A stretch of 64,000 bases of DNA, taken from Sulfurospirillum multivorans DSM 12446 (GTDB taxonomy: Bacteria > Campylobacterota > Campylobacteria > Campylobacterales > Sulfurospirillaceae). This document shows positions 1 through 64,000 of the stretch, piece by piece. The position numbers and the translations under genes were made by a program. Each line of letters starts with the position of its first letter. Within the stretch, counting starts at the first letter, position 1. The notes beneath the pieces are model-generated. The model made no database searches. It saw only the letters and a program-made list of their open reading frames with translations, and was not told the origin of the DNA. The stretch spans positions 1,426,001 through 1,490,000 of the forward strand of contig NZ_CP007201.1 in assembly GCF_000568815.1 (NCBI RefSeq), in the 5' to 3' direction.

Positions 1-699
1 GAGAAACAGACATGCACCCGCTAGGTCTTGTGGTTGACCCATGCGTCCCAAAGGAGAGAGTTTTGCGGTAACATCACGTACCTCTTCGTAGTTGGTAAAC
101 GCTCTCAAAGCATCGGTTTCGATGGGGCCACCGCTGACCGCATTGACACGAATGCCTTTACAGCCAAGTTCCGCTGCGGCGTAACGTACCATCGTCTCAA
201 CCGCCGCTTTGGCGGTACCATGACCTGCATAGTTTTCGATGTAAACCAGATTGCCCGTAGAGGAGAGAGAGATGATGCTTCCGCCACCCACTTTTTCCAT
301 ACGTTTGGCGGATTCTTGTGCTCCCACAACAAAAGCATTAACAGTTGCGGTGAAAATGTTGTTAATACCACGAGGTTTGAGTTTCATGAACTTCGTGTAT
401 CCGCCGACAGCAGGGCGCCCCGAGATGATGGCATTGGAGATAAAATAATCGACACGATCAAACTCTTTATCGATCTCTAAAAAGAGGTCTTTATAGGTCT
501 CTGGCTCTAAGATATTAAGGGCGTAGGCTCTGGCTTTAATGCCATAGTTTGCCTCCAAATCTTTGACTTGCTCCATTGCAATCTCTTCATTGGAGTTATA
601 GGTAAACGCAATATTTACACCCGCTCTGGCAAATTCATACACAATAGCTTGTCCGATACCTCTCGTACCGCCACTAATGACAAGTGTTTTTCCCTTCAT
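1..699 (-). CDS. SDR-family reductase, enoyl-ACP reductase (FabL/FabI)-like, partial
   Basis: The gene starts at 699 and is open to the window edge, so the C-terminus is missing (233 codons visible). The N-terminus [16 protein letters not shown] is a Rossmann NAD(P)-binding motif (GGTRGIG). The catalytic region reads ENYAGHGTAKAAVE. The Tyr and Lys are six residues apart (Y-X6-K), the spacing of enoyl-ACP reductases FabI and FabL, where ordinary short-chain dehydrogenases have Y-X3-K. A role in fatty-acid elongation is therefore inferred, though the locus is usually annotated just as a short-chain dehydrogenase. The start ATG overlaps the dapA stop (TAATG), and AAAGGA precedes it inside the dapA 3' end, so the two are probably translationally coupled. 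Confidence 0.75.
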   Translation of the reverse strand, partial: MKGKTLVISGGTRGIGQAIVYEFARAGVNIAFTYNSNEEIAMEQVKDLEANYGIKARAYALNILEPETYKDLFLEIDKEFDRVDYFISNAIISGRPAVGGYTKFMKLKPRGINNIFTATVNAFVVGAQESAKRMEKVGGGSIISLSSTGNLVYIENYAGHGTAKAAVETMVRYAAAELGCKGIRVNAVSGGPIETDALRAFTNYEEVRDVTAKLSPLGRMGQPQDLAGACLFL

Positions 700-1592
700 T
701 AAAATCCTTTGATCGTATATTTTTTGAGCGTATTTTCAATACGTTTCATGTTCTCATTACTCGGTGCGCACAGGGGTAAGCGGTACTCTAAGCTCTCCAA
801 TAATCCTGCAATGTACATCGCCGCTTTAATCGGAATAGGGTTACTCTCACAAAAAAGTGTTTTATTGATCTCATAGAGTGAGTCATTGATGGCTTTTGCA
901 CCATGAAAATCACCTTTGAGTGCTAAATGCGTGAGCTCTGCAATTTGGTCAGGCAAGATATTGGACGTAACTGAAATAACGCCTGATCCACCATTGGAGA
1001 GAATAGGGTAGTTAATCGCATCTTCACCGCTAAAAACGGAAAGTTTGGGTTGGTGTGCGAGCAAATCAACACAACGATCAATCGAACCTGTGGCTTCTTT
1101 TACCCCGTAAATATTGGGGCAGGCTTCAAAAAGTCTAAAGATGGTATCGGGAAGTAAATCACACCCTGTTCGTCCTGGAACATTGTACAACAGCACAGGA
1201 ATATCTACAGAACCCGAAATCGCTTTGTAGTGCTGAAACAGCCCCTCTTGCGTTGGTTTATTATAGTATGGTGTGACGGAGAGAATGCCGTGTGCGCCAT
1301 GGGCTTGGGCAAATTTTGCCAAACCAATCGCTTCATGCGTTGCATTGCTTCCAGCCCCTGCGAGCACTTTAACATCGCTGTGTGAACAGACATCAACGGC
1401 TATTTCGATACAGCGACGGTGTTCGTCATGATCCAGTGTTGCACTCTCTCCAGTCGTTCCTACAGGAACAACAACGTCGATGCCATTTTTAATCTGTCTT
1501 TCTATCAGTTTTGCGTATTGAACTTCATCGAGTTTTCCATTTTTAAACGGAGTGATAAGCGCGGTCATCGCTCCTAGTAACGCCTGTTGCAT
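699..1592 (-). CDS. dapA: 4-hydroxy-tetrahydrodipicolinate synthase
   Basis: Cytoplasmic enzyme of lysine and meso-diaminopimelate synthesis. It condenses pyruvate with aspartate semialdehyde. The 297 residues match the usual family length. Visible landmarks are GTTGESATL near residue 45 (substrate-binding Thr-Thr), YNVPGRTG near 135 (active-site Tyr and Arg) and GVKEATGS near 160 with the Schiff-base lysine. It sits one base downstream of the M16 protease gene and overlaps the SDR gene by one base, so all three are probably on one transcript. DAP also feeds the MurF step encoded further along. Confidence 0.96.
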
Positions 1593-1593
1593 G

Positions 1594-2895
1594 TTAGTAA
1601 TCCTTTCTTAATATCACAGTTGTGGATGATTGTGGAACCAAATAGGTCGTGACAGCTTTGATAATATCCTCTTTTTTCAGCGCATTGATGCCTTCTTCAT
1701 AGGTTAATAATGGGGAGATGTTCCCCTTGGCATAATATGAGCCAAACAACGTTGCAAGCTCGCTTGAACTCTCTAAATTGTGTATGAAATCGGCTCGTGT
1801 GTTGATCTTAATCTTTTCAATATCGCGATCACTCACATCGCCTTTTTTAAGGCTTTCAATGATGTTTAAAATCTCTACTTCAACGCTCTCCGCTTTCACA
1901 CCAGGGTTACAAACGGCTAAAAACAAGAAGACAGAAGGGTCTTTGGCTTCCATCGCATAACCATAGATTTGATTGACCAGTTTTTTTTCATCAACCAAAA
2001 TTCGGTGAAGTTTACTGCTCTTTCCACTGCTTAGAAGTTCGCTTAAAGCAGATAATGCGACTTGATCTTTGTGTGCAAAGTTAGGGATTTTGTAGGCGAT
2101 TGCCACCATTTCCACTTCGCTCTCTTTTTTAATGAGCAGACGTTTTGCGCCATCTTGCTGTGGCTCGACTTGATGATGCGCTGCTGGAACAGAAGTCGCG
2201 TTTTTAATCTCACCAAAGTATTTGGTAACGTTGCTAAAAACCTCTTCAGGTTCAATGTCGCCTGCTACAACAACGATAGCATTTGAGGGTTGATAATACT
2301 TAGCGTGAAAACTACGAATGTCTTCAATGCTCCAGTTTTTAATGTCGTCTTTAAACCCAATTGGTGTCCAGTGATACGGATGATAGGTAAATGCGTTATT
2401 AAAAAGTCTGAAGTAGAGATACCCAATCGGAGAGTTATCGGTTCTCCAAAGGCGCTCTTCGAGTACCACATTGCGCTCTGGTTGAAACTCTTCATCGGAG
2501 AGTTTGAGATTTTGCATCAGTTCTGCAAAAAGTTCCAACGATTTTGGCAAATTCTTGGAGGAACTTTTGATGTAGTAGTGTGTAAAATCAAACCCTGTAG
2601 AGGCGTTATTCACCCCTCCAAAGCCTTTGACAATTTCGTCAAATTCACCCGTTTTGAGGTTTTTGGTGGATTTAAAATTGAGATGCTCCAGCATGTGAGC
2701 AATGCCGCTTTTTCCCATAATTTCATTACCACTGCCGACTTTGTAAAAAATGTCTGTTGTGATGACATCACTTTTATTGTGCATGGGAATGACAACGATT
2801 TGTAGACCATTCTCCAAGGTTTTGGTAAAGTGCTCAGGAAGTGAATTAGCCATCAATGCTCCTAAAAATGTTAAAAATAGTAGTACCTTTTTCAT
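1594..2895 (-). CDS. M16 family zinc metallopeptidase, exported
   Basis: A 433-residue insulinase/pitrilysin-type protease. The N-terminus [18 protein letters not shown] is a signal peptide, so it should act in the periplasm. The inverted zinc motif HxxEH is seen as HMLEH near residue 67, with a downstream Glu-rich helix ([11 protein letters not shown] near 140) likely to supply the third ligand. The C-terminal half is the inactive M16_C fold expected for a single-chain member. Its substrate is unknown. It lies between pyrD and dapA, as the homologous protease does in Campylobacter. Confidence 0.92.
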
Positions 2896-2901
2896 CTGTT
2901 A

Positions 2902-3966
2902 TCATCTCCTGTCGCTTCCTATAACTTCGTTAATATGCGTAAATCCATCTCTGTCCATACGCTCTAAAATGCCTAAATTGATCGCTCGATTGAGCGAAGG
3001 TCCTTTGAAAATGAAGGCTGAATAGACTTGGATCAAACTCGCTCCCGCTTTAAGCCTTCGGTACGCTTCATCGGCTGAATCAATGCCACCGACGGAAATG
3101 AGGGTTGTTTTACCGTAAAACTCTTTAGCGAGTGCTTCAAACATCGCAAAACTTTTCTCACACAACACTTTACCACTAATGCCACCAAAATCTTTGGCGT
3201 TGGGAAGCAAGGAGTAGTCAATCGTTGTATTCGTTGCCACGATACCCGCAGCACCATTTTCAAGCGCAGTTGAGCTTACATGTAAAGCATCATCCATCGC
3301 AAGATCAGGCGCAATTTTAAGTAAAACAGGTTTACATGTAAGCTCTTTTGCCATTACAAAAAGATCTTTAATAAACTGCTCATTTTGCAAATCTCTAAGA
3401 CCTGGGGTATTAGGCGAAGAGATATTGATGACCAAATAATCGCTCAAATCTTTAAAACGCTGAATCAACTTTTCGTAATCTTTAAGCGCATTTTCTGCCG
3501 TTGTTATTTTGTTTTTTCCAATGTTCGCACCCAAAGGCGTTGCAAAAGGGTAGAGGGTTTCCAGTCGTTTGCCGACCTTGTACATGCCTTCATTGTTAAA
3601 CCCCATCGCATTTTGGATGGACTCTTGCTCGACAAAACGAAACAGGCGTGGTTGTGCATTACCGCTTTGTGGCTCAGGCGTAATCGTGCCATACTCGATA
3701 TGTCCAAATCCAAGGGCAGTGAGCATTTTAATCATCGTGGCATTTTTATCAAAACCAGCACCGAGACCCAAAGGATTGAGAAAGGTTTTACCAAAAAGCT
3801 GCTGTTCAAGGCGTTTATCGTGGATGAGAAAGTGCTCTGCTAAAGGTGTAAGGATAAAAGGTGTTAAATTAGCACCCTGTTTAAAGAAAAATTCTGCGAT
3901 ATGGTGTGCATTCTCTGGCGAGAAGTTAAACATACATTTTTTCATCAAACCAAAATAATCAACCAT
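2902..3966 (-). CDS. pyrD: Dihydroorotate dehydrogenase (quinone), class 2
   Basis: Membrane-associated FMN enzyme that oxidises dihydroorotate to orotate and passes electrons to the quinone pool, the fourth step of pyrimidine synthesis. At 354 residues it has the N-terminal helical extension of class 2 (FSPENAHHIAEFFFKQG). Further landmarks are GLGAGFDKNA near 70, NISSPNTPGLR near 180, which carries the class 2 catalytic Ser, and the C-terminal phosphate-binding region VGGIDSADEAYRRLKAGASLIQ. Two copies of the TTACATGTAA palindrome are in the gene and encode LHVS and LTCK. A likely promoter lies at 3996-4001, and AAGGAAA precedes the ATG. Confidence 0.96.
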   Translation of the reverse strand: MVDYFGLMKKCMFNFSPENAHHIAEFFFKQGANLTPFILTPLAEHFLIHDKRLEQQLFGKTFLNPLGLGAGFDKNATMIKMLTALGFGHIEYGTITPEPQSGNAQPRLFRFVEQESIQNAMGFNNEGMYKVGKRLETLYPFATPLGANIGKNKITTAENALKDYEKLIQRFKDLSDYLVINISSPNTPGLRDLQNEQFIKDLFVMAKELTCKPVLLKIAPDLAMDDALHVSSTALENGAAGIVATNTTIDYSLLPNAKDFGGISGKVLCEKSFAMFEALAKEFYGKTTLISVGGIDSADEAYRRLKAGASLIQVYSAFIFKGPSLNRAINLGILERMDRDGFTHINEVIGSDRR

Positions 3967-4029
3967 CTTCGATTTCCTTCAATATTAAGTACGCGATTAT
4001 ACCCCATTAAAGATAAAAGATGGTTGATT
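3957..4029 (-). promoter_or_regulatory. pyrD promoter and start-codon inverted repeat
   Basis: On the minus strand TATAAT (3996-4001) is preceded by GGGG and lies about 30 bases upstream of the pyrD ATG, a good -10 element. The pyrD start region (3957-3969) and bases 4017-4029, just after the msbA stop, form a perfect 13-base inverted repeat (AATCAACCATCTT and its complement). A readthrough transcript from msbA could fold the pyrD start into a stem. A transcript from the internal promoter would lack the upstream arm. Confidence 0.5.
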
Positions 4030-4040
4030 TTTGGGCAGTT

Positions 4041-5756
4041 TTAGTGTTGCAGACCTTTTAGATTGAGGTACTCTTTGGAGCTGTTTAAGAGCTCTTCGTC
4101 GCTGCCAATGGCAGAAATTTTACCGTGCTTGAGCAGGACAATTTTATCTGCTTTTTTAATCGTGCTCAAACGGTGCGCGATCACAAAGGTAATCTTGTCT
4201 TTAATCAGATATTCAATCGCTTCGGTGATTTTTTGCTCACTGTGTGAATCAAGTGCCGAGGTGGCTTCATCCAAAATAAGCACTTGAGGATTGGTGTAAA
4301 TGGCGCGTGCAATGGCGATGCGCTGGCGTTGACCGCCTGAGAGATTGGTGCCAAATTCATCCAAATGGGTATGAATTCCCAGCGGCAGATTTTGTACAAA
4401 CTCGTACGCATTGGCTTTTTGAAGCGCATCAATGACGTTGGCTTCATCAACCTCTTTGCCATACGCCACGTTCGCTGCAATGGTGTCGTGAAAAATGTAA
4501 ACGCGCTGTGTGACCATCGCAATATTATGGCGAAGATTGTGCAACGTGAATGTTTTAAGATTCTTTCCATTAATGCAAATACTCCCCTCGCTCGGGTCGT
4601 AAAAGCGCATCAGCATGTTCATAAGCGAACTCTTTCCGCCACCGCTATCACCAATGAGTGCGATCATTTCGCCCGATTTTGCCTCAAGTGTTACCTCTTT
4701 TAAAGCCTGTTTTTCGCCGTATGAGAGCGAAACATTCTCAAAGGTGATGGTCTCAATTTTGGAAGGAATTTCTTCTTTCCCATCGGTAATAGAAGGGATT
4801 TGATCCAACAAGAAGAAAATGCGCTCGCTTGCCACAATGGCATCTTGCATCTTATTGTAAAGCCCTGAGATCTTTTTGATAGGGGTGTAGAGCATAAAAA
4901 GAGCCGTTAAAAAGGAGAAAAAGGAGCCCACACTCATCGTACCATCGATGACTTCATTGCCACCAACGATAATGACAACTGCAACACCAATGGAGCCTAG
5001 TGTCTCCATAATGGGGCTGACGAGTTCATTGACTTTAACCGATTTCATTGTAAGTTTAAAATAGCGTTCGTTGTCTTTTTTAAAGAGTGAATGTTCGTAG
5101 CCTTGGGCATTATTGGCTTGAATGATTTCAATATTGTTGAAAATTTCACTCAGTTTTGCGGTAATGTCTGAGACTTTTTCTTGGGAAGCGCGTGAAACTT
5201 TTTTCATGCGTTTTGAAAGTTTGCTGAGCGGATAAATAGCCAACGGCATGATAATCAACGCATAAAAAGCAAGCTCAGGGCTTTGATAAATGACAACGCC
5301 CACAAGCCCAAAAATAGTCAATGTCTCGCGTAAAAATTCAGGAATAAGATTGGAAACGACGGTTCTAACACGCTCAACATCATTGGTATTACGACTGATA
5401 AGCTCGCCCGTTCGGTACTCATGAAAAAACGTGAGGTCGAGTTTTAAAAGATTTTCTAAAATGTTTTCACGAAAACGTTTGATAATATCTTGCCCAATAT
5501 ACGCCGTAAAGTAAACTTGCATATAACGCCCCGCCTCTTTGGTTGCGTAAACGGCGATGATCGCATAGGGTAAGAGTTGCAGCATCTCTTTATCTTTGGC
5601 GATGAAAATTTCATCTAACAGAGGCTTCACCAAATACGCCGAATACGCCGTTCCACCACTGGAAAGCACCATGCCTAAAATGGCTAAAAGAAAGTAGGGA
5701 ATATAGTCTTTAAAAAAAGGAAAAAACCGTGCGAGAACACCTTTAATACTGAGCAT
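4041..5756 (-). CDS. msbA: MsbA-type lipid/LOS-core flippase, ABC transporter
   Basis: A 571-residue half-transporter with an N-terminal six-helix membrane domain (about 1-310) fused to an ABC ATPase domain. In the ATPase the Walker A is GDSGGGKSS near 368, the signature is NLSGGQRQR near 470, Walker B is VLILDEATS and the H-loop is IAHRLST. The homodimer is expected to flip lipid A-core across the inner membrane. The family also contains drug exporters, so lipid specificity is inferred from synteny with the Campylobacter gene between cysS and pyrD. Its start is one base after the cysS stop. Confidence 0.9.
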   Translation of the reverse strand: MLSIKGVLARFFPFFKDYIPYFLLAILGMVLSSGGTAYSAYLVKPLLDEIFIAKDKEMLQLLPYAIIAVYATKEAGRYMQVYFTAYIGQDIIKRFRENILENLLKLDLTFFHEYRTGELISRNTNDVERVRTVVSNLIPEFLRETLTIFGLVGVVIYQSPELAFYALIIMPLAIYPLSKLSKRMKKVSRASQEKVSDITAKLSEIFNNIEIIQANNAQGYEHSLFKKDNERYFKLTMKSVKVNELVSPIMETLGSIGVAVVIIVGGNEVIDGTMSVGSFFSFLTALFMLYTPIKKISGLYNKMQDAIVASERIFFLLDQIPSITDGKEEIPSKIETITFENVSLSYGEKQALKEVTLEAKSGEMIALIGDSGGGKSSLMNMLMRFYDPSEGSICINGKNLKTFTLHNLRHNIAMVTQRVYIFHDTIAANVAYGKEVDEANVIDALQKANAYEFVQNLPLGIHTHLDEFGTNLSGGQRQRIAIARAIYTNPQVLILDEATSALDSHSEQKITEAIEYLIKDKITFVIAHRLSTIKKADKIVLLKHGKISAIGSDEELLNSSKEYLNLKGLQH

Positions 5757-7154
5757 TTAGTTGACCTTTTCCCATTGTGTTCCTTGTGCTGTGTCCATGA
5801 GTTGAATCGCTTTGGCTTCCAAAAGCGTGCGAATCTCATCCGCTTTGGCAAAATCTTTCGCTTTTTTAGCAACAGTGCGCTGTTCGATCAATGCTTCAAT
5901 CTCCTCTTTTTCGGCCTCACTCACCCCAATTTGAAAATACATGTAAGGATTGTACAGTCCAATGCCCAAAAGGGATTCGATCCACTGTAAATTGGCATGG
6001 GTTGTGGCTTTGAGCACTTTGTCTTTGGGATTGGTATCAAGCGTTTCATTGGCTGAGGAGATCATCTCATCCAAACTTGCTAAGGCTTTTGAGATGTTGA
6101 GATCATCGCTCAAAGATTCAAGCATTGCCTCTTTGAAACTCATCAAAACTTCACTTGGCGTGCTTTCAAAGACTCGTTTTTTGAGACGGTAGAGTTTATC
6201 AAGACGTTTTTTTGTGTTGAGAAGATCCTCTTCTGCAAAGTTGAAATTAGCCCTGTAATGCGTTGCAAGCAGGTAAAAACGAAGCACTTCGCCGCTGTAA
6301 ATCGTTAAGGCATCTTTGAGAAAGAAGCTATTGCCAAGAGACTTGCTCATCTTCTCACCGCTAATCGTTACAAAGCCATTGTGCATCCAGTATTTTGCCA
6401 ATTCTTGACCACTTTTGCACCTCGTTTGCGCCGCTTCATTTTCATGGTGAGGAAAGAGGAGATCTGCGCCTCCTGCGTGAATATCGATCTGAAAATCACC
6501 ACTGCTAGCAAGGTGTTTTTCAATCATCGCTGAACATTCAATGTGCCAGCCAGGACGTCCCACACCAAAAGGAGCAGGGTAGCTTGGTTCATTGGCTTTG
6601 GAGAATTTCCACAGTGCAAAATCTTTTTGGTCTTTTTTCTCCTCTTTTTGTTTTACCCGTGATTGGGAGGCATCATCTTCAAGGATTCGGTGGCTTAAGG
6701 AGAGGTACTTAGCATCTTTTGCCGTATCAAAATAGATACCATCACTGGTTGCATACGCGACTTCTTTATCCAGCATTGAGGTGACAAACGAAATGATTTC
6801 CGCAACGCTCTCCGTCGCCTTTGGCTCAATGTCGGCATCGTTTACATGTAAAGCGTGCATCTCGTTTTTATAACGCTCAATGTAAAAGGAGGTGATCTCT
6901 TCGAGTGATTTACCACTCTCTTTCATTTTATGAATAATTTTATCATCAATGTCGGTGAAGTTTTTAACAAACGTGACGGTATACCCTAGTGCTGTAAACA
7001 CGCGACGCAAAAGATCAAAGGCAATCGCACTTCTAGCATGTCCTAAGTGCGCATCATCATAGACCGTTGGTCCGCAGACATAGATTTTAACTTCGTTTTC
7101 TTTAAGGGGAATAAACGGTACCTTTTTCTTCTGTACCGAATCATATATAAACAT
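5757..7154 (-). CDS. cysS: Cysteine--tRNA ligase
   Basis: Class I aminoacyl-tRNA synthetase that charges tRNA-Cys. I place the start at 7154 (MFIYDSVQKKK, 465 aa) because AAAGGAA sits just upstream. A longer frame reaches 7196 but adds an unconserved leader. The class I HIGH motif is the variant HLGH (DDAHLGHARS), and the KMSKS motif is exact (GEKMSKSLGNS). CGPTVYD includes a zinc-binding Cys, and HIECS and HHENE supply further ligands. The start overlaps the 3' end of murJ by 14 bases. One palindrome copy at 6841-6852 encodes LHVN. Confidence 0.96.
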   Translation of the reverse strand: MFIYDSVQKKKVPFIPLKENEVKIYVCGPTVYDDAHLGHARSAIAFDLLRRVFTALGYTVTFVKNFTDIDDKIIHKMKESGKSLEEITSFYIERYKNEMHALHVNDADIEPKATESVAEIISFVTSMLDKEVAYATSDGIYFDTAKDAKYLSLSHRILEDDASQSRVKQKEEKKDQKDFALWKFSKANEPSYPAPFGVGRPGWHIECSAMIEKHLASSGDFQIDIHAGGADLLFPHHENEAAQTRCKSGQELAKYWMHNGFVTISGEKMSKSLGNSFFLKDALTIYSGEVLRFYLLATHYRANFNFAEEDLLNTKKRLDKLYRLKKRVFESTPSEVLMSFKEAMLESLSDDLNISKALASLDEMISSANETLDTNPKDKVLKATTHANLQWIESLLGIGLYNPYMYFQIGVSEAEKEEIEALIEQRTVAKKAKDFAKADEIRTLLEAKAIQLMDTAQGTQWEKVN

Positions 7155-8550
7155 GAATAAGTTCCTTTGCATAGCGTAAAATGCCCCATTCCACAAGAAG
7201 GAGCGCTACTAATATAAGTGTTTTTTTACTATACAGTATAGCAAAAAACTTCGCTAGCCCAAACGAGCGAAGGGTAAAAAAGAGCAAAACAAACGCCGAC
7301 AAGGAACCGGCAAGCGCTAGTCCTGCGGCGCCCATGGGCTTGATCAGCGAAAAGGAGAAGATGAGATTGGCAGCAAGCGCGTACATCGCGATGATGGCCG
7401 CCTCTTTTTGGCGCATCCTCGCATACAGCCACAATGAAAAAAGTTTAGAAAACCCAAAAGGGATCAGTCCGATCATGTACATCCCAAGCACAAACCCTGT
7501 ATTGGCGGTATCTTGCTTTGAAAATGAGCCATGCTCAAAGAGTAACCAAACGATTTCATCGCTGAGCATAAAGCCTCCCAATGTGGAGGTCGTGAGTAAA
7601 AACGCTAACAGCCAAAAACCTTGAGAAAGAAGGTTGGAAGCTTCTTCTTCTTTGTCTGCTTTGAGTAAGCGGGTCATTCTAGGAAAAAGTCCCGTCGTAA
7701 GCGCAATCGCAAAAAGAGCCAACGGAAGTTGAAAAATACGGTTCCCATAGTAAAGATAGCTGATACTACCTGTCACGAGAAAACTTGCCAGCGTGGTGTC
7801 AACAAACGAGACGATTTGCGGTGTTGAATTGCCAATAACTGAGTGCCAAAAGGAGCGGTTAAAGCTTTTACGACTCTCTTCTAATGCCGCATCTTTTTTG
7901 TGGCGGTACTTAAACCCAAGGGCTAAAAATTTGAAAAAGCGATCTTTTTTAAGCGCCAAAAGATGTGCGATGACTTGCAAAAGTCCACCGACTAAAACAC
8001 CGTAACTTAAAGCATACACAATTGTTTTACGGTCATAATTTTGAAATAAAAGCAGTGCTGCTATCATGCCAATGTTCAGCAGTGCTGTTGAAAAAGCCGT
8101 GACCGCAAAATGGTGTTTGTACTGCAGCAATGATCCAAAAAGCGTGACACAAAAAATGAGCGGCAGATAATAAAAGTTAATTGCAACAAAAGGGGCGGAA
8201 AGTGCTACGGTTTCATCATCAAAACCAAAGGCAATCATTTTGGCAAAAAATTCACTAAAAATTGTGACAATTAATGAGAAGATAATGAGGAAAAGTAAAA
8301 ATCGTGAAAAAATGGTATAGGTAAAAAGTGCCTTGCGCGGTGATTTGATAAAACTGGGAATAAAACTTTGTGTAAACGCACCTTCGGCGAAAATACGACG
8401 AAAAAGATTGGGAAATTTAAAGGCAACAAAGAAAATGTCGCTGTAAATATTAGCCCCTAAAATAGAAGCACTCAGCATATCTCGGATAAATCCAAAGATA
8501 CGTGAGACCAGTGTTCCGATACTGTTTGTGAAAAATGATTTTATAAGCAT
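7141..8550 (-). CDS. murJ: Lipid II flippase MurJ (MviN)
   Basis: Inner-membrane protein of the MOP superfamily that flips lipid II for peptidoglycan synthesis. The 469 residues are highly hydrophobic with about 13-14 predicted helices. The N-terminus KSFFTNSIGTLVSRIFGFIRD and the following FKFPNLFRRIFAEGAFTQSFIP are the MurJ family signature with its conserved arginines. It is the first gene of the minus-strand run and is divergent from fapA across a 136-base gap that must hold both promoters. Confidence 0.94.
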   Translation of the reverse strand: MLIKSFFTNSIGTLVSRIFGFIRDMLSASILGANIYSDIFFVAFKFPNLFRRIFAEGAFTQSFIPSFIKSPRKALFTYTIFSRFLLFLIIFSLIVTIFSEFFAKMIAFGFDDETVALSAPFVAINFYYLPLIFCVTLFGSLLQYKHHFAVTAFSTALLNIGMIAALLLFQNYDRKTIVYALSYGVLVGGLLQVIAHLLALKKDRFFKFLALGFKYRHKKDAALEESRKSFNRSFWHSVIGNSTPQIVSFVDTTLASFLVTGSISYLYYGNRIFQLPLALFAIALTTGLFPRMTRLLKADKEEEASNLLSQGFWLLAFLLTTSTLGGFMLSDEIVWLLFEHGSFSKQDTANTGFVLGMYMIGLIPFGFSKLFSLWLYARMRQKEAAIIAMYALAANLIFSFSLIKPMGAAGLALAGSLSAFVLLFFTLRSFGLAKFFAILYSKKTLILVALLLVEWGILRYAKELIHVYI

Positions 8551-8686
8551 TTAGAATTTTATCTAAATAACGTTTAAACGAAATTTTTATCTATTTTTCG
8601 CTAAGATAAGCAACATTTATATCACATTTGTCGATATTTAATTCAGAGCATTATTAGGGCTCATACAAAAACTGAGGTACATAACA

Positions 8687-10618
8687 TTGGGGCTATTTGA
8701 CAAAATCAAGGGAACTCATACTGACGGGGCAAATCAAAATGATGGTGGAACCTCTGAATTTAAATCCATCGTTATCGACACCACAAATGTCATCAAAGAA
8801 GTTAAAAATGTTGCTATTGCGAACCATCTGAAAGTAACGGATCTTGCGTTTACGCTGCTTCGTACAACCACTTACTACAGTGATGAAAAGAGCGAAAACA
8901 ATGAGATGAATGAAGATGAGCTCAAACTCTTGCACGATGATGGTTTTTTACTCAATCCCAATCTTAAACTCACACAACACTACCGCATCGAAATTTATAA
9001 AATTGAAGATCAAGAGGACGATCACACGTCACTTCCTGATATAACACTAAGCGGTAATAAAAGCCTTACCAAGATTATTGCTATGGTTGCGAAAAGCAAT
9101 GATGTGCGATTTACCCCAAAACTTGAAGAGAAGATGATTGAAGATATTCAGATCAAAAAGATCAAAGCGGGTATTTTGGTAGGCATTCGTGACCAGAACA
9201 TGTACAAAGAGGTCAAAAAAATTGTTGCCAATATTCGCGTTAATGGCATCATTGATCAAAATCAGACCTTTGTTGTGTGTCAAGGTGTGGATGAAGTACC
9301 GTGTGTGAATGACGATCTGATCTTTCATTATAAAAAGAAAATTAATGCGAAAAGCAGCGATGGAAAAGTAGACTATTCCAAGCGAGGGTTCGTTTTAGCA
9401 GTGGACAAAGATGAGTGTATTATTGAGTACATTAAACCGCAAGCTGGTACCCCTGGGCGCAATTGTAGGGGTGCTTTTATTCCTGTGAAAGAGCCTCGAA
9501 AAGCCAATGATGCCCCTGTCTTGATCACCCCTAATTTGACGAAAAAAGAGAGCGAAACGAGCATCAAATACATCGCCAGTCGTGGTGGTTATGTCAATTT
9601 TGACAAAGGTACCTACGATATTCAAGATCAGATGGAGATTAACGAGATTAGCTTTAAATCCACGGGATCTATCGATGCAAGCTTGGGCTCAAACATCAAG
9701 ATCAACATCAAAGAAAAAGACATTTTAAAAGATGCCATTGGTGCGGGAATGAGTGTGGAGACCACTGAAGTGCATGTGGACGGTAACATCGGAAGTGGCG
9801 CTAAAATTAAAGCCAAAATCGCTGAAATTGGTGGGCAAACCCATCAAAGCTCTTACATTGAAGCCGATAAAATCATCATCGCAGTTCACCGTGGTGAAGC
9901 CAATGGTGTTGATGTTGAAATTGACCGCTTAGAAGGCGGGAAAGTAGTTGGCGATACCGTACATGTAAAACATATGATCGGTGGTGAAATCATCGCCAAA
10001 ATTGTCAAAATCGACAATCTTATGTCTAACGCTAAAATAACGGCTTCGGAAATTTTAGAAGTGACGGAGCTTAAGGGAACCAATAACAAATTTATCATTG
10101 ATCCAAGTGTGACTAAAGAGTTTAATGAGCTCATTGAGTCGATCAATAAAAAGATCGAAAAGCTTGAAGAAGAGCTCAAAGCATTTCCAAGGCAGCTCAG
10201 TTCTAAAAAAGAGTTTATTGATAAAAATAAACCAATGGCAGAGATGGTCAAAGAGAAGATTATGGAGCTTAAGCGAACCGGCGTTGAGCCTCCTGTGACA
10301 CTTTTTGCTAAGATCAAAGATTTTCAAGAAAAAGTGATTGATTACAACACCTTTTTACAAACGTTTAAAGATAAAAAAGAGGAGTTGCAAGAGTACCGAG
10401 AAGAGCTCAATCGCGTTCAAAATAAGGTATTCTCCGCCAAAATCATCAACCATTCGGCGTGGAAAGAGTTTAATGAAGTACGCTTTAGACTGATTTATCC
10501 GCCAAAAGATGTCACGTACAACCCTAAAGAGCGGGAAATCGCACGTGAAATTACGCTTAAAGATATGGGAACGGGTGAACACAGAGTGATGCGTTCAACG
10601 GAGTACAGCAACAAATGA
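8687..10618 (+). CDS. FapA/DUF342 family protein, flagellar-assembly-protein-A type
   Basis: A 643-residue protein with the DUF342 beta-helix core. Repeated Gly/Ile-rich turns run from about residue 310 to 460 (VHVDGNIGSGAKIKAKIAEIGG and similar) and are followed by a coiled coil at about 465-590 rich in Glu and Lys. The start is TTG at 8687, with GAGG nine bases upstream and no better ATG nearby. Relatives are linked to flagellar assembly or polar localisation, but the biochemical role is not established. A one-mismatch palindrome copy is at 9959. Its stop overlaps the ruvA start (ATGA). Confidence 0.82.
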   Translation: MGLFDKIKGTHTDGANQNDGGTSEFKSIVIDTTNVIKEVKNVAIANHLKVTDLAFTLLRTTTYYSDEKSENNEMNEDELKLLHDDGFLLNPNLKLTQHYRIEIYKIEDQEDDHTSLPDITLSGNKSLTKIIAMVAKSNDVRFTPKLEEKMIEDIQIKKIKAGILVGIRDQNMYKEVKKIVANIRVNGIIDQNQTFVVCQGVDEVPCVNDDLIFHYKKKINAKSSDGKVDYSKRGFVLAVDKDECIIEYIKPQAGTPGRNCRGAFIPVKEPRKANDAPVLITPNLTKKESETSIKYIASRGGYVNFDKGTYDIQDQMEINEISFKSTGSIDASLGSNIKINIKEKDILKDAIGAGMSVETTEVHVDGNIGSGAKIKAKIAEIGGQTHQSSYIEADKIIIAVHRGEANGVDVEIDRLEGGKVVGDTVHVKHMIGGEIIAKIVKIDNLMSNAKITASEILEVTELKGTNNKFIIDPSVTKEFNELIESINKKIEKLEEELKAFPRQLSSKKEFIDKNKPMAEMVKEKIMELKRTGVEPPVTLFAKIKDFQEKVIDYNTFLQTFKDKKEELQEYREELNRVQNKVFSAKIINHSAWKEFNEVRFRLIYPPKDVTYNPKEREIAREITLKDMGTGEHRVMRSTEYSNK

Positions 10619-11172
10619 TAGTAGGAATTGAAGGACACGTCGTTAAAAAAGAGGTGACGTTTGTTCATATTAAAACAGCCTCAGGACTGACCTATAAAGT
10701 CTTTGTCTCCTTGGTCTGCATTGGAAAGATTACCACCGATGTGATAGCGTTACATGTAAGCCAAATTATCCGCGAAGATCAGCACAGTTTGTACGGATTT
10801 ATCGATGAAAATGAGAAAAAAGTGTTTGATACATTGATTAAACTCAATGGCATTGGCCCTTCAACGGCTTTGGCGGTTTGCTCCACTTTAAGTCCTGATG
10901 ATTTTGCGCAAGCCTTGGTGAGTCAAAATGTGCAAGCCTTTCAAAAGGTTCCGGGCATTGGCCCTAAAAGTGCCAAGCGTATCTTAGTGGAACTCAGTGA
11001 TTTTTCATTGCAATTAAACTATGATGATCACAGCTCTGGAAGCATGATCGAAGCCTCTTTGGCACTTGAAAGCCTTGGATTTAAGAAAGAGATGATTAAA
11101 AAAGTCCTGAGCACCTGTCAGGGAGTTGATACCCAAACACTGATCAAAGAAGCTCTTAGAAAGCTTAGTTAA
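10615..11172 (+). CDS. ruvA: Holliday junction DNA helicase subunit RuvA
   Basis: Tetrameric Holliday-junction-binding protein that loads the RuvB motor. The 185 residues show the N-terminal OB fold (MIVGIEGHVV), two helix-hairpin-helix motifs (LIKLNGIGPSTALAV near 80 and FQKVPGIGPKSAKRI near 113) and the C-terminal RuvB-binding three-helix domain (EASLALESLGFK). It overlaps fapA by four bases. One palindrome copy at 10750 encodes LHVS. Confidence 0.96.
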   Translation: MIVGIEGHVVKKEVTFVHIKTASGLTYKVFVSLVCIGKITTDVIALHVSQIIREDQHSLYGFIDENEKKVFDTLIKLNGIGPSTALAVCSTLSPDDFAQALVSQNVQAFQKVPGIGPKSAKRILVELSDFSLQLNYDDHSSGSMIEASLALESLGFKKEMIKKVLSTCQGVDTQTLIKEALRKLS

Positions 11173-11184
11173 CAAAGGAAGAAA

Positions 11185-12219
11185 ATGACTGTAGCCGTTT
11201 TATTTGGCGCCCAAAGTTTTGAACATGAGATTAGCGTGGTGAGTGCCATCGCGCTTAAAAAAGTCCTAAAATGCGACATTGTTTATATTTTTTGTGATTA
11301 TGAACGCAATTTTTACCTGATCCCGACCGATAAAATTACCTCCAAACGCTTTAGCAGTGGTGAGTACAAAAAAGACAAAACGCTTTTTCTCAAACAGGGT
11401 GGTTTTTACGCTAAAAAGATGTTGGGTGAAGAAAAAGTTGCCTTTGATGTGATGATTAACCTTGTGCATGGAAGAGATGGCGAAGATGGAAAACTTAGCT
11501 CCATGCTTGATTTTTTTGGTGTGCCTTACATTGGTCCACGCACAGAGGGAAGTTGCATCAGTTACAACAAACTTTTTACGAAACTCTACGCTGGGGAAGT
11601 GGGTGTCAATGTGCTCGATTACCAAGCGCTTCGCAAAGGCAGTGATGAGCTGATTCGTATTCCGTATCCTTTTATTGTCAAACCGCTTCGTCTTGGAAGC
11701 TCCATTGGTATTGGTATTGTCAAAGAGAAAAAAGAGCTTGAGTATGCGCTCGATGTTGCCTTTGAATTTGATGACACGGTTTTAATTGAGCCTTTTATCA
11801 GTGGCGTTAAAGAGTACAATCTTGCAGGGTGCAAGACTGATACGTTTCAATTTTCGATCATCGAAGAGCCTCAAAAAGAGGAATTTTTAGACTTTGATAA
11901 AAAGTACTTGGACTTTTCACGTACCAAAAGAGTCAATGAAGCCACGCTTGATGCCCAAGAAGAAGCAGGCATTAAAGAGGCATTTGAGAGGCTTTACGAT
12001 CCACTCTTTTTAGGCGCACTCATTCGTTGTGACTTCTTTGTCGTTGAGGGCAAAGTTTATTTGAATGAGATCAACCCCATTCCAGGAAGCATGGCAAATT
12101 ACCTTTTTGATGATTTTGATAGCGTGATTAAAGCGCTTTCAAACTACTTACCCAAAGATATTACGATGAGCAAAGAGTACCGTTATATTAACTCGATTCA
12201 AGCCGCTAAAGGGAAGTAA
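11185..12219 (+). CDS. ddl: D-alanine--D-alanine ligase
   Basis: ATP-grasp enzyme making the D-Ala-D-Ala dipeptide that MurF (13.5-14.9 kb) adds to the peptidoglycan precursor. Of 344 residues, the N-terminus AVLFGAQSFEHEISVVSA carries the substrate-binding glutamate. ATP-grasp elements include PFIVKPLRLGSSIGI, VLIEPFISGVKEYN and the Mg-binding ending NEINPIPGSM. AAAGGAAG precedes the ATG. Confidence 0.95.
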   Translation: MTVAVLFGAQSFEHEISVVSAIALKKVLKCDIVYIFCDYERNFYLIPTDKITSKRFSSGEYKKDKTLFLKQGGFYAKKMLGEEKVAFDVMINLVHGRDGEDGKLSSMLDFFGVPYIGPRTEGSCISYNKLFTKLYAGEVGVNVLDYQALRKGSDELIRIPYPFIVKPLRLGSSIGIGIVKEKKELEYALDVAFEFDDTVLIEPFISGVKEYNLAGCKTDTFQFSIIEEPQKEEFLDFDKKYLDFSRTKRVNEATLDAQEEAGIKEAFERLYDPLFLGALIRCDFFVVEGKVYLNEINPIPGSMANYLFDDFDSVIKALSNYLPKDITMSKEYRYINSIQAAKGK

Positions 12220-12227
12220 CAGTGTTG

Positions 12228-12249
12228 TTTATGTAAGATATTACATAAA
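12228..12249. promoter_or_regulatory. Inverted repeat, possible operator of the antitoxin-like gene
   Basis: TTTATGTAA and its exact complement TTACATAAA flank a 4-base spacer, 20 bases before the start of the Phd/YefM-like gene. Proteins of that family repress their own promoters at such palindromes, so autoregulation is a reasonable inference. The half-sites resemble, but are not, the genome palindrome TTACATGTAA. Confidence 0.45.
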
Positions 12250-12269
12250 ATTTTGCACAAAGGTATGGA

Positions 12270-12494
12270 ATGACCTACGCTAAAAACGAGATAATGACAG
12301 CAACCGACATGGTGCGCAACTTTAGCTCCGTCTTAGGAAGCATCAGCAAAGGCGAAAACAAACGTATCGTCATCGTGAAAAATAACCGTTTTGAAGCGGT
12401 GATGATCACGGTGGACGAATACGAAAAAATGAGCGAAGCGGTTCATATTTTGGAAAAAATCTACGCTAGCACGAAAAAGAAGAGTGATGGCTAA
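12270..12494 (+). CDS. Phd/YefM-type antitoxin-like protein, no toxin partner seen
   Basis: A 74-residue protein starting MTYAKNEIMTATDMVRNFS, the N-terminal dimerisation and DNA-binding pattern of Phd/YefM antitoxins (a short strand, then a helix that begins with ATDMVRNF). The middle reads RIVIVKNNRFEAVMITVDEYEKM, also family-typical. The next gene is an alpha/beta hydrolase rather than a RelE or Doc toxin, so the protein is either an orphan regulator or has a distant partner. A homologous small gene appears at the same place in Campylobacter, which favours a conserved housekeeping or regulatory role. Confidence 0.75.
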   Translation: MTYAKNEIMTATDMVRNFSSVLGSISKGENKRIVIVKNNRFEAVMITVDEYEKMSEAVHILEKIYASTKKKSDG

Positions 12495-13206
12495 GAGAGA
12501 GATTGTATTTCAAAATAGCACGTATGCGCTCTCCTACGAGCTACTCAATCAACATCAACCTCAAACGATTCTGTTTCTACATGGCTGGGGAAGCAGTAAA
12601 GAGATCATGAAGCAGGCGTTTGGCAAGTGCTTTCCCGCGTATCAACATCTCTATCTAGATCTTCCTGGATTTGGAGCTTCTTCCATTAATGATGTCATTG
12701 AAACAGGAACCTACGCAGATATTGTTCAGGTTTTTTTAAAAGCGTTACATGTAAAGCCTCTTATCGTTTTTGGACACTCCTTTGGGGGAAAAGTCGCAAC
12801 CTTGCTTCAGCCAGAGGTGTTGGTGTTACTCTCCAGTGCTGGCATCCTTGTGCCAAAATCCTTGAAAATCAGAGTAAAAATAGCGCTTTTTAAAATGCTC
12901 AAACCTTTTGCTCCACGCTCGTTCTACCGTTTCTTTGCAACCAAAGATGTGGAAGGAATGAGCAACGTGATGTATGAAATTCTCAAACGCGTTGTCAACG
13001 AAGACTTGAGTGCGCAATTTCTTACATGTAAAGCCAAAAGCTTTCTGTTTTGGGGAAAAGAGGACACCGCAACCCCTCTTTCAAGTGGCGAAAAGATGCA
13101 CTCTCTCATTAAAGGAAGTCATTTTTATGCGATGGAAGGCGATCACTTCTTTTTTATCAAACAGGCAAAACAGATTGAAAAAACACTGGGAGAGTTTGGA
13201 TGGTGA
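12487..13206 (+). CDS. Alpha/beta-fold hydrolase
   Basis: A 239-residue serine hydrolase. The nucleophile elbow is FGHSFGGKV near residue 98. The acid is likely Asp in WGKEDTATP, and the histidine is in EGDHFFF near the C-terminus. The oxyanion-hole motif FLHGWGSS is near residue 31. The substrate is unknown. The gene overlaps the antitoxin-like gene. Either GTG 12484 or ATG 12487 may be used, and I prefer ATG. Two palindrome copies fall inside, read once as LHVK (12745) and once in another frame as LTCK (13022). Confidence 0.88.
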   Translation: MAKREIVFQNSTYALSYELLNQHQPQTILFLHGWGSSKEIMKQAFGKCFPAYQHLYLDLPGFGASSINDVIETGTYADIVQVFLKALHVKPLIVFGHSFGGKVATLLQPEVLVLLSSAGILVPKSLKIRVKIALFKMLKPFAPRSFYRFFATKDVEGMSNVMYEILKRVVNEDLSAQFLTCKAKSFLFWGKEDTATPLSSGEKMHSLIKGSHFYAMEGDHFFFIKQAKQIEKTLGEFGW

Positions 13207-13472
13207 ATACCTATCTGCTCAATGTCACAGGGCATGTTCAAGGCGTAGGGTATCGTCGTTTTGTGCTCAGTGTGGCAAAGGCTTTGGACTATGTCGGGTA
13301 TGTGAAAAATCTTGAAGACGGCAGCGTTGAAGTGGTCATCAACACTGAATTTGAAGAAGAGTTGGAGTTTTTTATCAGCAAGCTTTACGATGGAACACTG
13401 TTTTCAGCGGTTCATGACGTTACATGTAAAAAGATCGATGCAGTGATCTTTGATGATTTTGAAAAGAGATAA
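13200..13472 (+). CDS. acyP: Acylphosphatase
   Basis: A small cytoplasmic enzyme of 90 residues that hydrolyses acyl phosphates. The signature GHVQGVGYRRFV contains the active-site Arg, and NLEDGSVEVV contains the second conserved motif. The catalytic Asn lies in YVKNLEDG. The start overlaps the hydrolase stop. A palindrome copy at 13420 encodes VTCK near the C-terminus. Confidence 0.94.
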   Translation: MVNTYLLNVTGHVQGVGYRRFVLSVAKALDYVGYVKNLEDGSVEVVINTEFEEELEFFISKLYDGTLFSAVHDVTCKKIDAVIFDDFEKR

Positions 13473-13477
13473 GGGTT

Positions 13478-14914
13478 ATGGATCAAATGGTTTTAAGTGT
13501 GGTACATCTGTGTTTTATTTTAGGAATCGGGTTTTATTTTATCACCGCAATGCAGTGGTACAGCTACAGGCTTGAGCGCATTTTCTTTCATTACAACCGT
13601 TACGACTGGCATCTATACTTCTTTGCGCTCCCTTTAATCGGTTACTATCTTTTAGAAGGCATTTTTCTCTACGCGTTTGTTGCACTCTTTTTAGCACTGC
13701 TGTTTGTTTGGCAAAAAAAGATGGACAAAAAATTGGTTTGGACGGCACGCGTCAAACGCTTTTTCCTTTTTTTAATGGTAGCAACCTTGTTTCAAGATCT
13801 TTTATGTTTAATGCTTGCCTCATGTTTCAAACTGGGCATCATCATTCCTTTGGCGGTGGCTCAATGTGCAAGTATGGTGTACGAAAAGATCCTTTTTGAA
13901 GGGTTTAAAAAAGAAGCACAGCACACATTGATGAATAATCCAAAGCTCAAAGTGGTTGCCATTACTGCCAGTTACGGAAAAACGAGCATTAAAAATTTTC
14001 TGGCACAGATTTTAAGCAGCCAACTCAAGGTCTACAAAACGCCTCGCAGTGTCAATACTCTTGGAGGCATCATCAAAGACATTAATGAATCACTACCTGA
14101 TGTATGCGATGTTTACATCGTTGAAGCAGGAGCACGTGTGCGAGGTGACATTGATGAGATTGCGCGACTGGTTCATCCGCATATCGCCGTGGTTGGGTGC
14201 ATTGGAGAACAGCATATTGAGTACTTTAAAACGCTTGAAAACATCCGCAATACCAAAATGGAGATGATCAACTCAACGCGACTTGAACACGCTTTTGTGC
14301 ATGAGAGTGCCAACATTAAACCAACCTCGATGATCCTCTCATTTGGCTCTGAGTTGAGCGATATTGAAGCCTCATTGCACGGTTTGAGCTTTTCTATGAT
14401 GCTTGATGGCGTTAAAGAGCACTTTACATGTAAGCTTTTGGGCGCGTTTAATGCTATCAATATTGCCGCTGCGATTCACGTTGCGCGTGCGTTGGGGTTG
14501 GAACTTTCTGTGATTAAAGAAGCGGTTGCAAATCTGCAAGGCGTGGAGCATCGTCTGCAAAAAATTGAAGCAGGTGGAAAGCTTATTATTGATGATAGTT
14601 ACAATGGTAATTTAGAAGGCATGCTGAGCTCATACGATCTTGTTGCAACGCACGTGGGGCGCAAAGTGATCATCACGCCAGGCATTGTTGAAAGCAGTGA
14701 AGAGGCCAATGCCGCTCTAGCGCAAAAAATAGACGCTGTTTTTGATCTGGTGATCCTCACAGGCAAGGCTAATGTTGAGATCTTAGACTTACATGTAAAA
14801 AAAGCGCAGAAGATTATACTCAGTGATAAATCAAAACTCCAAGAGACCTTGGCGGAACAAACGCATGCGGGAGATGTGATACTTTTTTCGAATGATGCTC
14901 CAAATTTTATCTAA
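13478..14914 (+). CDS. murF: MurF-type UDP-MurNAc-tripeptide--D-Ala-D-Ala ligase with N-terminal membrane domain
   Basis: The 478-residue protein has a Mur-ligase ATPase core (VVAITASYGKTSIKNF near 165; EAGARVRGDI near 215; HIEYFKTLENI) and C-terminal domain (DDSYNGNLEGM near 370). It should add D-Ala-D-Ala to UDP-MurNAc-tripeptide. The usual soluble N-terminal substrate domain is replaced by about 145 residues containing four or so hydrophobic helices, which would anchor the enzyme in the inner membrane. Campylobacter MurF is of the same length and probably the same build. Two palindrome copies are read as FTCK (14423) and LHVK (14789). Confidence 0.88.
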   Translation: MDQMVLSVVHLCFILGIGFYFITAMQWYSYRLERIFFHYNRYDWHLYFFALPLIGYYLLEGIFLYAFVALFLALLFVWQKKMDKKLVWTARVKRFFLFLMVATLFQDLLCLMLASCFKLGIIIPLAVAQCASMVYEKILFEGFKKEAQHTLMNNPKLKVVAITASYGKTSIKNFLAQILSSQLKVYKTPRSVNTLGGIIKDINESLPDVCDVYIVEAGARVRGDIDEIARLVHPHIAVVGCIGEQHIEYFKTLENIRNTKMEMINSTRLEHAFVHESANIKPTSMILSFGSELSDIEASLHGLSFSMMLDGVKEHFTCKLLGAFNAINIAAAIHVARALGLELSVIKEAVANLQGVEHRLQKIEAGGKLIIDDSYNGNLEGMLSSYDLVATHVGRKVIITPGIVESSEEANAALAQKIDAVFDLVILTGKANVEILDLHVKKAQKIILSDKSKLQETLAEQTHAGDVILFSNDAPNFI

Positions 14915-14983
14915 AAATCCTATTTTATTATACGAATGTTATACGATCTAAAGTATGATAGGGGATAATTTAAAAGGAGTGAG

Positions 14984-17092
14984 ATGAAAACGAAGAGTTT
15001 ATATATCTCATCGCTTGCGCCAGCAGCGGGCAGTCTGATCGTAGCGATGGGTATTATGGAGCTGTTAAAAAGCCGTCTTGGGAGAGTTGCTTTTTTTCGC
15101 CCTGTCATTTTAGATGGCAGTGGAGCCGATAAAGATATTAACTTTATGTTAGAGTATTATGCACTGGGTATGGAGTATAAAGATGCCTATGGTTATACGG
15201 TACATGAAGTTGAAAGCTTAATTGCAGAAAATAAGTTCAATCACGTTTTAGAAAACCTTATTGATAAACTCAAAATCTTGGAAAGCCAGTATGATTTTGT
15301 TCTCATTGAAGGGCTCAATCAGTCTAACTTTTCGCAAGCACTTGATTTTGACATCAATCTCTCCATTGCTAAAAATCTCAGTAGCCCTTTTATTGGTGTC
15401 CTCAAAGGCAAAAATAAGAGCGTCAAAGAGGTGATGGATGAGATTTTGATTGAAGCAGAGGCGATTAAAGGTGCAGGCTGTCAACACTTTGCAACCTTTG
15501 TCAATCGTTTAGGCGAAGACGAAGCTGAAGAGCTCAAAGCGCTTTCAAAACAAGATGCTTTACAATGCGCACCGCTCTATTTTTTACCCGAAGTTCCAGA
15601 ACTCGACACTCCAACCGTCGCTGAAATCAAAAAAGCGCTTGGCTGTATGCACATTTACGGTGAAGAAAAAGATCTCAGACGTGTGGTCAAACAGAGCAAA
15701 ATTGCAGCGATGAAACTCGATAATTTCTTAGAATACATCGAAGATGGCGACTTGGTTATCACTTCAGGTGATCGCTCTGACATTATTGTCGGCTGCTTGA
15801 GTACGGTTTTTTCTAACAATTACCCGAACATCTCAGGTATTTTACTGACCGCTGGTATGATGCCTCACAAATCCATCAACAAGCTTGTTGCAGGCTTTAA
15901 AGATCTCTCCATTCCTATCTTAAGTGTGGAAGATGGCACCTTTAATACAGCAGTCAATGTTGCGAAGGTTCCTGCAACCATTACCCCGCAAAGTGTGCGA
16001 AAAATTGCGCTGGCTATGGGACTTTTCTCTTCCAATGTCAATATCACAGAGATTGAAAAGTGTATCGACACCGAATCAGCCACAAGCGCTATTACCCCTA
16101 TTATGTTTGAGTATGCACTTTTTGAGCGTGCGAGAAGAGATCGTAAAAAAATCGTCTTACCTGAGAGCAATGATGAGCGTATTTTGCGTGCAACAGAGAT
16201 TTTGTTGCGTCGTGATGTTGCTGATATTATTCTTTTAGGTGTTGAAGAAGAGGTTCGCCAAAAAAGTGCAAGTCTTGGACTAGACATTAGCAAAGCGACC
16301 ATCATCGATCCGTTAAATTCTCCGCTTATGGATGAGTTTGTGACGTCGTTTTACGAGATGCGAAAAGCCAAAGGGCTTGCGCTTGATGTGGCACGCGATA
16401 GCATGATGATGAAAAATTACTTTGGAACGATGATGGTCTATCTTGGACATGCAGATGGCATGGTTTCAGGCGCTATTCACACGACACAAGAGACGATTCG
16501 ACCTGCGCTTCAGATCATCAAAACTAAGCCGGGTATTTCCATTGTTTCGAGCCTTTTCTTTATGTGTTTGGATACACGTGTGTTGGTTTATGGCGATTGT
16601 GCTGTCAATCAAGACCCAAATGCGGAAGAGCTTGCGCAAATTGCTATCTCCTCTGCCGATACCGCGAAAATGTTTGGCATTGAGCCAAAAATCGCGATGC
16701 TCTCTTACTCTACGGGTGATTCAGGCAAGGGTGAAGAGGTTGAAAAAGTTCGCCTTGCAACCAAAATTGTCAAAGAGACACGTCCTGATTTATTGGTCGA
16801 AGGTCCGATTCAATACGACGCTGCCATTGATCCAAGTGTTGCTAAAACCAAACTGCCAAACAGTCAGGTCGCTGGTAAAGCAACGATCTTTATCTTCCCC
16901 GATCTTAATACAGGCAATAACACCTACAAAGCGGTTCAAAGAAGCTCAGGTGCGGTTGCCATTGGTCCCGTTTTACAAGGCCTTAGAAAACCAGTTAACG
17001 ACTTAAGCCGTGGATGTTTAGTCCCTGATATTGTCAATACCGTAGCCATTACAGCCATTCAAGCACAAACCAATGATGGAGATATTAAGTGA
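14984..17092 (+). CDS. pta: Phosphate acetyltransferase (long form)
   Basis: Converts acetyl-CoA and phosphate to acetyl phosphate, working with AckA. The 702-residue long form has an N-terminal P-loop-like/BioD-fold domain (SLAPAAGSLIVAMG), a central DRTGG domain (about 210-330, with ITSGDRSDII) and the C-terminal catalytic PTA_PTB domain from about 375 (KIVLPESNDERILRA; GMVSGAIHTTQETIRPALQI). AAAAGGAG is six bases upstream of the ATG. It overlaps ackA by four bases (GTGA). Confidence 0.96.
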   Translation: MKTKSLYISSLAPAAGSLIVAMGIMELLKSRLGRVAFFRPVILDGSGADKDINFMLEYYALGMEYKDAYGYTVHEVESLIAENKFNHVLENLIDKLKILESQYDFVLIEGLNQSNFSQALDFDINLSIAKNLSSPFIGVLKGKNKSVKEVMDEILIEAEAIKGAGCQHFATFVNRLGEDEAEELKALSKQDALQCAPLYFLPEVPELDTPTVAEIKKALGCMHIYGEEKDLRRVVKQSKIAAMKLDNFLEYIEDGDLVITSGDRSDIIVGCLSTVFSNNYPNISGILLTAGMMPHKSINKLVAGFKDLSIPILSVEDGTFNTAVNVAKVPATITPQSVRKIALAMGLFSSNVNITEIEKCIDTESATSAITPIMFEYALFERARRDRKKIVLPESNDERILRATEILLRRDVADIILLGVEEEVRQKSASLGLDISKATIIDPLNSPLMDEFVTSFYEMRKAKGLALDVARDSMMMKNYFGTMMVYLGHADGMVSGAIHTTQETIRPALQIIKTKPGISIVSSLFFMCLDTRVLVYGDCAVNQDPNAEELAQIAISSADTAKMFGIEPKIAMLSYSTGDSGKGEEVEKVRLATKIVKETRPDLLVEGPIQYDAAIDPSVAKTKLPNSQVAGKATIFIFPDLNTGNNTYKAVQRSSGAVAIGPVLQGLRKPVNDLSRGCLVPDIVNTVAITAIQAQTNDGDIK

Positions 17093-18297
17093 AAATTTTA
17101 GTCTTAAATGCGGGTAGTTCTTCTGTTAAATACCAACTCTTTAATATGGCAAATAATGCCGTTCTCGCCAGTGGTATGATTGAGCAAATCGGCGAAAAAG
17201 AGTCGATGGCTAAAATTAAGTACAAAGATGCGGACGATGTTGAGCATAAACGGGAGCAAAAATGTGCTATTCCTGATCATGATGAGGCACTCAAATGGAT
17301 GAGTCAAGCGTTGATTCACTCGGGTGTGATTGAGGATCTGAATGAACTTGATGGCATCGGGCATCGTGTCGTTCAAGGAGGCGCTTCGTTTCAAGAACCT
17401 GCGATGGTCAATGAGTATGTCATGTCGGAGATTGAGCGGCTGATTCCTCTAGGACCCTTGCACAATCCTGGACATTTAGCAGGAATGAGGGTCGCGGTGC
17501 ACCAAAGCCCTAATGTGCCTCAAGTGGCCATTTTTGACACTGCTTTTCATTCAACATTGCCAAAATACGCTTACATGTACGCGATTCCTTACAAATATTA
17601 TGATGATTTACGCATTCGTCGTTATGGTTTTCATGGAACATCCCATCGCTACATTGTGAAAGAAGCCGCCAAATACCTGAAGCAAGATGTCAATACCCTC
17701 AATGCCATTACGCTTCACTTAGGCAACGGTGCGAGTGTTGCTGCTATTGAAAATGGTAAAAGTGTGGATACGTCTATGGGCTTAACGCCGCTTGAAGGGC
17801 TCATTATGGGAACACGCAGTGGCGATATTGACCCTGCTATTTTGTTCTATTTGGCACGAAAGCGTGGGCTGACACTCGATGATCTAGATAAAATGCTCAA
17901 TAAAGAGAGTGGTTTAAAAGGGATATGCGGAAGCAACGACATGCGAGAAATTACACAAATGGCAGAAGAGGGCGATGAAAAAGCTCAGCTTGCGCGTGAT
18001 ATGTTTAACTACCGTCTGAAAAAGTACATTGGCTCTTACAGTGCAGTACTTGGTCGTGTTGATTGCATCGTATTTACGGGAGGTATTGGTGAAAATGATA
18101 GCGGGGTTCGCCTTAAGTCGTGTGAAAATTTAGAGAATTTTGGCATTATAATTGATCCACTGCTCAATGAAATGCGCTCAAGTGATATTCTGCAAATTAG
18201 CGCACCAGATAGCAAGGTCAAAGTATTAGTTATCCCTACAAACGAAGAGTTGGAAATCGCAATGGAAACGATGGAGATGATCGAAAAACATCACTAA
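17089..18297 (+). CDS. ackA: Acetate kinase
   Basis: Makes ATP and acetate from acetyl phosphate, or the reverse. The 402 residues begin MKILVLNAGSSSVKYQLF, the ASKHA phosphate-binding motif. FDTAFHSTLP and YGFHGTSHRYI carry the catalytic His and conserved motifs, and LGNGASVAAIENGKSVDTSMG is the adenosine and phosphate region. The start is GTG inside the pta stop. A one-mismatch palindrome copy is at 17570. A perfect hairpin made of two palindrome copies follows the stop. Confidence 0.97.
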   Translation: MKILVLNAGSSSVKYQLFNMANNAVLASGMIEQIGEKESMAKIKYKDADDVEHKREQKCAIPDHDEALKWMSQALIHSGVIEDLNELDGIGHRVVQGGASFQEPAMVNEYVMSEIERLIPLGPLHNPGHLAGMRVAVHQSPNVPQVAIFDTAFHSTLPKYAYMYAIPYKYYDDLRIRRYGFHGTSHRYIVKEAAKYLKQDVNTLNAITLHLGNGASVAAIENGKSVDTSMGLTPLEGLIMGTRSGDIDPAILFYLARKRGLTLDDLDKMLNKESGLKGICGSNDMREITQMAEEGDEKAQLARDMFNYRLKKYIGSYSAVLGRVDCIVFTGGIGENDSGVRLKSCENLENFGIIIDPLLNEMRSSDILQISAPDSKVKVLVIPTNEELEIAMETMEMIEKHH

Positions 18298-18304
18298 AAT
18301 TAGT

Positions 18305-18338
18305 GTTTACATGTAAAGAAAAATCTTTACATGTAAAC
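18305..18338. terminator. Perfect hairpin built from two TTTACATGTAAA copies, likely terminator after pta-ackA
   Basis: Bases 18305-18319 (GTTTACATGTAAAGA) pair perfectly with 18324-18338 around an AAAA loop, followed on the plus strand by a T-rich stretch. Each arm is itself one copy of the genome palindrome. The site lies between the convergent ackA and yqeY genes. Confidence 0.7.
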
Positions 18339-18356
18339 CTTCTTTATTAACAGAGT

Positions 18357-18377
18357 TTTTAAAGCTTTGCTTTAAAA
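18357..18377. terminator. Second short hairpin in the ackA/yqeY gap
   Basis: TTTTAAAGC and GCTTTAAAA form a 9-base stem with a TTT loop. The flanking A and T runs would make it usable from either strand, including as terminator of yqeY, which ends at 18403. Confidence 0.5.
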
Positions 18378-18402
18378 GCGTGATAAGCGTTCTAATAGAA
18401 TT

Positions 18403-18849
18403 CTAAATTAAAAGTTCTTTGGCAATGGCGTTGATGCGTTTACCATCTGCCACACCTTCGCATTCCGCAAGGACTCCTGCCATAATCTTTCCAATCTCTT
18501 TCAGACTCGTGGCACCACTGGATTGAATGTGCTTTTGAACGATGATTTTAAGTGCTTCATCATCCAATTGTTGTGGCAAATACGATTTTAAAATAGCCGC
18601 TTCTGCCATCTCTTTATCGTAAAGATCCATTCGGTCTGCTTCTTTAAAGGCGGTTGAGGCGTCATCGCGTTGTTTGAGTGATTTTTGGATGATTTTCATG
18701 ATGTCCGCATCACTCAGCTCTTTGCGCTCATCGACTTCGATTTGTTTGAGTGCACTCATCAAAAAACGAATCACATCACGTTTAAAATTGTCTTTGGTTT
18801 TCATTGCCTCTTTGAGATCATCTTGGAGTTTTGTTTTGAGTTGTGACAT
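18403..18849 (-). CDS. yqeY: GatB/YqeY domain-containing protein
   Basis: A 148-residue helical protein of the YqeY family, related to the tail of the GatB amidotransferase subunit. It starts LKTKLQDDLKEAMKTKDNFKRDVIRFL and carries YLPQQLDDEALKIIV in the middle and GKIMAGVLAEC near the end, both typical. A role in tRNA-dependent amidation or tRNA binding is suspected for the family but not proven. It is divergent from flgH, and its ribosome-binding site (AAGGA) overlaps the sigma-54 promoter of flgH. Confidence 0.9.
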   Translation of the reverse strand: MSQLKTKLQDDLKEAMKTKDNFKRDVIRFLMSALKQIEVDERKELSDADIMKIIQKSLKQRDDASTAFKEADRMDLYDKEMAEAAILKSYLPQQLDDEALKIIVQKHIQSSGATSLKEIGKIMAGVLAECEGVADGKRINAIAKELLI

Positions 18850-18861
18850 CTTTTTTCCTTG

Positions 18862-18875
18862 GGAACTTAATTTGC
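18862..18875 (+). promoter_or_regulatory. Sigma-54 (-24/-12) promoter of flgH
   Basis: TTGGGAACTTAATTTGCTTT places GG (18862-18863) exactly ten bases before GC (18874-18875) and fits the GGAA-N6-TTGC pattern of sigma-54 promoters. Transcription would start near 18886, about 45 bases before the flgH ATG. Flagellar basal-body and hook genes are RpoN-controlled in Campylobacterales, and rpoN itself is at 36.5-37.7 kb. A sigma-70-like TATAAT at about 18897 is an alternative. Confidence 0.65.
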
Positions 18876-18931
18876 TTTAGAGGCGTACATTTTATAGTAT
18901 AATGGTAAAAAATAGAATAAAATGGAGTTGT

Positions 18932-19636
18932 ATGAGAGTTCTTACATGTAGCTTTGTAGCTGTTTTGGCTTTAGCGGGTTGTTCTGCACATCCTGCGAGT
19001 CCTCAAATTAGCATGAAAGCGCCTGTTTATGTCGATGAAATTCCTTCGCGCGTGAATGAAAATGTGACCCCTAACCCTGGAAGTCTTTTTGGTCAAGGGG
19101 ATAATCCTCTCTTTGCCGATCTTAAAGCAATGCACATCAATGATGTCGTAACCGTGACGATTACAGAGAATACAGCCCAAAGTTCTACAGGGAAAAAAAC
19201 ACTTGAAAAAGAAAACTCAAGTAACCTTGGTGCAGGTATAACAACTGCTGGTGGGGGCGTGGCTGGTAATGCGGCGAGGCAACTCAATAAAGTAGGCAAC
19301 ATTGGCTTTACCGCAGGATCAAGTAACTCTTTTACGGGATCAGGAACAAACACCCGAAATGAGAGTTTTTCCACGACGATTTCAGCACGTATCATTAAAA
19401 TTTTAAATAATGGCAATTATTTTATTGAAGGGAGTCGTGAGTTATTGATCAACGGTGAGAAACAGATGATTCAAGTGAGCGGTGTGATTCGCCCGTATGA
19501 TATTGATCAGTACAATAACATTGATTCTAAATACATTGCTGAAGCGAAGATTCTCTATAAAACAGAAGGCGATATTGATCAAACGAACACAAAACCATGG
19601 GGTACCAAATTTATGGAAACCATTTGGCCATTTTAA
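18932..19636 (+). CDS. flgH: Flagellar L-ring protein FlgH
   Basis: Outer-membrane lipoprotein forming the flagellar L ring. I choose ATG 18932 (MRVLTCSFVAVLALAGCS, 234 aa) because TGGAGT lies upstream and it gives a normal lipoprotein signal with lipobox LAGC. The frame is open further upstream to 18902. Family motifs include LFADLKAMHINDVVTVTITENTAQSS-type sequence near residue 60, the Gly/Asn-rich middle, and NYFIEGSRELLINGEKQMIQVSG-type sequence near 175. The C-terminus KFMETIWPF is family-like. A one-mismatch palindrome copy overlaps the signal peptide. Confidence 0.95.
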   Translation: MRVLTCSFVAVLALAGCSAHPASPQISMKAPVYVDEIPSRVNENVTPNPGSLFGQGDNPLFADLKAMHINDVVTVTITENTAQSSTGKKTLEKENSSNLGAGITTAGGGVAGNAARQLNKVGNIGFTAGSSNSFTGSGTNTRNESFSTTISARIIKILNNGNYFIEGSRELLINGEKQMIQVSGVIRPYDIDQYNNIDSKYIAEAKILYKTEGDIDQTNTKPWGTKFMETIWPF

Positions 19637-19660
19637 TGTATTTATGACAAAGGACAGTGA

Positions 19661-20104
19661 TTGGAAAACGTTAACGCACCTAAATTTATCGAACGAGATA
19701 AAATTTTTAAAGCCAAAGATATTATTGTAGCCCTCAAGTATTTTGGCGTCAGTTTTGATAAACTAAAAACCGCTACCCCTGAGCGTGCTAGAGCTATTGT
19801 GATTGGCTACAAAGCATGGCGATTAGGGCTGAATGAGACGCAACTACGCTCCGTGATTGAGCGCAAAATTGATGATAAAGAGATTATCGATCTTTTAGGG
19901 TATAAAGAGAAAAAGAGTATTCGTAGTTGGAGCATTTATACGAAAGTAAAAGAGGATGATTACCGCATCAAAGTAGAGCGTTTATGGTGTAAAAAACTGG
20001 GTGCTTTATGTTTAATCGCCAAAATAGGGCAAAAAGAGCTCATTATCTTAGCCAATGAAACGTTTAAAGACCAATTGGATTGTACGATTCCTAAAGAGTT
20101 TTAA
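19661..20104 (+). CDS. Conserved hypothetical protein
   Basis: I do not recognise this 147-residue soluble protein. It begins at TTG 19661 with AAAGGA upstream. It is rich in charged helices, and LKYFGVSFDKLKTATPERARAIVIG in the first third could be a helix-turn-helix, but I see no clear domain. It lies 24 bases after flgH on the same strand and ends just before a perfect palindromic terminator, so it is likely co-transcribed with flgH. There is no signal peptide or membrane segment. Confidence 0.7.
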   Translation: MENVNAPKFIERDKIFKAKDIIVALKYFGVSFDKLKTATPERARAIVIGYKAWRLGLNETQLRSVIERKIDDKEIIDLLGYKEKKSIRSWSIYTKVKEDDYRIKVERLWCKKLGALCLIAKIGQKELIILANETFKDQLDCTIPKEF

Positions 20105-20110
20105 GCGCTA

Positions 20111-20136
20111 CCCTTGCCTTACATGTAAGGCAAGGG
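20111..20136. terminator. 26-base perfect palindrome, bidirectional terminator
   Basis: CCCTTGCCTTACA and its exact complement form a 26-base uninterrupted palindrome with the genome motif TTACATGTAA at its centre, followed by GGGTTTT on the plus strand. It separates the convergent 19661 gene and ctsF-like gene, so it could stop transcription from both sides. Confidence 0.65.
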
Positions 20137-20142
20137 TTTTGA

Positions 20143-21384
20143 TTACGATTTAACCGCTTTTGCCATATCCCACATTGGCATAAAAATACCAAGTGCCATT
20201 AAAAGAACCATCGCTGCAATAAATCCAAGCAAAATAGGCTCAATATAACTTGCAATATTGTCGATAATTTGGCTAAAGCGTGACTTGAAATATTGTGTCA
20301 CTTTTTCCAGCATTTTATCCAGTGTACCACTTTGCTCACCTGCTTGAATCATCTGAATTAACATTCCCTCAAAAAGCCCTGTATCACGAAACGATTCGGT
20401 TAGCGAGATACCACGCTGAACGGAAACTTTAACCGCCGAGAGTCTTTTTTTAAGATGGGTGTTATCCAGCGTTAACAAGGCTGTATCCAACGCATCAGCG
20501 ATCGGAATACCTGCACGAATAAGCTCGGTAAAGACAAGGCAAAAACGACTCAGAGTGGCATAAAAGATGATGTTACCAATAAGATAAAGCTTGAGAATAT
20601 ATTGATCATACTTTTTTTTGAACTCTTCGTTGTGCACTAGAAGATATTTAAAGAGAACAATGGTAATAAAAATCGCCGCAAGAAGGTAGAGACCATAATT
20701 ATTAATCAGATTTTCCATAAAAAGAAGGATCTTCGTAGGTAGGGGAAGTTCCGCCTTGAGCTTTGAGAAAATATCTTTAAATTTGGGAACGACATAAACC
20801 ATTAAAATTGAAAAAGCAATGGCAATGGCAATGACGACGGTAATTGGATAACGCATCGCTTTTTTAAATTTTTGTCTATTTTCTTCAATTTCTTCCAAAA
20901 TTTCTGCGAGTTTTTCCAAAGATTCTGCCATGTTACCGGTACTTTCACCCAGCTCAACAAGAGCCAGTGTCACATCGCCAACCTCTTCACGGTAACTCAT
21001 TAAGGCTTGTGTGAGGCTAAGACCCGAGTTGAGATCGTCATTGACACTGTTAAAGATTTCTTTGAGTGATTTGTCAACAGTGGCATTGGCAACTTCTTTG
21101 ACGCTATCGTGAATAGAAATCCCTGCATTGGTCATAACGCTGAGTTGTCTGATTGCGGCAATGAGGTTTGGCATCTTGATTTTTTTACGAAAAAGCGCGC
21201 CTAAAAACTGCGTTTTTAATTCACTCAGTTGGTCTTCAAGGGGTGCGGAAGTCTCTTTAACATTTAAAATAACACCAGGAATTTTAACTTTTGCAATGGC
21301 AATAGCATCGCTACGGTTCGGTGACTTAACAACAGTTTTAGTTTTTTGACCTTTAAAAAGGTAATTCACTTCAAAATATTTCAT
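20143..21384 (-). CDS. ctsF: GspF/PilC/MshG-type inner-membrane platform protein (CtsF-like)
   Basis: Polytopic platform protein of type II secretion and type IV pilus machines, expected to work with the ATPase encoded just upstream. The 413 residues contain the duplicated T2SSF domain. The first copy is near 85-205 (LSVMTNAGISIHDSVKEVA) and the second near 285-405 (FTELIRAGIPIADALDTA). Membrane helices lie near 180, 228 and 385. It is the last gene of the eight-gene cluster and overlaps the ATPase gene by four bases. The Campylobacter name is assigned by gene order and is an inference. Confidence 0.9.
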   Translation of the reverse strand: MKYFEVNYLFKGQKTKTVVKSPNRSDAIAIAKVKIPGVILNVKETSAPLEDQLSELKTQFLGALFRKKIKMPNLIAAIRQLSVMTNAGISIHDSVKEVANATVDKSLKEIFNSVNDDLNSGLSLTQALMSYREEVGDVTLALVELGESTGNMAESLEKLAEILEEIEENRQKFKKAMRYPITVVIAIAIAFSILMVYVVPKFKDIFSKLKAELPLPTKILLFMENLINNYGLYLLAAIFITIVLFKYLLVHNEEFKKKYDQYILKLYLIGNIIFYATLSRFCLVFTELIRAGIPIADALDTALLTLDNTHLKKRLSAVKVSVQRGISLTESFRDTGLFEGMLIQMIQAGEQSGTLDKMLEKVTQYFKSRFSQIIDNIASYIEPILLGFIAAMVLLMALGIFMPMWDMAKAVKS

Positions 21385-23144
21385 CCTTTGGCCACCCTTG
21401 CAATCTCATCCAGTGAGGTAATGCCATTGGCTGCACGCGTAATACCATCTTGATACATATCAAAAAATCCCTCTTTGAGGGCTTGCTCTTTAATTTCGCT
21501 TTTAGACGCACCTTGGGCGATCATGCTGGAAATTTTCTCACTAATAGGTAGAATCTCTGAGATCATTTCACGCCCTAAATAACCCGTTTGAGAGCATTTT
21601 TCACACCCATTATGTTTGTAAAATTGATACTCTGCAGGAAGCAATGCTTTTATTTCATCATAGGCCGTTTTAGGAAGGGTATATTTTGTTTTACAATAAG
21701 GGCAGAGTTTACGCACCAATCTTTGGGCTTCAATAGCAATGAGTGAACCACTGATCAAATAGGGCTCAATACCCATATCCACAACCCTTGTAACGGCACT
21801 AATGGCATCATTGGTATGGAGTGTTGAAAAGACCAAGTGACCCGTAAGTGCTGCTTGAACAGCAATACGCAAGGTTTCAGTATCGCGTACCTCACCAATC
21901 ATGATAATATCAGGATCTTGTCGTAAAATAGAACGCAGGGCCGAAGCAAAGGTAAGGTTGGCTTTTTCATTCACTTGGACTTGCTGTGTTAAGTTCAGTT
22001 GGTATTCCACAGGATCTTCAACGGTAATAATCTTACTTTGCACACTTTTAATCGCATTAAGCGCTGCATAAAGTGTGGTTGTTTTACCGCTACCCGTAGG
22101 CCCTGTTACAAAGATAATACCATAAGGAGTACGCATCGCTTGCGCAAACTTAGCATACGTGGCGGGTTGCATTCCCAAATCTTCAATCTTAATCATTACC
22201 TTGGATTTATCCAAAATACGAATAACAATCGACTCTCCATTGATGGTAGGAAGGGCTGAAATCCTAAAGTCATACTCGCGCCCAAGGATCGTAGCAGAAA
22301 AGCGACCATCTTGAGGTTTACGCTTCTCGGCAATATCCATGTTTGAGAGTAGTTTCATGCGTGATGCAAGGGGAGGGTAAATATCTTTGTCAAAAATGAA
22401 CGTTTCTGTAAGCATTCCATCAATTCGGCTACGGACAATACAGTTATTCTCCGTAGGCTCAATGTGAATATCACTTGCACGGGCTAGAATCGACGTTTTA
22501 AGAATGATTTCAATCAGTTTTAAAATACCTGAAGACTCTTGAGGATTTTCAGCAGCACTGGAGGTGATCTCTTTGCGAATCTCGCCAATCAAGCCTTTAA
22601 TGCTCTCGCCAAGCTCCATTTTAATGAGGTATTTATCAATTTGTGAAGGCTCAGCGATGATGACTTTGAGTAGTTTTCGTGGGAAAATTCGTTGAACACC
22701 CTCTTGGGCATTAATATCCAGAGGATCTTTGAGCGCTACAAAAATATTGATCTCATCTTCGCGAATTGGCAATGCTTTGTATTTTTTGAGCTGTGTAAAA
22801 GGGAGTTTAGAGGCGAGCCGATAGTCAATGTCAATCGAGTCAAGATCAAGATACTCATAGTTAAGATTTTTAGCTAAAGCTTGTAAGAATTTTTCACTGT
22901 CAATGGCAAAATTGGCATTCACATCTTCTAAATTCAAATACCCTTTTTTAAAAAACTCTATCACTAAAATAAGCAGATCTTCTTTGGTGAAAAAGTTGTT
23001 CTCTAAAAGAATTTCACCTAAAACCTTATGACTGTTTTGTTTTGTCTCTTCTTTGATTTTGGCAGCACTGTTTTCATCGATAATACGGTTATGAATAAGA
23101 TAGGTTAAGAGGGTTGTTGTAATATCGTTCATTGTCTCTGCCAT
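21381..23144 (-). CDS. ctsE: GspE/PilB/MshE-type assembly ATPase (CtsE-like)
   Basis: Hexameric ATPase powering pseudopilus or pilus assembly. The N-terminal MshEN-type domain is followed by the motor: Walker A GPTGSGKTTT, Asp box VEDPVEYQ, Walker B IMIGEVRDTET, His box FSTLHTNDA and a C-terminal four-Cys zinc site (CPYC and CEKC). The start is uncertain. The open frame extends to a TTG at 23192, but ATG 23144 (MAETMNDITT) or 23132 looks more natural; I report 23144. It is inside the MSHA-like operon. Confidence 0.9.
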   Translation of the reverse strand: MAETMNDITTTLLTYLIHNRIIDENSAAKIKEETKQNSHKVLGEILLENNFFTKEDLLILVIEFFKKGYLNLEDVNANFAIDSEKFLQALAKNLNYEYLDLDSIDIDYRLASKLPFTQLKKYKALPIREDEINIFVALKDPLDINAQEGVQRIFPRKLLKVIIAEPSQIDKYLIKMELGESIKGLIGEIRKEITSSAAENPQESSGILKLIEIILKTSILARASDIHIEPTENNCIVRSRIDGMLTETFIFDKDIYPPLASRMKLLSNMDIAEKRKPQDGRFSATILGREYDFRISALPTINGESIVIRILDKSKVMIKIEDLGMQPATYAKFAQAMRTPYGIIFVTGPTGSGKTTTLYAALNAIKSVQSKIITVEDPVEYQLNLTQQVQVNEKANLTFASALRSILRQDPDIIMIGEVRDTETLRIAVQAALTGHLVFSTLHTNDAISAVTRVVDMGIEPYLISGSLIAIEAQRLVRKLCPYCKTKYTLPKTAYDEIKALLPAEYQFYKHNGCEKCSQTGYLGREMISEILPISEKISSMIAQGASKSEIKEQALKEGFFDMYQDGITRAANGITSLDEIARVAKG

Positions 23145-23198
23145 AGTTGATAAATTTTGGCTATTGTACCATTTCTCATACAAAGAAACCAACTCATT

Positions 23199-24074
23199 TT
23201 AATCAATAACTTCTCCTACGGCGATTTGGTTTAGCAGACTTTGCGCCGCTTGCGATTTATTATTTTTCAAATAGGCTTTAAGCGCTAGTGCCGCATCTTC
23301 TTTATGCCCCAATTTGATTTTGGATTTCGCAAACCAAATCCAGCTTTTTTCATTTTCAGAATCAACATTATTGGCAATCAATGCCCATTTATTGCTTTCA
23401 TTATAGTTTTTAGCAAGATAGTACTCTTCAGCAAGCATCAATGCAAAGGTAATGCTATGCGTTTTTTCAAATTTTTCTTTGAGATACTGGATGGAGTTAA
23501 CCTCATGGGTTTCAATTTTAATAACCCCTTTTTGCTTAGGCTCTTCCAAAAGAGGTGGGGGCAGTAGCATTGTATCGATCTTTTCTTCTTTGCTACGATA
23601 AAAACTCTCATCATTAATGGTGTTAGGTGTTTTTCGTGTAAGAATTCTGTTTTCAAGTTCTTCTTCTTGAATTCCAAAAGCGCTCTTTTTCTCTACGGGT
23701 TCAGGCAGGTAGGATGACTTTTTATCAGAACTATTTTTTCCAATGATGGGTAGCTGAAGCGTAAGTGTTTCATCTGCTTTTTGCTCGTTATTGGATGTGG
23801 AAGGCATGTATTTTGCTGTGCTGTTATTGGCTTCAACGACAGTAGTTGTTGAAAGATTATTGTCCATAGCTGTAATTTCATTTTTCATCAGTGTCGCGGT
23901 TGCCGACTCTTTTTCTTTGGAATTGAAAACATCTAACACTAAAGGGTAAAAGAAGAGTCCGACCAGTACAAAGAGGAATACGGATGAGCCGATAATGAGA
24001 TAATGCAAACGCTGCTTAAGTCGGTACTGAAAAACTTTTTTTTCAAGCTCAACAATTTCAACAGTACTAAGCAT
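23199..24074 (-). CDS. MshN-like membrane-anchored TPR protein of the transformation/pilus cluster
   Basis: A 291-residue protein with one membrane helix near residues 25-48 (YLIIGSSVFLFVLVGLFFYPL), a long low-complexity Ser/Thr/Lys/Glu linker, and C-terminal TPR-like helices (ALMLAEEYYLAKNYNESNKWALIANNVD). It overlaps the AAA ATPase gene by eight bases. Position between the MshM-like ATPase and the MshE-like ATPase matches mshN in Vibrio and the corresponding small cts gene in Campylobacter. The periplasmic TPR part would contact other machine subunits. Confidence 0.75.
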   Translation of the reverse strand: MLSTVEIVELEKKVFQYRLKQRLHYLIIGSSVFLFVLVGLFFYPLVLDVFNSKEKESATATLMKNEITAMDNNLSTTTVVEANNSTAKYMPSTSNNEQKADETLTLQLPIIGKNSSDKKSSYLPEPVEKKSAFGIQEEELENRILTRKTPNTINDESFYRSKEEKIDTMLLPPPLLEEPKQKGVIKIETHEVNSIQYLKEKFEKTHSITFALMLAEEYYLAKNYNESNKWALIANNVDSENEKSWIWFAKSKIKLGHKEDAALALKAYLKNNKSQAAQSLLNQIAVGEVID

Positions 24075-24897
24075 GGATCATCCCTAGACTAATGCCAGCC
24101 ATTTCAAGGTATTTTACATGTAAAGCATTACTCTTAACAACAGAGGGTTTATGCTCATCATAATACTCTAAAATTTCAAAAAGTTTATAGAGAAGTTTGT
24201 TGATCGTTCTCAAATTTCCACCAGTAAGTTTTGCAATTAATTTATAGTGTTTATCTCTAAAAAGATTCAAAAATTCAAAACGATTATGAAACAGGAGTTT
24301 TTTTTCGATATAGGTTTTAATCTCATTTTGTGATGCATTGTCTATCTCAATCGTCTCCCAAATGCGCGTTTGGAAGTAATCTTTTGCAAGTAAATCCTCT
24401 TTTTCTGTTTTATGAACCGTAAACAAAAATTTGAATAAACGAGAATCTGCCATCAGACGAATTTTCTCAATCAAATCGGTTGGATAAAGCTGCGCCTCAT
24501 CAATTAACACCGTAATGGCTTGATCCGTAGACGTAATATGTTTACTAAGCAATGCTAAAAATTCATTGTAATTGGAAAACTCAGGAGATGTTCTTCCAAA
24601 AATATGTTCATAAAGTGCTTTAATGAAGACTTTCTCTTCAAAAAAAGGACGTGGAAAAAAAATAATACGTTTTTTTGGCTTTAAGTCATTGTAAATTTTT
24701 TGGAGCAAAAACGTTTTACCTGTGCCTGGTTTTCCATAAAACAAGATCAGCTTTAAAGGCTTATCTAAGGTTTGCACCAATTTGTCATAGGTTATTGCCG
24801 ATTTGTCCAAATTCACATAATCAAAGATTTCACCATCCACAAAGATAGTTTTAAGATCGCTGTATTGGTTATTCATATATTCTTTGACTGTATCCAA
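24067..24897 (-). CDS. ctsP: ExeA/MshM-type AAA ATPase (CtsP-like)
   Basis: A 276-residue cytoplasmic AAA protein. Walker A is FYGKPGTGKTFLL near residue 55, Walker B is VLIDEAQL near 130, and a sensor/arginine region reads FQTRIWETIEI. Relatives (ExeA, MshM, CtsP) are nucleotide-binding helpers of secretin and pseudopilus machines. A palindrome copy near the C-terminus (24113-24124) encodes LHVK. The gene overlaps the secretin gene by 29 bases, so translation is probably coupled. Confidence 0.82.
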   Translation of the reverse strand: MDTVKEYMNNQYSDLKTIFVDGEIFDYVNLDKSAITYDKLVQTLDKPLKLILFYGKPGTGKTFLLQKIYNDLKPKKRIIFFPRPFFEEKVFIKALYEHIFGRTSPEFSNYNEFLALLSKHITSTDQAITVLIDEAQLYPTDLIEKIRLMADSRLFKFLFTVHKTEKEDLLAKDYFQTRIWETIEIDNASQNEIKTYIEKKLLFHNRFEFLNLFRDKHYKLIAKLTGGNLRTINKLLYKLFEILEYYDEHKPSVVKSNALHVKYLEMAGISLGMIHA

Positions 24898-26401
24898 GAT
24901 CTTTAAGCGTTGCTTTATCGCTTCCTTTTACCCCTATGATGCGCGGTGTAATGACAAAAACAAGCTCATTAGTTGCGATGGTATCCGCAGAGTGTTTAAA
25001 GGCTTCCCCTAAGAGAGGAATGCTGCTTAGCAGTGGTACGCTGCTCTCTTCTTTCCCTTTGGTTGAGGCAATCAGTCCTCCGAGGATGATGGTACTGCCA
25101 TCTTTCACTTTAACAACGGTGGAGAGTTTTTTCTCTTGGGTATCTGGGGCAATCTCTCTAGGATTGGTTTGCTGAGAATCATCATCGGAATATTTAAAAT
25201 TACTGACAGAAGGATTGATACGTAAAATAATTTCATTGTCTTCTGAAATTTCAGGGGTGATGTTAAGAAGCACGCCAATAAAAATAGAGTAGTTGGTGTA
25301 GGTTGTCGCTATACTTGAACTCGTTTCAGTAGAGCTTGTTTCTTCAGGGATTCGGTAATTGATATTATCACCAACCGTAATCAGTGCTTGTTGATTATTC
25401 ATTGTTAAGACTTTTGGACTTGAAATCACTTTGGTATCGCCACTTGATCCTAGAAAATCAATTACACCTGACACTGAGAAAAGGGCATCATTAACAACGG
25501 TTAAACTATTGAGATTACTTGATGCATTAGCCGTACCTGTACTTGAAGAGTTGTATAAAGTATTTGGGTTACTTGTTGACAAAGCCCCTTGATTACTATT
25601 ATTGAAAATAGAGTTACTACCAAAGCTTAAAGAAAATTGACTCCAATCTACACCTGTTTTATTGCTGCTACTGAGTGCAACGGAGATGATAGAGACGTCA
25701 ATCAACACTTGCCTATGAAGCCTATCTTTCAAAAGATCAATATAATCAGAAACACGATCCAACTGCTTTTTAGTTGCTGTTACAGTGATCATGCCCGCAT
25801 TTGCGTTGATAATAGGCGAAGATGCTATATAATTTTCCCCGCCTGTATTTAAGACGGAAGTAAGCTCTGCTGAAATCGTCTTCCAAAAATCAAATGATTC
25901 ATTGGATGAGATAGAGTTTTGACTTTGGGTTGTTGTGTTTTTGGTTCCAGTCCCTGTTGCTTCAACAGGGGTGGCATCTACAGAAGCGTTAATAACGGCT
26001 TTACCCTCACGAATGGAGGAGATATAATCTACTTTAAAAGACTTGGTGCTGAGGGCTGAAACTTTCAAATAATTTTTGTCATACGTGTAAAAAAGATCAT
26101 TGTCTTGAATAATCAATTGAAAAACCTCATCTAAAGAGAGATTTTTAATATTGACACCGTTTAAGTTTTTTGCAAGTGCTTTTTCTGCTTCGGTATCTTT
26201 AACAACAATACTAAAATCACACACTTCTCCAAGTTCAGCAAGTAGCTCGGCACTTGTAGCTTTGTTATTGGTTTTGATATTAAACGTGCGATATTCACAT
26301 GGCTTACTTTTTTCAGCAGCGTGAACGGGCGAAAGAGCGATCGCTAATATCGCTGCTATTGCAATAATGTTATTTGGAAAATATTTTAACATTGCTCTCA
26401 T
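24869..26401 (-). CDS. ctsD: Secretin, GspD/PilQ/MshL-type (CtsD-like)
   Basis: Outer-membrane secretin of 510 residues with a signal peptide (IIAIAAILAIALSPVHAAEK). A small N-domain (about 45-115), the NolW-type segment with MITVTATKKQLDRVSDYID, and the C-terminal secretin barrel (about 290-495) are visible. The barrel shows the hallmark VPLLSSIPLLGEAFK and ends with a short tail. It would form the gated channel for pilus fibres or incoming DNA. It overlaps the upstream gene by 32 bases. Confidence 0.9.
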   Translation of the reverse strand: MRAMLKYFPNNIIAIAAILAIALSPVHAAEKSKPCEYRTFNIKTNNKATSAELLAELGEVCDFSIVVKDTEAEKALAKNLNGVNIKNLSLDEVFQLIIQDNDLFYTYDKNYLKVSALSTKSFKVDYISSIREGKAVINASVDATPVEATGTGTKNTTTQSQNSISSNESFDFWKTISAELTSVLNTGGENYIASSPIINANAGMITVTATKKQLDRVSDYIDLLKDRLHRQVLIDVSIISVALSSSNKTGVDWSQFSLSFGSNSIFNNSNQGALSTSNPNTLYNSSSTGTANASSNLNSLTVVNDALFSVSGVIDFLGSSGDTKVISSPKVLTMNNQQALITVGDNINYRIPEETSSTETSSSIATTYTNYSIFIGVLLNITPEISEDNEIILRINPSVSNFKYSDDDSQQTNPREIAPDTQEKKLSTVVKVKDGSTIILGGLIASTKGKEESSVPLLSSIPLLGEAFKHSADTIATNELVFVITPRIIGVKGSDKATLKDLGYSQRIYE

Positions 26402-26813
26402 CTTTTGTCCTTATTACAAGTTCTTTTTTTTCAATTTCATTTTGGAGAATAACACTATTGTGCGTAATTTTTGCCAGCTTGTAGGAGCCTATCGTCTCAT
26501 TTCGTTTATACCAAGTGCCACTAATTTTTGCTTTTTGATCAAAGGTTGCTTCTAACGTATAAACTATGGGTTGTGCCGTTTCATTGCCATCGCTATTTTG
26601 TTGATCGGCCGTGATACTAATAAATGGATTTTCAAGCTTATCTATCATCATGACATCAGCACCCACTCTACGCTCAGCAATACGTTCAAAAATTTTGTCA
26701 TACTCTTTGACCTCACTTCCCAAAGACAAAGATTCTTTTGCGTTTATTATGGTGAGATAAAAACATAACCCTATAACCGTTTTTAGTAATGTTTTCAATA
26801 CTTCATCCCCCAA
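26370..26813 (-). CDS. MshK/PilP-like small periplasmic protein of the cluster
   Basis: A 147-residue protein with a weak N-terminal signal (TLLKTVIGLCFYLTIINAKES). The C-terminal half reads IVYTLEATFDQKAKISGTWYKRNETIG, resembling MshK/PilP-type beta domains that contact the secretin. Identification rests mainly on position between the MshJ-like and secretin genes and corresponds to ctsR in Campylobacter order. The sequence itself is weakly conserved. Confidence 0.65.
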   Translation of the reverse strand: MGDEVLKTLLKTVIGLCFYLTIINAKESLSLGSEVKEYDKIFERIAERRVGADVMMIDKLENPFISITADQQNSDGNETAQPIVYTLEATFDQKAKISGTWYKRNETIGSYKLAKITHNSVILQNEIEKKELVIRTKDESNVKIFSK

Positions 26814-27442
26814 ACAGCGATATTAAATTGTCCATCAATATTTTTCTGGCCAGTGCAATTAAGCTCATAAATATCAACAACCAATTCACTTTCTTCAATG
26901 GCATTCATAAATTTCATTGTATTGGCAAATGAACCACTAAAATCAACTTTGAGGGTTAAAATTTGTTCAATTTTCTGAATACTTGGTTCATTGATTTTGT
27001 TTTCAATGACCTTAATGCGCACAGCGTATTGTTGCGCTAATTGTGCAATCGAGTGTAGAAAATTTGCCCAATTTTCATCATTAAAAAGAAGGTATGAGAG
27101 CTCTTTGAGCTTGCCATCAACATAGGCATTGGTAAACGTCGTTTTTTCTAAAAGAAGTTTTGCATTTTCAATATCAGACTTTACTTTTCTGATTAAAAAA
27201 GTCGAATCTCCATCGCGTGAAACAGAAGCCAAATAGGCTTGCTCATTGTGTAGCTTTTTTTCAACCTCTTTAGCATTGCGCATGGTTTGATTGAGCATGG
27301 TTTCGGTAATAGGAAAGAGATAGCTGTAAAATACAAAGCCAATCAGGGTAAAAACCATAGCAAAAATAAGATACGTCTCACTACTTTTTTTACCTTGGAA
27401 GTAGAGATCTATTTTATCCATAAGCGTATCAATACTATTCAT
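26795..27442 (-). CDS. PilO/MshJ-like inner-membrane alignment protein
   Basis: A 215-residue bitopic protein with one membrane helix at about residues 23-45 (TYLIFAMVFTLIGFVFYSYLF), then a coiled coil (NAKEVEKKLHNEQAYL) and a C-terminal ferredoxin-like domain, the PilO/GspM pattern. It overlaps both neighbours and lies between the PilM/PilN-like and MshK-like genes, so it would belong to the inner-membrane alignment subcomplex. Confidence 0.72.
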   Translation of the reverse strand: MNSIDTLMDKIDLYFQGKKSSETYLIFAMVFTLIGFVFYSYLFPITETMLNQTMRNAKEVEKKLHNEQAYLASVSRDGDSTFLIRKVKSDIENAKLLLEKTTFTNAYVDGKLKELSYLLFNDENWANFLHSIAQLAQQYAVRIKVIENKINEPSIQKIEQILTLKVDFSGSFANTMKFMNAIEESELVVDIYELNCTGQKNIDGQFNIAVWGMKY

Positions 27443-28961
27443 CGTTCAATCCTATAGAGATTTTACTGGTATAGAGTTTGATTTTATCATCTTGAATAAT
27501 TTTATCGGTTGTGATCCTGTATTTTTTTAACGCTGTCAAATCTTGAATAAATTCCGTAATCCTTTTTTCACTTTGATTACGAACGAAAAAGTTGAGTTGT
27601 TTTTGCTTAAATTCTATGGCTTCAACTTTGCAGCCATTTTGGTTTGAAAGTTGGAAGATTTCTAAAAGCATTAACGCTTTCATTGGGTACGAGATCTTTT
27701 TATTATAGATTTCACTTAAGAGTTTTTTTCTAAATTCAAACTTAGTGGTCTCATTGTTAACCAAAGTATCCACTTTCTCTTTTTCAGCTTTGAGCTGAGC
27801 TAACTCTTGTCTAATTGCAGATGTTTTTTGAAAAATCTCATTGTATTCACTTGTCTCTTTTACTGCTTTGAGGCTTAGAAAAGAGTGGTATGCAAATTGA
27901 TATGCAGGGTAAGCAAGACTTAAGATAATACTCGCAGCCATGATGCCTAAAAGTTTACCAGAGGCTCTGTATTTAAGAGGTGGAGGTCTTTTGTAGATTG
28001 AAAAATTGAGATTATCGTCTTGATTTTCCATATAAAGCTGAGCACTCAGCATCATTAAAATATGAATTTGATCGATGTACCACTCTTTCGAGTTAATAGC
28101 GATGCTAAAATTGAACTCAAAAGATTCTAATCCAAGGTAACTTTTACCATACTCTTCAATGCCTGAAAATGTACCAATTTCAGATCCTAGATAGATACGA
28201 TCAATAAAATCGATGTTATAAGAGCGTTTTGTAAAGACTAAAACATCGCTAATGTATAAGAAAATTTCTCCAAAAAGTTGCATTAAACTTTGTTGGTATT
28301 GGTTATTGGTTGCTCTAAGCCCTTCGTTGGTTAAGAGTTTGTAAAAATCTTCTTCATCGATGCGCTCACCGATGAGTTCACAAAATTTTTCGTTGATCTC
28401 TTTGAGTGAGTAGTGCAGTGATTTCGAGTAGATATATTCACCGCCTTTATAGATGGTTAAAAAGGCATCTGCTTTTTGAAAATAGACAAAACAGTGTGTT
28501 CCCTCAGCTTCAATAAAATTTTTACGGTAAAGCGCTTTAATTAAAAAAGGTGCAGCGGTAACATAATCAATATAGCGTGTTTTTTCTTTAATAGGTGTGA
28601 GTTTGGAATGAATAAGGGTTGCATCAATAATAAAGATATTAAAAGAGCGATTTTTAGAATCTTTTGATTCAGTTTCGATATAACTTATAGAATATTCAAT
28701 AGCAGAATCTAGGGCTAATTCATCATACACTTTTATTTCAATAGCATCTTTAAGATCGCTGTCAGGAATATTACGACTTACATCAATAGTAGCACTTATA
28801 ACATCACGCGTTTGCAGATACGAGGTATAAAACGCATTTTTATCACTTTTTTCTAGCTTGTTAAGTTTGATTTCATTTTTTGAATAGGTATAGGAGACGA
28901 GCGATAAAGGGTCTATTGATACAATTTCTGAGCTCAAACGTCTATCCTCAGTTACGGCCAT
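27435..28961 (-). CDS. MshI-like fusion of PilM-type and PilN-type domains
   Basis: First gene of the cluster. The 508-residue protein has a cytoplasmic N-terminal half of about 320 residues resembling an actin-fold PilM/GspL domain. A single membrane helix follows near 335-358 (LLGIMAASIILSLAYPAYQFAY), then a coiled coil (SAIRQELAQLKAEKEKVD) and a PilN-like periplasmic domain. In type IV pili these are two proteins, PilM and PilN; here they are one, as in MshI or GspL. The gap to era at 29020 is short. Confidence 0.72.
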   Translation of the reverse strand: MAVTEDRRLSSEIVSIDPLSLVSYTYSKNEIKLNKLEKSDKNAFYTSYLQTRDVISATIDVSRNIPDSDLKDAIEIKVYDELALDSAIEYSISYIETESKDSKNRSFNIFIIDATLIHSKLTPIKEKTRYIDYVTAAPFLIKALYRKNFIEAEGTHCFVYFQKADAFLTIYKGGEYIYSKSLHYSLKEINEKFCELIGERIDEEDFYKLLTNEGLRATNNQYQQSLMQLFGEIFLYISDVLVFTKRSYNIDFIDRIYLGSEIGTFSGIEEYGKSYLGLESFEFNFSIAINSKEWYIDQIHILMMLSAQLYMENQDDNLNFSIYKRPPPLKYRASGKLLGIMAASIILSLAYPAYQFAYHSFLSLKAVKETSEYNEIFQKTSAIRQELAQLKAEKEKVDTLVNNETTKFEFRKKLLSEIYNKKISYPMKALMLLEIFQLSNQNGCKVEAIEFKQKQLNFFVRNQSEKRITEFIQDLTALKKYRITTDKIIQDDKIKLYTSKISIGLNDE

Positions 28962-29019
28962 TTTAAAAACCCCTTTTAAATAATTATATCTCTATGATAA
29001 CGATGATATTACAGTAACT

Positions 29020-29910
29020 TTATTCTACTATATAACCAATTTTCTTCAACATTTCTTTATCTTGACTCCAACCCTGCTTCACCACAACAACAAGTTTCAG
29101 AAAGACACGTTTTTGTGACAAGGATTCAATGAGCAAACGAGCGCTAGAACCGATTCTTTTGATCGTTTGACCTTCTTTACCAATTACAATACCTTTCTGA
29201 CTTTTTTTATCAACAATAATAGTAGCATAAATATTATCGATTGTCTCTTTTTCATCTACTTTATCAATGATTACATCCGCAAAATAGGGGATTTCATCAC
29301 TCGTATTTTCGAAAATTGCTTCTCGAATCAGCTCTTTATAAATGTCACGTGAGCGCTCTGTTGTAAGAATTTCAGGGTCATAAAGATAAGGATGCTCTGG
29401 CATATATTTTGAGATCGCTTCTAAAAGATAGGATTGTGAGATTCCTTTTTTTACTGAAACAGGGATGAGTGCCACAAATTTATCTTGATAGGCTTGATAT
29501 TCTGTAATCTTGTCAAAAAGTGCTGTTTGGGAAACACTGTCTGTTTTTGTAAGGAGAACCATATGGGGAATATTGTTTTTATTAAGGGATAAAAAATCTA
29601 CATAATGCTGAAGAGCATCGCTTGCTGGAGCTAAAAAGAGAATGAGATCACAATCACCCATAGCTTTCATTGCTTCTTCAAGCATAAATTGGTTTAACAA
29701 ACGTTCTTGTTCATGAATACCAGGAGTGTCAATAAAAATAATTTGTGTATTTTCGTGCATTGCGATGATATTTAAACGTTTTCGTGTCGCGTTGGCTTTA
29801 TGTGAAACCATTGCAAGTTTTTCACCTACAAGCCAGTTGAGTAGGGAACTTTTACCCGCATTGGGTCTGCCAATAACGGCTACGTACCCTGTTTTTGTTT
29901 TTTCAGTCAT
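29020..29910 (-). CDS. era: GTPase Era
   Basis: Ribosome-assembly GTPase binding the 3' end of 16S rRNA. In 296 residues the G1 motif is GRPNAGKSSLLN, G3 is DTPGIHE, G4 is TKTD and the C-terminal KH domain carries GKEGQTIKRIGSSAR. It is the conserved partner of hslU in Campylobacter gene order, separated from it by 13 bases. Confidence 0.96.
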   Translation of the reverse strand: MTEKTKTGYVAVIGRPNAGKSSLLNWLVGEKLAMVSHKANATRKRLNIIAMHENTQIIFIDTPGIHEQERLLNQFMLEEAMKAMGDCDLILFLAPASDALQHYVDFLSLNKNNIPHMVLLTKTDSVSQTALFDKITEYQAYQDKFVALIPVSVKKGISQSYLLEAISKYMPEHPYLYDPEILTTERSRDIYKELIREAIFENTSDEIPYFADVIIDKVDEKETIDNIYATIIVDKKSQKGIVIGKEGQTIKRIGSSARLLIESLSQKRVFLKLVVVVKQGWSQDKEMLKKIGYIVE

Positions 29911-29923
29911 TTGTCTTCTTTAC

Positions 29924-31249
29924 TTATAAAATATAGCGACTACTATCTTCGCTTTCTACAATGGCATCGAGTTTAGCATGGACTAGTTCTTTTGTGACAT
30001 GTAATATCTCTCCAAAATGCTCATCGGCTGTATAACTGATATCTTCTAATACTTTTTCAATAATGGTATGCAATCTTCTTGCTCCAATATCTTCTGTTTT
30101 TTCATTGGTAATTTGCGCAATTTTTGCAATCGAAGCAATAGCATCATCATCAAAAACAAGTTCAACACCTTCAGTTTTTAGAAGTGCTTGGTATTGGCGT
30201 AAAAGTGAGTTTTTAGGTTGTGTTAAAATTTGGTAGAGGACCTCTTCTGTCAATGAACTGAGCTCTACGCGGAGAGGGAAACGCCCTTGTAATTCAGGGA
30301 TAAGATCACTTGGTTTACTCAGATGAAATGCACCTGCTGAAATAAAGAGAATATGGTCGGTTTTAATGCTTCCATATTTGGTATTGACATCACTACCTTC
30401 AACGATAGGGAGAAGATCGCGTTGAACACCTTCTTTACTTGGATCACTTCGGTGAGATTGTGAAGAGCTTACGGCAATTTTATCGATCTCATCAATAAAA
30501 ATAATACCACCATTTTGAGCTCTCTCTCTGGCTTCACTTTTGACAGCTTCCATATCCAAAAGTTTTTCGCTTGCTTCAATTCTAAGTGCCTCTTTGGCAT
30601 CTTTCACTTTCATCTCTTTTTTAATGTTCCCTTGACCTGCGCCTAATATTTTAATAAAAGACTCTTGTACTTTAATCATTTCAGGTGGTAATGAAGAATC
30701 CCCTAAATCATTACTGTTTTGCGAAATCTCTACTTCAATTTTAAGATCATCGAGTTCACCATCACGAAGTCTTTGTCGCATTTTCTCATAACTTTTTTCA
30801 TAGTCTGCTTTTTTTTCTTCACTCACACCTTTTGGAAGAGGGGGAAGTAGTTTTTCAATGATGGCTTTTTCTACATGTAAAGCAATATCGTCTTGATTTT
30901 TTTCTTTATGTTCTGCTTTGACAAGATTAATGGACGCCATCATAAGGTCACGCACCATTGACTCAACATCACGTCCTACAAAACCCACTTCGGTATATTT
31001 GCTTGCTTCCACTTTAACAAAAGGAAGAGAGAGCATTTTTGCCATACGACGTGCTATTTCTGTTTTCCCTACACCTGTTGAGCCAATCATTAAAATGTTT
31101 TTTGGCATCACTTCTTCTGCCATTTCACCTTCAAGCTTCAATCTTCGATATCGATTTCGAAGGGCAATAGCAATAGATTTTTTTGCATTAAATTGCCCAA
31201 TGATATACTCATCTAAGTAGGCAACAGTTTGTTTGGGTGTTAAATTCAT
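29924..31249 (-). CDS. hslU: ATP-dependent protease ATPase subunit HslU
   Basis: AAA+ unfoldase that feeds HslV. The 441 residues start with [22 protein letters not shown]. Walker A is GSTGVGKTE near 57, Walker B is [10 protein letters not shown] near 250, and sensor 2 is [10 protein letters not shown] near 390. The pore loop is [13 protein letters not shown]. It overlaps hslV by four bases. Two imperfect palindrome copies (near 30000 and 30872) encode LHVT and LHVE. Confidence 0.96.
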
Positions 31250-31791
31250 GCTTCTTTACTCTCTAAAACATATGTTTTGATGTTATCATTAGTATAAATA
31301 CAAAGCTCACTAGCAATTTTTAAACTCTCTTTTACGATCGTTTCTTCGTCAAGATTAGTGTGGCGATCCAGTGCACGTGCAGCTGATATGGCGTAGTTTC
31401 CACCGCTTCCAATTGCTGCGATTTTACCGTCCTCTGGTTCCACCACATCTCCATTACCACTCAAAATGAAAATGTGATCACAATCTAAAACAATCATCAT
31501 CGCTTCTAAACGACGCAACATTTTATCTTTACGCCACTCTTTGGAAAATTCAATGACCGATTTGTACAAATCGCCTTTTTTCTGCTCTAAAATACCTTCA
31601 AACATATCAAAAAGGTTAAACGCATCAGCAGTACTTCCTGCAAAGCCTGCTAAGATTTTGCCGTTATAGAGTTTGCGAATTTTCGTGGCATTACTTTTAA
31701 GCACGGTATTGCCAAAAGTGACTTGCCCATCACCGCCAATAACCGCTTTTTTGTCGCCGCGACACGCAAGGATGGTGGTTGCTTCAAACAT
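31246..31791 (-). CDS. hslV: ATP-dependent protease subunit HslV
   Basis: N-terminal-nucleophile peptidase of 181 residues. The sequence [13 protein letters not shown] shows the catalytic Thr preceded by MFEA rather than by Met alone, a four-residue leader also present in Campylobacter HslV as I recall it. [14 protein letters not shown] and [11 protein letters not shown] are family signatures. It works as a dodecamer with HslU. Confidence 0.96.
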
Positions 31792-31796
31792 TGAAT

Positions 31797-32243
31797 TTAT
31801 TCTCCAAGAATAATAAGCGCCAATGTGGCGTGAATACCGTGTCCTAACTTAATACTTACATCAAAATTACCCGTCGTTTTGATCGCATGTTCAAGCTCAA
31901 CGGTTTTTTTATCGATTTCGATTTTGTGTTGCTCTTTAAGTTCATGCGCAATTTCCTCTTTAGTCACTGCACCAAAAAGACTTCCATTCGCGCCAAGTTT
32001 ACGTTTGACTGTAAGTTTTAATTCACCAAGTTTTTTCTCTATCGCTTTAAGATTGGCGATTTCTTCCGCTTCTGCAGCTGCTTTTTTGCGTTGGTCTGAT
32101 TCGTATTTTCGCATCACTTCATTGGTCGCCAAAAGCGCAAAGCCTTTACCAATGAGGAAGTTTTGACCGTAACCGTCTTTAACCTCTTTGATTTCGCCTT
32201 TTTTACCCAAATCTTTAACATCTTTAATCAATAAAACTTTCAT
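31797..32243 (-). CDS. rplI: 50S ribosomal protein L9
   Basis: A 148-residue ribosomal protein starting [25 protein letters not shown]. The N-terminal rRNA-binding domain, the long connecting helix ([21 protein letters not shown]) and the C-terminal domain ([17 protein letters not shown]) are all visible. It is five bases upstream of hslV. Confidence 0.97.
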
Positions 32244-32261
32244 ATAAAATCCTTTAGTTTT

Positions 32262-32681
32262 CTATTTCATCGTTTTTGGAAGTGGGGCATTTTTCAGTTT
32301 TTCACCATGAAAGGCATCAATGCCACCACTGAGTTGGGCAATGTTTGAAAAGCCCATTCTTCGTAAAATAAATATCATTTGTGTTGTGCGTCCACCAATA
32401 TGGCAGTAAAAAATCAAAAGCTTATTGGCGAGTTTTTTAAGTTCGTCCATGTGTTGATGAATGGTTGAAGTTGGCATAAGAATGTCTGTTCCTCTGATAC
32501 TTGACTCAGAATACTCATACATCTCTCTGATATCAATAAGTACAAAATCGAGCCTTTTTTGCGCTCTGAGATTTAGCATTACATGTAACTCTTCTCCACT
32601 GACTTCGCAGCTTTTTGTTACGGTTTTGACTAAATTCATCATCGCTTCTTCACTCCATTCATCGTTAATTGGCTTATCCAC
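32262..32681 (-). CDS. Rhodanese-like domain protein
   Basis: A 139-residue single-domain sulfurtransferase-like protein. The active-site loop is FYCHIGGRTTQ, where the cysteine would carry the persulfide. LIDIREMYEYSESSI is the typical N-terminal rhodanese motif and SGGIDAFHGE the C-terminal one. Its sulfur donor and acceptor are unknown. It lies seven bases after argG. A palindrome copy (32579) encodes LHVM. Confidence 0.88.
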   Translation of the reverse strand: MDKPINDEWSEEAMMNLVKTVTKSCEVSGEELHVMLNLRAQKRLDFVLIDIREMYEYSESSIRGTDILMPTSTIHQHMDELKKLANKLLIFYCHIGGRTTQMIFILRRMGFSNIAQLSGGIDAFHGEKLKNAPLPKTMK

Positions 32682-32687
32682 TGGGGT

Positions 32688-33917
32688 TTAAGCTTTGCCT
32701 TGATTTCTTTTATTCTTCCCACTAATGATAAAACGTAGGGCATTAAGTTTAATAAAGCCCGCTGCATCTTTTTGGTTATACACTTCATCTTCTTCAAAGG
32801 TGCAGAATGCTTCACTGAAGAGATTGTTGGTCTTAGAATCTCTTCCGATGACCGAAACATTGCCCTTATACAGTTTAAGTTTTACGGTGCCGTTTACGGT
32901 TTCTTGCGATTTATCAATGGCTGCTTGCATCATCTCACGCTCTGGAGAGAACCAAAATCCGTTATAAATGGTTTTCGCATACGTTGGCATGATCTCATCT
33001 TTAAAATGTGCCGCTTCACGATCTAGTGTAATGCTCTCAATCGCTCTGTGTGCGCGAAGCATAATCGTACCACCCGGTGTTTCGTAACAACCTCTACTTT
33101 TCATTCCCACAAAACGGTTTTCAACGATGTCGATACGACCGATGCCATGTTTACAGCCAAGCTCATTAAGTTTGGTAAGCATTGTGGCAGGACTTAATTT
33201 AACACCGTTTAGTGCGACTGGATCACCCTTTTCATAGGTAATTTCAATCACTTCGGATTGATCAGGCGCTTTTTCAGGGCTGACCGTCCATCGCCACATG
33301 TCTTCTTCTGGCTCTGCTGCTGGATTTTCAAGCACGAGTCCCTCATACGAGATATGAAGCAAGTTTGCATCCATAGAGTAGGGCGATTTACCTGGTTTTT
33401 TCTCAATTTTGATACCGTTTTTCTCTGCATACGCAAGAAGTTTTTCACGAGAGTTTAAATCCCATTCTCTCCAAGGTGCAATGATGACAAGATCTGAATT
33501 CATGCTCAAATATCCCATCTCAAAACGAACTTGATCATTGCCTTTACCTGTAGCACCATGACTGACGCCATCAGCACCCACTTGTGCTGCGATTTCTGCT
33601 TGGCGTTTTGCGATCAAAGGTCTTGCGATTGAGGTTCCTAGAAGGTATTCACCCTCATAAATGGCATTGGCTCTAAACATAGGGAATACGTAATCTTTAA
33701 CAAATTCTTCTTTTAAATCTTCAATAAAAATATTTTCTGGCTTAATGCCTAAAGAGATGGCTTTTTTGCGCGCTGGCTCTAACTCTTCACCTTGGCCAAT
33801 ATCCGCTGTGAACGTGACTACTTCACATTTATACTCATCTTGGAGCCATTTTAAAATAATACTGGTATCAAGTCCACCTGAATAGGCTAAAACTACTTTT
33901 TTAACATCTTTTTTCAT
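32688..33917 (-). CDS. argG: Argininosuccinate synthase
   Basis: Arginine-pathway ligase joining citrulline and aspartate. I start it at 33917 ([19 protein letters not shown], 409 aa), with GAGGATT upstream; the frame is open to 34016 but the extension is unconserved. The ATP pyrophosphatase P-loop is [24 protein letters not shown] and [13 protein letters not shown] are substrate-binding motifs. A palindrome copy sits upstream at 34000-34011, between argG and the divergent S4 gene. Confidence 0.96.
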
Positions 33918-34073
33918 AATACGAATCCTCACAGAATTTATAGAATTGTGTGATGGTAGCGCAAGTTTGTAAAAACTTTGCTTATGCTTTAGGCAGGGTT
34001 TTACATGTAAAGTCAAAAAAGCAAGTTTAAATATTCTTTTGATAGAATGAGCGTTAAATCCTAAGGATGGGGT

Positions 34074-34319
34074 ATGAGAGTCGATAAATTTTTAAACAGC
34101 GTGAATATCACCAAACGTCGTGCCATATCGGAAGATATGTGCAAAAATGGCGTTGTTTGCATCAACGATGCCGTTGCAAAGCCTGCAAAAGATGTCAAAG
34201 TGGGTGATATTATTACGATTAATTATCTTGAAAAAGCAGTAAAATACGAGGTTTTGCAAATTCCTGAAGCCAAAACCATTCCAAAAACGAAACAAAACGA
34301 ATACGTAAGGGAAGCGTAA
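34074..34319 (+). CDS. S4-domain RNA-binding protein
   Basis: An 81-residue protein made almost entirely of one S4 domain ([26 protein letters not shown]). Relatives include HslR/Hsp15 and YbcJ, which bind RNA or stalled 50S subunits. It is co-oriented with trpD, which starts at its stop (TAATG). Confidence 0.85.
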
Positions 34320-35302
34320 TGAATTACCAAGAGGCCTATGAACAGTTTAATGCGCTCTTTGAAAATGAACTAAGTTCCGAAGCAGCAGCACAATTTTTAG
34401 TCGAACTCTACGATCGAGGTGAGAGTTTTGAAGAGATCGCAGCCGCGGCAAATGTGATGCGCGAACACAGCATTAAGCTCGATATTCCAGCACACTTGAA
34501 AGCTGAATTGATTGACATCGTAGGTACTGGCGGTGATAAAAGCGGAACGTTTAACATCTCTACAACAACATCCATCGTTTTAGCCGCACTTGGGTGCAAA
34601 GTTGCCAAACATGGCAGCGGTTCTGCCACTTCACTCTCTGGCAGTGCCGATGTACTTAAAGCCTTAGGACTCAACCTGAGTTTAACACCTGAAAAACAGA
34701 TCAAAATGCTTGAAGAGTGCGGCTTTGTTTTCATGTTTGCAATGAATCACCATCCGTGCATGAAGCATATTATGCCCATTCGAAGAAGTCTCTCACACCG
34801 TACGATTTTCAATATGTTAGGACCTCTTGCCAATCCTGCGGGTACTCAAAAACAGATGGTTGGTGTTTTTCATGTCGATTACATTGATCGTTTTAGCAAA
34901 GCGTTACGCGAGCTTGGCACAATGAAAAGCATGGTGGTAAGTTCTCTTGATGGTTTGGATGAAGTGAGCATTACGGCTCCAACGCGTTACACGATGATTG
35001 AAAATAAAATCATCACCGAAGGCGAAATCAACCCTGAAGCATTTGGCTTTACCTTTGCTCCACTTGAGGCAATTAAAGGTGGTGATAGCATCCAAAATGC
35101 TGAGATTACGCGCTCAATTTTAAGAGGTGATGAGAAGGGGGCAAAACTCAATGTTGTACTCTTAAATGGTGCCTGTGCTTTAGTGCTAGATGGAAAAGCG
35201 AGAGATATACAAGAAGGAATTGCGCTCATGAAAGATGCCATTGAAAGCAAAAAAGCATGGGATAAACTGGGCGAAATTATTAAGCTCTCTTATCTTATAT
35301 GA
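34319..35302 (+). CDS. trpD: Anthranilate phosphoribosyltransferase
   Basis: Tryptophan-pathway enzyme transferring phosphoribose to anthranilate. The PRPP-binding glycine motif DIVGTGGDKSGTFNIST is near residue 66 and KHGSGSATSLSGSADVL follows. Length (327 aa) is slightly short but normal. It stands apart from other trp genes in this window and overlaps tsaE by four bases. Confidence 0.95.
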   Translation: MNYQEAYEQFNALFENELSSEAAAQFLVELYDRGESFEEIAAAANVMREHSIKLDIPAHLKAELIDIVGTGGDKSGTFNISTTTSIVLAALGCKVAKHGSGSATSLSGSADVLKALGLNLSLTPEKQIKMLEECGFVFMFAMNHHPCMKHIMPIRRSLSHRTIFNMLGPLANPAGTQKQMVGVFHVDYIDRFSKALRELGTMKSMVVSSLDGLDEVSITAPTRYTMIENKIITEGEINPEAFGFTFAPLEAIKGGDSIQNAEITRSILRGDEKGAKLNVVLLNGACALVLDGKARDIQEGIALMKDAIESKKAWDKLGEIIKLSYLI

Positions 35303-35730
35303 GTCAATGTTATGAAAAAGTGTGTGATTTAGCGCACTTAATTGCTTTTGCTGAAGAGATAAAAAATAAACTTGGGAATTCAGGTGTGCTTTTATTACGA
35401 GGGAATCTCGCAAGTGGAAAAACCGCTTTCGTTAAAGCGTTTGCTAAAACACTAGGACTTGAAGAAGCAATCTCATCGCCAACCTTTTCGATTTTGCATG
35501 AGTATGATGAAAAACTGTTTCATTATGACATTTACCAATGTGGAAGTAATGGTTTTTTGCAAAGTGGATTGATCGAAAAATTAGATGTTGAAGGTTACCA
35601 TCTCATTGAATGGGGTGATGCTGAGTTTGAAAAATTACTGCACCATTTTGGTGTTGAGTATAGTACAATCGATATCGAAACAATGGATTTAAAACGCAAT
35701 TATAAGGTTCACATTAATGCATACGCTTAA
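35299..35730 (+). CDS. tsaE: tRNA threonylcarbamoyladenosine biosynthesis protein TsaE
   Basis: ATPase partner of TsaB and TsaD in making t6A at position 37 of tRNA. In 143 residues the Walker A is LRGNLASGKTAFVKAF near 32, followed by SSPTFSILHEY and the ATP-binding LIEWGDAE near 110. It overlaps lptB by 14 bases. Confidence 0.93.
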   Translation: MSQCYEKVCDLAHLIAFAEEIKNKLGNSGVLLLRGNLASGKTAFVKAFAKTLGLEEAISSPTFSILHEYDEKLFHYDIYQCGSNGFLQSGLIEKLDVEGYHLIEWGDAEFEKLLHHFGVEYSTIDIETMDLKRNYKVHINAYA

Positions 35731-36439
35731 AGTTCAAGAATTACAAAAAGTGATTAAAAAAACAGAAATTATTAAAGGGGTGTCCCTTGATGTTCAAAGT
35801 GGCGAAGTCGTAGGACTTTTAGGTCCCAATGGTGCGGGTAAAACAACCATGTTTTATATGATTTGTGGACTTATCCCTCCAAGCTCTGGCGTTGTTTTTC
35901 TAGATAATCAGGATGTCACTCAAATACCTTTACATGTAAGAGCAAAATTAGGTATTGGTTACCTTCCTCAAGAATCAAGTATTTTTAAAGACCTGAGTGT
36001 AGAAGAGAACATTATGCTTGCCGCTGAAATTGTTTATCCTAATAAAGAGGATGCAATGAAGCGCGTGGAAGAGCTTTTAAATTTGCTCAATATTGAACCT
36101 ATTCGTAAACGCAATGGTGTGAGCCTTAGTGGTGGTGAGAGGCGTCGTTGCGAGATCGCACGCTCTTTGGTCTTAAAACCAAAATTTCTCCTTCTTGACG
36201 AGCCTTTTGCGGGTGTTGATCCTATCGCTGTATCCGATATTCAAGGTATTGTTCAAGAGCTCGCAAAGCTGGATATTGGTGTTTTGATTACGGACCATAA
36301 TGTACGCGAGACTCTCGCCATTTGTGATAGGGCTTATGTACTTAAAGATGGGGCTCTTTTGGCAAGTGGTGGTAGTGAAGAAGTTGCTCAAAACAAACTG
36401 GTGAAGACGTATTATCTTGGTGAAGATTTCAGGTTTTAA
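35717..36439 (+). CDS. lptB: LPS export ABC transporter ATPase LptB
   Basis: Cytoplasmic ATPase of the LptB2FGC complex that extracts LPS/LOS from the inner membrane. The 240 residues show Walker A GPNGAGKTTMF near 37, signature SLSGGERRRCEIA and Walker B LLLDEPFAGVDP. The C-terminal DHNVRETLAICDRAYVL is LptB-typical. A palindrome copy at 35930 encodes LHVR. It lies just upstream of rpoN, the classic lptB-rpoN order. Confidence 0.95.
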   Translation: MHTLKVQELQKVIKKTEIIKGVSLDVQSGEVVGLLGPNGAGKTTMFYMICGLIPPSSGVVFLDNQDVTQIPLHVRAKLGIGYLPQESSIFKDLSVEENIMLAAEIVYPNKEDAMKRVEELLNLLNIEPIRKRNGVSLSGGERRRCEIARSLVLKPKFLLLDEPFAGVDPIAVSDIQGIVQELAKLDIGVLITDHNVRETLAICDRAYVLKDGALLASGGSEEVAQNKLVKTYYLGEDFRF

Positions 36440-36457
36440 TAGATAAGGAGATTGGTT

Positions 36458-37729
36458 TTGAAACTTAGGGTTTCTAGCACACAAACAACCAAACAAAAGT
36501 TCTCCTCAACGCTAAGAGGTTGGCTTCCTATACTTCAAGCCAATTTAGATAGTTTGGTGGAAACACTAGAACCCTTTGTGCAAGAAAATCCTTTTATTAG
36601 TGTCAAATCAGGTTCAGAAACACCCGATAAACATTTTGAAAAGAAAAGTTTTTTCTCCGAAGTGGCTAAAACATCGGTTTCAGATACCATTGAGGCACTG
36701 ACTTTAGATAAAAAATCGCTTTATCAAGTCCTTAATGAACAGGTCAATCCTCCACTTTTTCCTACTGAAAAATCGCAACAAGTCGCGTATGAAATCATTG
36801 AAAATATTAATTCCGAAGGATATTTTGAAATAGCAGCATTAAGTGAAATTGCAAAAAAGTTAGGCATTAAAGTTGAAGAAGTTGAAAAGATACGGCAGCG
36901 CTTTGCTTATCTTGAGCCTTTGGGTATTGGAGCTCTTGATTTAAAAGAGACCTTCTTATTCCAACTTCAAGACCTTTCATTAGACAATGAACTCTATAAC
37001 ATGGTAGAAATGCTGATTATCAACTTTGAAACTATCGAATCCTTTAGTAAAGAGCCACTGTTTCATGATGCCCTCGCTATTATTAAACGATTTCACAACC
37101 CTCCTGCAATTGATTTTATGGAAGATGAAAAAGAGGTTATTCCTGATATTTTTATCTATGATCTTGAAGGGGCAATTGAAGTCAGGCTCAATGATGCGTA
37201 TTATCCTGAAGTGATTCTCGACACTGAAGGACTTGATGAAAATCATAGTTTTGTCTCTCAAAAAATTAAAGATGCTAAAGATCTTATTGACGCTCTTGAG
37301 ATGCGCAAAGCAACGCTCTATAAGATTGGATTGATGATTGTGGAGTATCAGTACGATTTTTTCTTTGGCAAAGCGATAAAGCCGATGAAACTTAAAGACT
37401 TAGCTGATGATCTAGGACGTAATCCCTCAACCATTTCACGTGCCATTGCGGGTAAATACCTCTCGTGTTCTCGTGGCGTTATCCCTTTAAAACAGTTTTT
37501 TGCTACGGCGCTTGAAGAAGATATTTCCAATAGTGCTATTAAAGAATATATGATTGAACTTGTTAAAAATGAGAGTAAAATAAAACCTCTGAGCGATATT
37601 AAACTTCTAGAACTGATAGAAGGAAAATTTAACATCAAAATGGTACGAAGAACCATTACAAAATACCGACAACAGTTTAATATCGCAAGCTCATCTGAAC
37701 GTAAAAAACTCTACACTCTTAAATTTTAA
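36458..37729 (+). CDS. rpoN: RNA polymerase sigma-54 factor
   Basis: Alternative sigma factor that needs an activator ATPase and in this phylum runs much of flagellar gene expression. I start at TTG 36458 (MKLRVSSTQTTKQK, 423 aa) because AAGGAG ends seven bases before it. TTG 36452 is also in frame. The N-terminal activator-binding region, the core-binding domain and the helix-turn-helix near 310 (LKDLADDLGRNPSTISRAI) are present, and the RpoN box reads VRRTITKYRQQFNI. The stop overlaps the convergent J-domain gene. Confidence 0.95.
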   Translation: MKLRVSSTQTTKQKFSSTLRGWLPILQANLDSLVETLEPFVQENPFISVKSGSETPDKHFEKKSFFSEVAKTSVSDTIEALTLDKKSLYQVLNEQVNPPLFPTEKSQQVAYEIIENINSEGYFEIAALSEIAKKLGIKVEEVEKIRQRFAYLEPLGIGALDLKETFLFQLQDLSLDNELYNMVEMLIINFETIESFSKEPLFHDALAIIKRFHNPPAIDFMEDEKEVIPDIFIYDLEGAIEVRLNDAYYPEVILDTEGLDENHSFVSQKIKDAKDLIDALEMRKATLYKIGLMIVEYQYDFFFGKAIKPMKLKDLADDLGRNPSTISRAIAGKYLSCSRGVIPLKQFFATALEEDISNSAIKEYMIELVKNESKIKPLSDIKLLELIEGKFNIKMVRRTITKYRQQFNIASSSERKKLYTLKF

Positions 37730-38556
37730 GCACTCTTTGCATCGGCATGTCTGAAGTGCATTTTGAGCATTTCATAGGCATTTTGAACCTCTTGAAACTT
37801 TGCCACATACTTTACATGTAAATCACCATCATAAAGGCCACAACTATCTGGATGATATTTTTTTACCAGTGTAAGATAGTTACTGCGAATCATATCAAAA
37901 GAGTCTTCCATTTTACATCCAAGCACACCGAAATACTCTTCAAGTAAAGAGAAGAGGGCGTTATGTCGGCTTCTCTTAGCACGTTTTGATACAAAACTCT
38001 TTTTGTAGGCTAAAAAATCGTCCATAGAATAAGAAAACTCTACAAAACAACCAAACAACTCTTTTTGTGCCAAGAGTTTTTCTAAAAGACGCACAGTAAT
38101 ATCTGAGTTCGGATAGAGCGTAATCGTGCCATTTTTTGGGCGAATTCTGACCAAATGGTCTTTAAAATAGCTTTTCAGGTAGGAAGCAAAAAGCGTATTG
38201 TGTGACCCCATGTAAAAGACAACAGCATAATTGTCTTCAATGGAGAGATTAATGCTCATTTTTTGAAGGACTTGATTGGATTTGAGAAGCGAAATCTTGA
38301 TGCTTTTATCTATTGTATTTTCGATGATACGTGCTTGTTCGACATTACCTGTTTTTCGCAAATAAATTTTACTGATCAATTTTAAAAAGTAACGGCGTTG
38401 CACTAACTCATCTTGCTCTTTAAAAATAATCATTTTATCTTTGCGTCCAATCTTTTTTTGAAAGTTTTTATCGGCAATATTTTGCAAAAAATAAAAGGTT
38501 TTTGAATCTTCTTGTATTGTAAGTGCGAGCATATCATGAGAGAGAGAAAGGTGCAT
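37726..38556 (-). CDS. J-domain (DnaJ-like) protein
   Basis: A 276-residue protein whose last 70 or so residues form a J domain with the HPD motif (LVKKYHPDSCGL near residue 240), so it should stimulate a DnaK-type chaperone. The N-terminal 200 residues are unlike standard DnaJ, with no zinc fingers, and are of unknown role. A palindrome copy (37811) interrupts the J domain and encodes LHVK. It is convergent with rpoN, and the two overlap by four bases. Confidence 0.82.
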   Translation of the reverse strand: MHLSLSHDMLALTIQEDSKTFYFLQNIADKNFQKKIGRKDKMIIFKEQDELVQRRYFLKLISKIYLRKTGNVEQARIIENTIDKSIKISLLKSNQVLQKMSINLSIEDNYAVVFYMGSHNTLFASYLKSYFKDHLVRIRPKNGTITLYPNSDITVRLLEKLLAQKELFGCFVEFSYSMDDFLAYKKSFVSKRAKRSRHNALFSLLEEYFGVLGCKMEDSFDMIRSNYLTLVKKYHPDSCGLYDGDLHVKYVAKFQEVQNAYEMLKMHFRHADAKSA

Positions 38557-38620
38557 CTATCCATCCTTTTTGTATCAAGTTATTTATCTTGAAGCAAAAA
38601 GAATTCCAAGTTTTAAAAAA

Positions 38621-39346
38621 TTATATCCAAATGGCATCTTCATCTAAATTTGGATTGCCTTGAAGTGTCTGATAAGGGGTATAAGACGCTTTATATTTAA
38701 GGCTTTGACACTCTTTGACATAATAGCCAAGGTAGATCCATTCAAGATCATACTCTTTTGCCAAAATGATCTGCTCGTAGATGGAAAGTCTTCCTAAAGA
38801 GAGTTTTTCAAAATCAGGGTCGTAGTAAAAATAGATCGAGGAGATGCCATCGTCTAAAAAGTCAATAAGATCAACACCAATAAGCTTCTCACCCTGAAAA
38901 TAAAGTACCTCTTTTCCAAAATTATGTGCGCCACTTACATAGAGTTCGTGGTAACTTTGTGGCTTCAGGTTGTAGTATTGCCAGCCTCGTTTTTGTTCCA
39001 TATGACGATGATATTTATCATAAAGCTCAAGATGTTCCGTGCTAATGGTTGGTGCTTGAATGACATAACGAATACCTTCTGCTTTTTTGAAAACACGCTT
39101 AGCAGAACGTGAAAAATTGTAATTTCTAACATCAATACGTAGGCTTAAACACAATTTACAGTTTTGACATTGTGGTCTTGAGTAGTAGTTTCCAAATCGT
39201 CTCCACCCACGTTCAATGAGTTCTTGATTGAGCTCCATTGTCGCATTTTCAATGTACTTATATTCCATGCGTGTTTTACAGTCATCAAGGTATGAACATT
39301 TCGTTTCTAATGTTGAAAATTCAATAATGCGTGAAAATGATCTCAT
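38621..39346 (-). CDS. bpt: Aspartate/glutamate leucyltransferase
   Basis: Transfers leucine from Leu-tRNA to N-terminal Asp or Glu and so marks proteins for the N-end-rule pathway. The 241 residues carry CKLCLSLRIDVRNY with its conserved cysteines and the GNAT-fold C-terminal half (LGRLSIYEQIILAKEYDL; YLGYYVKECQSLKYKA). Membership in the Bpt/ATE family is clear. The leucyl specificity is by family convention. Confidence 0.92.
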   Translation of the reverse strand: MRSFSRIIEFSTLETKCSYLDDCKTRMEYKYIENATMELNQELIERGWRRFGNYYSRPQCQNCKLCLSLRIDVRNYNFSRSAKRVFKKAEGIRYVIQAPTISTEHLELYDKYHRHMEQKRGWQYYNLKPQSYHELYVSGAHNFGKEVLYFQGEKLIGVDLIDFLDDGISSIYFYYDPDFEKLSLGRLSIYEQIILAKEYDLEWIYLGYYVKECQSLKYKASYTPYQTLQGNPNLDEDAIWI

Positions 39347-39349
39347 GGA

Positions 39350-39520
39350 TTAGTCTAGTTTTCTAACTCCAGAGTTTTGCATAAACTTTTCAAATTGGTC
39401 ATGAAGTTTTTTTTCTTTTTCTTGCTTTTGTTCTGTAATAAGTTTTTCTTGAACATTTTTTTCTTCTTGACTTATTTTCTCTTTGAGTGATTTAAGATCA
39501 TCAAATAAAATTCCTTGCAT
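39350..39520 (-). CDS. Small charged coiled-coil protein, unknown
   Basis: I place the start at 39520 (MQGILFDDLKSLKEKISQEE, 56 aa) because AAAGG lies nine bases upstream and a TATAAT -10 element sits near 39553-39560 on this strand. The frame continues upstream to 39595, but that would translate the promoter. The protein is almost all Lys, Glu and Gln helix. It is three bases from bpt and probably shares its transcript. A palindrome copy (39531-39542) lies in its 5' leader beside the ribosome-binding site. Confidence 0.6.
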   Translation of the reverse strand: MQGILFDDLKSLKEKISQEEKNVQEKLITEQKQEKEKKLHDQFEKFMQNSGVRKLD

Positions 39521-39703
39521 TGCGTATGCCTTTACATGTAAAAATAAACAAGGTTTGATTATAGCAAAATTTCGTATGAAGAAGTTGCAATACATTCTGA
39601 CAATGTTTAATGGATTGCCAAGCGAAGTACAGAAATCATTAGTTTTTTAAATCAGAATACTCCCAATCAAGCTCTCTAAACTATGCATATCCTAAATCAT
39701 AGT

Positions 39704-39796
39704 TTAGAAATATTCTGAAAAATCAGTGCGTTTGAACTTTTCAATCACCTTTTTTAAATGATCCATACGCATTGTGACATCGGGTATGTACTTTTC
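39704..39796 (-). pseudogene. Short C-terminal gene remnant
   Basis: On the minus strand a 30-codon stretch ending DHLKKVIEKFKRTDFSEYF and a stop reads like a real protein tail, but an in-frame stop at 39797-39799 precedes it. I cannot assign a family. An 11-base inverted repeat (39675-39685 with 39698-39708) overlaps its stop. The rest of the 39596-39950 gap shows no other coding signal. Confidence 0.25.
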
Positions 39797-39960
39797 TTAT
39801 TGAGAGCAGGATAGGAAAAGAAAGTTAGGAGTGTCGCGGAATAAAAGCCTACTTGTAAGAGAATAAGCTATACCGAGAGGATGGTTACAAAGAGAGAAGG
39901 AAGAAGCAGTGATTTAATAAGCATTAACTTCTCATTGAGGTATGGTTTAAGCTAAGAGTC

Positions 39961-39966
39961 TATACT
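39961..39966 (+). promoter_or_regulatory. Possible -10 element of a small RNA
   Basis: TATACT preceded by a T-rich segment, placed about 95 bases before the end of the strong terminator at 40023-40058. There is no recognisable -35 box, which is normal in Campylobacterota. Confidence 0.35.
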
Positions 39967-39972
39967 TTCACT

Positions 39973-40058
39973 TGTAACACACATACCTCCTTTCTGTAAA
40001 TAACCTACCAATTTTTAAGATGAACGCTCGAATTGCCCGGTTCGAGCGTTTCTTTTTC
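39973..40058 (+). ncRNA. Candidate small RNA with anti-Shine-Dalgarno segment
   Basis: No open frame explains this stretch, yet it ends in an excellent intrinsic terminator. A transcript from the TATACT at 39961 would be about 85 nt. It contains ACCTCCTTTCT at 39985-39995, complementary to ribosome-binding sites and identical over ten bases to the usual 3' tail of 16S rRNA. C/U-rich anti-SD segments are typical of regulatory RNAs in Helicobacter and Campylobacter. The 5' end is a guess. Confidence 0.4.
40023..40058 (+). terminator. Strong intrinsic terminator
   Basis: AACGCTCGAA (40023-40032) pairs perfectly with TTCGAGCGTT (40041-40050) around an 8-base loop and is followed by TCTTTTTCTT. 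No protein gene on this strand ends nearby. Confidence 0.85.
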
Positions 40059-40155
40059 TTAAAAACATCCCAAATCCTTCTTTTTTCATCATAAATTTCC
40101 CTTCACGTGTATTAATCTTTGCTATAATCGAATGAATTAATCATAAAGAAGTATC

Positions 40156-41274
40156 GTGAAACTGATTCATTTTTCGGACACGCATTTAGGCTTTAACGAT
40201 TTAGACATTATCAATGAGCTTGGTATCAACCAGCGCGAGGCTGATTTTTACGATGCTTTTATGCAAGTCATTGAGCAAATCAAAGCGATAAAACCAGACT
40301 ACATCATCCACACAGGTGATCTTTTCCACCGTCCATCTCCCAGTAACCGAGCTATCACCTTTGCCCTTGAGCAATTTAAAATCATCGAAGCACTGAATAT
40401 CCCTTTTATCATGATAGCGGGCAATCACAGCACGCCACGCACCAATCTAAGCTCACCAATACTCAAAATATTTGAAAACTTTAAAAACGTTTATGTCTCA
40501 TACAATCAAGAGTACAAAAAGATAGAGTTCGATGATGTTATCTTTCATACCTTACCTCACATGCACGATGAGAGCAAGGCGCTTTCTCAAATCGAGCTGT
40601 GTGAAGCAAACATCGATACAACCAAACGCAACATCATGATGCTTCACTGCTCTGTCGGTGCGCACTATCTCATGGCTGAGTTTGGCGAGTGGGTCTATCC
40701 ACACGATAAAGAGAGCCTTTTTTCTAAAGTGGATTATGTCGCTCTTGGGCATTGGCATGGCTTTGGAAAAGTCGGTAAACACGAAAACGTTTACTACGCA
40801 GGCTCAACCGAGCGAACCAGTTTAAATGACAAACGAAACTCCAAAGGATATATCGAAGTCACACTGGATGAGTCTTTACATGTAAACTACCACGAGATAC
40901 AAATTCGCCCCATTAAAACCTATGAGATTGATTGCGAGGACTACGAGCACTCAGTTGAGTCTTTACATGTAAACGATACAAAAGACGCTCTTGTCGAAGT
41001 CAAACTGACCCATCTTACCCCGTTGCAGTCCATCGACATACAAACCCGTGATATCAAAAATCTCTTTGGCGAAGCTTTACATGTAAGCATCAAACGAGAG
41101 TTCAAACAAACCAACGGTGAAGCCACACTAAACGACATCGAAGCACTCTCTTTGGAAGCGTACTTTTTAGAACACATCAAAGAAGAAAGCCAGCCTGAAG
41201 AGTTTGAACGACTCAAAGGCAAAATCCAAGGCTTGTTTAGTGCCTACGAAGAGGTGAGCGATGATACTCTCTAA
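40156..41274 (+). CDS. sbcD: SbcD/Mre11-type exonuclease subunit
   Basis: Manganese-dependent nuclease subunit of the SbcCD (Mre11-Rad50) complex, which opens hairpins and processes DNA ends. The start is GTG 40156. The phosphodiesterase motifs are HFSDTHLG, HTGDLFHR, AGNHSTP and, further on, ALGHWHGFG. Length is 372 residues. It overlaps sbcC by 14 bases. Three exact palindrome copies (40876, 40963, 41077) encode LHVN, LHVN and LHVS in the less conserved C-terminal half. Confidence 0.94.
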   Translation: MKLIHFSDTHLGFNDLDIINELGINQREADFYDAFMQVIEQIKAIKPDYIIHTGDLFHRPSPSNRAITFALEQFKIIEALNIPFIMIAGNHSTPRTNLSSPILKIFENFKNVYVSYNQEYKKIEFDDVIFHTLPHMHDESKALSQIELCEANIDTTKRNIMMLHCSVGAHYLMAEFGEWVYPHDKESLFSKVDYVALGHWHGFGKVGKHENVYYAGSTERTSLNDKRNSKGYIEVTLDESLHVNYHEIQIRPIKTYEIDCEDYEHSVESLHVNDTKDALVEVKLTHLTPLQSIDIQTRDIKNLFGEALHVSIKREFKQTNGEATLNDIEALSLEAYFLEHIKEESQPEEFERLKGKIQGLFSAYEEVSDDTL

Positions 41275-43630
41275 ACTTCACCTTGAAAACTTCAAACGCT
41301 ACACCTCTTTTGATATAGAGTTTGGCGAGGGGCTTATCGGCATCATCGGTAAAAATGGCAGTGGCAAATCGACCCTTTTTGAAGCGATACTCTTTGCCTT
41401 GTATGGCGAGCTGAAAAATAGAAAATACAAAGAAGTCATACGAAACGCTAGTGCGAGTGACAAAGATGCTGTTTTGGTTGAGCTTGATTTTGAGTTTGAA
41501 GGCATAGCGTACAAAGTCATTCGTGAGTTTCGTGGAAAAGCGCTAAATGCCAATGCTAAACTGTATAAAAATGGTGAGCTGACTACCAGTGGGGCGAGAG
41601 AAGTCACCGTGGCTATCACGAAGCTAACGAAGATGAGCAAAGAGGCATTTTTGCATACACTTTTCGCTTCTCAAAAAGAACTTACCAGCCTCAGCACGCT
41701 TAAAAATGAAGATCGAAAAAAGATGATACGCAAGCTTCTTGGGCTTGAAAAGATAGACTTTGTGGAAAATGAACTTATCGAAAAAAGCAGGGAACTCAAA
41801 CGAGACATCGCAGCAAGTGCCGAGTTTTTATTAGGAGAGGAAGAACTCAAAAGTAAAACAGCGTTGATAAAAGAAACTACCGCCATAAAACAAGCGTTTG
41901 AAAAAGAAGTCAAAAGCAAATCCACGGAACTAGAAACCACCAAAAAACAAGAGTTACATGTAAAGCAAGAACTGGAACTTTTTGTCAAAACAAAAGAGCA
42001 GAAACAAAAGCTCATCAGCGAACTCTCACTCATCAAAAACTCTATAACTTCAAACCTAGCTACGCAAACCAAACTCACCGAAGAGCTCAAAAACTTAGAA
42101 ATAAAAGCCAAAGAACTTAAAGGTTTAAGTACCGTTAAAAAAGAGTACGAATCTTTGTCAACAAAACTCAAAGAGCAAGAAAATCTCAAAAACATACAGA
42201 TCAAAAAAGAGGGCTTAGAAAAAGAGCAAACCCAGTTACGTGCCCAGTACACCAAAGCCAAAGCCGACATCGCAATTTTGGAAGAGCAAACTAAACCGTA
42301 TGAGACACTTTTAGGGCAAAAGAAAGAAAATGAAGCTTTACATGTAAAGCTAAAAACCGAACTTGCAGGGAAGCAAACAGAGCAAAAGCAACTCCAAAAT
42401 GAACTCTCAGCCGAACAGCGAATTGTCTTAGACACGCAACAAAAGATAGCCAAGATACAAAGTCTAGGTCGAGAATCAAACTGTCCTACCTGTACAAGAC
42501 AACTCCTTGACGAATACGACAATGTCATCGCATCCCTAAACGACATCGTGCAAAAGACGCAAACTCAAAAGATAGACAAAACCAAAGAAAAGCTTGACAT
42601 CCTCACCAAACAGATAGAACAACTCGAAAAAGAAAAAGAGCAAACCCAAAAAGCCTTACATGTAAACGAGACGGCGCTAAGTTTGATAGCAAGCAAGCAA
42701 AAAGATTTGGCAAGTGCTAAAGAGCATTTTACAAAGGTCAGTGAACAAGGCAAACGCAACAAAGATGAACTTGACACACTCTCAAAACACGTTTACGATG
42801 AAGCCTTACATGTAAGCCTACAAAAAAGCTTTTTGGAGCTAAAACCAAAGTACGAAGCTGTCTTAAGTCTTGAAGCAGAACTCAAACGAGAGCAGGGCGT
42901 GAGGGAGGATCTCGCACTTACAGTAAAAAGTGCAGAAGCTTTACATGTAAAGGCAAAAGAGAAAGAACTGGAAGTTTCAAAAACACTGTACGATGAGCCA
43001 AAACACACCGCAAAACAAAGCGAGTACGACGAACTTCAAAAGCAAAAAGAGAAACAATACAGCGTTATCTCAGAGCTGAAAGAAAAGATAGCCAAACATG
43101 AAGGCGAGATAAAAACCTTGCAAAATGCTCTTGAAAATAACGACATACAGCTTAAAAAAGTACAGAGTAAAAAAGACGATTTGCAAGACTATGAGAAAAT
43201 CAAACTAAGCCTTAGTGAGTTTAAAACAAAACTCAACTCAAAAATAGCACCACGCATCTCACAGATCGCCTCCCAAATGTACGCCACCATCACCAAAGGC
43301 AAATACCAATACATCGAAGTGAACAACGACTTTGACTTTTTCATCTACGATGAGGGCAAATGCTACCCCATAGAACGCTTCAGCGGAGGTGAGATAGACC
43401 TTGCCAACTTAGTGCTTCGCATCGCCATCTCCAAAACACTGAGTGAACTGAACGGTGCCAGTAGTGTGGGATTTTTAGCCTTCGATGAAGTCTTCGGAAG
43501 TCAAGATGAAAACCGAAGAATGGAAATCTTAGAAGCGTTTCATACCATAAAAGAACAGTACAGACAGATATTTTTGATAAGCCATGAGATGGAGATAAAA
43601 GAGATGTTTGAGAGAGTTGTAGAGTTGTAA
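41261..43630 (+). CDS. sbcC: SbcC/Rad50-type SMC ATPase subunit
   Basis: A 789-residue ATPase with split ABC lobes and a long coiled coil. Walker A is GKNGSGKSTLFEA near residue 30. The zinc hook at the coil tip is CPTC (SNCPTCTRQLL near 408). The C-terminal lobe has the signature RFSGGEIDLANLVLR and Walker B FLAFDEVFGSQD. It partners SbcD. Five exact palindrome copies (41954, 42338, 42656, 42806, 42941), all read as LHVK, LHVN or LHVS, punctuate the coiled coil, the highest density in the window. Confidence 0.95.
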   Translation: MILSKLHLENFKRYTSFDIEFGEGLIGIIGKNGSGKSTLFEAILFALYGELKNRKYKEVIRNASASDKDAVLVELDFEFEGIAYKVIREFRGKALNANAKLYKNGELTTSGAREVTVAITKLTKMSKEAFLHTLFASQKELTSLSTLKNEDRKKMIRKLLGLEKIDFVENELIEKSRELKRDIAASAEFLLGEEELKSKTALIKETTAIKQAFEKEVKSKSTELETTKKQELHVKQELELFVKTKEQKQKLISELSLIKNSITSNLATQTKLTEELKNLEIKAKELKGLSTVKKEYESLSTKLKEQENLKNIQIKKEGLEKEQTQLRAQYTKAKADIAILEEQTKPYETLLGQKKENEALHVKLKTELAGKQTEQKQLQNELSAEQRIVLDTQQKIAKIQSLGRESNCPTCTRQLLDEYDNVIASLNDIVQKTQTQKIDKTKEKLDILTKQIEQLEKEKEQTQKALHVNETALSLIASKQKDLASAKEHFTKVSEQGKRNKDELDTLSKHVYDEALHVSLQKSFLELKPKYEAVLSLEAELKREQGVREDLALTVKSAEALHVKAKEKELEVSKTLYDEPKHTAKQSEYDELQKQKEKQYSVISELKEKIAKHEGEIKTLQNALENNDIQLKKVQSKKDDLQDYEKIKLSLSEFKTKLNSKIAPRISQIASQMYATITKGKYQYIEVNNDFDFFIYDEGKCYPIERFSGGEIDLANLVLRIAISKTLSELNGASSVGFLAFDEVFGSQDENRRMEILEAFHTIKEQYRQIFLISHEMEIKEMFERVVEL

Positions 43631-43653
43631 AATAAATAAATTGGAGGATTCTT

Positions 43654-46323
43654 ATGCGTGATTTTAATAGAGGCTCAGAATGGAGAAAATGGGATTTACA
43701 TTTTCATACCCAATCATCTTATGATTATAAAGATAAAAGTCAAACAAATGAACAAATTATTGAGAAGCTCATAGAAAATAATATTTCTGTAGTAGCAATT
43801 ACTGATCATCATATAATAGATATTGCGCGGATAAAAGACTTATCTAGGCTTGCTGATGGACGTATTACAATTTTGCCTGGCATTGAATTTTTATCTGAGA
43901 CAAGAGGAAATGAACCAATTCATTTTATTGGAATTTTTCAAGAACAATCAAAGTGTAAGTTAGACTATATATGGGGACAGCTTGAAAATAATACAGCGAT
44001 AAAACATATAAAAGGTGAAAATAAAGAAGAAAACGAAGTGTATTGTGATTTGGAAGAAACTGTAAAACTGATACATAAACTAGGAGGAATAGTTTCTATA
44101 CATGCAGGAGGAAAGCATTCAAGTATCGAAAATATAACGCATTGTTTACCACATGCTGCAGCACAAAAAACTGATATTGCACATGCAATTGATATTTACG
44201 AATTAGGGAAAGAATCTGATCAAGATGGATATAAAAAAGTTGTTTTCCCATCAATAAAGAAAGTAATCCCTATGATTATCTGTTCCGATAATCATGATAT
44301 TAAAAATTATACATTAAAGCAAAATTGTTGGATTAAAGCAGAACCAACTTTTGAAGGACTTAAACAAATTATTTATGAGCCAGAACGTGTAAAAATTCAA
44401 GAAGAAAAACCTGAAATAAAGACTGCCTATGAAGTTATCAAAAGTATTAAGATCATCGATGCTAAAAATGTTTTTACCACTGAAAAAATAGGATTTAGTA
44501 GTAATTTAAATTCTATCATAGGTGGAAAGTCATCAGGAAAATCTTTATTATTATTTCTTCTGGCAAAAACTGTTTTATCTCCAGAAAAATTTGAAGAAAT
44601 TAAGAAATATAAGAATTTTGTAGTATATGATAATTTAGAAGGGATTGACTGTGAGGTAGAATGGGAAGATGGGCAAATATCTAAATTGTCAAGTAATGAC
44701 AATAAACGTCATATTGATTATATCCCTCAAATGCATCTAAATAATATTGCTGAAGATAAGGAGAAGAATATTACATTTAAACAAACAATTGATGAATTGC
44801 TGCATAAAAAACTAGGATATACCAGTGAGTTACATGAGTTGCAATCAAAAATTTTAGAAAAAAATCAAACCTTGAGCAATGAAATAGATAAATATTTTGA
44901 CAATGAAAAAGAATTAAAAAGATTAGAAAGTGAATTAAGTCTTTTAGGGGATAAAAAAGCTATTGAAGCTACTATTGTTATGTATAATGCAGAATTGCAA
45001 GAATTAAAATCCAAATCTAATTTAACTCCCGAAGATGAATTGGAAATCAAAAAAATAAATGATTTAATATCAGAGGAAGAAAAAAAGAAAACTACTCTGA
45101 ATAATGATATAGTACTCTTTGAAGGGACTAAAAAAGTTTTTGAAAATTTAAATCTACGAGTCAGTAATTTTATTGACGAAGAATTTGCTAATGTTGTGAC
45201 TACGTTAGAAAATAAAATTCTTCTTGAAACCATTAAAGTTAATTTGTCTAAACAATTAATTTCCACAATAGATAGTTTTAAATCAGCCAACCCTTTCAAT
45301 ACAGAAACTTTAAGTACAAATATTTTACAGATAAATGAAAATATTGATAAACTGAAACTGTCGTTAGAGCCATATAATGAAAAGTTTAACGATAAAAAGA
45401 AATTTTTAGATACTCAAAAAAAACTAGCTGATGAAGAAGAAAAATTAAAGAAAATTTCACAAAAAGAAATAGAAATTGTGTCACAAAAATCAAAGTTAAA
45501 TTTAGAAGTTTTTATTTCTAGATATGGTGAGCTTTTTGACTCTTATAACAAAATAATAGAATTGAATGAACCTTATAAATTAATAGGTAAAGATTTGGAG
45601 CTAATTACTGAAATAAAATTTGATACAGAAAAATTTTATTCAAATTTTTCATCTTTCATAACCAAAAATCAGACTTTAGATAAACTTTTCAATGCCACTA
45701 TTTACACTAATAAAAATGAATTTTTGTACGATTCAGAGAAGCATATCGAAAAAATTAATGGTATTTTACTAAAGTTATTTGAGGGGACTCTTTCTTTTAA
45801 TCAATATAAAATTCTAAAAGAAATGGTTACCTACTTGTTTGATGATTATTTTAAAGTCACCTATGATTTAAAACAAGGATATGATAGATTGGAAAGTATG
45901 TCACCAGGAAAGAAAGGAATTATTTTATTTCAATTATTTTTAGAAATAAGCTCAACAAAAACACCTATTTTAATAGATCAACCAGAGGATAATCTTGACA
46001 ATAGAACGGTTTATAATACGTTGAATGAATTTATAAAAAATAAAAAACTTGATAGACAAATTATTATGGTTTCGCATAATTCAAATTTAGTCGTATCCAC
46101 AGATTCTGAAAATATAGTTGTTGCAAACCAAAATGGACGAGAAGAGGGGCAAGTAAGATTTGACTATATTAACGGGGCATTGGAAAATACTTTTAAAAGT
46201 CAAAGTGTAAGTACATCAGTATTAAAATCGCAAGGCATTAGAGAGCATGTTTGTGAGCTGTTAGAAGGTGGCGAAATAGCATTTAAAAAACGTGAACAAA
46301 AATATAATATCAAGAAAGGATAA
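43654..46323 (+). CDS. PHP domain-SMC-like ATPase fusion (TrlF-like), candidate defence protein
   Basis: An 889-residue protein. The N-terminal PHP phosphoesterase domain (about 1-250) has its metal motifs: LHFHTQ at 15-20, ITDHH near 50, SIHAGGKHS near 150 and CSDNHD near 210. An ABC/SMC-type ATPase follows: Walker A GGKSSGKSLL near 290, a coiled coil at about 390-640, signature SPGKKG near 750, Walker B ILIDQPEDNLD near 770 and an H-loop VSHNS near 808. Such PHP-ATPase fusions are annotated as TrlF-like and occur near defence genes; the exact activity is not established. GGAGG precedes the ATG. The gene is visibly more AT-rich than its neighbours and has no palindrome copy, consistent with transfer. 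Confidence 0.8.
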   Translation: MRDFNRGSEWRKWDLHFHTQSSYDYKDKSQTNEQIIEKLIENNISVVAITDHHIIDIARIKDLSRLADGRITILPGIEFLSETRGNEPIHFIGIFQEQSKCKLDYIWGQLENNTAIKHIKGENKEENEVYCDLEETVKLIHKLGGIVSIHAGGKHSSIENITHCLPHAAAQKTDIAHAIDIYELGKESDQDGYKKVVFPSIKKVIPMIICSDNHDIKNYTLKQNCWIKAEPTFEGLKQIIYEPERVKIQEEKPEIKTAYEVIKSIKIIDAKNVFTTEKIGFSSNLNSIIGGKSSGKSLLLFLLAKTVLSPEKFEEIKKYKNFVVYDNLEGIDCEVEWEDGQISKLSSNDNKRHIDYIPQMHLNNIAEDKEKNITFKQTIDELLHKKLGYTSELHELQSKILEKNQTLSNEIDKYFDNEKELKRLESELSLLGDKKAIEATIVMYNAELQELKSKSNLTPEDELEIKKINDLISEEEKKKTTLNNDIVLFEGTKKVFENLNLRVSNFIDEEFANVVTTLENKILLETIKVNLSKQLISTIDSFKSANPFNTETLSTNILQINENIDKLKLSLEPYNEKFNDKKKFLDTQKKLADEEEKLKKISQKEIEIVSQKSKLNLEVFISRYGELFDSYNKIIELNEPYKLIGKDLELITEIKFDTEKFYSNFSSFITKNQTLDKLFNATIYTNKNEFLYDSEKHIEKINGILLKLFEGTLSFNQYKILKEMVTYLFDDYFKVTYDLKQGYDRLESMSPGKKGIILFQLFLEISSTKTPILIDQPEDNLDNRTVYNTLNEFIKNKKLDRQIIMVSHNSNLVVSTDSENIVVANQNGREEGQVRFDYINGALENTFKSQSVSTSVLKSQGIREHVCELLEGGEIAFKKREQKYNIKKG

Positions 46324-46325
46324 AT

Positions 46326-46853
46326 ATGGGATTGTATTATAAAAACTTGGATGAAGCTACAAGGAAATATATGCTTCTTGAATTTGAAAAAGGTGAATTT
46401 TATAAGAGCGAAAGGCTTAATGAGAATAAATTTGAAGAGTGGAAAAAGATATTACATGAAGGACTTGAATTCCATGATGATGATTGGATTGCTCATCAAC
46501 TACAACTCAAAGGGTTATTAAAAACTCATGAACTCCGTAGAAAACCTAATGGAGGTATGACTGAAGTTAAAGTTCCGTCAAATGCTGCACAAATGCTAGC
46601 AGAAGGAGAATTTAATAAATTTTACTTGAGAGGTATTTGTAGTAGAGCTATTGAAAGTCATGATACTCATGTGCGAATTTATAGAGGAAAAGAAGTAGCT
46701 TCACCTCGAATAGAATCTGAAAGAAAAATAGGTACAACGTTAGAGGTGGTTGCATTGCTAGAAGAATTAAGAAAAGATACTCTAATTGATAGTGTGTTAG
46801 GACTACCAGCAGGTCCTAATTCTGGGTTGACAGCAGAAATTGTTTTTGAATAA
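46326..46853 (+). CDS. Hypothetical partner of the PHP-ATPase
   Basis: I do not recognise this 175-residue protein. It starts two bases after the PHP-ATPase stop, with AAAGGA upstream, so the two are almost certainly one transcript. It is soluble and opens with a charged helical part (MGLYYKNLDEATRKYMLLEF). A possible winged-helix-like stretch follows around 55-85 (QLQLKGLLKTHELRRKPNGG), and the C-terminus is GLPAGPNSGLTAEIVFE. It shares the AT-rich character of its partner and could be a regulator, toxin or substrate-recognition subunit. Confidence 0.7.
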   Translation: MGLYYKNLDEATRKYMLLEFEKGEFYKSERLNENKFEEWKKILHEGLEFHDDDWIAHQLQLKGLLKTHELRRKPNGGMTEVKVPSNAAQMLAEGEFNKFYLRGICSRAIESHDTHVRIYRGKEVASPRIESERKIGTTLEVVALLEELRKDTLIDSVLGLPAGPNSGLTAEIVFE

Positions 46854-46865
46854 AGAAATACTAAA

Positions 46866-48359
46866 ATGACCCTCTCCAAATCCCTCTACACAAGAGCCAT
46901 CCAATGCCCAAAATCTCTTTGGCTGAAAAAGTACAAACCAGAGGTTTTAACCCCTCCTGATGCCAGTGCCAAAGCACGGTTTGAGACGGGCAATATCGTA
47001 GGAGATTTGGCGTGTGAATTGTTTCCTGATGGGCGTGAGATACCTTTTGATGCACACGATTTTAAAAGTATGGCGAGGCTAACCCAAGCGTATCTTGATG
47101 AGGGTGTGGAAAACATCTATGAGGCGACGTTTATTTACGAGGGTATCGTGGTGATGGTGGACATCTTGCGCCAAACTCCTCTTGGCTTGGAGCTGTATGA
47201 AGTGAAGAGTTCCACCGATGTGAAGCCTATCTATCTGCATGATGTTTCCATTCAGCTGTATGTTTTAGAAGCCCTTGGGTTTAGGGTTGGGGCGTGTCAT
47301 GTGGTGCATATCAACTCAGGTTATGTGCGAGAAGAAGCGTTGGAGCTTGAAAAGCTTTTTGTGGTGGTCGATGTCACAGGTGAAGTGCGAGATTTGCAAG
47401 GCGCAATTCCAAAAAAACTTGAAGCGTTTGAGGCGTATCTGGACGATAAAGTCCATGAGCCAAACATCGACATCGGAAAACAGTGCAATGACCCGTATGA
47501 GTGCGATGCAAAGGCGTATTGTTGGAAAGTTCAGCGACATATACCAGAATACAGCATCTTTAACATCTTCAACCTTGGCAGTAAAAAACAACAAGAACTT
47601 TATGCCCAAAATATCGTGGCGATTGAAGCTATACCCGAAGACTTTGCAATGACACCCATCCAATGGCAAAAGGTCGAGAACTGGAAAAATCAACAGACTT
47701 TCATCGACCATGAGGCAATCGCTGAGTTTTTAGAAACACTTACCTTTCCCATCTATCATCTTGACTTTGAGACCTTTCAACAAGCCGTGCCACAGTGGAA
47801 CGGTGTCAGCCCTTACAAACAGATACCGTTTCAATACTCTTTACATGTAGAACACGAAGATGGCACTTTAGAGCATAAAGAATTTCTAGCTGAGTCAGGA
47901 GTTGATCCAAGACGTGCTTTAGCGGAGCAGTTGACGAGAGACATACCTTTACATGTAAACATTTTGACATACAATATGAGCTTTGAAAAAGGCGTCATCG
48001 CCTCACTTGCGCAGCTGTTTCCAGACTTACATGTAAAACTGATGCACCTACACGACAACATCAAAGATTTGATGCTTCCTTTTCAAAAAGGACACTATGT
48101 CACCCCAAGTATGCAAGGCAGTTACTCCATCAAATACGTTCTTCCTGCACTCGTGCCTGAGATGGAATTAGCCTATAAAAAACTTGAAGGAATTCAAAAT
48201 GGTGGGGATGCGATGAACGCCTTTGCATCTTTACATGTAAAGCGTTTGGACGAGCAAATGAAAGTGCGTGAGCAGTTGTTGAAGTACTGTGAGTTGGATA
48301 CTTTGGCGATGGTTAGGGTATTGCAAAAATTGAGAGAGGTTTTAAATGATAGATTATAA
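46866..48359 (+). CDS. DUF2779-type protein: Cas4/RecB-like nuclease fused to DEDD exonuclease-like domain
   Basis: A 497-residue protein of two nuclease-like halves. The N-terminal half has a PD-(D/E)XK pattern (LELYEVKSSTDVK near 112) with a Cas4-like set of cysteines (AIQCPKSLW near 14, and CNDPYECDAKAYC near 213) suggesting an iron-sulfur cluster. The C-terminal half begins YHLDFETFQQAVPQW near 298 and later shows NMSFEKG and YCELDTLAMV, the acidic residues of DEDD 3'-5' exonucleases. The role is presumably in DNA processing. Three exact palindrome copies plus one near copy encode LHV in the exonuclease half. Confidence 0.8.
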   Translation: MTLSKSLYTRAIQCPKSLWLKKYKPEVLTPPDASAKARFETGNIVGDLACELFPDGREIPFDAHDFKSMARLTQAYLDEGVENIYEATFIYEGIVVMVDILRQTPLGLELYEVKSSTDVKPIYLHDVSIQLYVLEALGFRVGACHVVHINSGYVREEALELEKLFVVVDVTGEVRDLQGAIPKKLEAFEAYLDDKVHEPNIDIGKQCNDPYECDAKAYCWKVQRHIPEYSIFNIFNLGSKKQQELYAQNIVAIEAIPEDFAMTPIQWQKVENWKNQQTFIDHEAIAEFLETLTFPIYHLDFETFQQAVPQWNGVSPYKQIPFQYSLHVEHEDGTLEHKEFLAESGVDPRRALAEQLTRDIPLHVNILTYNMSFEKGVIASLAQLFPDLHVKLMHLHDNIKDLMLPFQKGHYVTPSMQGSYSIKYVLPALVPEMELAYKKLEGIQNGGDAMNAFASLHVKRLDEQMKVREQLLKYCELDTLAMVRVLQKLREVLNDRL

Positions 48360-49788
48360 ACAAAAACTAACCACCGATAGAGAATTTTACCCCATTGAAA
48401 ATTTGGAGTATTCCATCGAAAGTGATCGTGGGCGCATTCTTTCTTCTCCTGCCTTTCGTAGGCTTCAAAAGCGCACACAAGTCTTTGCACTTGAGCTCAA
48501 TGCTTCCATTCGCACCCGTTTGACGCATTCGTTGGAGGTTTCGCAAACAGCACGTTTTATTGCCAAAAATATTTTGTCAATACTCCAAAAAGATGGGTTA
48601 GTAACGTATGGCTTAGAAGGGTGTGAAAACGCATTTATTTCAACCGCTGAAATGACCAGTTTACTGCACGACATCGGCAATCCTCCCTTTGGGCATTTTG
48701 CAGAGCAAACCATCAATAAATGGATAAAAGAAAATGCACTACCTTTCATTGAAACATTTCCTGCAATATCTGATAAGACAAAAGAACTAAAAGTGACGCT
48801 CTCGCAAGACCTGTGTAACTACGATGGCAACGCACAAGCCATTCGTGTCATTACTAAATTACAGCGACTCAATCTCTCTTATACCCAAATAGCCTCTGTG
48901 GTTAAATATACACGTGGTGCATATGAAGCAAAGCCTCAAAAAGGTGAGCCGTTTGATTACCTGATGAAAAAACCAGGGTTTTACTACAGCGAGAAAGGTT
49001 TCATTGAAAAAATTCAAGATAAGCTTAATATCAAACATGGTTGTAGATTTCCTCTAACCTACATTATGGAAGCTGCAGATGACATCTCTTATTTAACCGC
49101 TGATTTGGAAGATTCTGTTGAAAAAGGCATTTTGAATCTGGATAAAGTCTATGAGCTTATAAAAGCAGAGTGTGAGAAAGAGGGGGAAACCTATCTTTTA
49201 GAAGTTATTCAAGAGAGATATGACCAAGCAAAGAAGAACGATGAGCCATATCAATTTAGTATGTTTTTTACATTAGTGCGTGCAAAGCTAGTAACCTCTT
49301 TGGTCTATCACGTAGTGGATATTTACATCAACAATCACGAAGCGATTTTTGAAGGATCATTTAATAGTGCTTTACTTGAATATGACAAAGAGAGTAAATA
49401 CTACAAAGCGATAAAAATCTTACAAGCGATTTCTGCGAAGCATATTTATCAAAATAAAGATGTTCAAACGCTAGAGTTGCAAGGCTATACGATTATCAAT
49501 GAGCTTTTAAATATTTTCAAACCCTTATTGGAGCTTACATGTAAAGATTTTGAAGCACTGCTTCATGATGAAAAAATAGAGTGCTTTATTGCAATGAGGT
49601 TGATTAAGCGTATTTCTTCCAAGCAGATCGTAGCGTATCAAAATGATGTAAAGGCGTTGGATCGCGTAGATGAAGAGCAATTTGAACTTCTTGAATGGTA
49701 TCATAGAGTACGCCTTGTCATTGACTATATTAGCGGCATGACTGACGATTTTGCATTACATGAATACCAAACATTGTTAGCACTTTAA
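48346..49788 (+). CDS. dgt: dGTP triphosphohydrolase
   Basis: HD-superfamily dNTPase releasing triphosphate from dGTP. The 480 residues open with REFYPIENLEYSIESDRGRILSSPAFRRLQ-type sequence, the family N-terminus, followed by TRLTHSLEVS. The metal-binding pair is LLHDIGNPPFGH near 106, with a further Asp in AADDISYL. It overlaps the nuclease gene by 14 bases. One palindrome copy (49535) is read as LTCK. Besides nucleotide-pool control, dGTPases can restrict phage. Confidence 0.9.
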   Translation: MIDYKQKLTTDREFYPIENLEYSIESDRGRILSSPAFRRLQKRTQVFALELNASIRTRLTHSLEVSQTARFIAKNILSILQKDGLVTYGLEGCENAFISTAEMTSLLHDIGNPPFGHFAEQTINKWIKENALPFIETFPAISDKTKELKVTLSQDLCNYDGNAQAIRVITKLQRLNLSYTQIASVVKYTRGAYEAKPQKGEPFDYLMKKPGFYYSEKGFIEKIQDKLNIKHGCRFPLTYIMEAADDISYLTADLEDSVEKGILNLDKVYELIKAECEKEGETYLLEVIQERYDQAKKNDEPYQFSMFFTLVRAKLVTSLVYHVVDIYINNHEAIFEGSFNSALLEYDKESKYYKAIKILQAISAKHIYQNKDVQTLELQGYTIINELLNIFKPLLELTCKDFEALLHDEKIECFIAMRLIKRISSKQIVAYQNDVKALDRVDEEQFELLEWYHRVRLVIDYISGMTDDFALHEYQTLLAL

Positions 49789-50260
49789 GATCATAGATTA
49801 TAGAATGAAACAGATGAAGTCAATCGCAATCATTAAAGTTTAAGGTTGGGAATATCGTATTTTAGGAAGTTAGGGTGGTACTGAGGCCGGACTAAAATAT
49901 ATGCTTCAACTACAGTAATATCAGTCTTTAATTATTTTAATGTGGACAAGTACTGTCAAAAGTACTGTTATTTTAAAGTGTTTCAACTATCAGCTTATGC
50001 GTGATCTAGTTTTTAGGATGGGAACATAATTGTTATATTATTTTAATAGTAAAATACAAAAATCACTTCATTCAGTTAAAACAATATAATCTGCGATTCG
50101 TTTTATAACCCCAAATTAAATACTTTTTCTGAACCAATACTCATTTAACTATAAAATATTTTAATTAATAAAAAAAATTGAAGTATTTAAAACTTATCTA
50201 CAATTTCCCTACAACTTAAATGTATATTTACCATGAAAATATATAAATTTAGATTAATAA
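49789..50260. other. Gene-free AT-rich gap before the IS
   Basis: I see no gene, RNA or convincing terminator in this 472-base stretch. The only local structure is a direct repeat of AAGTACTGT at 49948-49956 and 49960-49968, twelve bases apart, each containing the palindrome AGTACT. It may be a tandem operator or chance. Confidence 0.5.
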
Positions 50261-51192
50261 ACCCAAACTGCTAGTTAAACAGAAGGGCTTTTTTGTGATC
50301 ACTAAGCTTCAAAAAGCAGTTGATAGCATAAGCAGTGATGAAGAGTCTAAGCTTTGTTAAAAAGCCACCAATGGTTGTAGCCTTGATTACTTTACCAAAT
50401 TTAGCAGTTATCATAGAAAAGGCAGTTTCTACACCTTTTCTAATTCTACGCTTGGTACAATACTCATTAAAATCTTCTCTTGGCATATTGCTACGTCCAA
50501 TAGGCGATAGTACAATATCAAATCGTTTTAAAAAAGCTTCTAACTTTGATGAAATATAACCTTTATCTCCAATCGTAATCGATTCTTTGGGGAGATTGTG
50601 CATGAATTGATACCCAGCCGTAACATCGTGTATAGAGCCTTGTGAGATATGAACCATCACAGGTTCTTTATCTGTCGTCACCACCATATGGACTTTAAGC
50701 CCATAAAAGAATCTCCCTTTGGATGCATTGTAACCTTTCAAAGATGGATCACTCCACAATCTGACTCTGCTTTGCCTCGTTATCTGACACAATTCAACAG
50801 GAAAAGAATCTACGGAGTAAATCTTGGCACCGTTTAATCGCTGAAACAATGAGCCTAAAAACAAAAAAAGTGTGGACAACACGTCATTGATTTTTACTAA
50901 GCGGCGCAAAAATCTCGTGTAGTCAATCTCTTTCACCAAGTGCATCATCTTAACATACTGATGTGCTTTGAAATAGTTGCCATTAAAATCATTCACTGCC
51001 ATATACCCGATAAGCAGCACTTCTGCATTACTAATCTCAGCTCTAACATCATCTTTTATCCCTGATACCTTCAAATACTCATCAATTAAACAATAAACGG
51101 TTATAATATCTCGCTCCATAATCTCGCCTCCCACGGCTTTTTATGGAGTTTAAAGCAACTTTCAAACCATCTTCTCAACTAGCAGTTTGGGT
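50261..51192. mobile_element. IS982-family insertion sequence, intact
   Basis: A 932-base element. Perfect 16-base terminal inverted repeats ACCCAAACTGCTAGTT (50261-50276) and its complement (51177-51192) flank one full transposase gene. TAATAA lies directly outside both ends (50255-50260 and 51193-51198), a likely target duplication. No palindrome copy is inside. It inserted in the gap between dgt and the porin gene, about 390 bases upstream of the porin. Confidence 0.88.
50271..51119 (-). CDS. IS982-type transposase
   Basis: A 282-residue DDE transposase, starting at ATG 51119 (MERDIITVYCLIDEY) after GGAGG. A GTG at 51134 is also in frame but contains the ribosome-binding site. YSVDSFPVELC near residue 100 carries the first catalytic Asp, ITIGDKGYISSKLE the second and KGVETAFSMITAKFG the Glu. 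The frame is intact, so the element may be active. Its stop lies inside the left terminal repeat. Confidence 0.9.
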   Translation of the reverse strand: MERDIITVYCLIDEYLKVSGIKDDVRAEISNAEVLLIGYMAVNDFNGNYFKAHQYVKMMHLVKEIDYTRFLRRLVKINDVLSTLFLFLGSLFQRLNGAKIYSVDSFPVELCQITRQSRVRLWSDPSLKGYNASKGRFFYGLKVHMVVTTDKEPVMVHISQGSIHDVTAGYQFMHNLPKESITIGDKGYISSKLEAFLKRFDIVLSPIGRSNMPREDFNEYCTKRRIRKGVETAFSMITAKFGKVIKATTIGGFLTKLRLFITAYAINCFLKLSDHKKALLFN

Positions 51193-51198
51193 TAATAA

Positions 51199-51586
51199 TG
51201 ATGAAAAATAGTTAGAAGGAGGATTATATAAGTTCGGTTAGTTATTGTTTTGTTGACTTACTGTTTGTAGTTTGCTCTCTTTAATTTTAGTGTTTTACTA
51301 TTGATTAAGAGTATTGGTGACGTCTTTTTGTTTTGCTGTATGTTACCAATTGTTAAAAAACGAACAAGTAACTTTTTTTATGGATCTGTGGTAGTTACAA
51401 TTATCATAGGTCTTCATGTTAGCGTTAATAAATATTTATTAGCAAATAAATACAAAAATCAAGGTGCTAGCCCTATTACTTTCAGATATATATCAAAGTA
51501 AAGGTTAATTTAAGATTCAAATGAGATTTTAATTAGAATATGTTTTTATACTAGTTGAAACAAAACTATTTTTAGGAGGAGTTTAT
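51199..51586. other. Gap between the IS and the porin
   Basis: AT-rich leader region presumably holding the porin promoter. A 66-codon TTG-started frame at 51301-51501 with hydrophobic stretches lacks a ribosome-binding site, and I do not count it as a gene. A very good AGGAGGAG site at its right end belongs to the porin. Confidence 0.5.
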
Positions 51587-52844
51587 ATGAAATTAGCAAA
51601 GTTAAGTTTGGCGACATTGATCGCTATGAGTTCAGTTGTGTATGGCGCGGATACACTGGAAGATGCATTTAAAAATGGTAAGGTTAACGGGGAAATTAGA
51701 GCATTTTATTTTGGTCGTGATTATGATGCTGCTGCACATGGTGGTCCTGGAGCAACAGATTCTTCGTTAATGGCTTTTGGTCTAAGACTAAGCTATGAGG
51801 ACGGCTGAATTAAAAGGATTTAGAGTAGGATTAGGTTTTCAAGGACAAAGTACTCCATGGGCTGATACTGATACGAAGCTGGACCATATGTTACCATGGG
51901 ATTTAGGTGCATCAGGTGCTATTTTATCTGAAGCATACCTTTCTTACACTATGAATAAAACAGTCGTTAAAGTTGGTCGTCAGTACTTTGATAAGCCACT
52001 TATGAGCAGCGATAATCATGACGTAATAAAACAAGCAATTGAAGGTGTTACAATTGTTAGCAATGACATTCCTGATACAACACTTTATGCAGCGTATGCA
52101 TGGAGAATGTCTTGGATGAAGGATAATGGGGTTAATAATGATTTTGCAAATTTTGGCAAGTTTGGCCTTTTGTATAATGTTATTCCTGGTGCTGAAGGTG
52201 GCGACTATGCTTATGTGGTGGGTGCGATCAATAAATCACTTCCAGATACAACATTGACATTGGCTTATGGTGAGGAAGATAAATCTCATTCTCTTTTTTT
52301 AGCACAAGCTGATTATATGCCAAAGATTAATGATAGCGTAACGTTAGTCACAGGTCTTCAGTTCTGGAATACAGAATTAGATGAAAGAAGTGTGGCTTGG
52401 GCAGATTCAACGGTTTACTCAGCCAAACTTGGTCTTAATGTTGGACCTGTTGGGGCTTATGTAGCGTATGCTAAGATTAATGATGGACGTGGCGCTTGGG
52501 GCGTTGGTATGACAGATGATCGCCCAAGACTGTATACTTCAACACTTACAGATGCTGGACAATTTGAAGCGTCAACTCAGTATGCTGTTGATGTACATGC
52601 ATTTGTTCCTCAAATCGCAACCGTTCTTGGCGTGCGTTATGTCAATATTGATTTAGATGAAAAAGGTGCAGCATCATCACAGGTTGGTATTGGAAAGATT
52701 GATCAAACAGGTTTCTATGCTATACACAACTTCAGCGGTTCACTCAAAGGTCTCTACTGTATGGGCTTTTATGAAATTGCAAATAATAGTAATGATGCAT
52801 ATAGCAGAGATGAAATCCGTTTTAGAGTTGGTTACGAATTTTAA
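51587..52844 (+). pseudogene. Outer-membrane porin (OprD-like), frame-disrupted
   Basis: Two consecutive frames make one porin. Bases 51587-51808 encode a signal peptide (KLSLATLIAMSSVVYGADTLEDAF) and the first strands up to GLRLSYEDG and a stop. From about 51795, the next frame continues ELKGFRVGLGFQGQSTPW to the end at 52844 with the C-terminal VGYEF expected of an outer-membrane beta-barrel. Skipping one base around 51799-51802 (GACGGCTGAA) restores a protein of about 418 residues. No long homopolymer is present, so phase variation is unlikely; a true mutation or a sequencing error is more so. It heads the respiratory locus, probably for substrate entry. Confidence 0.82.
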
Positions 52845-52891
52845 TAGCAATATATTTTTTCTAACGAAACAAGTATAGATCTCCTTGTAAT

Positions 52892-52930
52892 AAAATGGGT
52901 TTTGCATGTAAGTATGCAACGCCCATTTTT
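52892..52930 (+). terminator. Terminator after the porin
   Basis: AAAATGGG...TTGCAT pairs with ATGCAA...CCCATTTT with a small internal bulge, followed by TTTTT. It should end the porin transcript. Confidence 0.65.
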
Positions 52931-52933
52931 TAT

Positions 52934-52971
52934 TTACATGTAAAGCTTTAAATGTATGGCTTTACATGTAA
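52934..52971. repeat. Hairpin made of two TTACATGTAA copies between porin and chemoreceptor
   Basis: TTACATGTAAAGC (52934-52946) and its exact complement (52959-52971) are separated by 12 bases. Each arm carries one palindrome copy. The hairpin ends about 30 bases before the chemoreceptor start and may attenuate transcription or simply reflect the repeat's tendency to occur in pairs. Confidence 0.7.
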
Positions 52972-53000
52972 CTAAAAATACATGCTCAAGGATTACAGAT

Positions 53001-54887
53001 ATGAAATTGCAACAGAAGATTACACTTTCTATTGTGTTAGGATTGGTCACTGGATTTGTTGTTTTTTTAGTCATTAACCATTCGATGATGAAAGAAACGA
53101 CAAGTTCAGAAATTTATGAAAAGCTTAAAGATAAGTCATTTGGGTTGACTCAAAACATACAAAATTGGTTTGAATCAAAGCAACAAATCGCAAGTGCGTT
53201 AGCAGATGTTGCGCAAAAGATTGAAGATAGATCCCCTGAAAATTTACGAAGCTATTTGAATCTTGTCAATAAATCTGCGAAGATAGATGCTTCTATGGTT
53301 TACTATAAAGGTATGCCACTTCGTCATACCGATCCTAACTGGGCACCTTCTCCTGAGCAAGAAGAAGCCAATATGCCATATCAAATGATGCTCTCCAAAA
53401 AATTTAAAGAACAAGCGATCAGTCCTATTATTAAAAGTCCTATCGATAAAGTGACTGATTTGTTGGTTATTGTCTCTCCTTTTAATGGTGACAGTGAAGT
53501 GACCTTGGTTGTTGAGATTAAAGATATTAATGAAAAAGTACGTGAGAGTAAGTTTGAAGGTGGTTATGCTGCGTTGATAGGGGCTGATCACAAAATTATT
53601 GTTGATCCAAATGTAAAGATGCAAGGGAAGTCACTTTCTGAAAATGCTCCTGAATTAAAGTGGCTGGAAGAGGAAATTTTTTCTAAAAAATCAGGTTTAG
53701 CTGACTATAAAATGGCGGGGAAAGAATGGATAGCAGTATTTGATACCGTTGAAGCTACCGGCTGGAAAGTTGTCGTGACCGTAGACAAAGAAATTGCTTT
53801 TTCTAATCTAAATGCGCAAACTCAAAAATTACTCTTTATTAGTTTTGGCTTTTTCTTGTTAGGTTTGATTGGAATTTATGCTCTTTTAAAATGGCAGTTT
53901 AAACCACTGCACGCATTGCAGACGATGGTGAAAGATTTGTCATCAGGAGAAGGGGATCTCACTCAGCGTTTGAAAGTGCAAAGCAAGGATGAGTTAGCGG
54001 ATATTGCTACTTCAGTAAACCTTTTTATTGAAAAGATTCAAATTTTACTTACCAACTCAAAAGAAAGTAGCAGTGAAAATGCATCGATTGCGCATGAACT
54101 TTCTACCACCTCTTTATCGGTAGGGAAACGCTCAGAAGAAGAGAGTTTAATCGTTTCCGCTTCCGTTACAGAGGGGCGCAATGTTTTGCAAGAAGTACAA
54201 AACGCTGTGAGTATTATCAAACATAACAGTGAACAATTAGATTTGGCAAATGTAAATTTTAAAACTATTCAAAAAGAGATGGATACAGTCAATTCAATAC
54301 TACAAGTGGGTTCGAAAAAAGAAATAGAATTAGCAAAAAAACTTCAAGTTACTTCTGAGAATACAGAAGAAATAAAATATGTCCTAACCGTTATCGCTGA
54401 TATTGCGGATCAAACCAACTTGCTTGCACTTAATGCCGCCATTGAAGCTGCACGAGCTGGAGAGCACGGACGAGGTTTTGCTGTGGTCGCTGATGAAGTT
54501 AGAAAATTAGCAGAACGCACTCAAAAAAGTTTGAGTGAAATTAATACCACCATTAATGTTGTTGTTCAATCAATTGCTGATGCAAGTGGAGAGATGGATT
54601 TTAACTCTAAAGAGATATTTAAACTTGCAGAGTTATCCTCAGAGCTCAAAACTATTGTAGGTGATAATGCAAAAATACTTGAATCTACAATTGCGAACAA
54701 TCGTCAAAGTGTTCAAGACTTTGTACACGTCAATGAATCAGTCGATACTATGATTAAAAAAATACAAGAAGTAGATACTATTGCAAGTGCTAATGCTAGA
54801 AGTATTGAAGAGGTAGCAAGTGCTAGTGATCACCTCTCTTCGATGACTAATAAACTCGATAATGAACTTAAAAAGTTTAAAGTTTAA
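53001..54887 (+). CDS. Methyl-accepting chemotaxis protein with periplasmic Cache-like sensor
   Basis: A 628-residue receptor started at ATG 53001 after AAGGA; the frame is open to 52956 through a palindrome copy. Membrane helices lie near 9-30 and 272-292. Between them is a periplasmic Cache-like domain ([19 protein letters not shown] near 95; EEANMPYQ near 125). A HAMP region follows ([20 protein letters not shown]), then the signalling hairpin ([20 protein letters not shown]). It would steer swimming through CheA and CheW. The sensor is clearly homologous to that of the histidine kinase at 56.3 kb, so both should bind the same ligand. Confidence 0.92.
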
Positions 54888-54889
54888 GC

Positions 54890-55522
54890 ATGTCAGATAT
54901 GTCTTCATTTTTGTGTCAAGACTGTATTGTTGATTTTAAGCAAGATGTGATGAATATGCTAATTCACACCATAGAACTAAAAGATATCTATACATCAGGC
55001 CATTCAGAGCAAGTGGCTCGTTATTGTTGTTCAATTGGTAATGCTCTTAACTTAGGGTTAAAGGATACAATTCTTTTATACCAATCTGCTTTTATGCATG
55101 ACATAGGAAAAATTCTTATTGATCCTAAAATTTTGCAAAAAAATGATTATTTGACGAAAGAAGAATATGAGAGTGTTAAAAAACATTCTACTTTTGGAGC
55201 TCAAATGCTTCAAAATATCAATTTATTTCAAGAGCATGCTCAAATCGTTAAACATCATCATGAAAGATGGGATGGAACAGGCTATCCAGATGGTCTTACA
55301 AATAAAAAGATACCATTTTTTTCCAGAATCATTGCGATAGTTGATGCTTTTGATGCTATGACATCTATGCGAAATTATAAAAATAAATGCACATTTGATG
55401 AAGCTCTTAATGAGTTGGATCGTTGCAGTGGAACGCAGTTTGATCCGGAACTTGTTTCAATTTCCGTGAAAGTCCTCAGTGCATTTATTAACAACAACGC
55501 ATTCAATAAAAAAATATGTTAA
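54890..55522 (+). CDS. HD-GYP domain phosphodiesterase
   Basis: A 210-residue stand-alone HD-GYP protein, probably hydrolysing cyclic di-GMP. HDIGK near residue 68, the HHHERWDGTGYPDGL block near 120 and DAFDAMTS near 148 are the metal and GYP-loop motifs. It has no receiver or sensor domain of its own and starts two bases after the chemoreceptor stop, so the two are likely co-expressed, suggesting a link between ligand sensing and the swim/attach decision. Confidence 0.88.
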   Translation: MSDMSSFLCQDCIVDFKQDVMNMLIHTIELKDIYTSGHSEQVARYCCSIGNALNLGLKDTILLYQSAFMHDIGKILIDPKILQKNDYLTKEEYESVKKHSTFGAQMLQNINLFQEHAQIVKHHHERWDGTGYPDGLTNKKIPFFSRIIAIVDAFDAMTSMRNYKNKCTFDEALNELDRCSGTQFDPELVSISVKVLSAFINNNAFNKKIC

Positions 55523-55568
55523 AGTTTAATAATGACATATAATAAAGTTTGATGAATAAAGGAAGACT

Positions 55569-56222
55569 ATGTTAGATGAAATAAGAACAATTACCATCAA
55601 AGAATTAAAAGAAGAGATCAAAGAAAATCTAGAATATGCTCATCCCGAAAAAAATGAAAGTGTAGCTGCTGCCAATGCCTTTGGTGTACACTATGGATTT
55701 AAACCCTATGTAAATGATATTTTTTTTGCAACAGAAGATGAAGCGGTTGCCTATACGTTTAACACAGAAACAATCTATCAAAACATTAAAGAGCTTAATG
55801 ATAGTGCAAAAGTTATTGAAAGTTATGATGATACAGAAGATACCTTGTGCTATGCTATTTTTAATGATATTGATAAAATTGCTCTTAAACAAGTCTTTTT
55901 TAGCCCCAAATCACAAAATGAAATTACAATCAAATTTCTCTTTGAAGAAGAGCAACTTTGTGTCTCTGATGAGAGTTCTCTAATGTTTACATGTAAACTA
56001 ATGGATAGCGGTGAGACTGTATGGAACGAGGAAGAAAGTATTGAATTAATGTTCGAAAAAGAAGGGATTTTATACCCTGAGAATATTCGTAAGTTAGTAG
56101 AGGGCTTGTGGCTTTCTTGGAGAAACTATGAAAGAACTCTTGAAGAACTTGAAAAAGATCTAAATGCTTTAGTAGCATGGATTAATGCAATGACAAAAAC
56201 AAAGCCCAATTTTATAGAATAA
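55569..56222 (+). CDS. Hypothetical protein in the signalling cluster
   Basis: I do not recognise this 217-residue acidic, soluble protein. It has no signal peptide or membrane helix. The C-terminus (LVEGLWLSWRNYERTLEELEKDLNALVAWI) is an amphipathic helix or coiled coil. AAAGGAAG precedes the ATG. A palindrome copy (55987) is read as FTCK. It lies between HD-GYP and kinase genes on the same strand, so a part in this signalling pathway is likely. Confidence 0.65.
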   Translation: MLDEIRTITIKELKEEIKENLEYAHPEKNESVAAANAFGVHYGFKPYVNDIFFATEDEAVAYTFNTETIYQNIKELNDSAKVIESYDDTEDTLCYAIFNDIDKIALKQVFFSPKSQNEITIKFLFEEEQLCVSDESSLMFTCKLMDSGETVWNEEESIELMFEKEGILYPENIRKLVEGLWLSWRNYERTLEELEKDLNALVAWINAMTKTKPNFIE

Positions 56223-56260
56223 GTTGAAAGTTTTTATAATTCATGAGAAAGGAAAGCTAA

Positions 56261-57943
56261 ATGAAGTTGGAAAAAAAGATTATCCTTTCTATTATGGGAG
56301 GTATGCTCTTAGGATTTACGGCATTTCTTAGTATCAACTATTCTATGATGTATGAAACAACCAGTACAGAAATCTATGATAAACTTAAAGGTAAATCTGC
56401 TGATTTAACACGAGATATTGAAGAATGGTTGGGAGATAAGCAGCGAACAGCTCTTGCTTTGGCTCGGCGTGCACAGAATCTTCAAGATAGATCACCTGCT
56501 AATGTACGAAACTATCTCTACCTCGTCAATCAATCTGCCAATATTGATGCTTCTATGGTTTACTACAAAGGTCAAACCCTCATTCATACAGAACCTGACT
56601 GGGCACTTACTCCACAAGAGGAAGAAGCCAATATGCCTTATCAAACGATGTTGGCTAATGGTTTTAATCCTACAATCAGTAAAGTTTTTAAAAGCCCTAT
56701 TAATAAAATTGATAATATGGTTGCGGCGATTGCTCCTTTTAATGGAGATAGTGTGGCAACGTTGGTTGTTGAGATTAAAGATGTGGAAGAAAAAGTTTCT
56801 TCGAGTAACTTGGATGGAGGTTTTGCAGCACTTATCGATGTAGACCGAAGACTTCTTGTTGATCCAAATCCTAATTTTATCGGTAAGAAAATTTCTGAAT
56901 TTAATCCAGAACTTGGCTGGATGGAAGAAAAAATATTTGCACTAAAGTCAGGATATATTGAATACCTTGTAAAGGGGAAAGTTTATTTGGCTTTTTTTGA
57001 TACGATTGAATCTACAGGATGGAAAGTGGTACTCACGTTAAAAAAAGAAACTGCTTTTGCAAATTTGACGGTGCAAACAAAGAAGTTGATCTTGATTAGT
57101 GTAATCTTTTTTATTCTAGGTGCTATATTTATTGTTATCATTAATATTTTACATGAATATTGGAGACGCGAAATTGAGCTGAAACGAGATGAATATGAGT
57201 TTATTTTAGCACATCGTTCTCGCATCAGTGAGATAGGTGAACTCATCTCTGGGATTAATCATCAATTGCATCAACCTTTGAATTCTTTAAGTCTTTTATC
57301 CTCTTCAATGCTTTCCAAATCAAAAAATAAAACACTGACTTCTGAAGTTTTAGAAGAGAACCTTATCATGTCTCAAAAAGCTATTGCGCTTATGTCTACG
57401 ACTATTGGGATGTTTCGAAACTTTTATAGGTTTGATGGAAATGCCACTACTTTTTGCTTAAAACAGTGTATAGACGGGGTTTTACAAGTTCTTTATATTG
57501 ATTTTTCTCGTCACAATATCAGTGTTGAGATTGACTGTGATAGATGTGACATGTTAAACATTACTTCTGTAGATAACTTCATTCAACAAGTATTACTGGT
57601 TCTGCTTCAAAATGCAAAAGAAGCATTACTGATGACGAATGACAGAATAGATAATAAAATACAAATCCATGTTTCTCTTGATGGTGAATTAGTCAACGTT
57701 GATATTGCAGATTGGGGAGAGGGAATTAGTAAAGCGATTGAAGAAAAACTTTTTGACAATATTAAAAGTTCTAAAAAAACTTTAGGCAGTGGTATTGGGC
57801 TTTATTTTGCAAGAAAATTAGCCAGAGAAAAACTCAAAGGTGATCTTGTATTGGTGCAATCTTCAATGCCAACAATATTTAGATTTTCTTTTAAAAATTA
57901 TTTATCTCCAAAGGAGCAAAACGATGCATCTGCAAACGCTTAA
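56261..57943 (+). CDS. Sensor histidine kinase with Cache-like periplasmic domain
   Basis: A 560-residue membrane kinase. The sensor lies between helices near 8-29 and 276-298 and matches the chemoreceptor sensor ([29 protein letters not shown]). The phospho-acceptor is His334 in GINHQLHQPLNSL, a variant of the HQWRQPL box common in this phylum. ATP-binding motifs are LLQNAKEALL (N box), DWGEGIS (G1) and GSGIGLYFARKLA (G2). It precedes its response regulator, which starts inside its 3' end. It probably controls the porin and cytochrome genes. Confidence 0.92.
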   Translation: MKLEKKIILSIMGGMLLGFTAFLSINYSMMYETTSTEIYDKLKGKSADLTRDIEEWLGDKQRTALALARRAQNLQDRSPANVRNYLYLVNQSANIDASMVYYKGQTLIHTEPDWALTPQEEEANMPYQTMLANGFNPTISKVFKSPINKIDNMVAAIAPFNGDSVATLVVEIKDVEEKVSSSNLDGGFAALIDVDRRLLVDPNPNFIGKKISEFNPELGWMEEKIFALKSGYIEYLVKGKVYLAFFDTIESTGWKVVLTLKKETAFANLTVQTKKLILISVIFFILGAIFIVIINILHEYWRREIELKRDEYEFILAHRSRISEIGELISGINHQLHQPLNSLSLLSSSMLSKSKNKTLTSEVLEENLIMSQKAIALMSTTIGMFRNFYRFDGNATTFCLKQCIDGVLQVLYIDFSRHNISVEIDCDRCDMLNITSVDNFIQQVLLVLLQNAKEALLMTNDRIDNKIQIHVSLDGELVNVDIADWGEGISKAIEEKLFDNIKSSKKTLGSGIGLYFARKLAREKLKGDLVLVQSSMPTIFRFSFKNYLSPKEQNDASANA

Positions 57944-58613
57944 TTTACTTAATGATATCTGTGTACTTATAGTCGAAGATGATGAGATTGCAAGAACGAC
58001 GATTAAACAAGATATTAAGCCCTATTGCAAAGCTTGCTATGAAGCGGCAGATGGACTAAGTGGATTGCAAAGTTTTAAAGAACATCATATTGATGTTATT
58101 ATCACGGATATTCATATGCCTGGTATTAATGGACTGGATATGATTAAAGAGATATTAAAACTCAAATCCGAACAATTGTTTATCGTTATGACTTCTTATG
58201 ATAATGATAAAAACTTGATTGAGAGTATGAAAGAGGGAGCGTGTAGTTTTTTGCGTAAGCCTTTAGATATAGAAGAGTTACAAACAGCTCTTATAATGAG
58301 TTTAGGAAGAATCAAATATACGACAAAAATTCTTAGTGAAAGTGTTTATATTGATTACCAAAAAGAGATTATATATATAGATAATCAACCTGTTTTTCTC
58401 TCACATACAAGCAATAAAATATTTTGGTTATTGTCTTACAATATAGGTCGTTTGGTTTCTTATAATATGATAGAAGATTACATTTACGATGGCGAATCTG
58501 TTAATAAAAATATCTTACACAATGCTATCCTGAGAATTAAAAAACAACTTCACTCTATTGATATTGAAAACATCCCAAGTGAAGGATATATTTTAAAAGT
58601 TAAAACATTGTAA
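57924..58613 (+). CDS. OmpR-type response regulator
   Basis: A 229-residue regulator started at ATG 57924, preceded by AAAGGAG. The frame is open to 57840 but lies inside the kinase gene. The receiver has VEDDE near 17 and the phosphorylated Asp in ITDIHMPG near 59, with Lys in FLRKPLD. The C-terminal winged-helix domain ends with LHNAILRIKKQL and IPSEGYIL, typical for DNA-binding OmpR members. Its likely targets are the divergently unpaired but adjacent cytochrome operon and the porin. Confidence 0.92.
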   Translation: MHLQTLNLLNDICVLIVEDDEIARTTIKQDIKPYCKACYEAADGLSGLQSFKEHHIDVIITDIHMPGINGLDMIKEILKLKSEQLFIVMTSYDNDKNLIESMKEGACSFLRKPLDIEELQTALIMSLGRIKYTTKILSESVYIDYQKEIIYIDNQPVFLSHTSNKIFWLLSYNIGRLVSYNMIEDYIYDGESVNKNILHNAILRIKKQLHSIDIENIPSEGYILKVKTL

Positions 58614-58834
58614 TTAGTTTTAGCGAGTCAAATTAACTATCAAAAAATTTATTTCTGAAGCAAATGATTAAATGTACAGGACAGAATAGTGTTTTTGTTT
58701 GTGTACAAGGATATTTTATAAAGTAAAACTACTTCATTACATGGTTTACATGTAAGCATTTTCTATCTTCAACACCTCCTTTAATTTTAAGTTTTTTTTA
58801 ATTTTCAGATGAGTTCTCTGATAGTGTATTGCTT

Positions 58835-58840
58835 TATACT
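58835..58840 (+). promoter_or_regulatory. Probable -10 of the cytochrome-flavoprotein operon
   Basis: TATACT about 33 bases before the GTG start of the tetraheme cytochrome gene. The gap 58614-58872 separates the regulator from the operon it probably controls and also holds one palindrome copy (58746-58755). AAAGG (58861-58865) is the ribosome-binding site. Confidence 0.45.
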
Positions 58841-58872
58841 TAAACTTAGAAATTAAAAAGAAAGGTTGTAAC

Positions 58873-59337
58873 GTGAAAAGAGTTTTTCCAATACTTGGCA
58901 TCTTTCTTTTTTCCATTGTGTTACTGTGTATCTCTGTACAGGCTGTTGACAATGCTATGTCACCTACTACTACAGCCAAAGAGGCTACACCTGTGATAGA
59001 AGTAAGCAAGGAATTAAGAGACCAATACCCAATCAAATCGCACCATGCGAAGTTATCCATAGATTGTATTCACTGTCATGATGACCAAGGACGTGTTCCT
59101 GCTAAATTTGAATACATTGGGGATAAAGGGTGTCTTAGCTGTCATGGAAGTAAAGAAAAAATGGCCAAACGAACAGGATTTATGGATATGTTCCATACCA
59201 ATCCTCATAATTCCTATCATGATGGCCCAACATTATCATGTGATGAGTGTCATAAAGAACATGAACCTTCACAAAATAGATGTATGGAGTGTCACGAAAA
59301 AGAGGTTCCTAATTGGATGAAGAAGGTAATGCCATGA
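58873..59337 (+). CDS. Periplasmic tetraheme cytochrome c (flavocytochrome heme-subunit type)
   Basis: A 154-residue cytochrome with a GTG start and signal peptide (FPILGIFLFSIVLLCISVQA). Four heme-binding motifs are present: CIHCH, CLSCH, CDECH and CMECH. It matches the small tetraheme domain that is fused to the flavin domain in Shewanella fumarate reductase but is separate in Wolinella FccB-like systems. It should carry electrons from the NapC-type protein to the flavoprotein. It overlaps the next gene by four bases. Confidence 0.93.
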   Translation: MKRVFPILGIFLFSIVLLCISVQAVDNAMSPTTTAKEATPVIEVSKELRDQYPIKSHHAKLSIDCIHCHDDQGRVPAKFEYIGDKGCLSCHGSKEKMAKRTGFMDMFHTNPHNSYHDGPTLSCDECHKEHEPSQNRCMECHEKEVPNWMKKVMP

Positions 59338-59972
59338 TAAAAAATATTTTTACGTCTATTAAAAAGAAAATTCCACTTCTTTTAGTTGTAGGAATTGTTG
59401 TAGGCTTTATCGTTTCTTATACATCCTATGAAGCAATATCAAGAACAGGAACGCCTCAGTTTTGTGTTGTTTGTCATGAAATGGCGCCGATGAGAGCATC
59501 ATATGATAACGATGTTCATGGTGGCAACGGTAAAACAGGCATAAGAGTCAATTGTGTTGATTGCCATCTTCCTCATAATAATCTTGTCAATTATGTTTTT
59601 ACAAAAGCAAAAAATGGAATGTCTGAAGTAGGTACTCATTTTTTTGGAAATCCAGATGCTATAGACTGGCAACAAAAGAGAGAAGAGCGAGCTAAATTTG
59701 TTTATGATGATGGATGTATTAAGTGTCATAGCAATTATGCAACAAATGAAAAAATAAGTCCAAAAGCTCGACAAATGCATGAGCATTATAATGGACTTCT
59801 TGGTACAAATAAAGAATTGGGTTGTGCAAGTTGTCATGCAGAGATAGGACATAACGGACTTAATAATATGTTAAATATTTATAAGCCAGAACACGCTCTT
59901 TATGAAAAAGGCTCTGCAAAAGAAAAAATTAAAATAAATGAAAAATTATACGGAAAAGGAAGTTCTAATTAA
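59334..59972 (+). CDS. NapC/NirT-type tetraheme quinol dehydrogenase
   Basis: A 212-residue membrane-anchored cytochrome, started at ATG 59334 within the previous stop (ATGATAA). One membrane helix lies near 14-34 (PLLLVVGIVVGFIVSYTSYEA). Four heme motifs are CVVCH, CVDCH, CIKCH and CASCH. It should oxidise menaquinol at the periplasmic face and pass electrons to the tetraheme cytochrome, as FccC, CymA or NrfH do. Confidence 0.93.
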   Translation: MIKNIFTSIKKKIPLLLVVGIVVGFIVSYTSYEAISRTGTPQFCVVCHEMAPMRASYDNDVHGGNGKTGIRVNCVDCHLPHNNLVNYVFTKAKNGMSEVGTHFFGNPDAIDWQQKREERAKFVYDDGCIKCHSNYATNEKISPKARQMHEHYNGLLGTNKELGCASCHAEIGHNGLNNMLNIYKPEHALYEKGSAKEKIKINEKLYGKGSSN

Positions 59973-60063
59973 CAAAGTATCCCCTAAAACAAAAATAAAA
60001 AACAGAACAGAATAAGGTGCTCGCAAGAGTCAATACATACGAAAAATCAAAAAAGGAAAAAAG

Positions 60064-61773
60064 ATGACAAATCAATCAAGACGAAATTTTTTTAAGACCA
60101 GTGCAATTGGTACAGGAGTTGTGGCATTAGGTGCAACAGGAATTGGTTCAAGTTTGAGTGCTGCAGAAAAAGGTCCAGATTTAGATAAAGCAGCTGCGCA
60201 ACCTTTTATCACTGAAAGAGGAATTGCTCCTTCAAAAAATCCTGCATATCCAAATACTTTACCAAAAGTTGATGCAAGCCAAGTTAAAGAGACTGTTGAA
60301 GCTGATATTATCGTCATTGGAGCTGGTTTTGCAGGTATGTGTGCAGCTATTTCTGCTGTAGAAGTTGGTGCAAAAGTAATTGTGTTGGAAAAATATAAAA
60401 GACCAGGTGCCCGTGGTGGCCATATTACTGCATTTGGTTCAGATTTTCAAGATAAACACGGAATCACTAAAGATATTCATCCAAGACAAATCGCGAAAGA
60501 ACTTGAACGATGGGGACAAGGACGTGTTGATGAAGACTTACTAAGACTCTTTATTGAAAAAAGTGGCGCATGTATGGATTGGCTCGATAACACATTGAAA
60601 ACAAAAGGCTTTCAAAATGGTCAATGGTTTGAAGGTTGTAAAGATCCATTCTATTATGAACACCCAGTAACACATATGTTTAGAGATAAAAATGGCGTAC
60701 CTGGTAACGCACCTGTGGTTGATGCTCTTGTTGAAATTGCAAAAGAGAAAGGCGTAGATGTAGTTTTTGAAGCGAGAGCACTTAAACTTGTTAAAGATGG
60801 TAATAAAGTTACAGCAGTTATTGCTAAAACCAAAAAAGGTTATGTTCAATATGCAGCTAAAAAAGCTGTTATTATAGCATCAGGCGATTATGCTTCAAAT
60901 CATGATATGGTTTCTTACTACTCTCAAACATCATCACTTGCAGATGCTCAAATTTATTTTCCAAGTAAATCCAATACCGGTGATGGTCATATGATTGCTA
61001 TGGATATTGGTGGTGCTATGCAAAGAGATGCAAACCATGCTGCAGTTATTCACTTAGAAGCAGGTGCAAAAAGTTATAACTTTTTACATGTAAACGCATA
61101 TGGTAAACGTTTTAAAAATGAAGATATCAATACACAATCAATGAGTTGTGGTAAATTGTATCAAAAAGATGGCATTGCTTGGTCTGTTTATGATGCAAAC
61201 GGTCTTAGCTATGCAGAAGAGATGATGAAGAAAAAAATTGGTGGTGGTTTATTCTTTGGCCAACAAGATAAAATTGTAGGCGTTAAAGAATGGAGCATGG
61301 ACGATGAAAAACATATGCTTGAAAAACATATTTCTGAGGGAAAAGTTGTTGTTGCTAACACTCTCGAAGAACTTGCAGATAAAATGGGTGTTCCAAGAGC
61401 AGAATTTGTTAAAACTGTTAAAAGATACAATGAAATTGTCAAGGTTAAGAATGATACAGATTTTGGTAAAAGATCTGAATGTCTTTATCCTGTTGAAAAG
61501 GCACCTTTTTATGCTGGTAAGCTTTTGGCAACATTACTTACAATGTGTGGCGGTCTTAGTACGGATGATAGAATGCTTGTTCTTGATAAAGATGATAAAG
61601 CATTTGATAACCTCTATGTTGCTGGTGCTGCACAAGGTAACTTCTTTGCAGGCGATTACCCAACAATCTGTCCAGGTATTGGTCATGGACGTTGTATGAC
61701 ATTCGGACGCCTTACTGGTCTAGTTGCTGCAGGTAAGAGTGTTAATGATGTTAAAACAAAAATGACACTATAA
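60064..61773 (+). CDS. Tat-exported FAD-dependent reductase of the flavocytochrome c family
   Basis: A 569-residue periplasmic flavoprotein. The Tat signal is SRRNFFKTS followed by a hydrophobic stretch and LSAAEK. The FAD motif is ADIIVIGAGFAGMCAA near 80, and the C-terminal FAD motif is NLYVAGAAQGNFFAGDYP. The family includes fumarate, methacrylate and urocanate reductases. The usual substrate and proton-transfer motifs are changed: the TRD after GKRF is TQS, HHTMGG is LLTMCGG, and HGANRLGGNA is ICPGIGHGRC. It is therefore unlikely to be an ordinary fumarate reductase. One palindrome copy (61084) encodes LHVN. Confidence 0.88.
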   Translation: MTNQSRRNFFKTSAIGTGVVALGATGIGSSLSAAEKGPDLDKAAAQPFITERGIAPSKNPAYPNTLPKVDASQVKETVEADIIVIGAGFAGMCAAISAVEVGAKVIVLEKYKRPGARGGHITAFGSDFQDKHGITKDIHPRQIAKELERWGQGRVDEDLLRLFIEKSGACMDWLDNTLKTKGFQNGQWFEGCKDPFYYEHPVTHMFRDKNGVPGNAPVVDALVEIAKEKGVDVVFEARALKLVKDGNKVTAVIAKTKKGYVQYAAKKAVIIASGDYASNHDMVSYYSQTSSLADAQIYFPSKSNTGDGHMIAMDIGGAMQRDANHAAVIHLEAGAKSYNFLHVNAYGKRFKNEDINTQSMSCGKLYQKDGIAWSVYDANGLSYAEEMMKKKIGGGLFFGQQDKIVGVKEWSMDDEKHMLEKHISEGKVVVANTLEELADKMGVPRAEFVKTVKRYNEIVKVKNDTDFGKRSECLYPVEKAPFYAGKLLATLLTMCGGLSTDDRMLVLDKDDKAFDNLYVAGAAQGNFFAGDYPTICPGIGHGRCMTFGRLTGLVAAGKSVNDVKTKMTL

Positions 61774-61789
61774 GTTACATTTTTGAGAT

Positions 61790-61852
61790 AGGTCTGCTTG
61801 TAATAAGCAGACCTTGTATGTACCCTTGCGAGGTTATATACAAGGTCTTTTA
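61790..61852 (+). promoter_or_regulatory. Overlapping hairpins, attenuator-like terminator
   Basis: Two exclusive stems share an arm. AGGTCTGCTT (61790-61799) pairs with AAGCAGACCT (61805-61814). Alternatively AGACCTTGTAT (61809-61819) pairs perfectly with ATACAAGGTCT (61838-61848), which is followed by TTTATCTT and would terminate. The arrangement sits between the flavoprotein gene and ribA and could make riboflavin expression conditional. It does not contain the FMN riboswitch consensus. Confidence 0.55.
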
Positions 61853-61901
61853 TCTTATATCTCTACATAGCAATAGATAAAACGTTATTAAAGGATATGG
61901 A

Positions 61902-62465
61902 ATGAACATTAAAATCTCAAATATTGCTAATCTTCCATCCAAATTTGGAAATTTAAAAATCCAATCTTTTCAAGAAGGTATTAAAGAGCATTTAGTGATT
62001 TTCAAAGAACCTCTTGGGCAGATTCCATTGGTTAGAATTCATAGTGAATGTTTAACAGGGGATGCACTTGGCTCTTTAAAATGCGATTGTGGTGAACAGC
62101 TTGAGTTTGCATTGCAGAATATCTCATCACTTGGTGGAATGATCATTTACTTACGTCAAGAAGGACGCAATATTGGTTTGTTTAATAAAGTAAATGCCTA
62201 TGCGCTACAAGATCAAGGGTTCGATACTATTGAAGCAAATCATCAGTTGGGTTTTAAAAGTGATGAACGTAGTTATGAAGTGGTAGAAACTATTTTAGAG
62301 CATTTTAAAATTGATAAAATTCGTTTGCTTACGAATAACCCTAAAAAAATGAGTTGTTTAAAAAACATTATGATTATTGAAAGATGGCCAATTATTATAC
62401 CTTCAAATAATCATAACGTTGATTATTTGAAAACTAAAAAAGAAATGATGGGTCATTTACTTTAA
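61902..62465 (+). CDS. ribA: GTP cyclohydrolase II
   Basis: First committed enzyme of riboflavin synthesis, opening GTP. The 187 residues show the zinc site HSECLTGDALGSLKCDCG near 45, the catalytic RQEGRNIGLFNK near 85 and DTIEANHQLGFKSDERSY near 105. It is a stand-alone RibA next to a ribBA gene, so the C-terminal half of the latter may be redundant. It lies 128 bases after the flavoprotein gene. Confidence 0.92.
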   Translation: MNIKISNIANLPSKFGNLKIQSFQEGIKEHLVIFKEPLGQIPLVRIHSECLTGDALGSLKCDCGEQLEFALQNISSLGGMIIYLRQEGRNIGLFNKVNAYALQDQGFDTIEANHQLGFKSDERSYEVVETILEHFKIDKIRLLTNNPKKMSCLKNIMIIERWPIIIPSNNHNVDYLKTKKEMMGHLL

Positions 62466-62474
62466 AGGAAAAAC

Positions 62475-63545
62475 ATGAATGCAATATTAAGCGATCAAAA
62501 AACATTCCAGGCTATTATCCGCGTTAATCAAGCGATTGAGGATATTAGACAAGGCAAGATGGTTGTTATGGTAGATGATGAAGATAGAGAAAATGAAGGT
62601 GATTTAGTTTATGCTGCTTCTTTTTCTACACCACAAAAAGTTAATTTTATGGCAAGTCATGCAAAAGGGCTTATCTGTGTTGCTATTTCAAAAAAGATAG
62701 CAAATAGATTGCAATTAGAGCCTATGGTCAAAAAAAATGATTCATCATATGAAACCGCTTTTACAATTACAGTCGATGCAAGAACAGCAGCAACGGGTAT
62801 ATCTGCAGGTGAGCGTGATATGACCATAAAAATTTTAGCAGATGGTGGATCGCATGAATCAGAACTCGTTCGTCCCGGCCATATTTTTCCATTGATTGCT
62901 AAAGAGGGTGGTGCATTAGTAAGAATAGGTCATACTGAGGGTTCTGTAGATTTATGTCGTTTAGCAGGACAGGGTGACTCTGCCGTTATTTGTGAAATCA
63001 TGAAAGAAGATGGAACAATGGCTAGACGTCCTGATCTGGATATCTTTTGTGCGAAGCATGAATTAAATATTGTCTATATTTCTGATATTGTAGAGTATCG
63101 CATGATGAATGAATCACTTATTCGTGTTATTGCCGAATCAACAACGCAATTTTTAGGCAAAGATGCCAGACGTTATGACTTTGTGGATCATAATGATAAC
63201 CATCATATAGCCTATGCGTTTGGAAATATTAAAAATAGATCAGCAGTAAAATTTCATAGTATTATGCCTGATAATGAACTTTTAGCTGATACAAAAAAAT
63301 ATAATAGCTTAATTCAAGCCATACACTATCTGCAAAAAAGTGGTGGAGTATTGATTTTTATGGATAATGGAACACAAGATATGTCTAAAATTCGTGAATA
63401 CGGTATAGGTGCGCAAATAATTAAACATCTAGGTATAGAAAATATAGAACTTTTAAGTGATAGTAAGAATAAAGAGTTTGTTGGCATTAGTGGGTTTGGC
63501 CTTAGCGTCATTAAAAGTACGAATGTTAATGAAACTGTTGCTTAA
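62475..63545 (+). CDS. ribB: 3,4-dihydroxy-2-butanone-4-phosphate synthase with degenerate GTP cyclohydrolase II-like tail
   Basis: A 356-residue RibBA-type protein. The RibB half is complete: VVMVDDEDRENEGDLVYAA near 32, SHAKGLICVAIS and RPGHIFPLIAKEGG near 135. The C-terminal half (FHSIMPDNELLADTKKYNSL onward) has the cyclohydrolase II outline but no zinc cysteines and no REGR motif, so only RibB activity is expected. The active RibA is encoded just upstream. AAAGGA precedes the start. Confidence 0.9.
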   Translation: MNAILSDQKTFQAIIRVNQAIEDIRQGKMVVMVDDEDRENEGDLVYAASFSTPQKVNFMASHAKGLICVAISKKIANRLQLEPMVKKNDSSYETAFTITVDARTAATGISAGERDMTIKILADGGSHESELVRPGHIFPLIAKEGGALVRIGHTEGSVDLCRLAGQGDSAVICEIMKEDGTMARRPDLDIFCAKHELNIVYISDIVEYRMMNESLIRVIAESTTQFLGKDARRYDFVDHNDNHHIAYAFGNIKNRSAVKFHSIMPDNELLADTKKYNSLIQAIHYLQKSGGVLIFMDNGTQDMSKIREYGIGAQIIKHLGIENIELLSDSKNKEFVGISGFGLSVIKSTNVNETVA

Positions 63546-63566
63546 AATAACAAGTATTTATTGTCA

Positions 63567-63692
63567 ATGAAAATAAAGAGTAAAAAAGGTATCAGTGTAA
63601 TGGGTTTCTATCTTGTAGCGTATGGTTTAAGTTGTGTTGTGTTGGGAATGATGATTGGCACATGCATTCAATTCTCTAAAATTAATAAATGA
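63567..63692 (+). CDS. Possible 41-residue single-membrane-span protein
   Basis: A short frame in the ribB-ribH gap. It starts with a basic segment (MKIKSKKGISVMG) and then has one hydrophobic helix (FYLVAYGLSCVVLGMMIGT) with two cysteines. It has no good ribosome-binding site. A positively charged N-terminus plus helix is plausible for a real small membrane protein, but chance cannot be excluded. Confidence 0.35.
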   Translation: MKIKSKKGISVMGFYLVAYGLSCVVLGMMIGTCIQFSKINK

Positions 63693-63753
63693 GTCTGCAA
63701 TGGATTATATCAGTATATCCATTTTGTTAAAATGTATGATATGAAGGATAATA

Positions 63754-64000
63754 ATGAATATTGTAGAAGGTAAATTGTCCCTAAATGGTGACGAAAAAGT
63801 TGCTATTATTAATGCACGCTTTAACCATATCATCACAGATCGTTTGGTAGAAGGAGCGCGGGATGCCTATTTGAGACATGGTGGCAAAGATGAAAATTTA
63901 GATCTTGTTTTGGTACCGGGTGCATTTGAAATTCCAATGGCACTTAATCGTCTTTTGGCTTGTAGTAAATACGATGCAGTATGTTGTTTAGGTGCAGTAA
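63754..64000 (+). CDS. ribH: 6,7-dimethyl-8-ribityllumazine synthase, partial
   Basis: The gene starts at 63754 after AAGGATAATA and runs off the window end (82 codons visible). [25 protein letters not shown]-type sequence, then [15 protein letters not shown] near 52 and the start of the CLGAV motif, are diagnostic. It condenses the RibB product with the pyrimidine from the RibA branch, the penultimate riboflavin step. Confidence 0.93.

Follow-up and report, generated by a model that had tools for sequence, protein, structure and literature searches.

The window, that is, the whole stretch of 64,000 nucleotides of Sulfurospirillum multivorans analysed here, contains between 39596 and 40155 a gap of 560 bases without genes, flanked by an ORF of 81 aa on the minus strand and by sbcD on the plus strand. 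A sequence-only reading had pointed to this gap and to a candidate small RNA within it at 39973-40058. The gap was confirmed at its full length, and these coordinates coincide with a conserved RNA matched by our covariance model R1. The features are the following.

39913..39951, plus strand: half-site array of four direct repeats with 11-bp spacing (TTTA at 39913, TTAAC at 39924, TTGAG at 39935, TTTAAG at 39946), from alignment A3 (55 copies); an OmpR-family response regulator presumably binds here
39961..39966, plus strand: -10 box TATACT, 10 nt past the last half-site, without a -35 hexamer
39973..40058, plus strand: small RNA of about 86 nt, matched by R1 with 93.7 bits, the window copy being one of the 58 rows used to build R1
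39985..39995, plus strand: ACCTCCTTTCT, identical to the 16S 3' tail and single-stranded in prediction
40022..40059, plus strand: intrinsic terminator, hairpin at 40022-40051 followed by a T-rich tail; the stem covaries
40033-40040, plus strand: terminator loop TTGCCCGG with the conserved UGCCC
40156..41274, plus strand: sbcD-like gene (Pfam Metallophos), downstream neighbour outside the RNA

The predicted RNA start lies 6-7 nt 3' of the -10 box, and the TATACT noticed in the sequence-only reading is preceded by the half-site array. The terminator, which had been judged one of the best of the window, ranks second of 36 terminator-like sites when hairpin energy is considered beside the T-rich tail. 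Simple scans did not rise above chance, neither for terminators (one found, against a shuffle mean of 1.4) nor for promoters (six promoter-like sites, against 6.6 in shuffles), and the promoter of the RNA is absent from these six because it lacks a -35 hexamer. The RNA gene is raised above chance by its folding score (z = -3.58, none of 200 shuffles being as good) together with its BLASTN conservation in the genus. No family of Rfam 15 matched the window at gathering score; the sequence-only reading had noted no tRNA, tmRNA, 6S or RNase P signature. Elsewhere in the gap, the decayed remnant of the C-terminal end of a HipA-like gene (39667-39799, minus strand; intact form at L034:3038-4363, HipA_C) accounts for part of the stretch without genes.

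Copies of the RNA and conservation of its parts

Conservation in close relatives had been set beforehand as a test of the candidate. With the gap as BLASTN query, all of the 23 other genus members searched gave a match, and 22 of the 23 matched over the RNA segment; in G018 (77% complete) the match begins only at the terminator. The matches of the 3' flank extend as far as sbcD, and among the places listed the 5' flank is matched only in G004, G006, G014, G016 and G023. The genome of S. multivorans harbors six copies of the RNA, that of the window and five others found by pattern and covariance model.

C1 2637030, minus strand: RNA copy
C1 2248393, minus strand: RNA copy
C1 407555, minus strand: RNA copy
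C1 2548696, minus strand: RNA copy
C1 2738161, plus strand: RNA copy

The covariance model, built from 58 distinct copies, gives 1-9 matches in each of 41 out of 44 genomes of the family, with all five genera represented; it found none in G018, G060 and G065. Among the named contigs with a match to the RNA core are those of Sulfurospirillum diekertiae JPD-1, S. cavolei UCH003 and S. arcachonense. Among 36 pattern loci that lie outside named Sulfurospirillum-like contigs or are unclear, L218 has the RNA (71 bits) and three more reach E-values of 0.01-0.04; the 3-kb contig of L218, labelled as a Bacteroidia MAG, is probably a misbinned Sulfurospirillum contig. No relative was found on the viral contigs scanned with SbcD.

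The copies adjoin unrelated genes and the next ORF is convergent in 10 of 63, which speaks for an independent RNA rather than a leader. The segment could indeed be read as a leader or attenuator of sbcD, located 104 nt downstream, without any free RNA: of the 63 copies having a downstream ORF, 11 are followed by a co-oriented ORF derived from sbcDC (seven full sbcD and four remnants), at 103-105 nt in 10 of these 11. However, the remaining 52 have another neighbour, a strong terminator sits ahead of sbcD, and sbcD possesses its own conserved upstream segment (positions 515-560 of the gap query match several genomes on their own), so that we consider such a leader very improbable and keep to a free RNA. 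The largest copy class in Sulfurospirillum (17 copies) stands before a gene for a family-5 solute-binding protein, mostly followed by an OmpA-family gene.

Some minor observations concern the surroundings of the copies. The ORFs of 87-149 aa downstream of the RNA copy in L025, L055, L075 and L077 look like sbcDC remnants after internal deletion, the sbcD start being joined to the sbcC end in L077 and L025, and the sbcC end being retained in L055 and L075. Local duplication is suggested by L133 (G026:C1:2050068-2051481), L138 and L148, where two or three RNA copies are found within 1.4-2.3 kb of one another. The palindrome TTACATGTAA is highly iterated, with 35 sites in the window against 0.14 expected (e.g. 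40876, 40963, 41077, 41954, 42338), several of them within sbcD and sbcC; it also occurs at the predicted transcription start of the RNA copy in L038, L068, L069, L071 and L039.

The copies were aligned (alignment A1) from 67 rows, namely 65 model matches plus L095 and L097, from which L065 and L081 (no TGCCC) as well as L046 and L077 (no readable -10 box) were left out; the merging of identical rows gave 58. The window RNA contains ACCUCCUUUCU, an exposed segment complementary to the Shine-Dalgarno (SD) sequence and identical to the 16S tail. As had been proposed, the two 16S genes of the same genome have the 11-mer ACCTCCTTTCT as their 3' tail. The exact 11-mer is present in 4 of the 58 aligned copies and CCTCC in 57 of them, with a predicted probability of being unpaired of 0.96 on average and 0.78 at minimum. 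TGCCC occurs in 58/58 aligned copies, L065 and L081, which both lack it, standing outside the alignment.

The consensus of the 58 copies folds into one hairpin, the terminator, whose stem shows two-sided changes in 9 of its 12 pairs. Its cells are paired in 98.4% of cases, against 85.3% in shuffled alignments and at most 45.8% when the stem is slid; the number of further pair types, one of five covariation measures, was matched by 48 of 500 shuffles. A hairpin with CCUCC in its loop, which forms in some relatives (L084, L326, L336), is absent from this consensus and was dismissed.

The conserved CCTCC might also be the mere reverse complement of the SD sequence of a small gene on the minus strand, where AGAAAGGAGGTATG precedes a frame of 10 codons in the window copy and where a start codon (ATG, GTG or TTG) stands within 12 nt in 58/58 copies. 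This is barely conceivable, as ATG is found in only 12 of the 58, as the promoter, the orientation of the terminator and the covariation all agree with the plus strand, and as a minus-strand gene would leave the multicopy conservation of the RNA unexplained. Altogether the sequence-only proposal of a small RNA is supported: the element is conserved, present in several copies, and provided with its own putative promoter, a covarying terminator and a CCTCC predicted to be exposed.

The promoter array and the Spy-linked two-component system

The half-sites upstream of the copies were compared in alignment A3, which comprises 55 of 85 listed segments, L142 having been omitted beforehand. In the genome of S. 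multivorans, the pattern formed by the array and its spacing to the -10 box (up to three mismatches) gave eight matches, six of which are the RNA copies, against none for the reversed control. A looser pattern of four repeats gave five matches against four in the control; three were RNA copies, one corresponded to nothing, and one was located upstream of a gene for an LTXXQ protein (Spy/CpxP-type periplasmic protein), as assigned by Pfam on the protein of the same genome.

The LTXXQ gene was matched in 37 of the 44 genomes of the family. Thirty LTXXQ loci were fetched, and GTTAA-type repeats with an 11-bp period followed by a -10-like box were found upstream in 27 of the 29 readable ones, L206 at a contig edge being uncounted and the array being absent upstream of the gene in L207 and L208. 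Twenty-two of these arrays were placed by score (12 to 16) and five by eye, where shuffles gave a mean of 11.1, a 95% value of 13 and a maximum of 15. Some single scores thus lie within the range of the shuffles (12 in L204; 13 in L183, L184 and L197), and it is the position of the array and its recurrence from locus to locus that carry the case of the LTXXQ promoters. The LTXXQ loci L198 and L203 have TATACTTTCATTATCAAA in common, near to TATACTTTCATTACCAAG of the RNA genes.

The LTXXQ gene is usually followed by genes for an OmpR-type regulator and a kinase, the regulator gene being present in the same ±1.5 kb locus in 24 of the 30. In S. multivorans, the regulator lies about 5 kb downstream of the LTXXQ gene and is followed by an ArsS-family kinase (452 bits, against a cut-off of 250) and a recR-like gene; it reaches 121 bits against the CpxR cut-off of 341 and is also below the cut-offs of the other 24 families listed. 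We take the genes flanking the LTXXQ-regulator-kinase operon to be dnaJ and recR, and this order presumably resembles the dnaJ-racR-racS-recR order of C. jejuni. The array and its spacing to the -10 box are alike in the RNA copies and in the presumed operon promoter of the Spy-linked regulator. From the gene neighbourhood and this shared array, we infer that the Spy-linked OmpR-type regulator is the putative driver of the RNA promoters. Comparison between loci, at the level of sequence, reveals an RNA gene in multiple copies with a structured terminator and a promoter architecture shared with this operon, and the RNA gene with its shared promoter may be regarded as well supported.

Model R2, which covers the promoter and the 5' part of the RNA copies, was trained with RNA copies only (including the loci L143 and L149 of the second family, f11, presented below). 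Although not aimed at protein-coding genes, it also picked up LTXXQ promoters (L339, L340, L362, L365), in G017 and G009 within the family and in L339 and L340 outside of it. Outside the family, it further matched the promoters of a gene for an HtrA-type protease (L359) and of a YfdX gene (L348), in one genome each. In the Cpx envelope-stress regulon of E. coli, an OmpR-type regulator controls Spy/CpxP and DegP/HtrA; the regulator found here differs in being far below the CpxR cut-off and the kinase in belonging to the ArsS family. Other R2 matches precede secreted-looking proteins without Pfam match (L341, L342), and two show the promoter with no ORF in the range tried (L355, L366). In L366 (G009:C7:135032), a similar promoter has behind it a stretch of about 60 nt and a terminator hairpin, with no CCTCC, and might drive another RNA of this regulon.

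The promoter could instead belong to the regulon of HP1043/HsrA or of PhosR. The accessible parts of two reports describe HP1043 sites as TTTAAG-N5-TTTAAG in place of the -35 box (PMC5253667, PMC8345958); the 11-bp period is alike and the window copy has one TTTAAG. Across the copies, however, TTTAA is followed by A in 23, by G in 17, by T in 12 and by C in 2 of 54, so that the G, which is important in HP1043/HsrA sites, is not kept and the promoter does not qualify as such a site. Moreover, the 12-kb pst region is devoid of a site of the kind found here (best score -14.5), while 52 of the 54 copies score 29.6-63.5 and the remaining two 7.4 and -3.2, and the array with its 10-nt spacing is found again before the LTXXQ genes. 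Control by HP1043 or PhosR is accordingly improbable compared with the Spy-linked system. Three other candidates were rejected: a Pho box, the array being missing from the pst region of the same genome; the PCE regulator PceP, whose site, given as CTATW-N17-CTATW in the accessible part of its report (PMC7755780), differs from the array; and a local two-component system adjoining some copies (clusters c24/c25), abandoned after the LTXXQ-regulator-kinase operon was found.

Spread beyond the family

Over the phylum, R1, which covers the whole RNA, matched 27 of 397 genomes, including five weak matches outside the family of S. multivorans (E-values from 1e-5 to 0.009). Those in G371 and G229 withstood closer reading; L144, L150 and L151 look like chance. 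R2 matched 118 of the 397 genomes, 22 in the same family, 75 in family f11, which looks like Campylobacter, and 21 in others. Thirty-four matches from 28 genomes of f11 were read by eye, and CCTCCTTTTTGTA follows the promoter in 30 of them. The exceptions are L143 (ACTCC), L338 (ACCC), L339 (an LTXXQ promoter) and L363 (nothing recognisable). These RNAs mostly end in a hairpin whose stem sequence is unrelated, often with a C-run in its loop. Six second-family RNAs were folded, and CCUCC came out half paired (0.47) in a single one, that of L325. This RNA, from genus g29, lies between an rpsI-like gene (recognised by eye) and an OmpA-family gene, a position that we take to be the rpsI-cadF gap of Campylobacter. 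Nine second-family loci were compared with Rfam, and the sole match above gathering score was a tRNA.

In L345 (family f6), an RNA-like site has ACCTCCTTTTT between the arms GCAGATA and TATCTGC, after a similar promoter and before a second hairpin, both hairpins being unlike the others; eight other matches read outside f1 and f11 (families f6, f9, f14, f16, f17 and f19) were promoter-like only. The multicopy state, the spread over two families and the promoter shared with an envelope-stress operon are all beyond what the sequence-only reading could see.

Possible action on ribosome-binding sites

We favour, with a probability of about two in three, the view that these RNAs are trans-acting siblings within an envelope-stress two-component regulon and act by blocking ribosome-binding sites. 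An OmpR-family regulator, most likely from the Spy-like/ArsS-family-kinase locus, would bind the four GTTTA/GTTAA half-sites spaced by 11 bp and, upon envelope stress, recruit RNA polymerase to the -10-only promoter. Each of the six loci would then yield an RNA of about 86 nt, whose exposed 5' half bears ACCUCCUUUCU or ACCUCCUUUUUGUG and may pair with the SD sequences of mRNAs, outcompeting the 16S tail. The mRNAs favoured in this competition would be those with a long SD sequence. Such pairing would lower the translation of a set of mRNAs, at the time when the same regulator would raise periplasmic chaperones and proteases, and the UGCCC of the terminator loop is a possible second pairing site.

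That the RNA acts on ribosome-binding sites, as the sequence-only reading had suggested, is plausible, and the target prediction that it called for gave weak or negative results. Among 101 ORF starts of the same genome, 33 reached a duplex energy of -12 kcal/mol or lower, against 25 with the reversed RNA and 21 inside genes, a weak excess; a pattern of extended SD sequences gave three sites in this genome against four for the reversed control. The neighbouring OmpA-family genes were rejected as targets because their pairing is weak within the family (-5.8 to -9.4 kcal/mol in 10/10 starts); one OmpA-family start of the second family reached -14.4 kcal/mol.

The same sRNA family might act mainly in another way, through the UGCCC loop on G-rich mRNA leaders, in the manner of RepG, or by binding a protein. 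TGCCC is invariant in the 58 aligned copies (from which the two copies without it were left out), C-rich loops recur in several second-family RNAs, and the SD-target tests are weak. Yet CCTCC is equally conserved, is not part of the hairpin and is retained in RNAs with an altered terminator loop, and we regard this alternative as rather unlikely next to the blocking of SD sequences. A wider version of the latter would be an old Campylobacterales sRNA with a copy of the 16S tail as its active part, present in 1-9 copies per genome under an envelope-stress two-component system, that acts as a broad brake on SD-dependent initiation. This is a tentative extension, doubtful at present. If true, the effect should be strongest on mRNAs with long AAGGAGG-type sites, and envelope stress would entail a general slowing of translation instead of the repression of a few outer-membrane genes.

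The accessible parts of the published literature (including PMC3656092, PMC3847290, PMC5447181, PMC11187230, PMC11955535 and PMC7048300) do not describe this RNA family, and a Campylobacter candidate may stand in supplementary tables (e.g. Table S11 of Dugar 2013). Anti-SD sRNAs are already known; we rate as new a sibling family of anti-SD sRNAs that occurs in two families of Campylobacterales and is tied to a putative envelope-stress regulon. Very few small RNAs with wide conservation are known from this order: according to the available portions of two studies, most sRNA candidates of Campylobacter jejuni are species-restricted and only 6S is common to Helicobacter (PMC3656092, PMC3847290). 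Campylobacter is described as devoid of Hfq in the part of the former that was available (PMC3656092). The conserved promoter and core, and their presumed link to one regulon in two families, offer a system in which post-transcriptional control of envelope stress, perhaps Hfq-free, is open to study. The family is also a natural test of whether a nearly pure anti-SD RNA can be selective.

The closest functional model is LhrC1-5 of Listeria monocytogenes, for which the accessible text reports five near-identical copies, induced by envelope stress via LisRK, and CU-rich motifs that block an SD sequence (PMC4132741). The multicopy state is similar, with six copies in S. multivorans, and the control by an envelope-stress two-component system would be parallel, as suggested here by the shared promoter array only. 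Membership in the LhrC family fails on architecture: LhrC has 111-114 nt and three UCCC motifs, located in two loops and in the segment that separates these, whereas the Sulfurospirillum RNA has about 86 nt, one anti-SD CCUCC, one GCCC segment and one hairpin.

RepG of Helicobacter pylori is likewise a sRNA of Campylobacterota with a C-rich terminator loop, but in the portion of its report at hand this loop pairs with a G-repeat, and a search through about 120 genomes, Sulfurospirillum included, revealed no repG homologue beyond its own group (PMC8295292). Compared with the C/U-rich loop of RepG, the loop UUGCCCGG of our RNA is C-rich without a C/U run. In C. jejuni, CJnc230 also has a single-stranded stretch with a possible anti-SD sequence; this is CCUU, and the sRNA is RpoN-dependent and overlaps Cj1728c, as far as the accessible text goes (PMC11187230). 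Among the anti-SD sRNAs of Alphaproteobacteria, BbsR14 of Bartonella is reported, in the part available, to carry anti-SD motifs as in the 16S rRNA (PMC7717549), but these stand in two stem-loops and in another phylum. The Rfam family that comes nearest is SorX of Rhodobacter (RF02784), whose model did not match the window copy. The RNA of L330 (L330:2630-2702) remains at 30.1 bits, below the gathering score of 46.6, and does not form the 5' stem of this model, but it can be aligned with the model from end to end, ACCUCC and the terminator falling in register.
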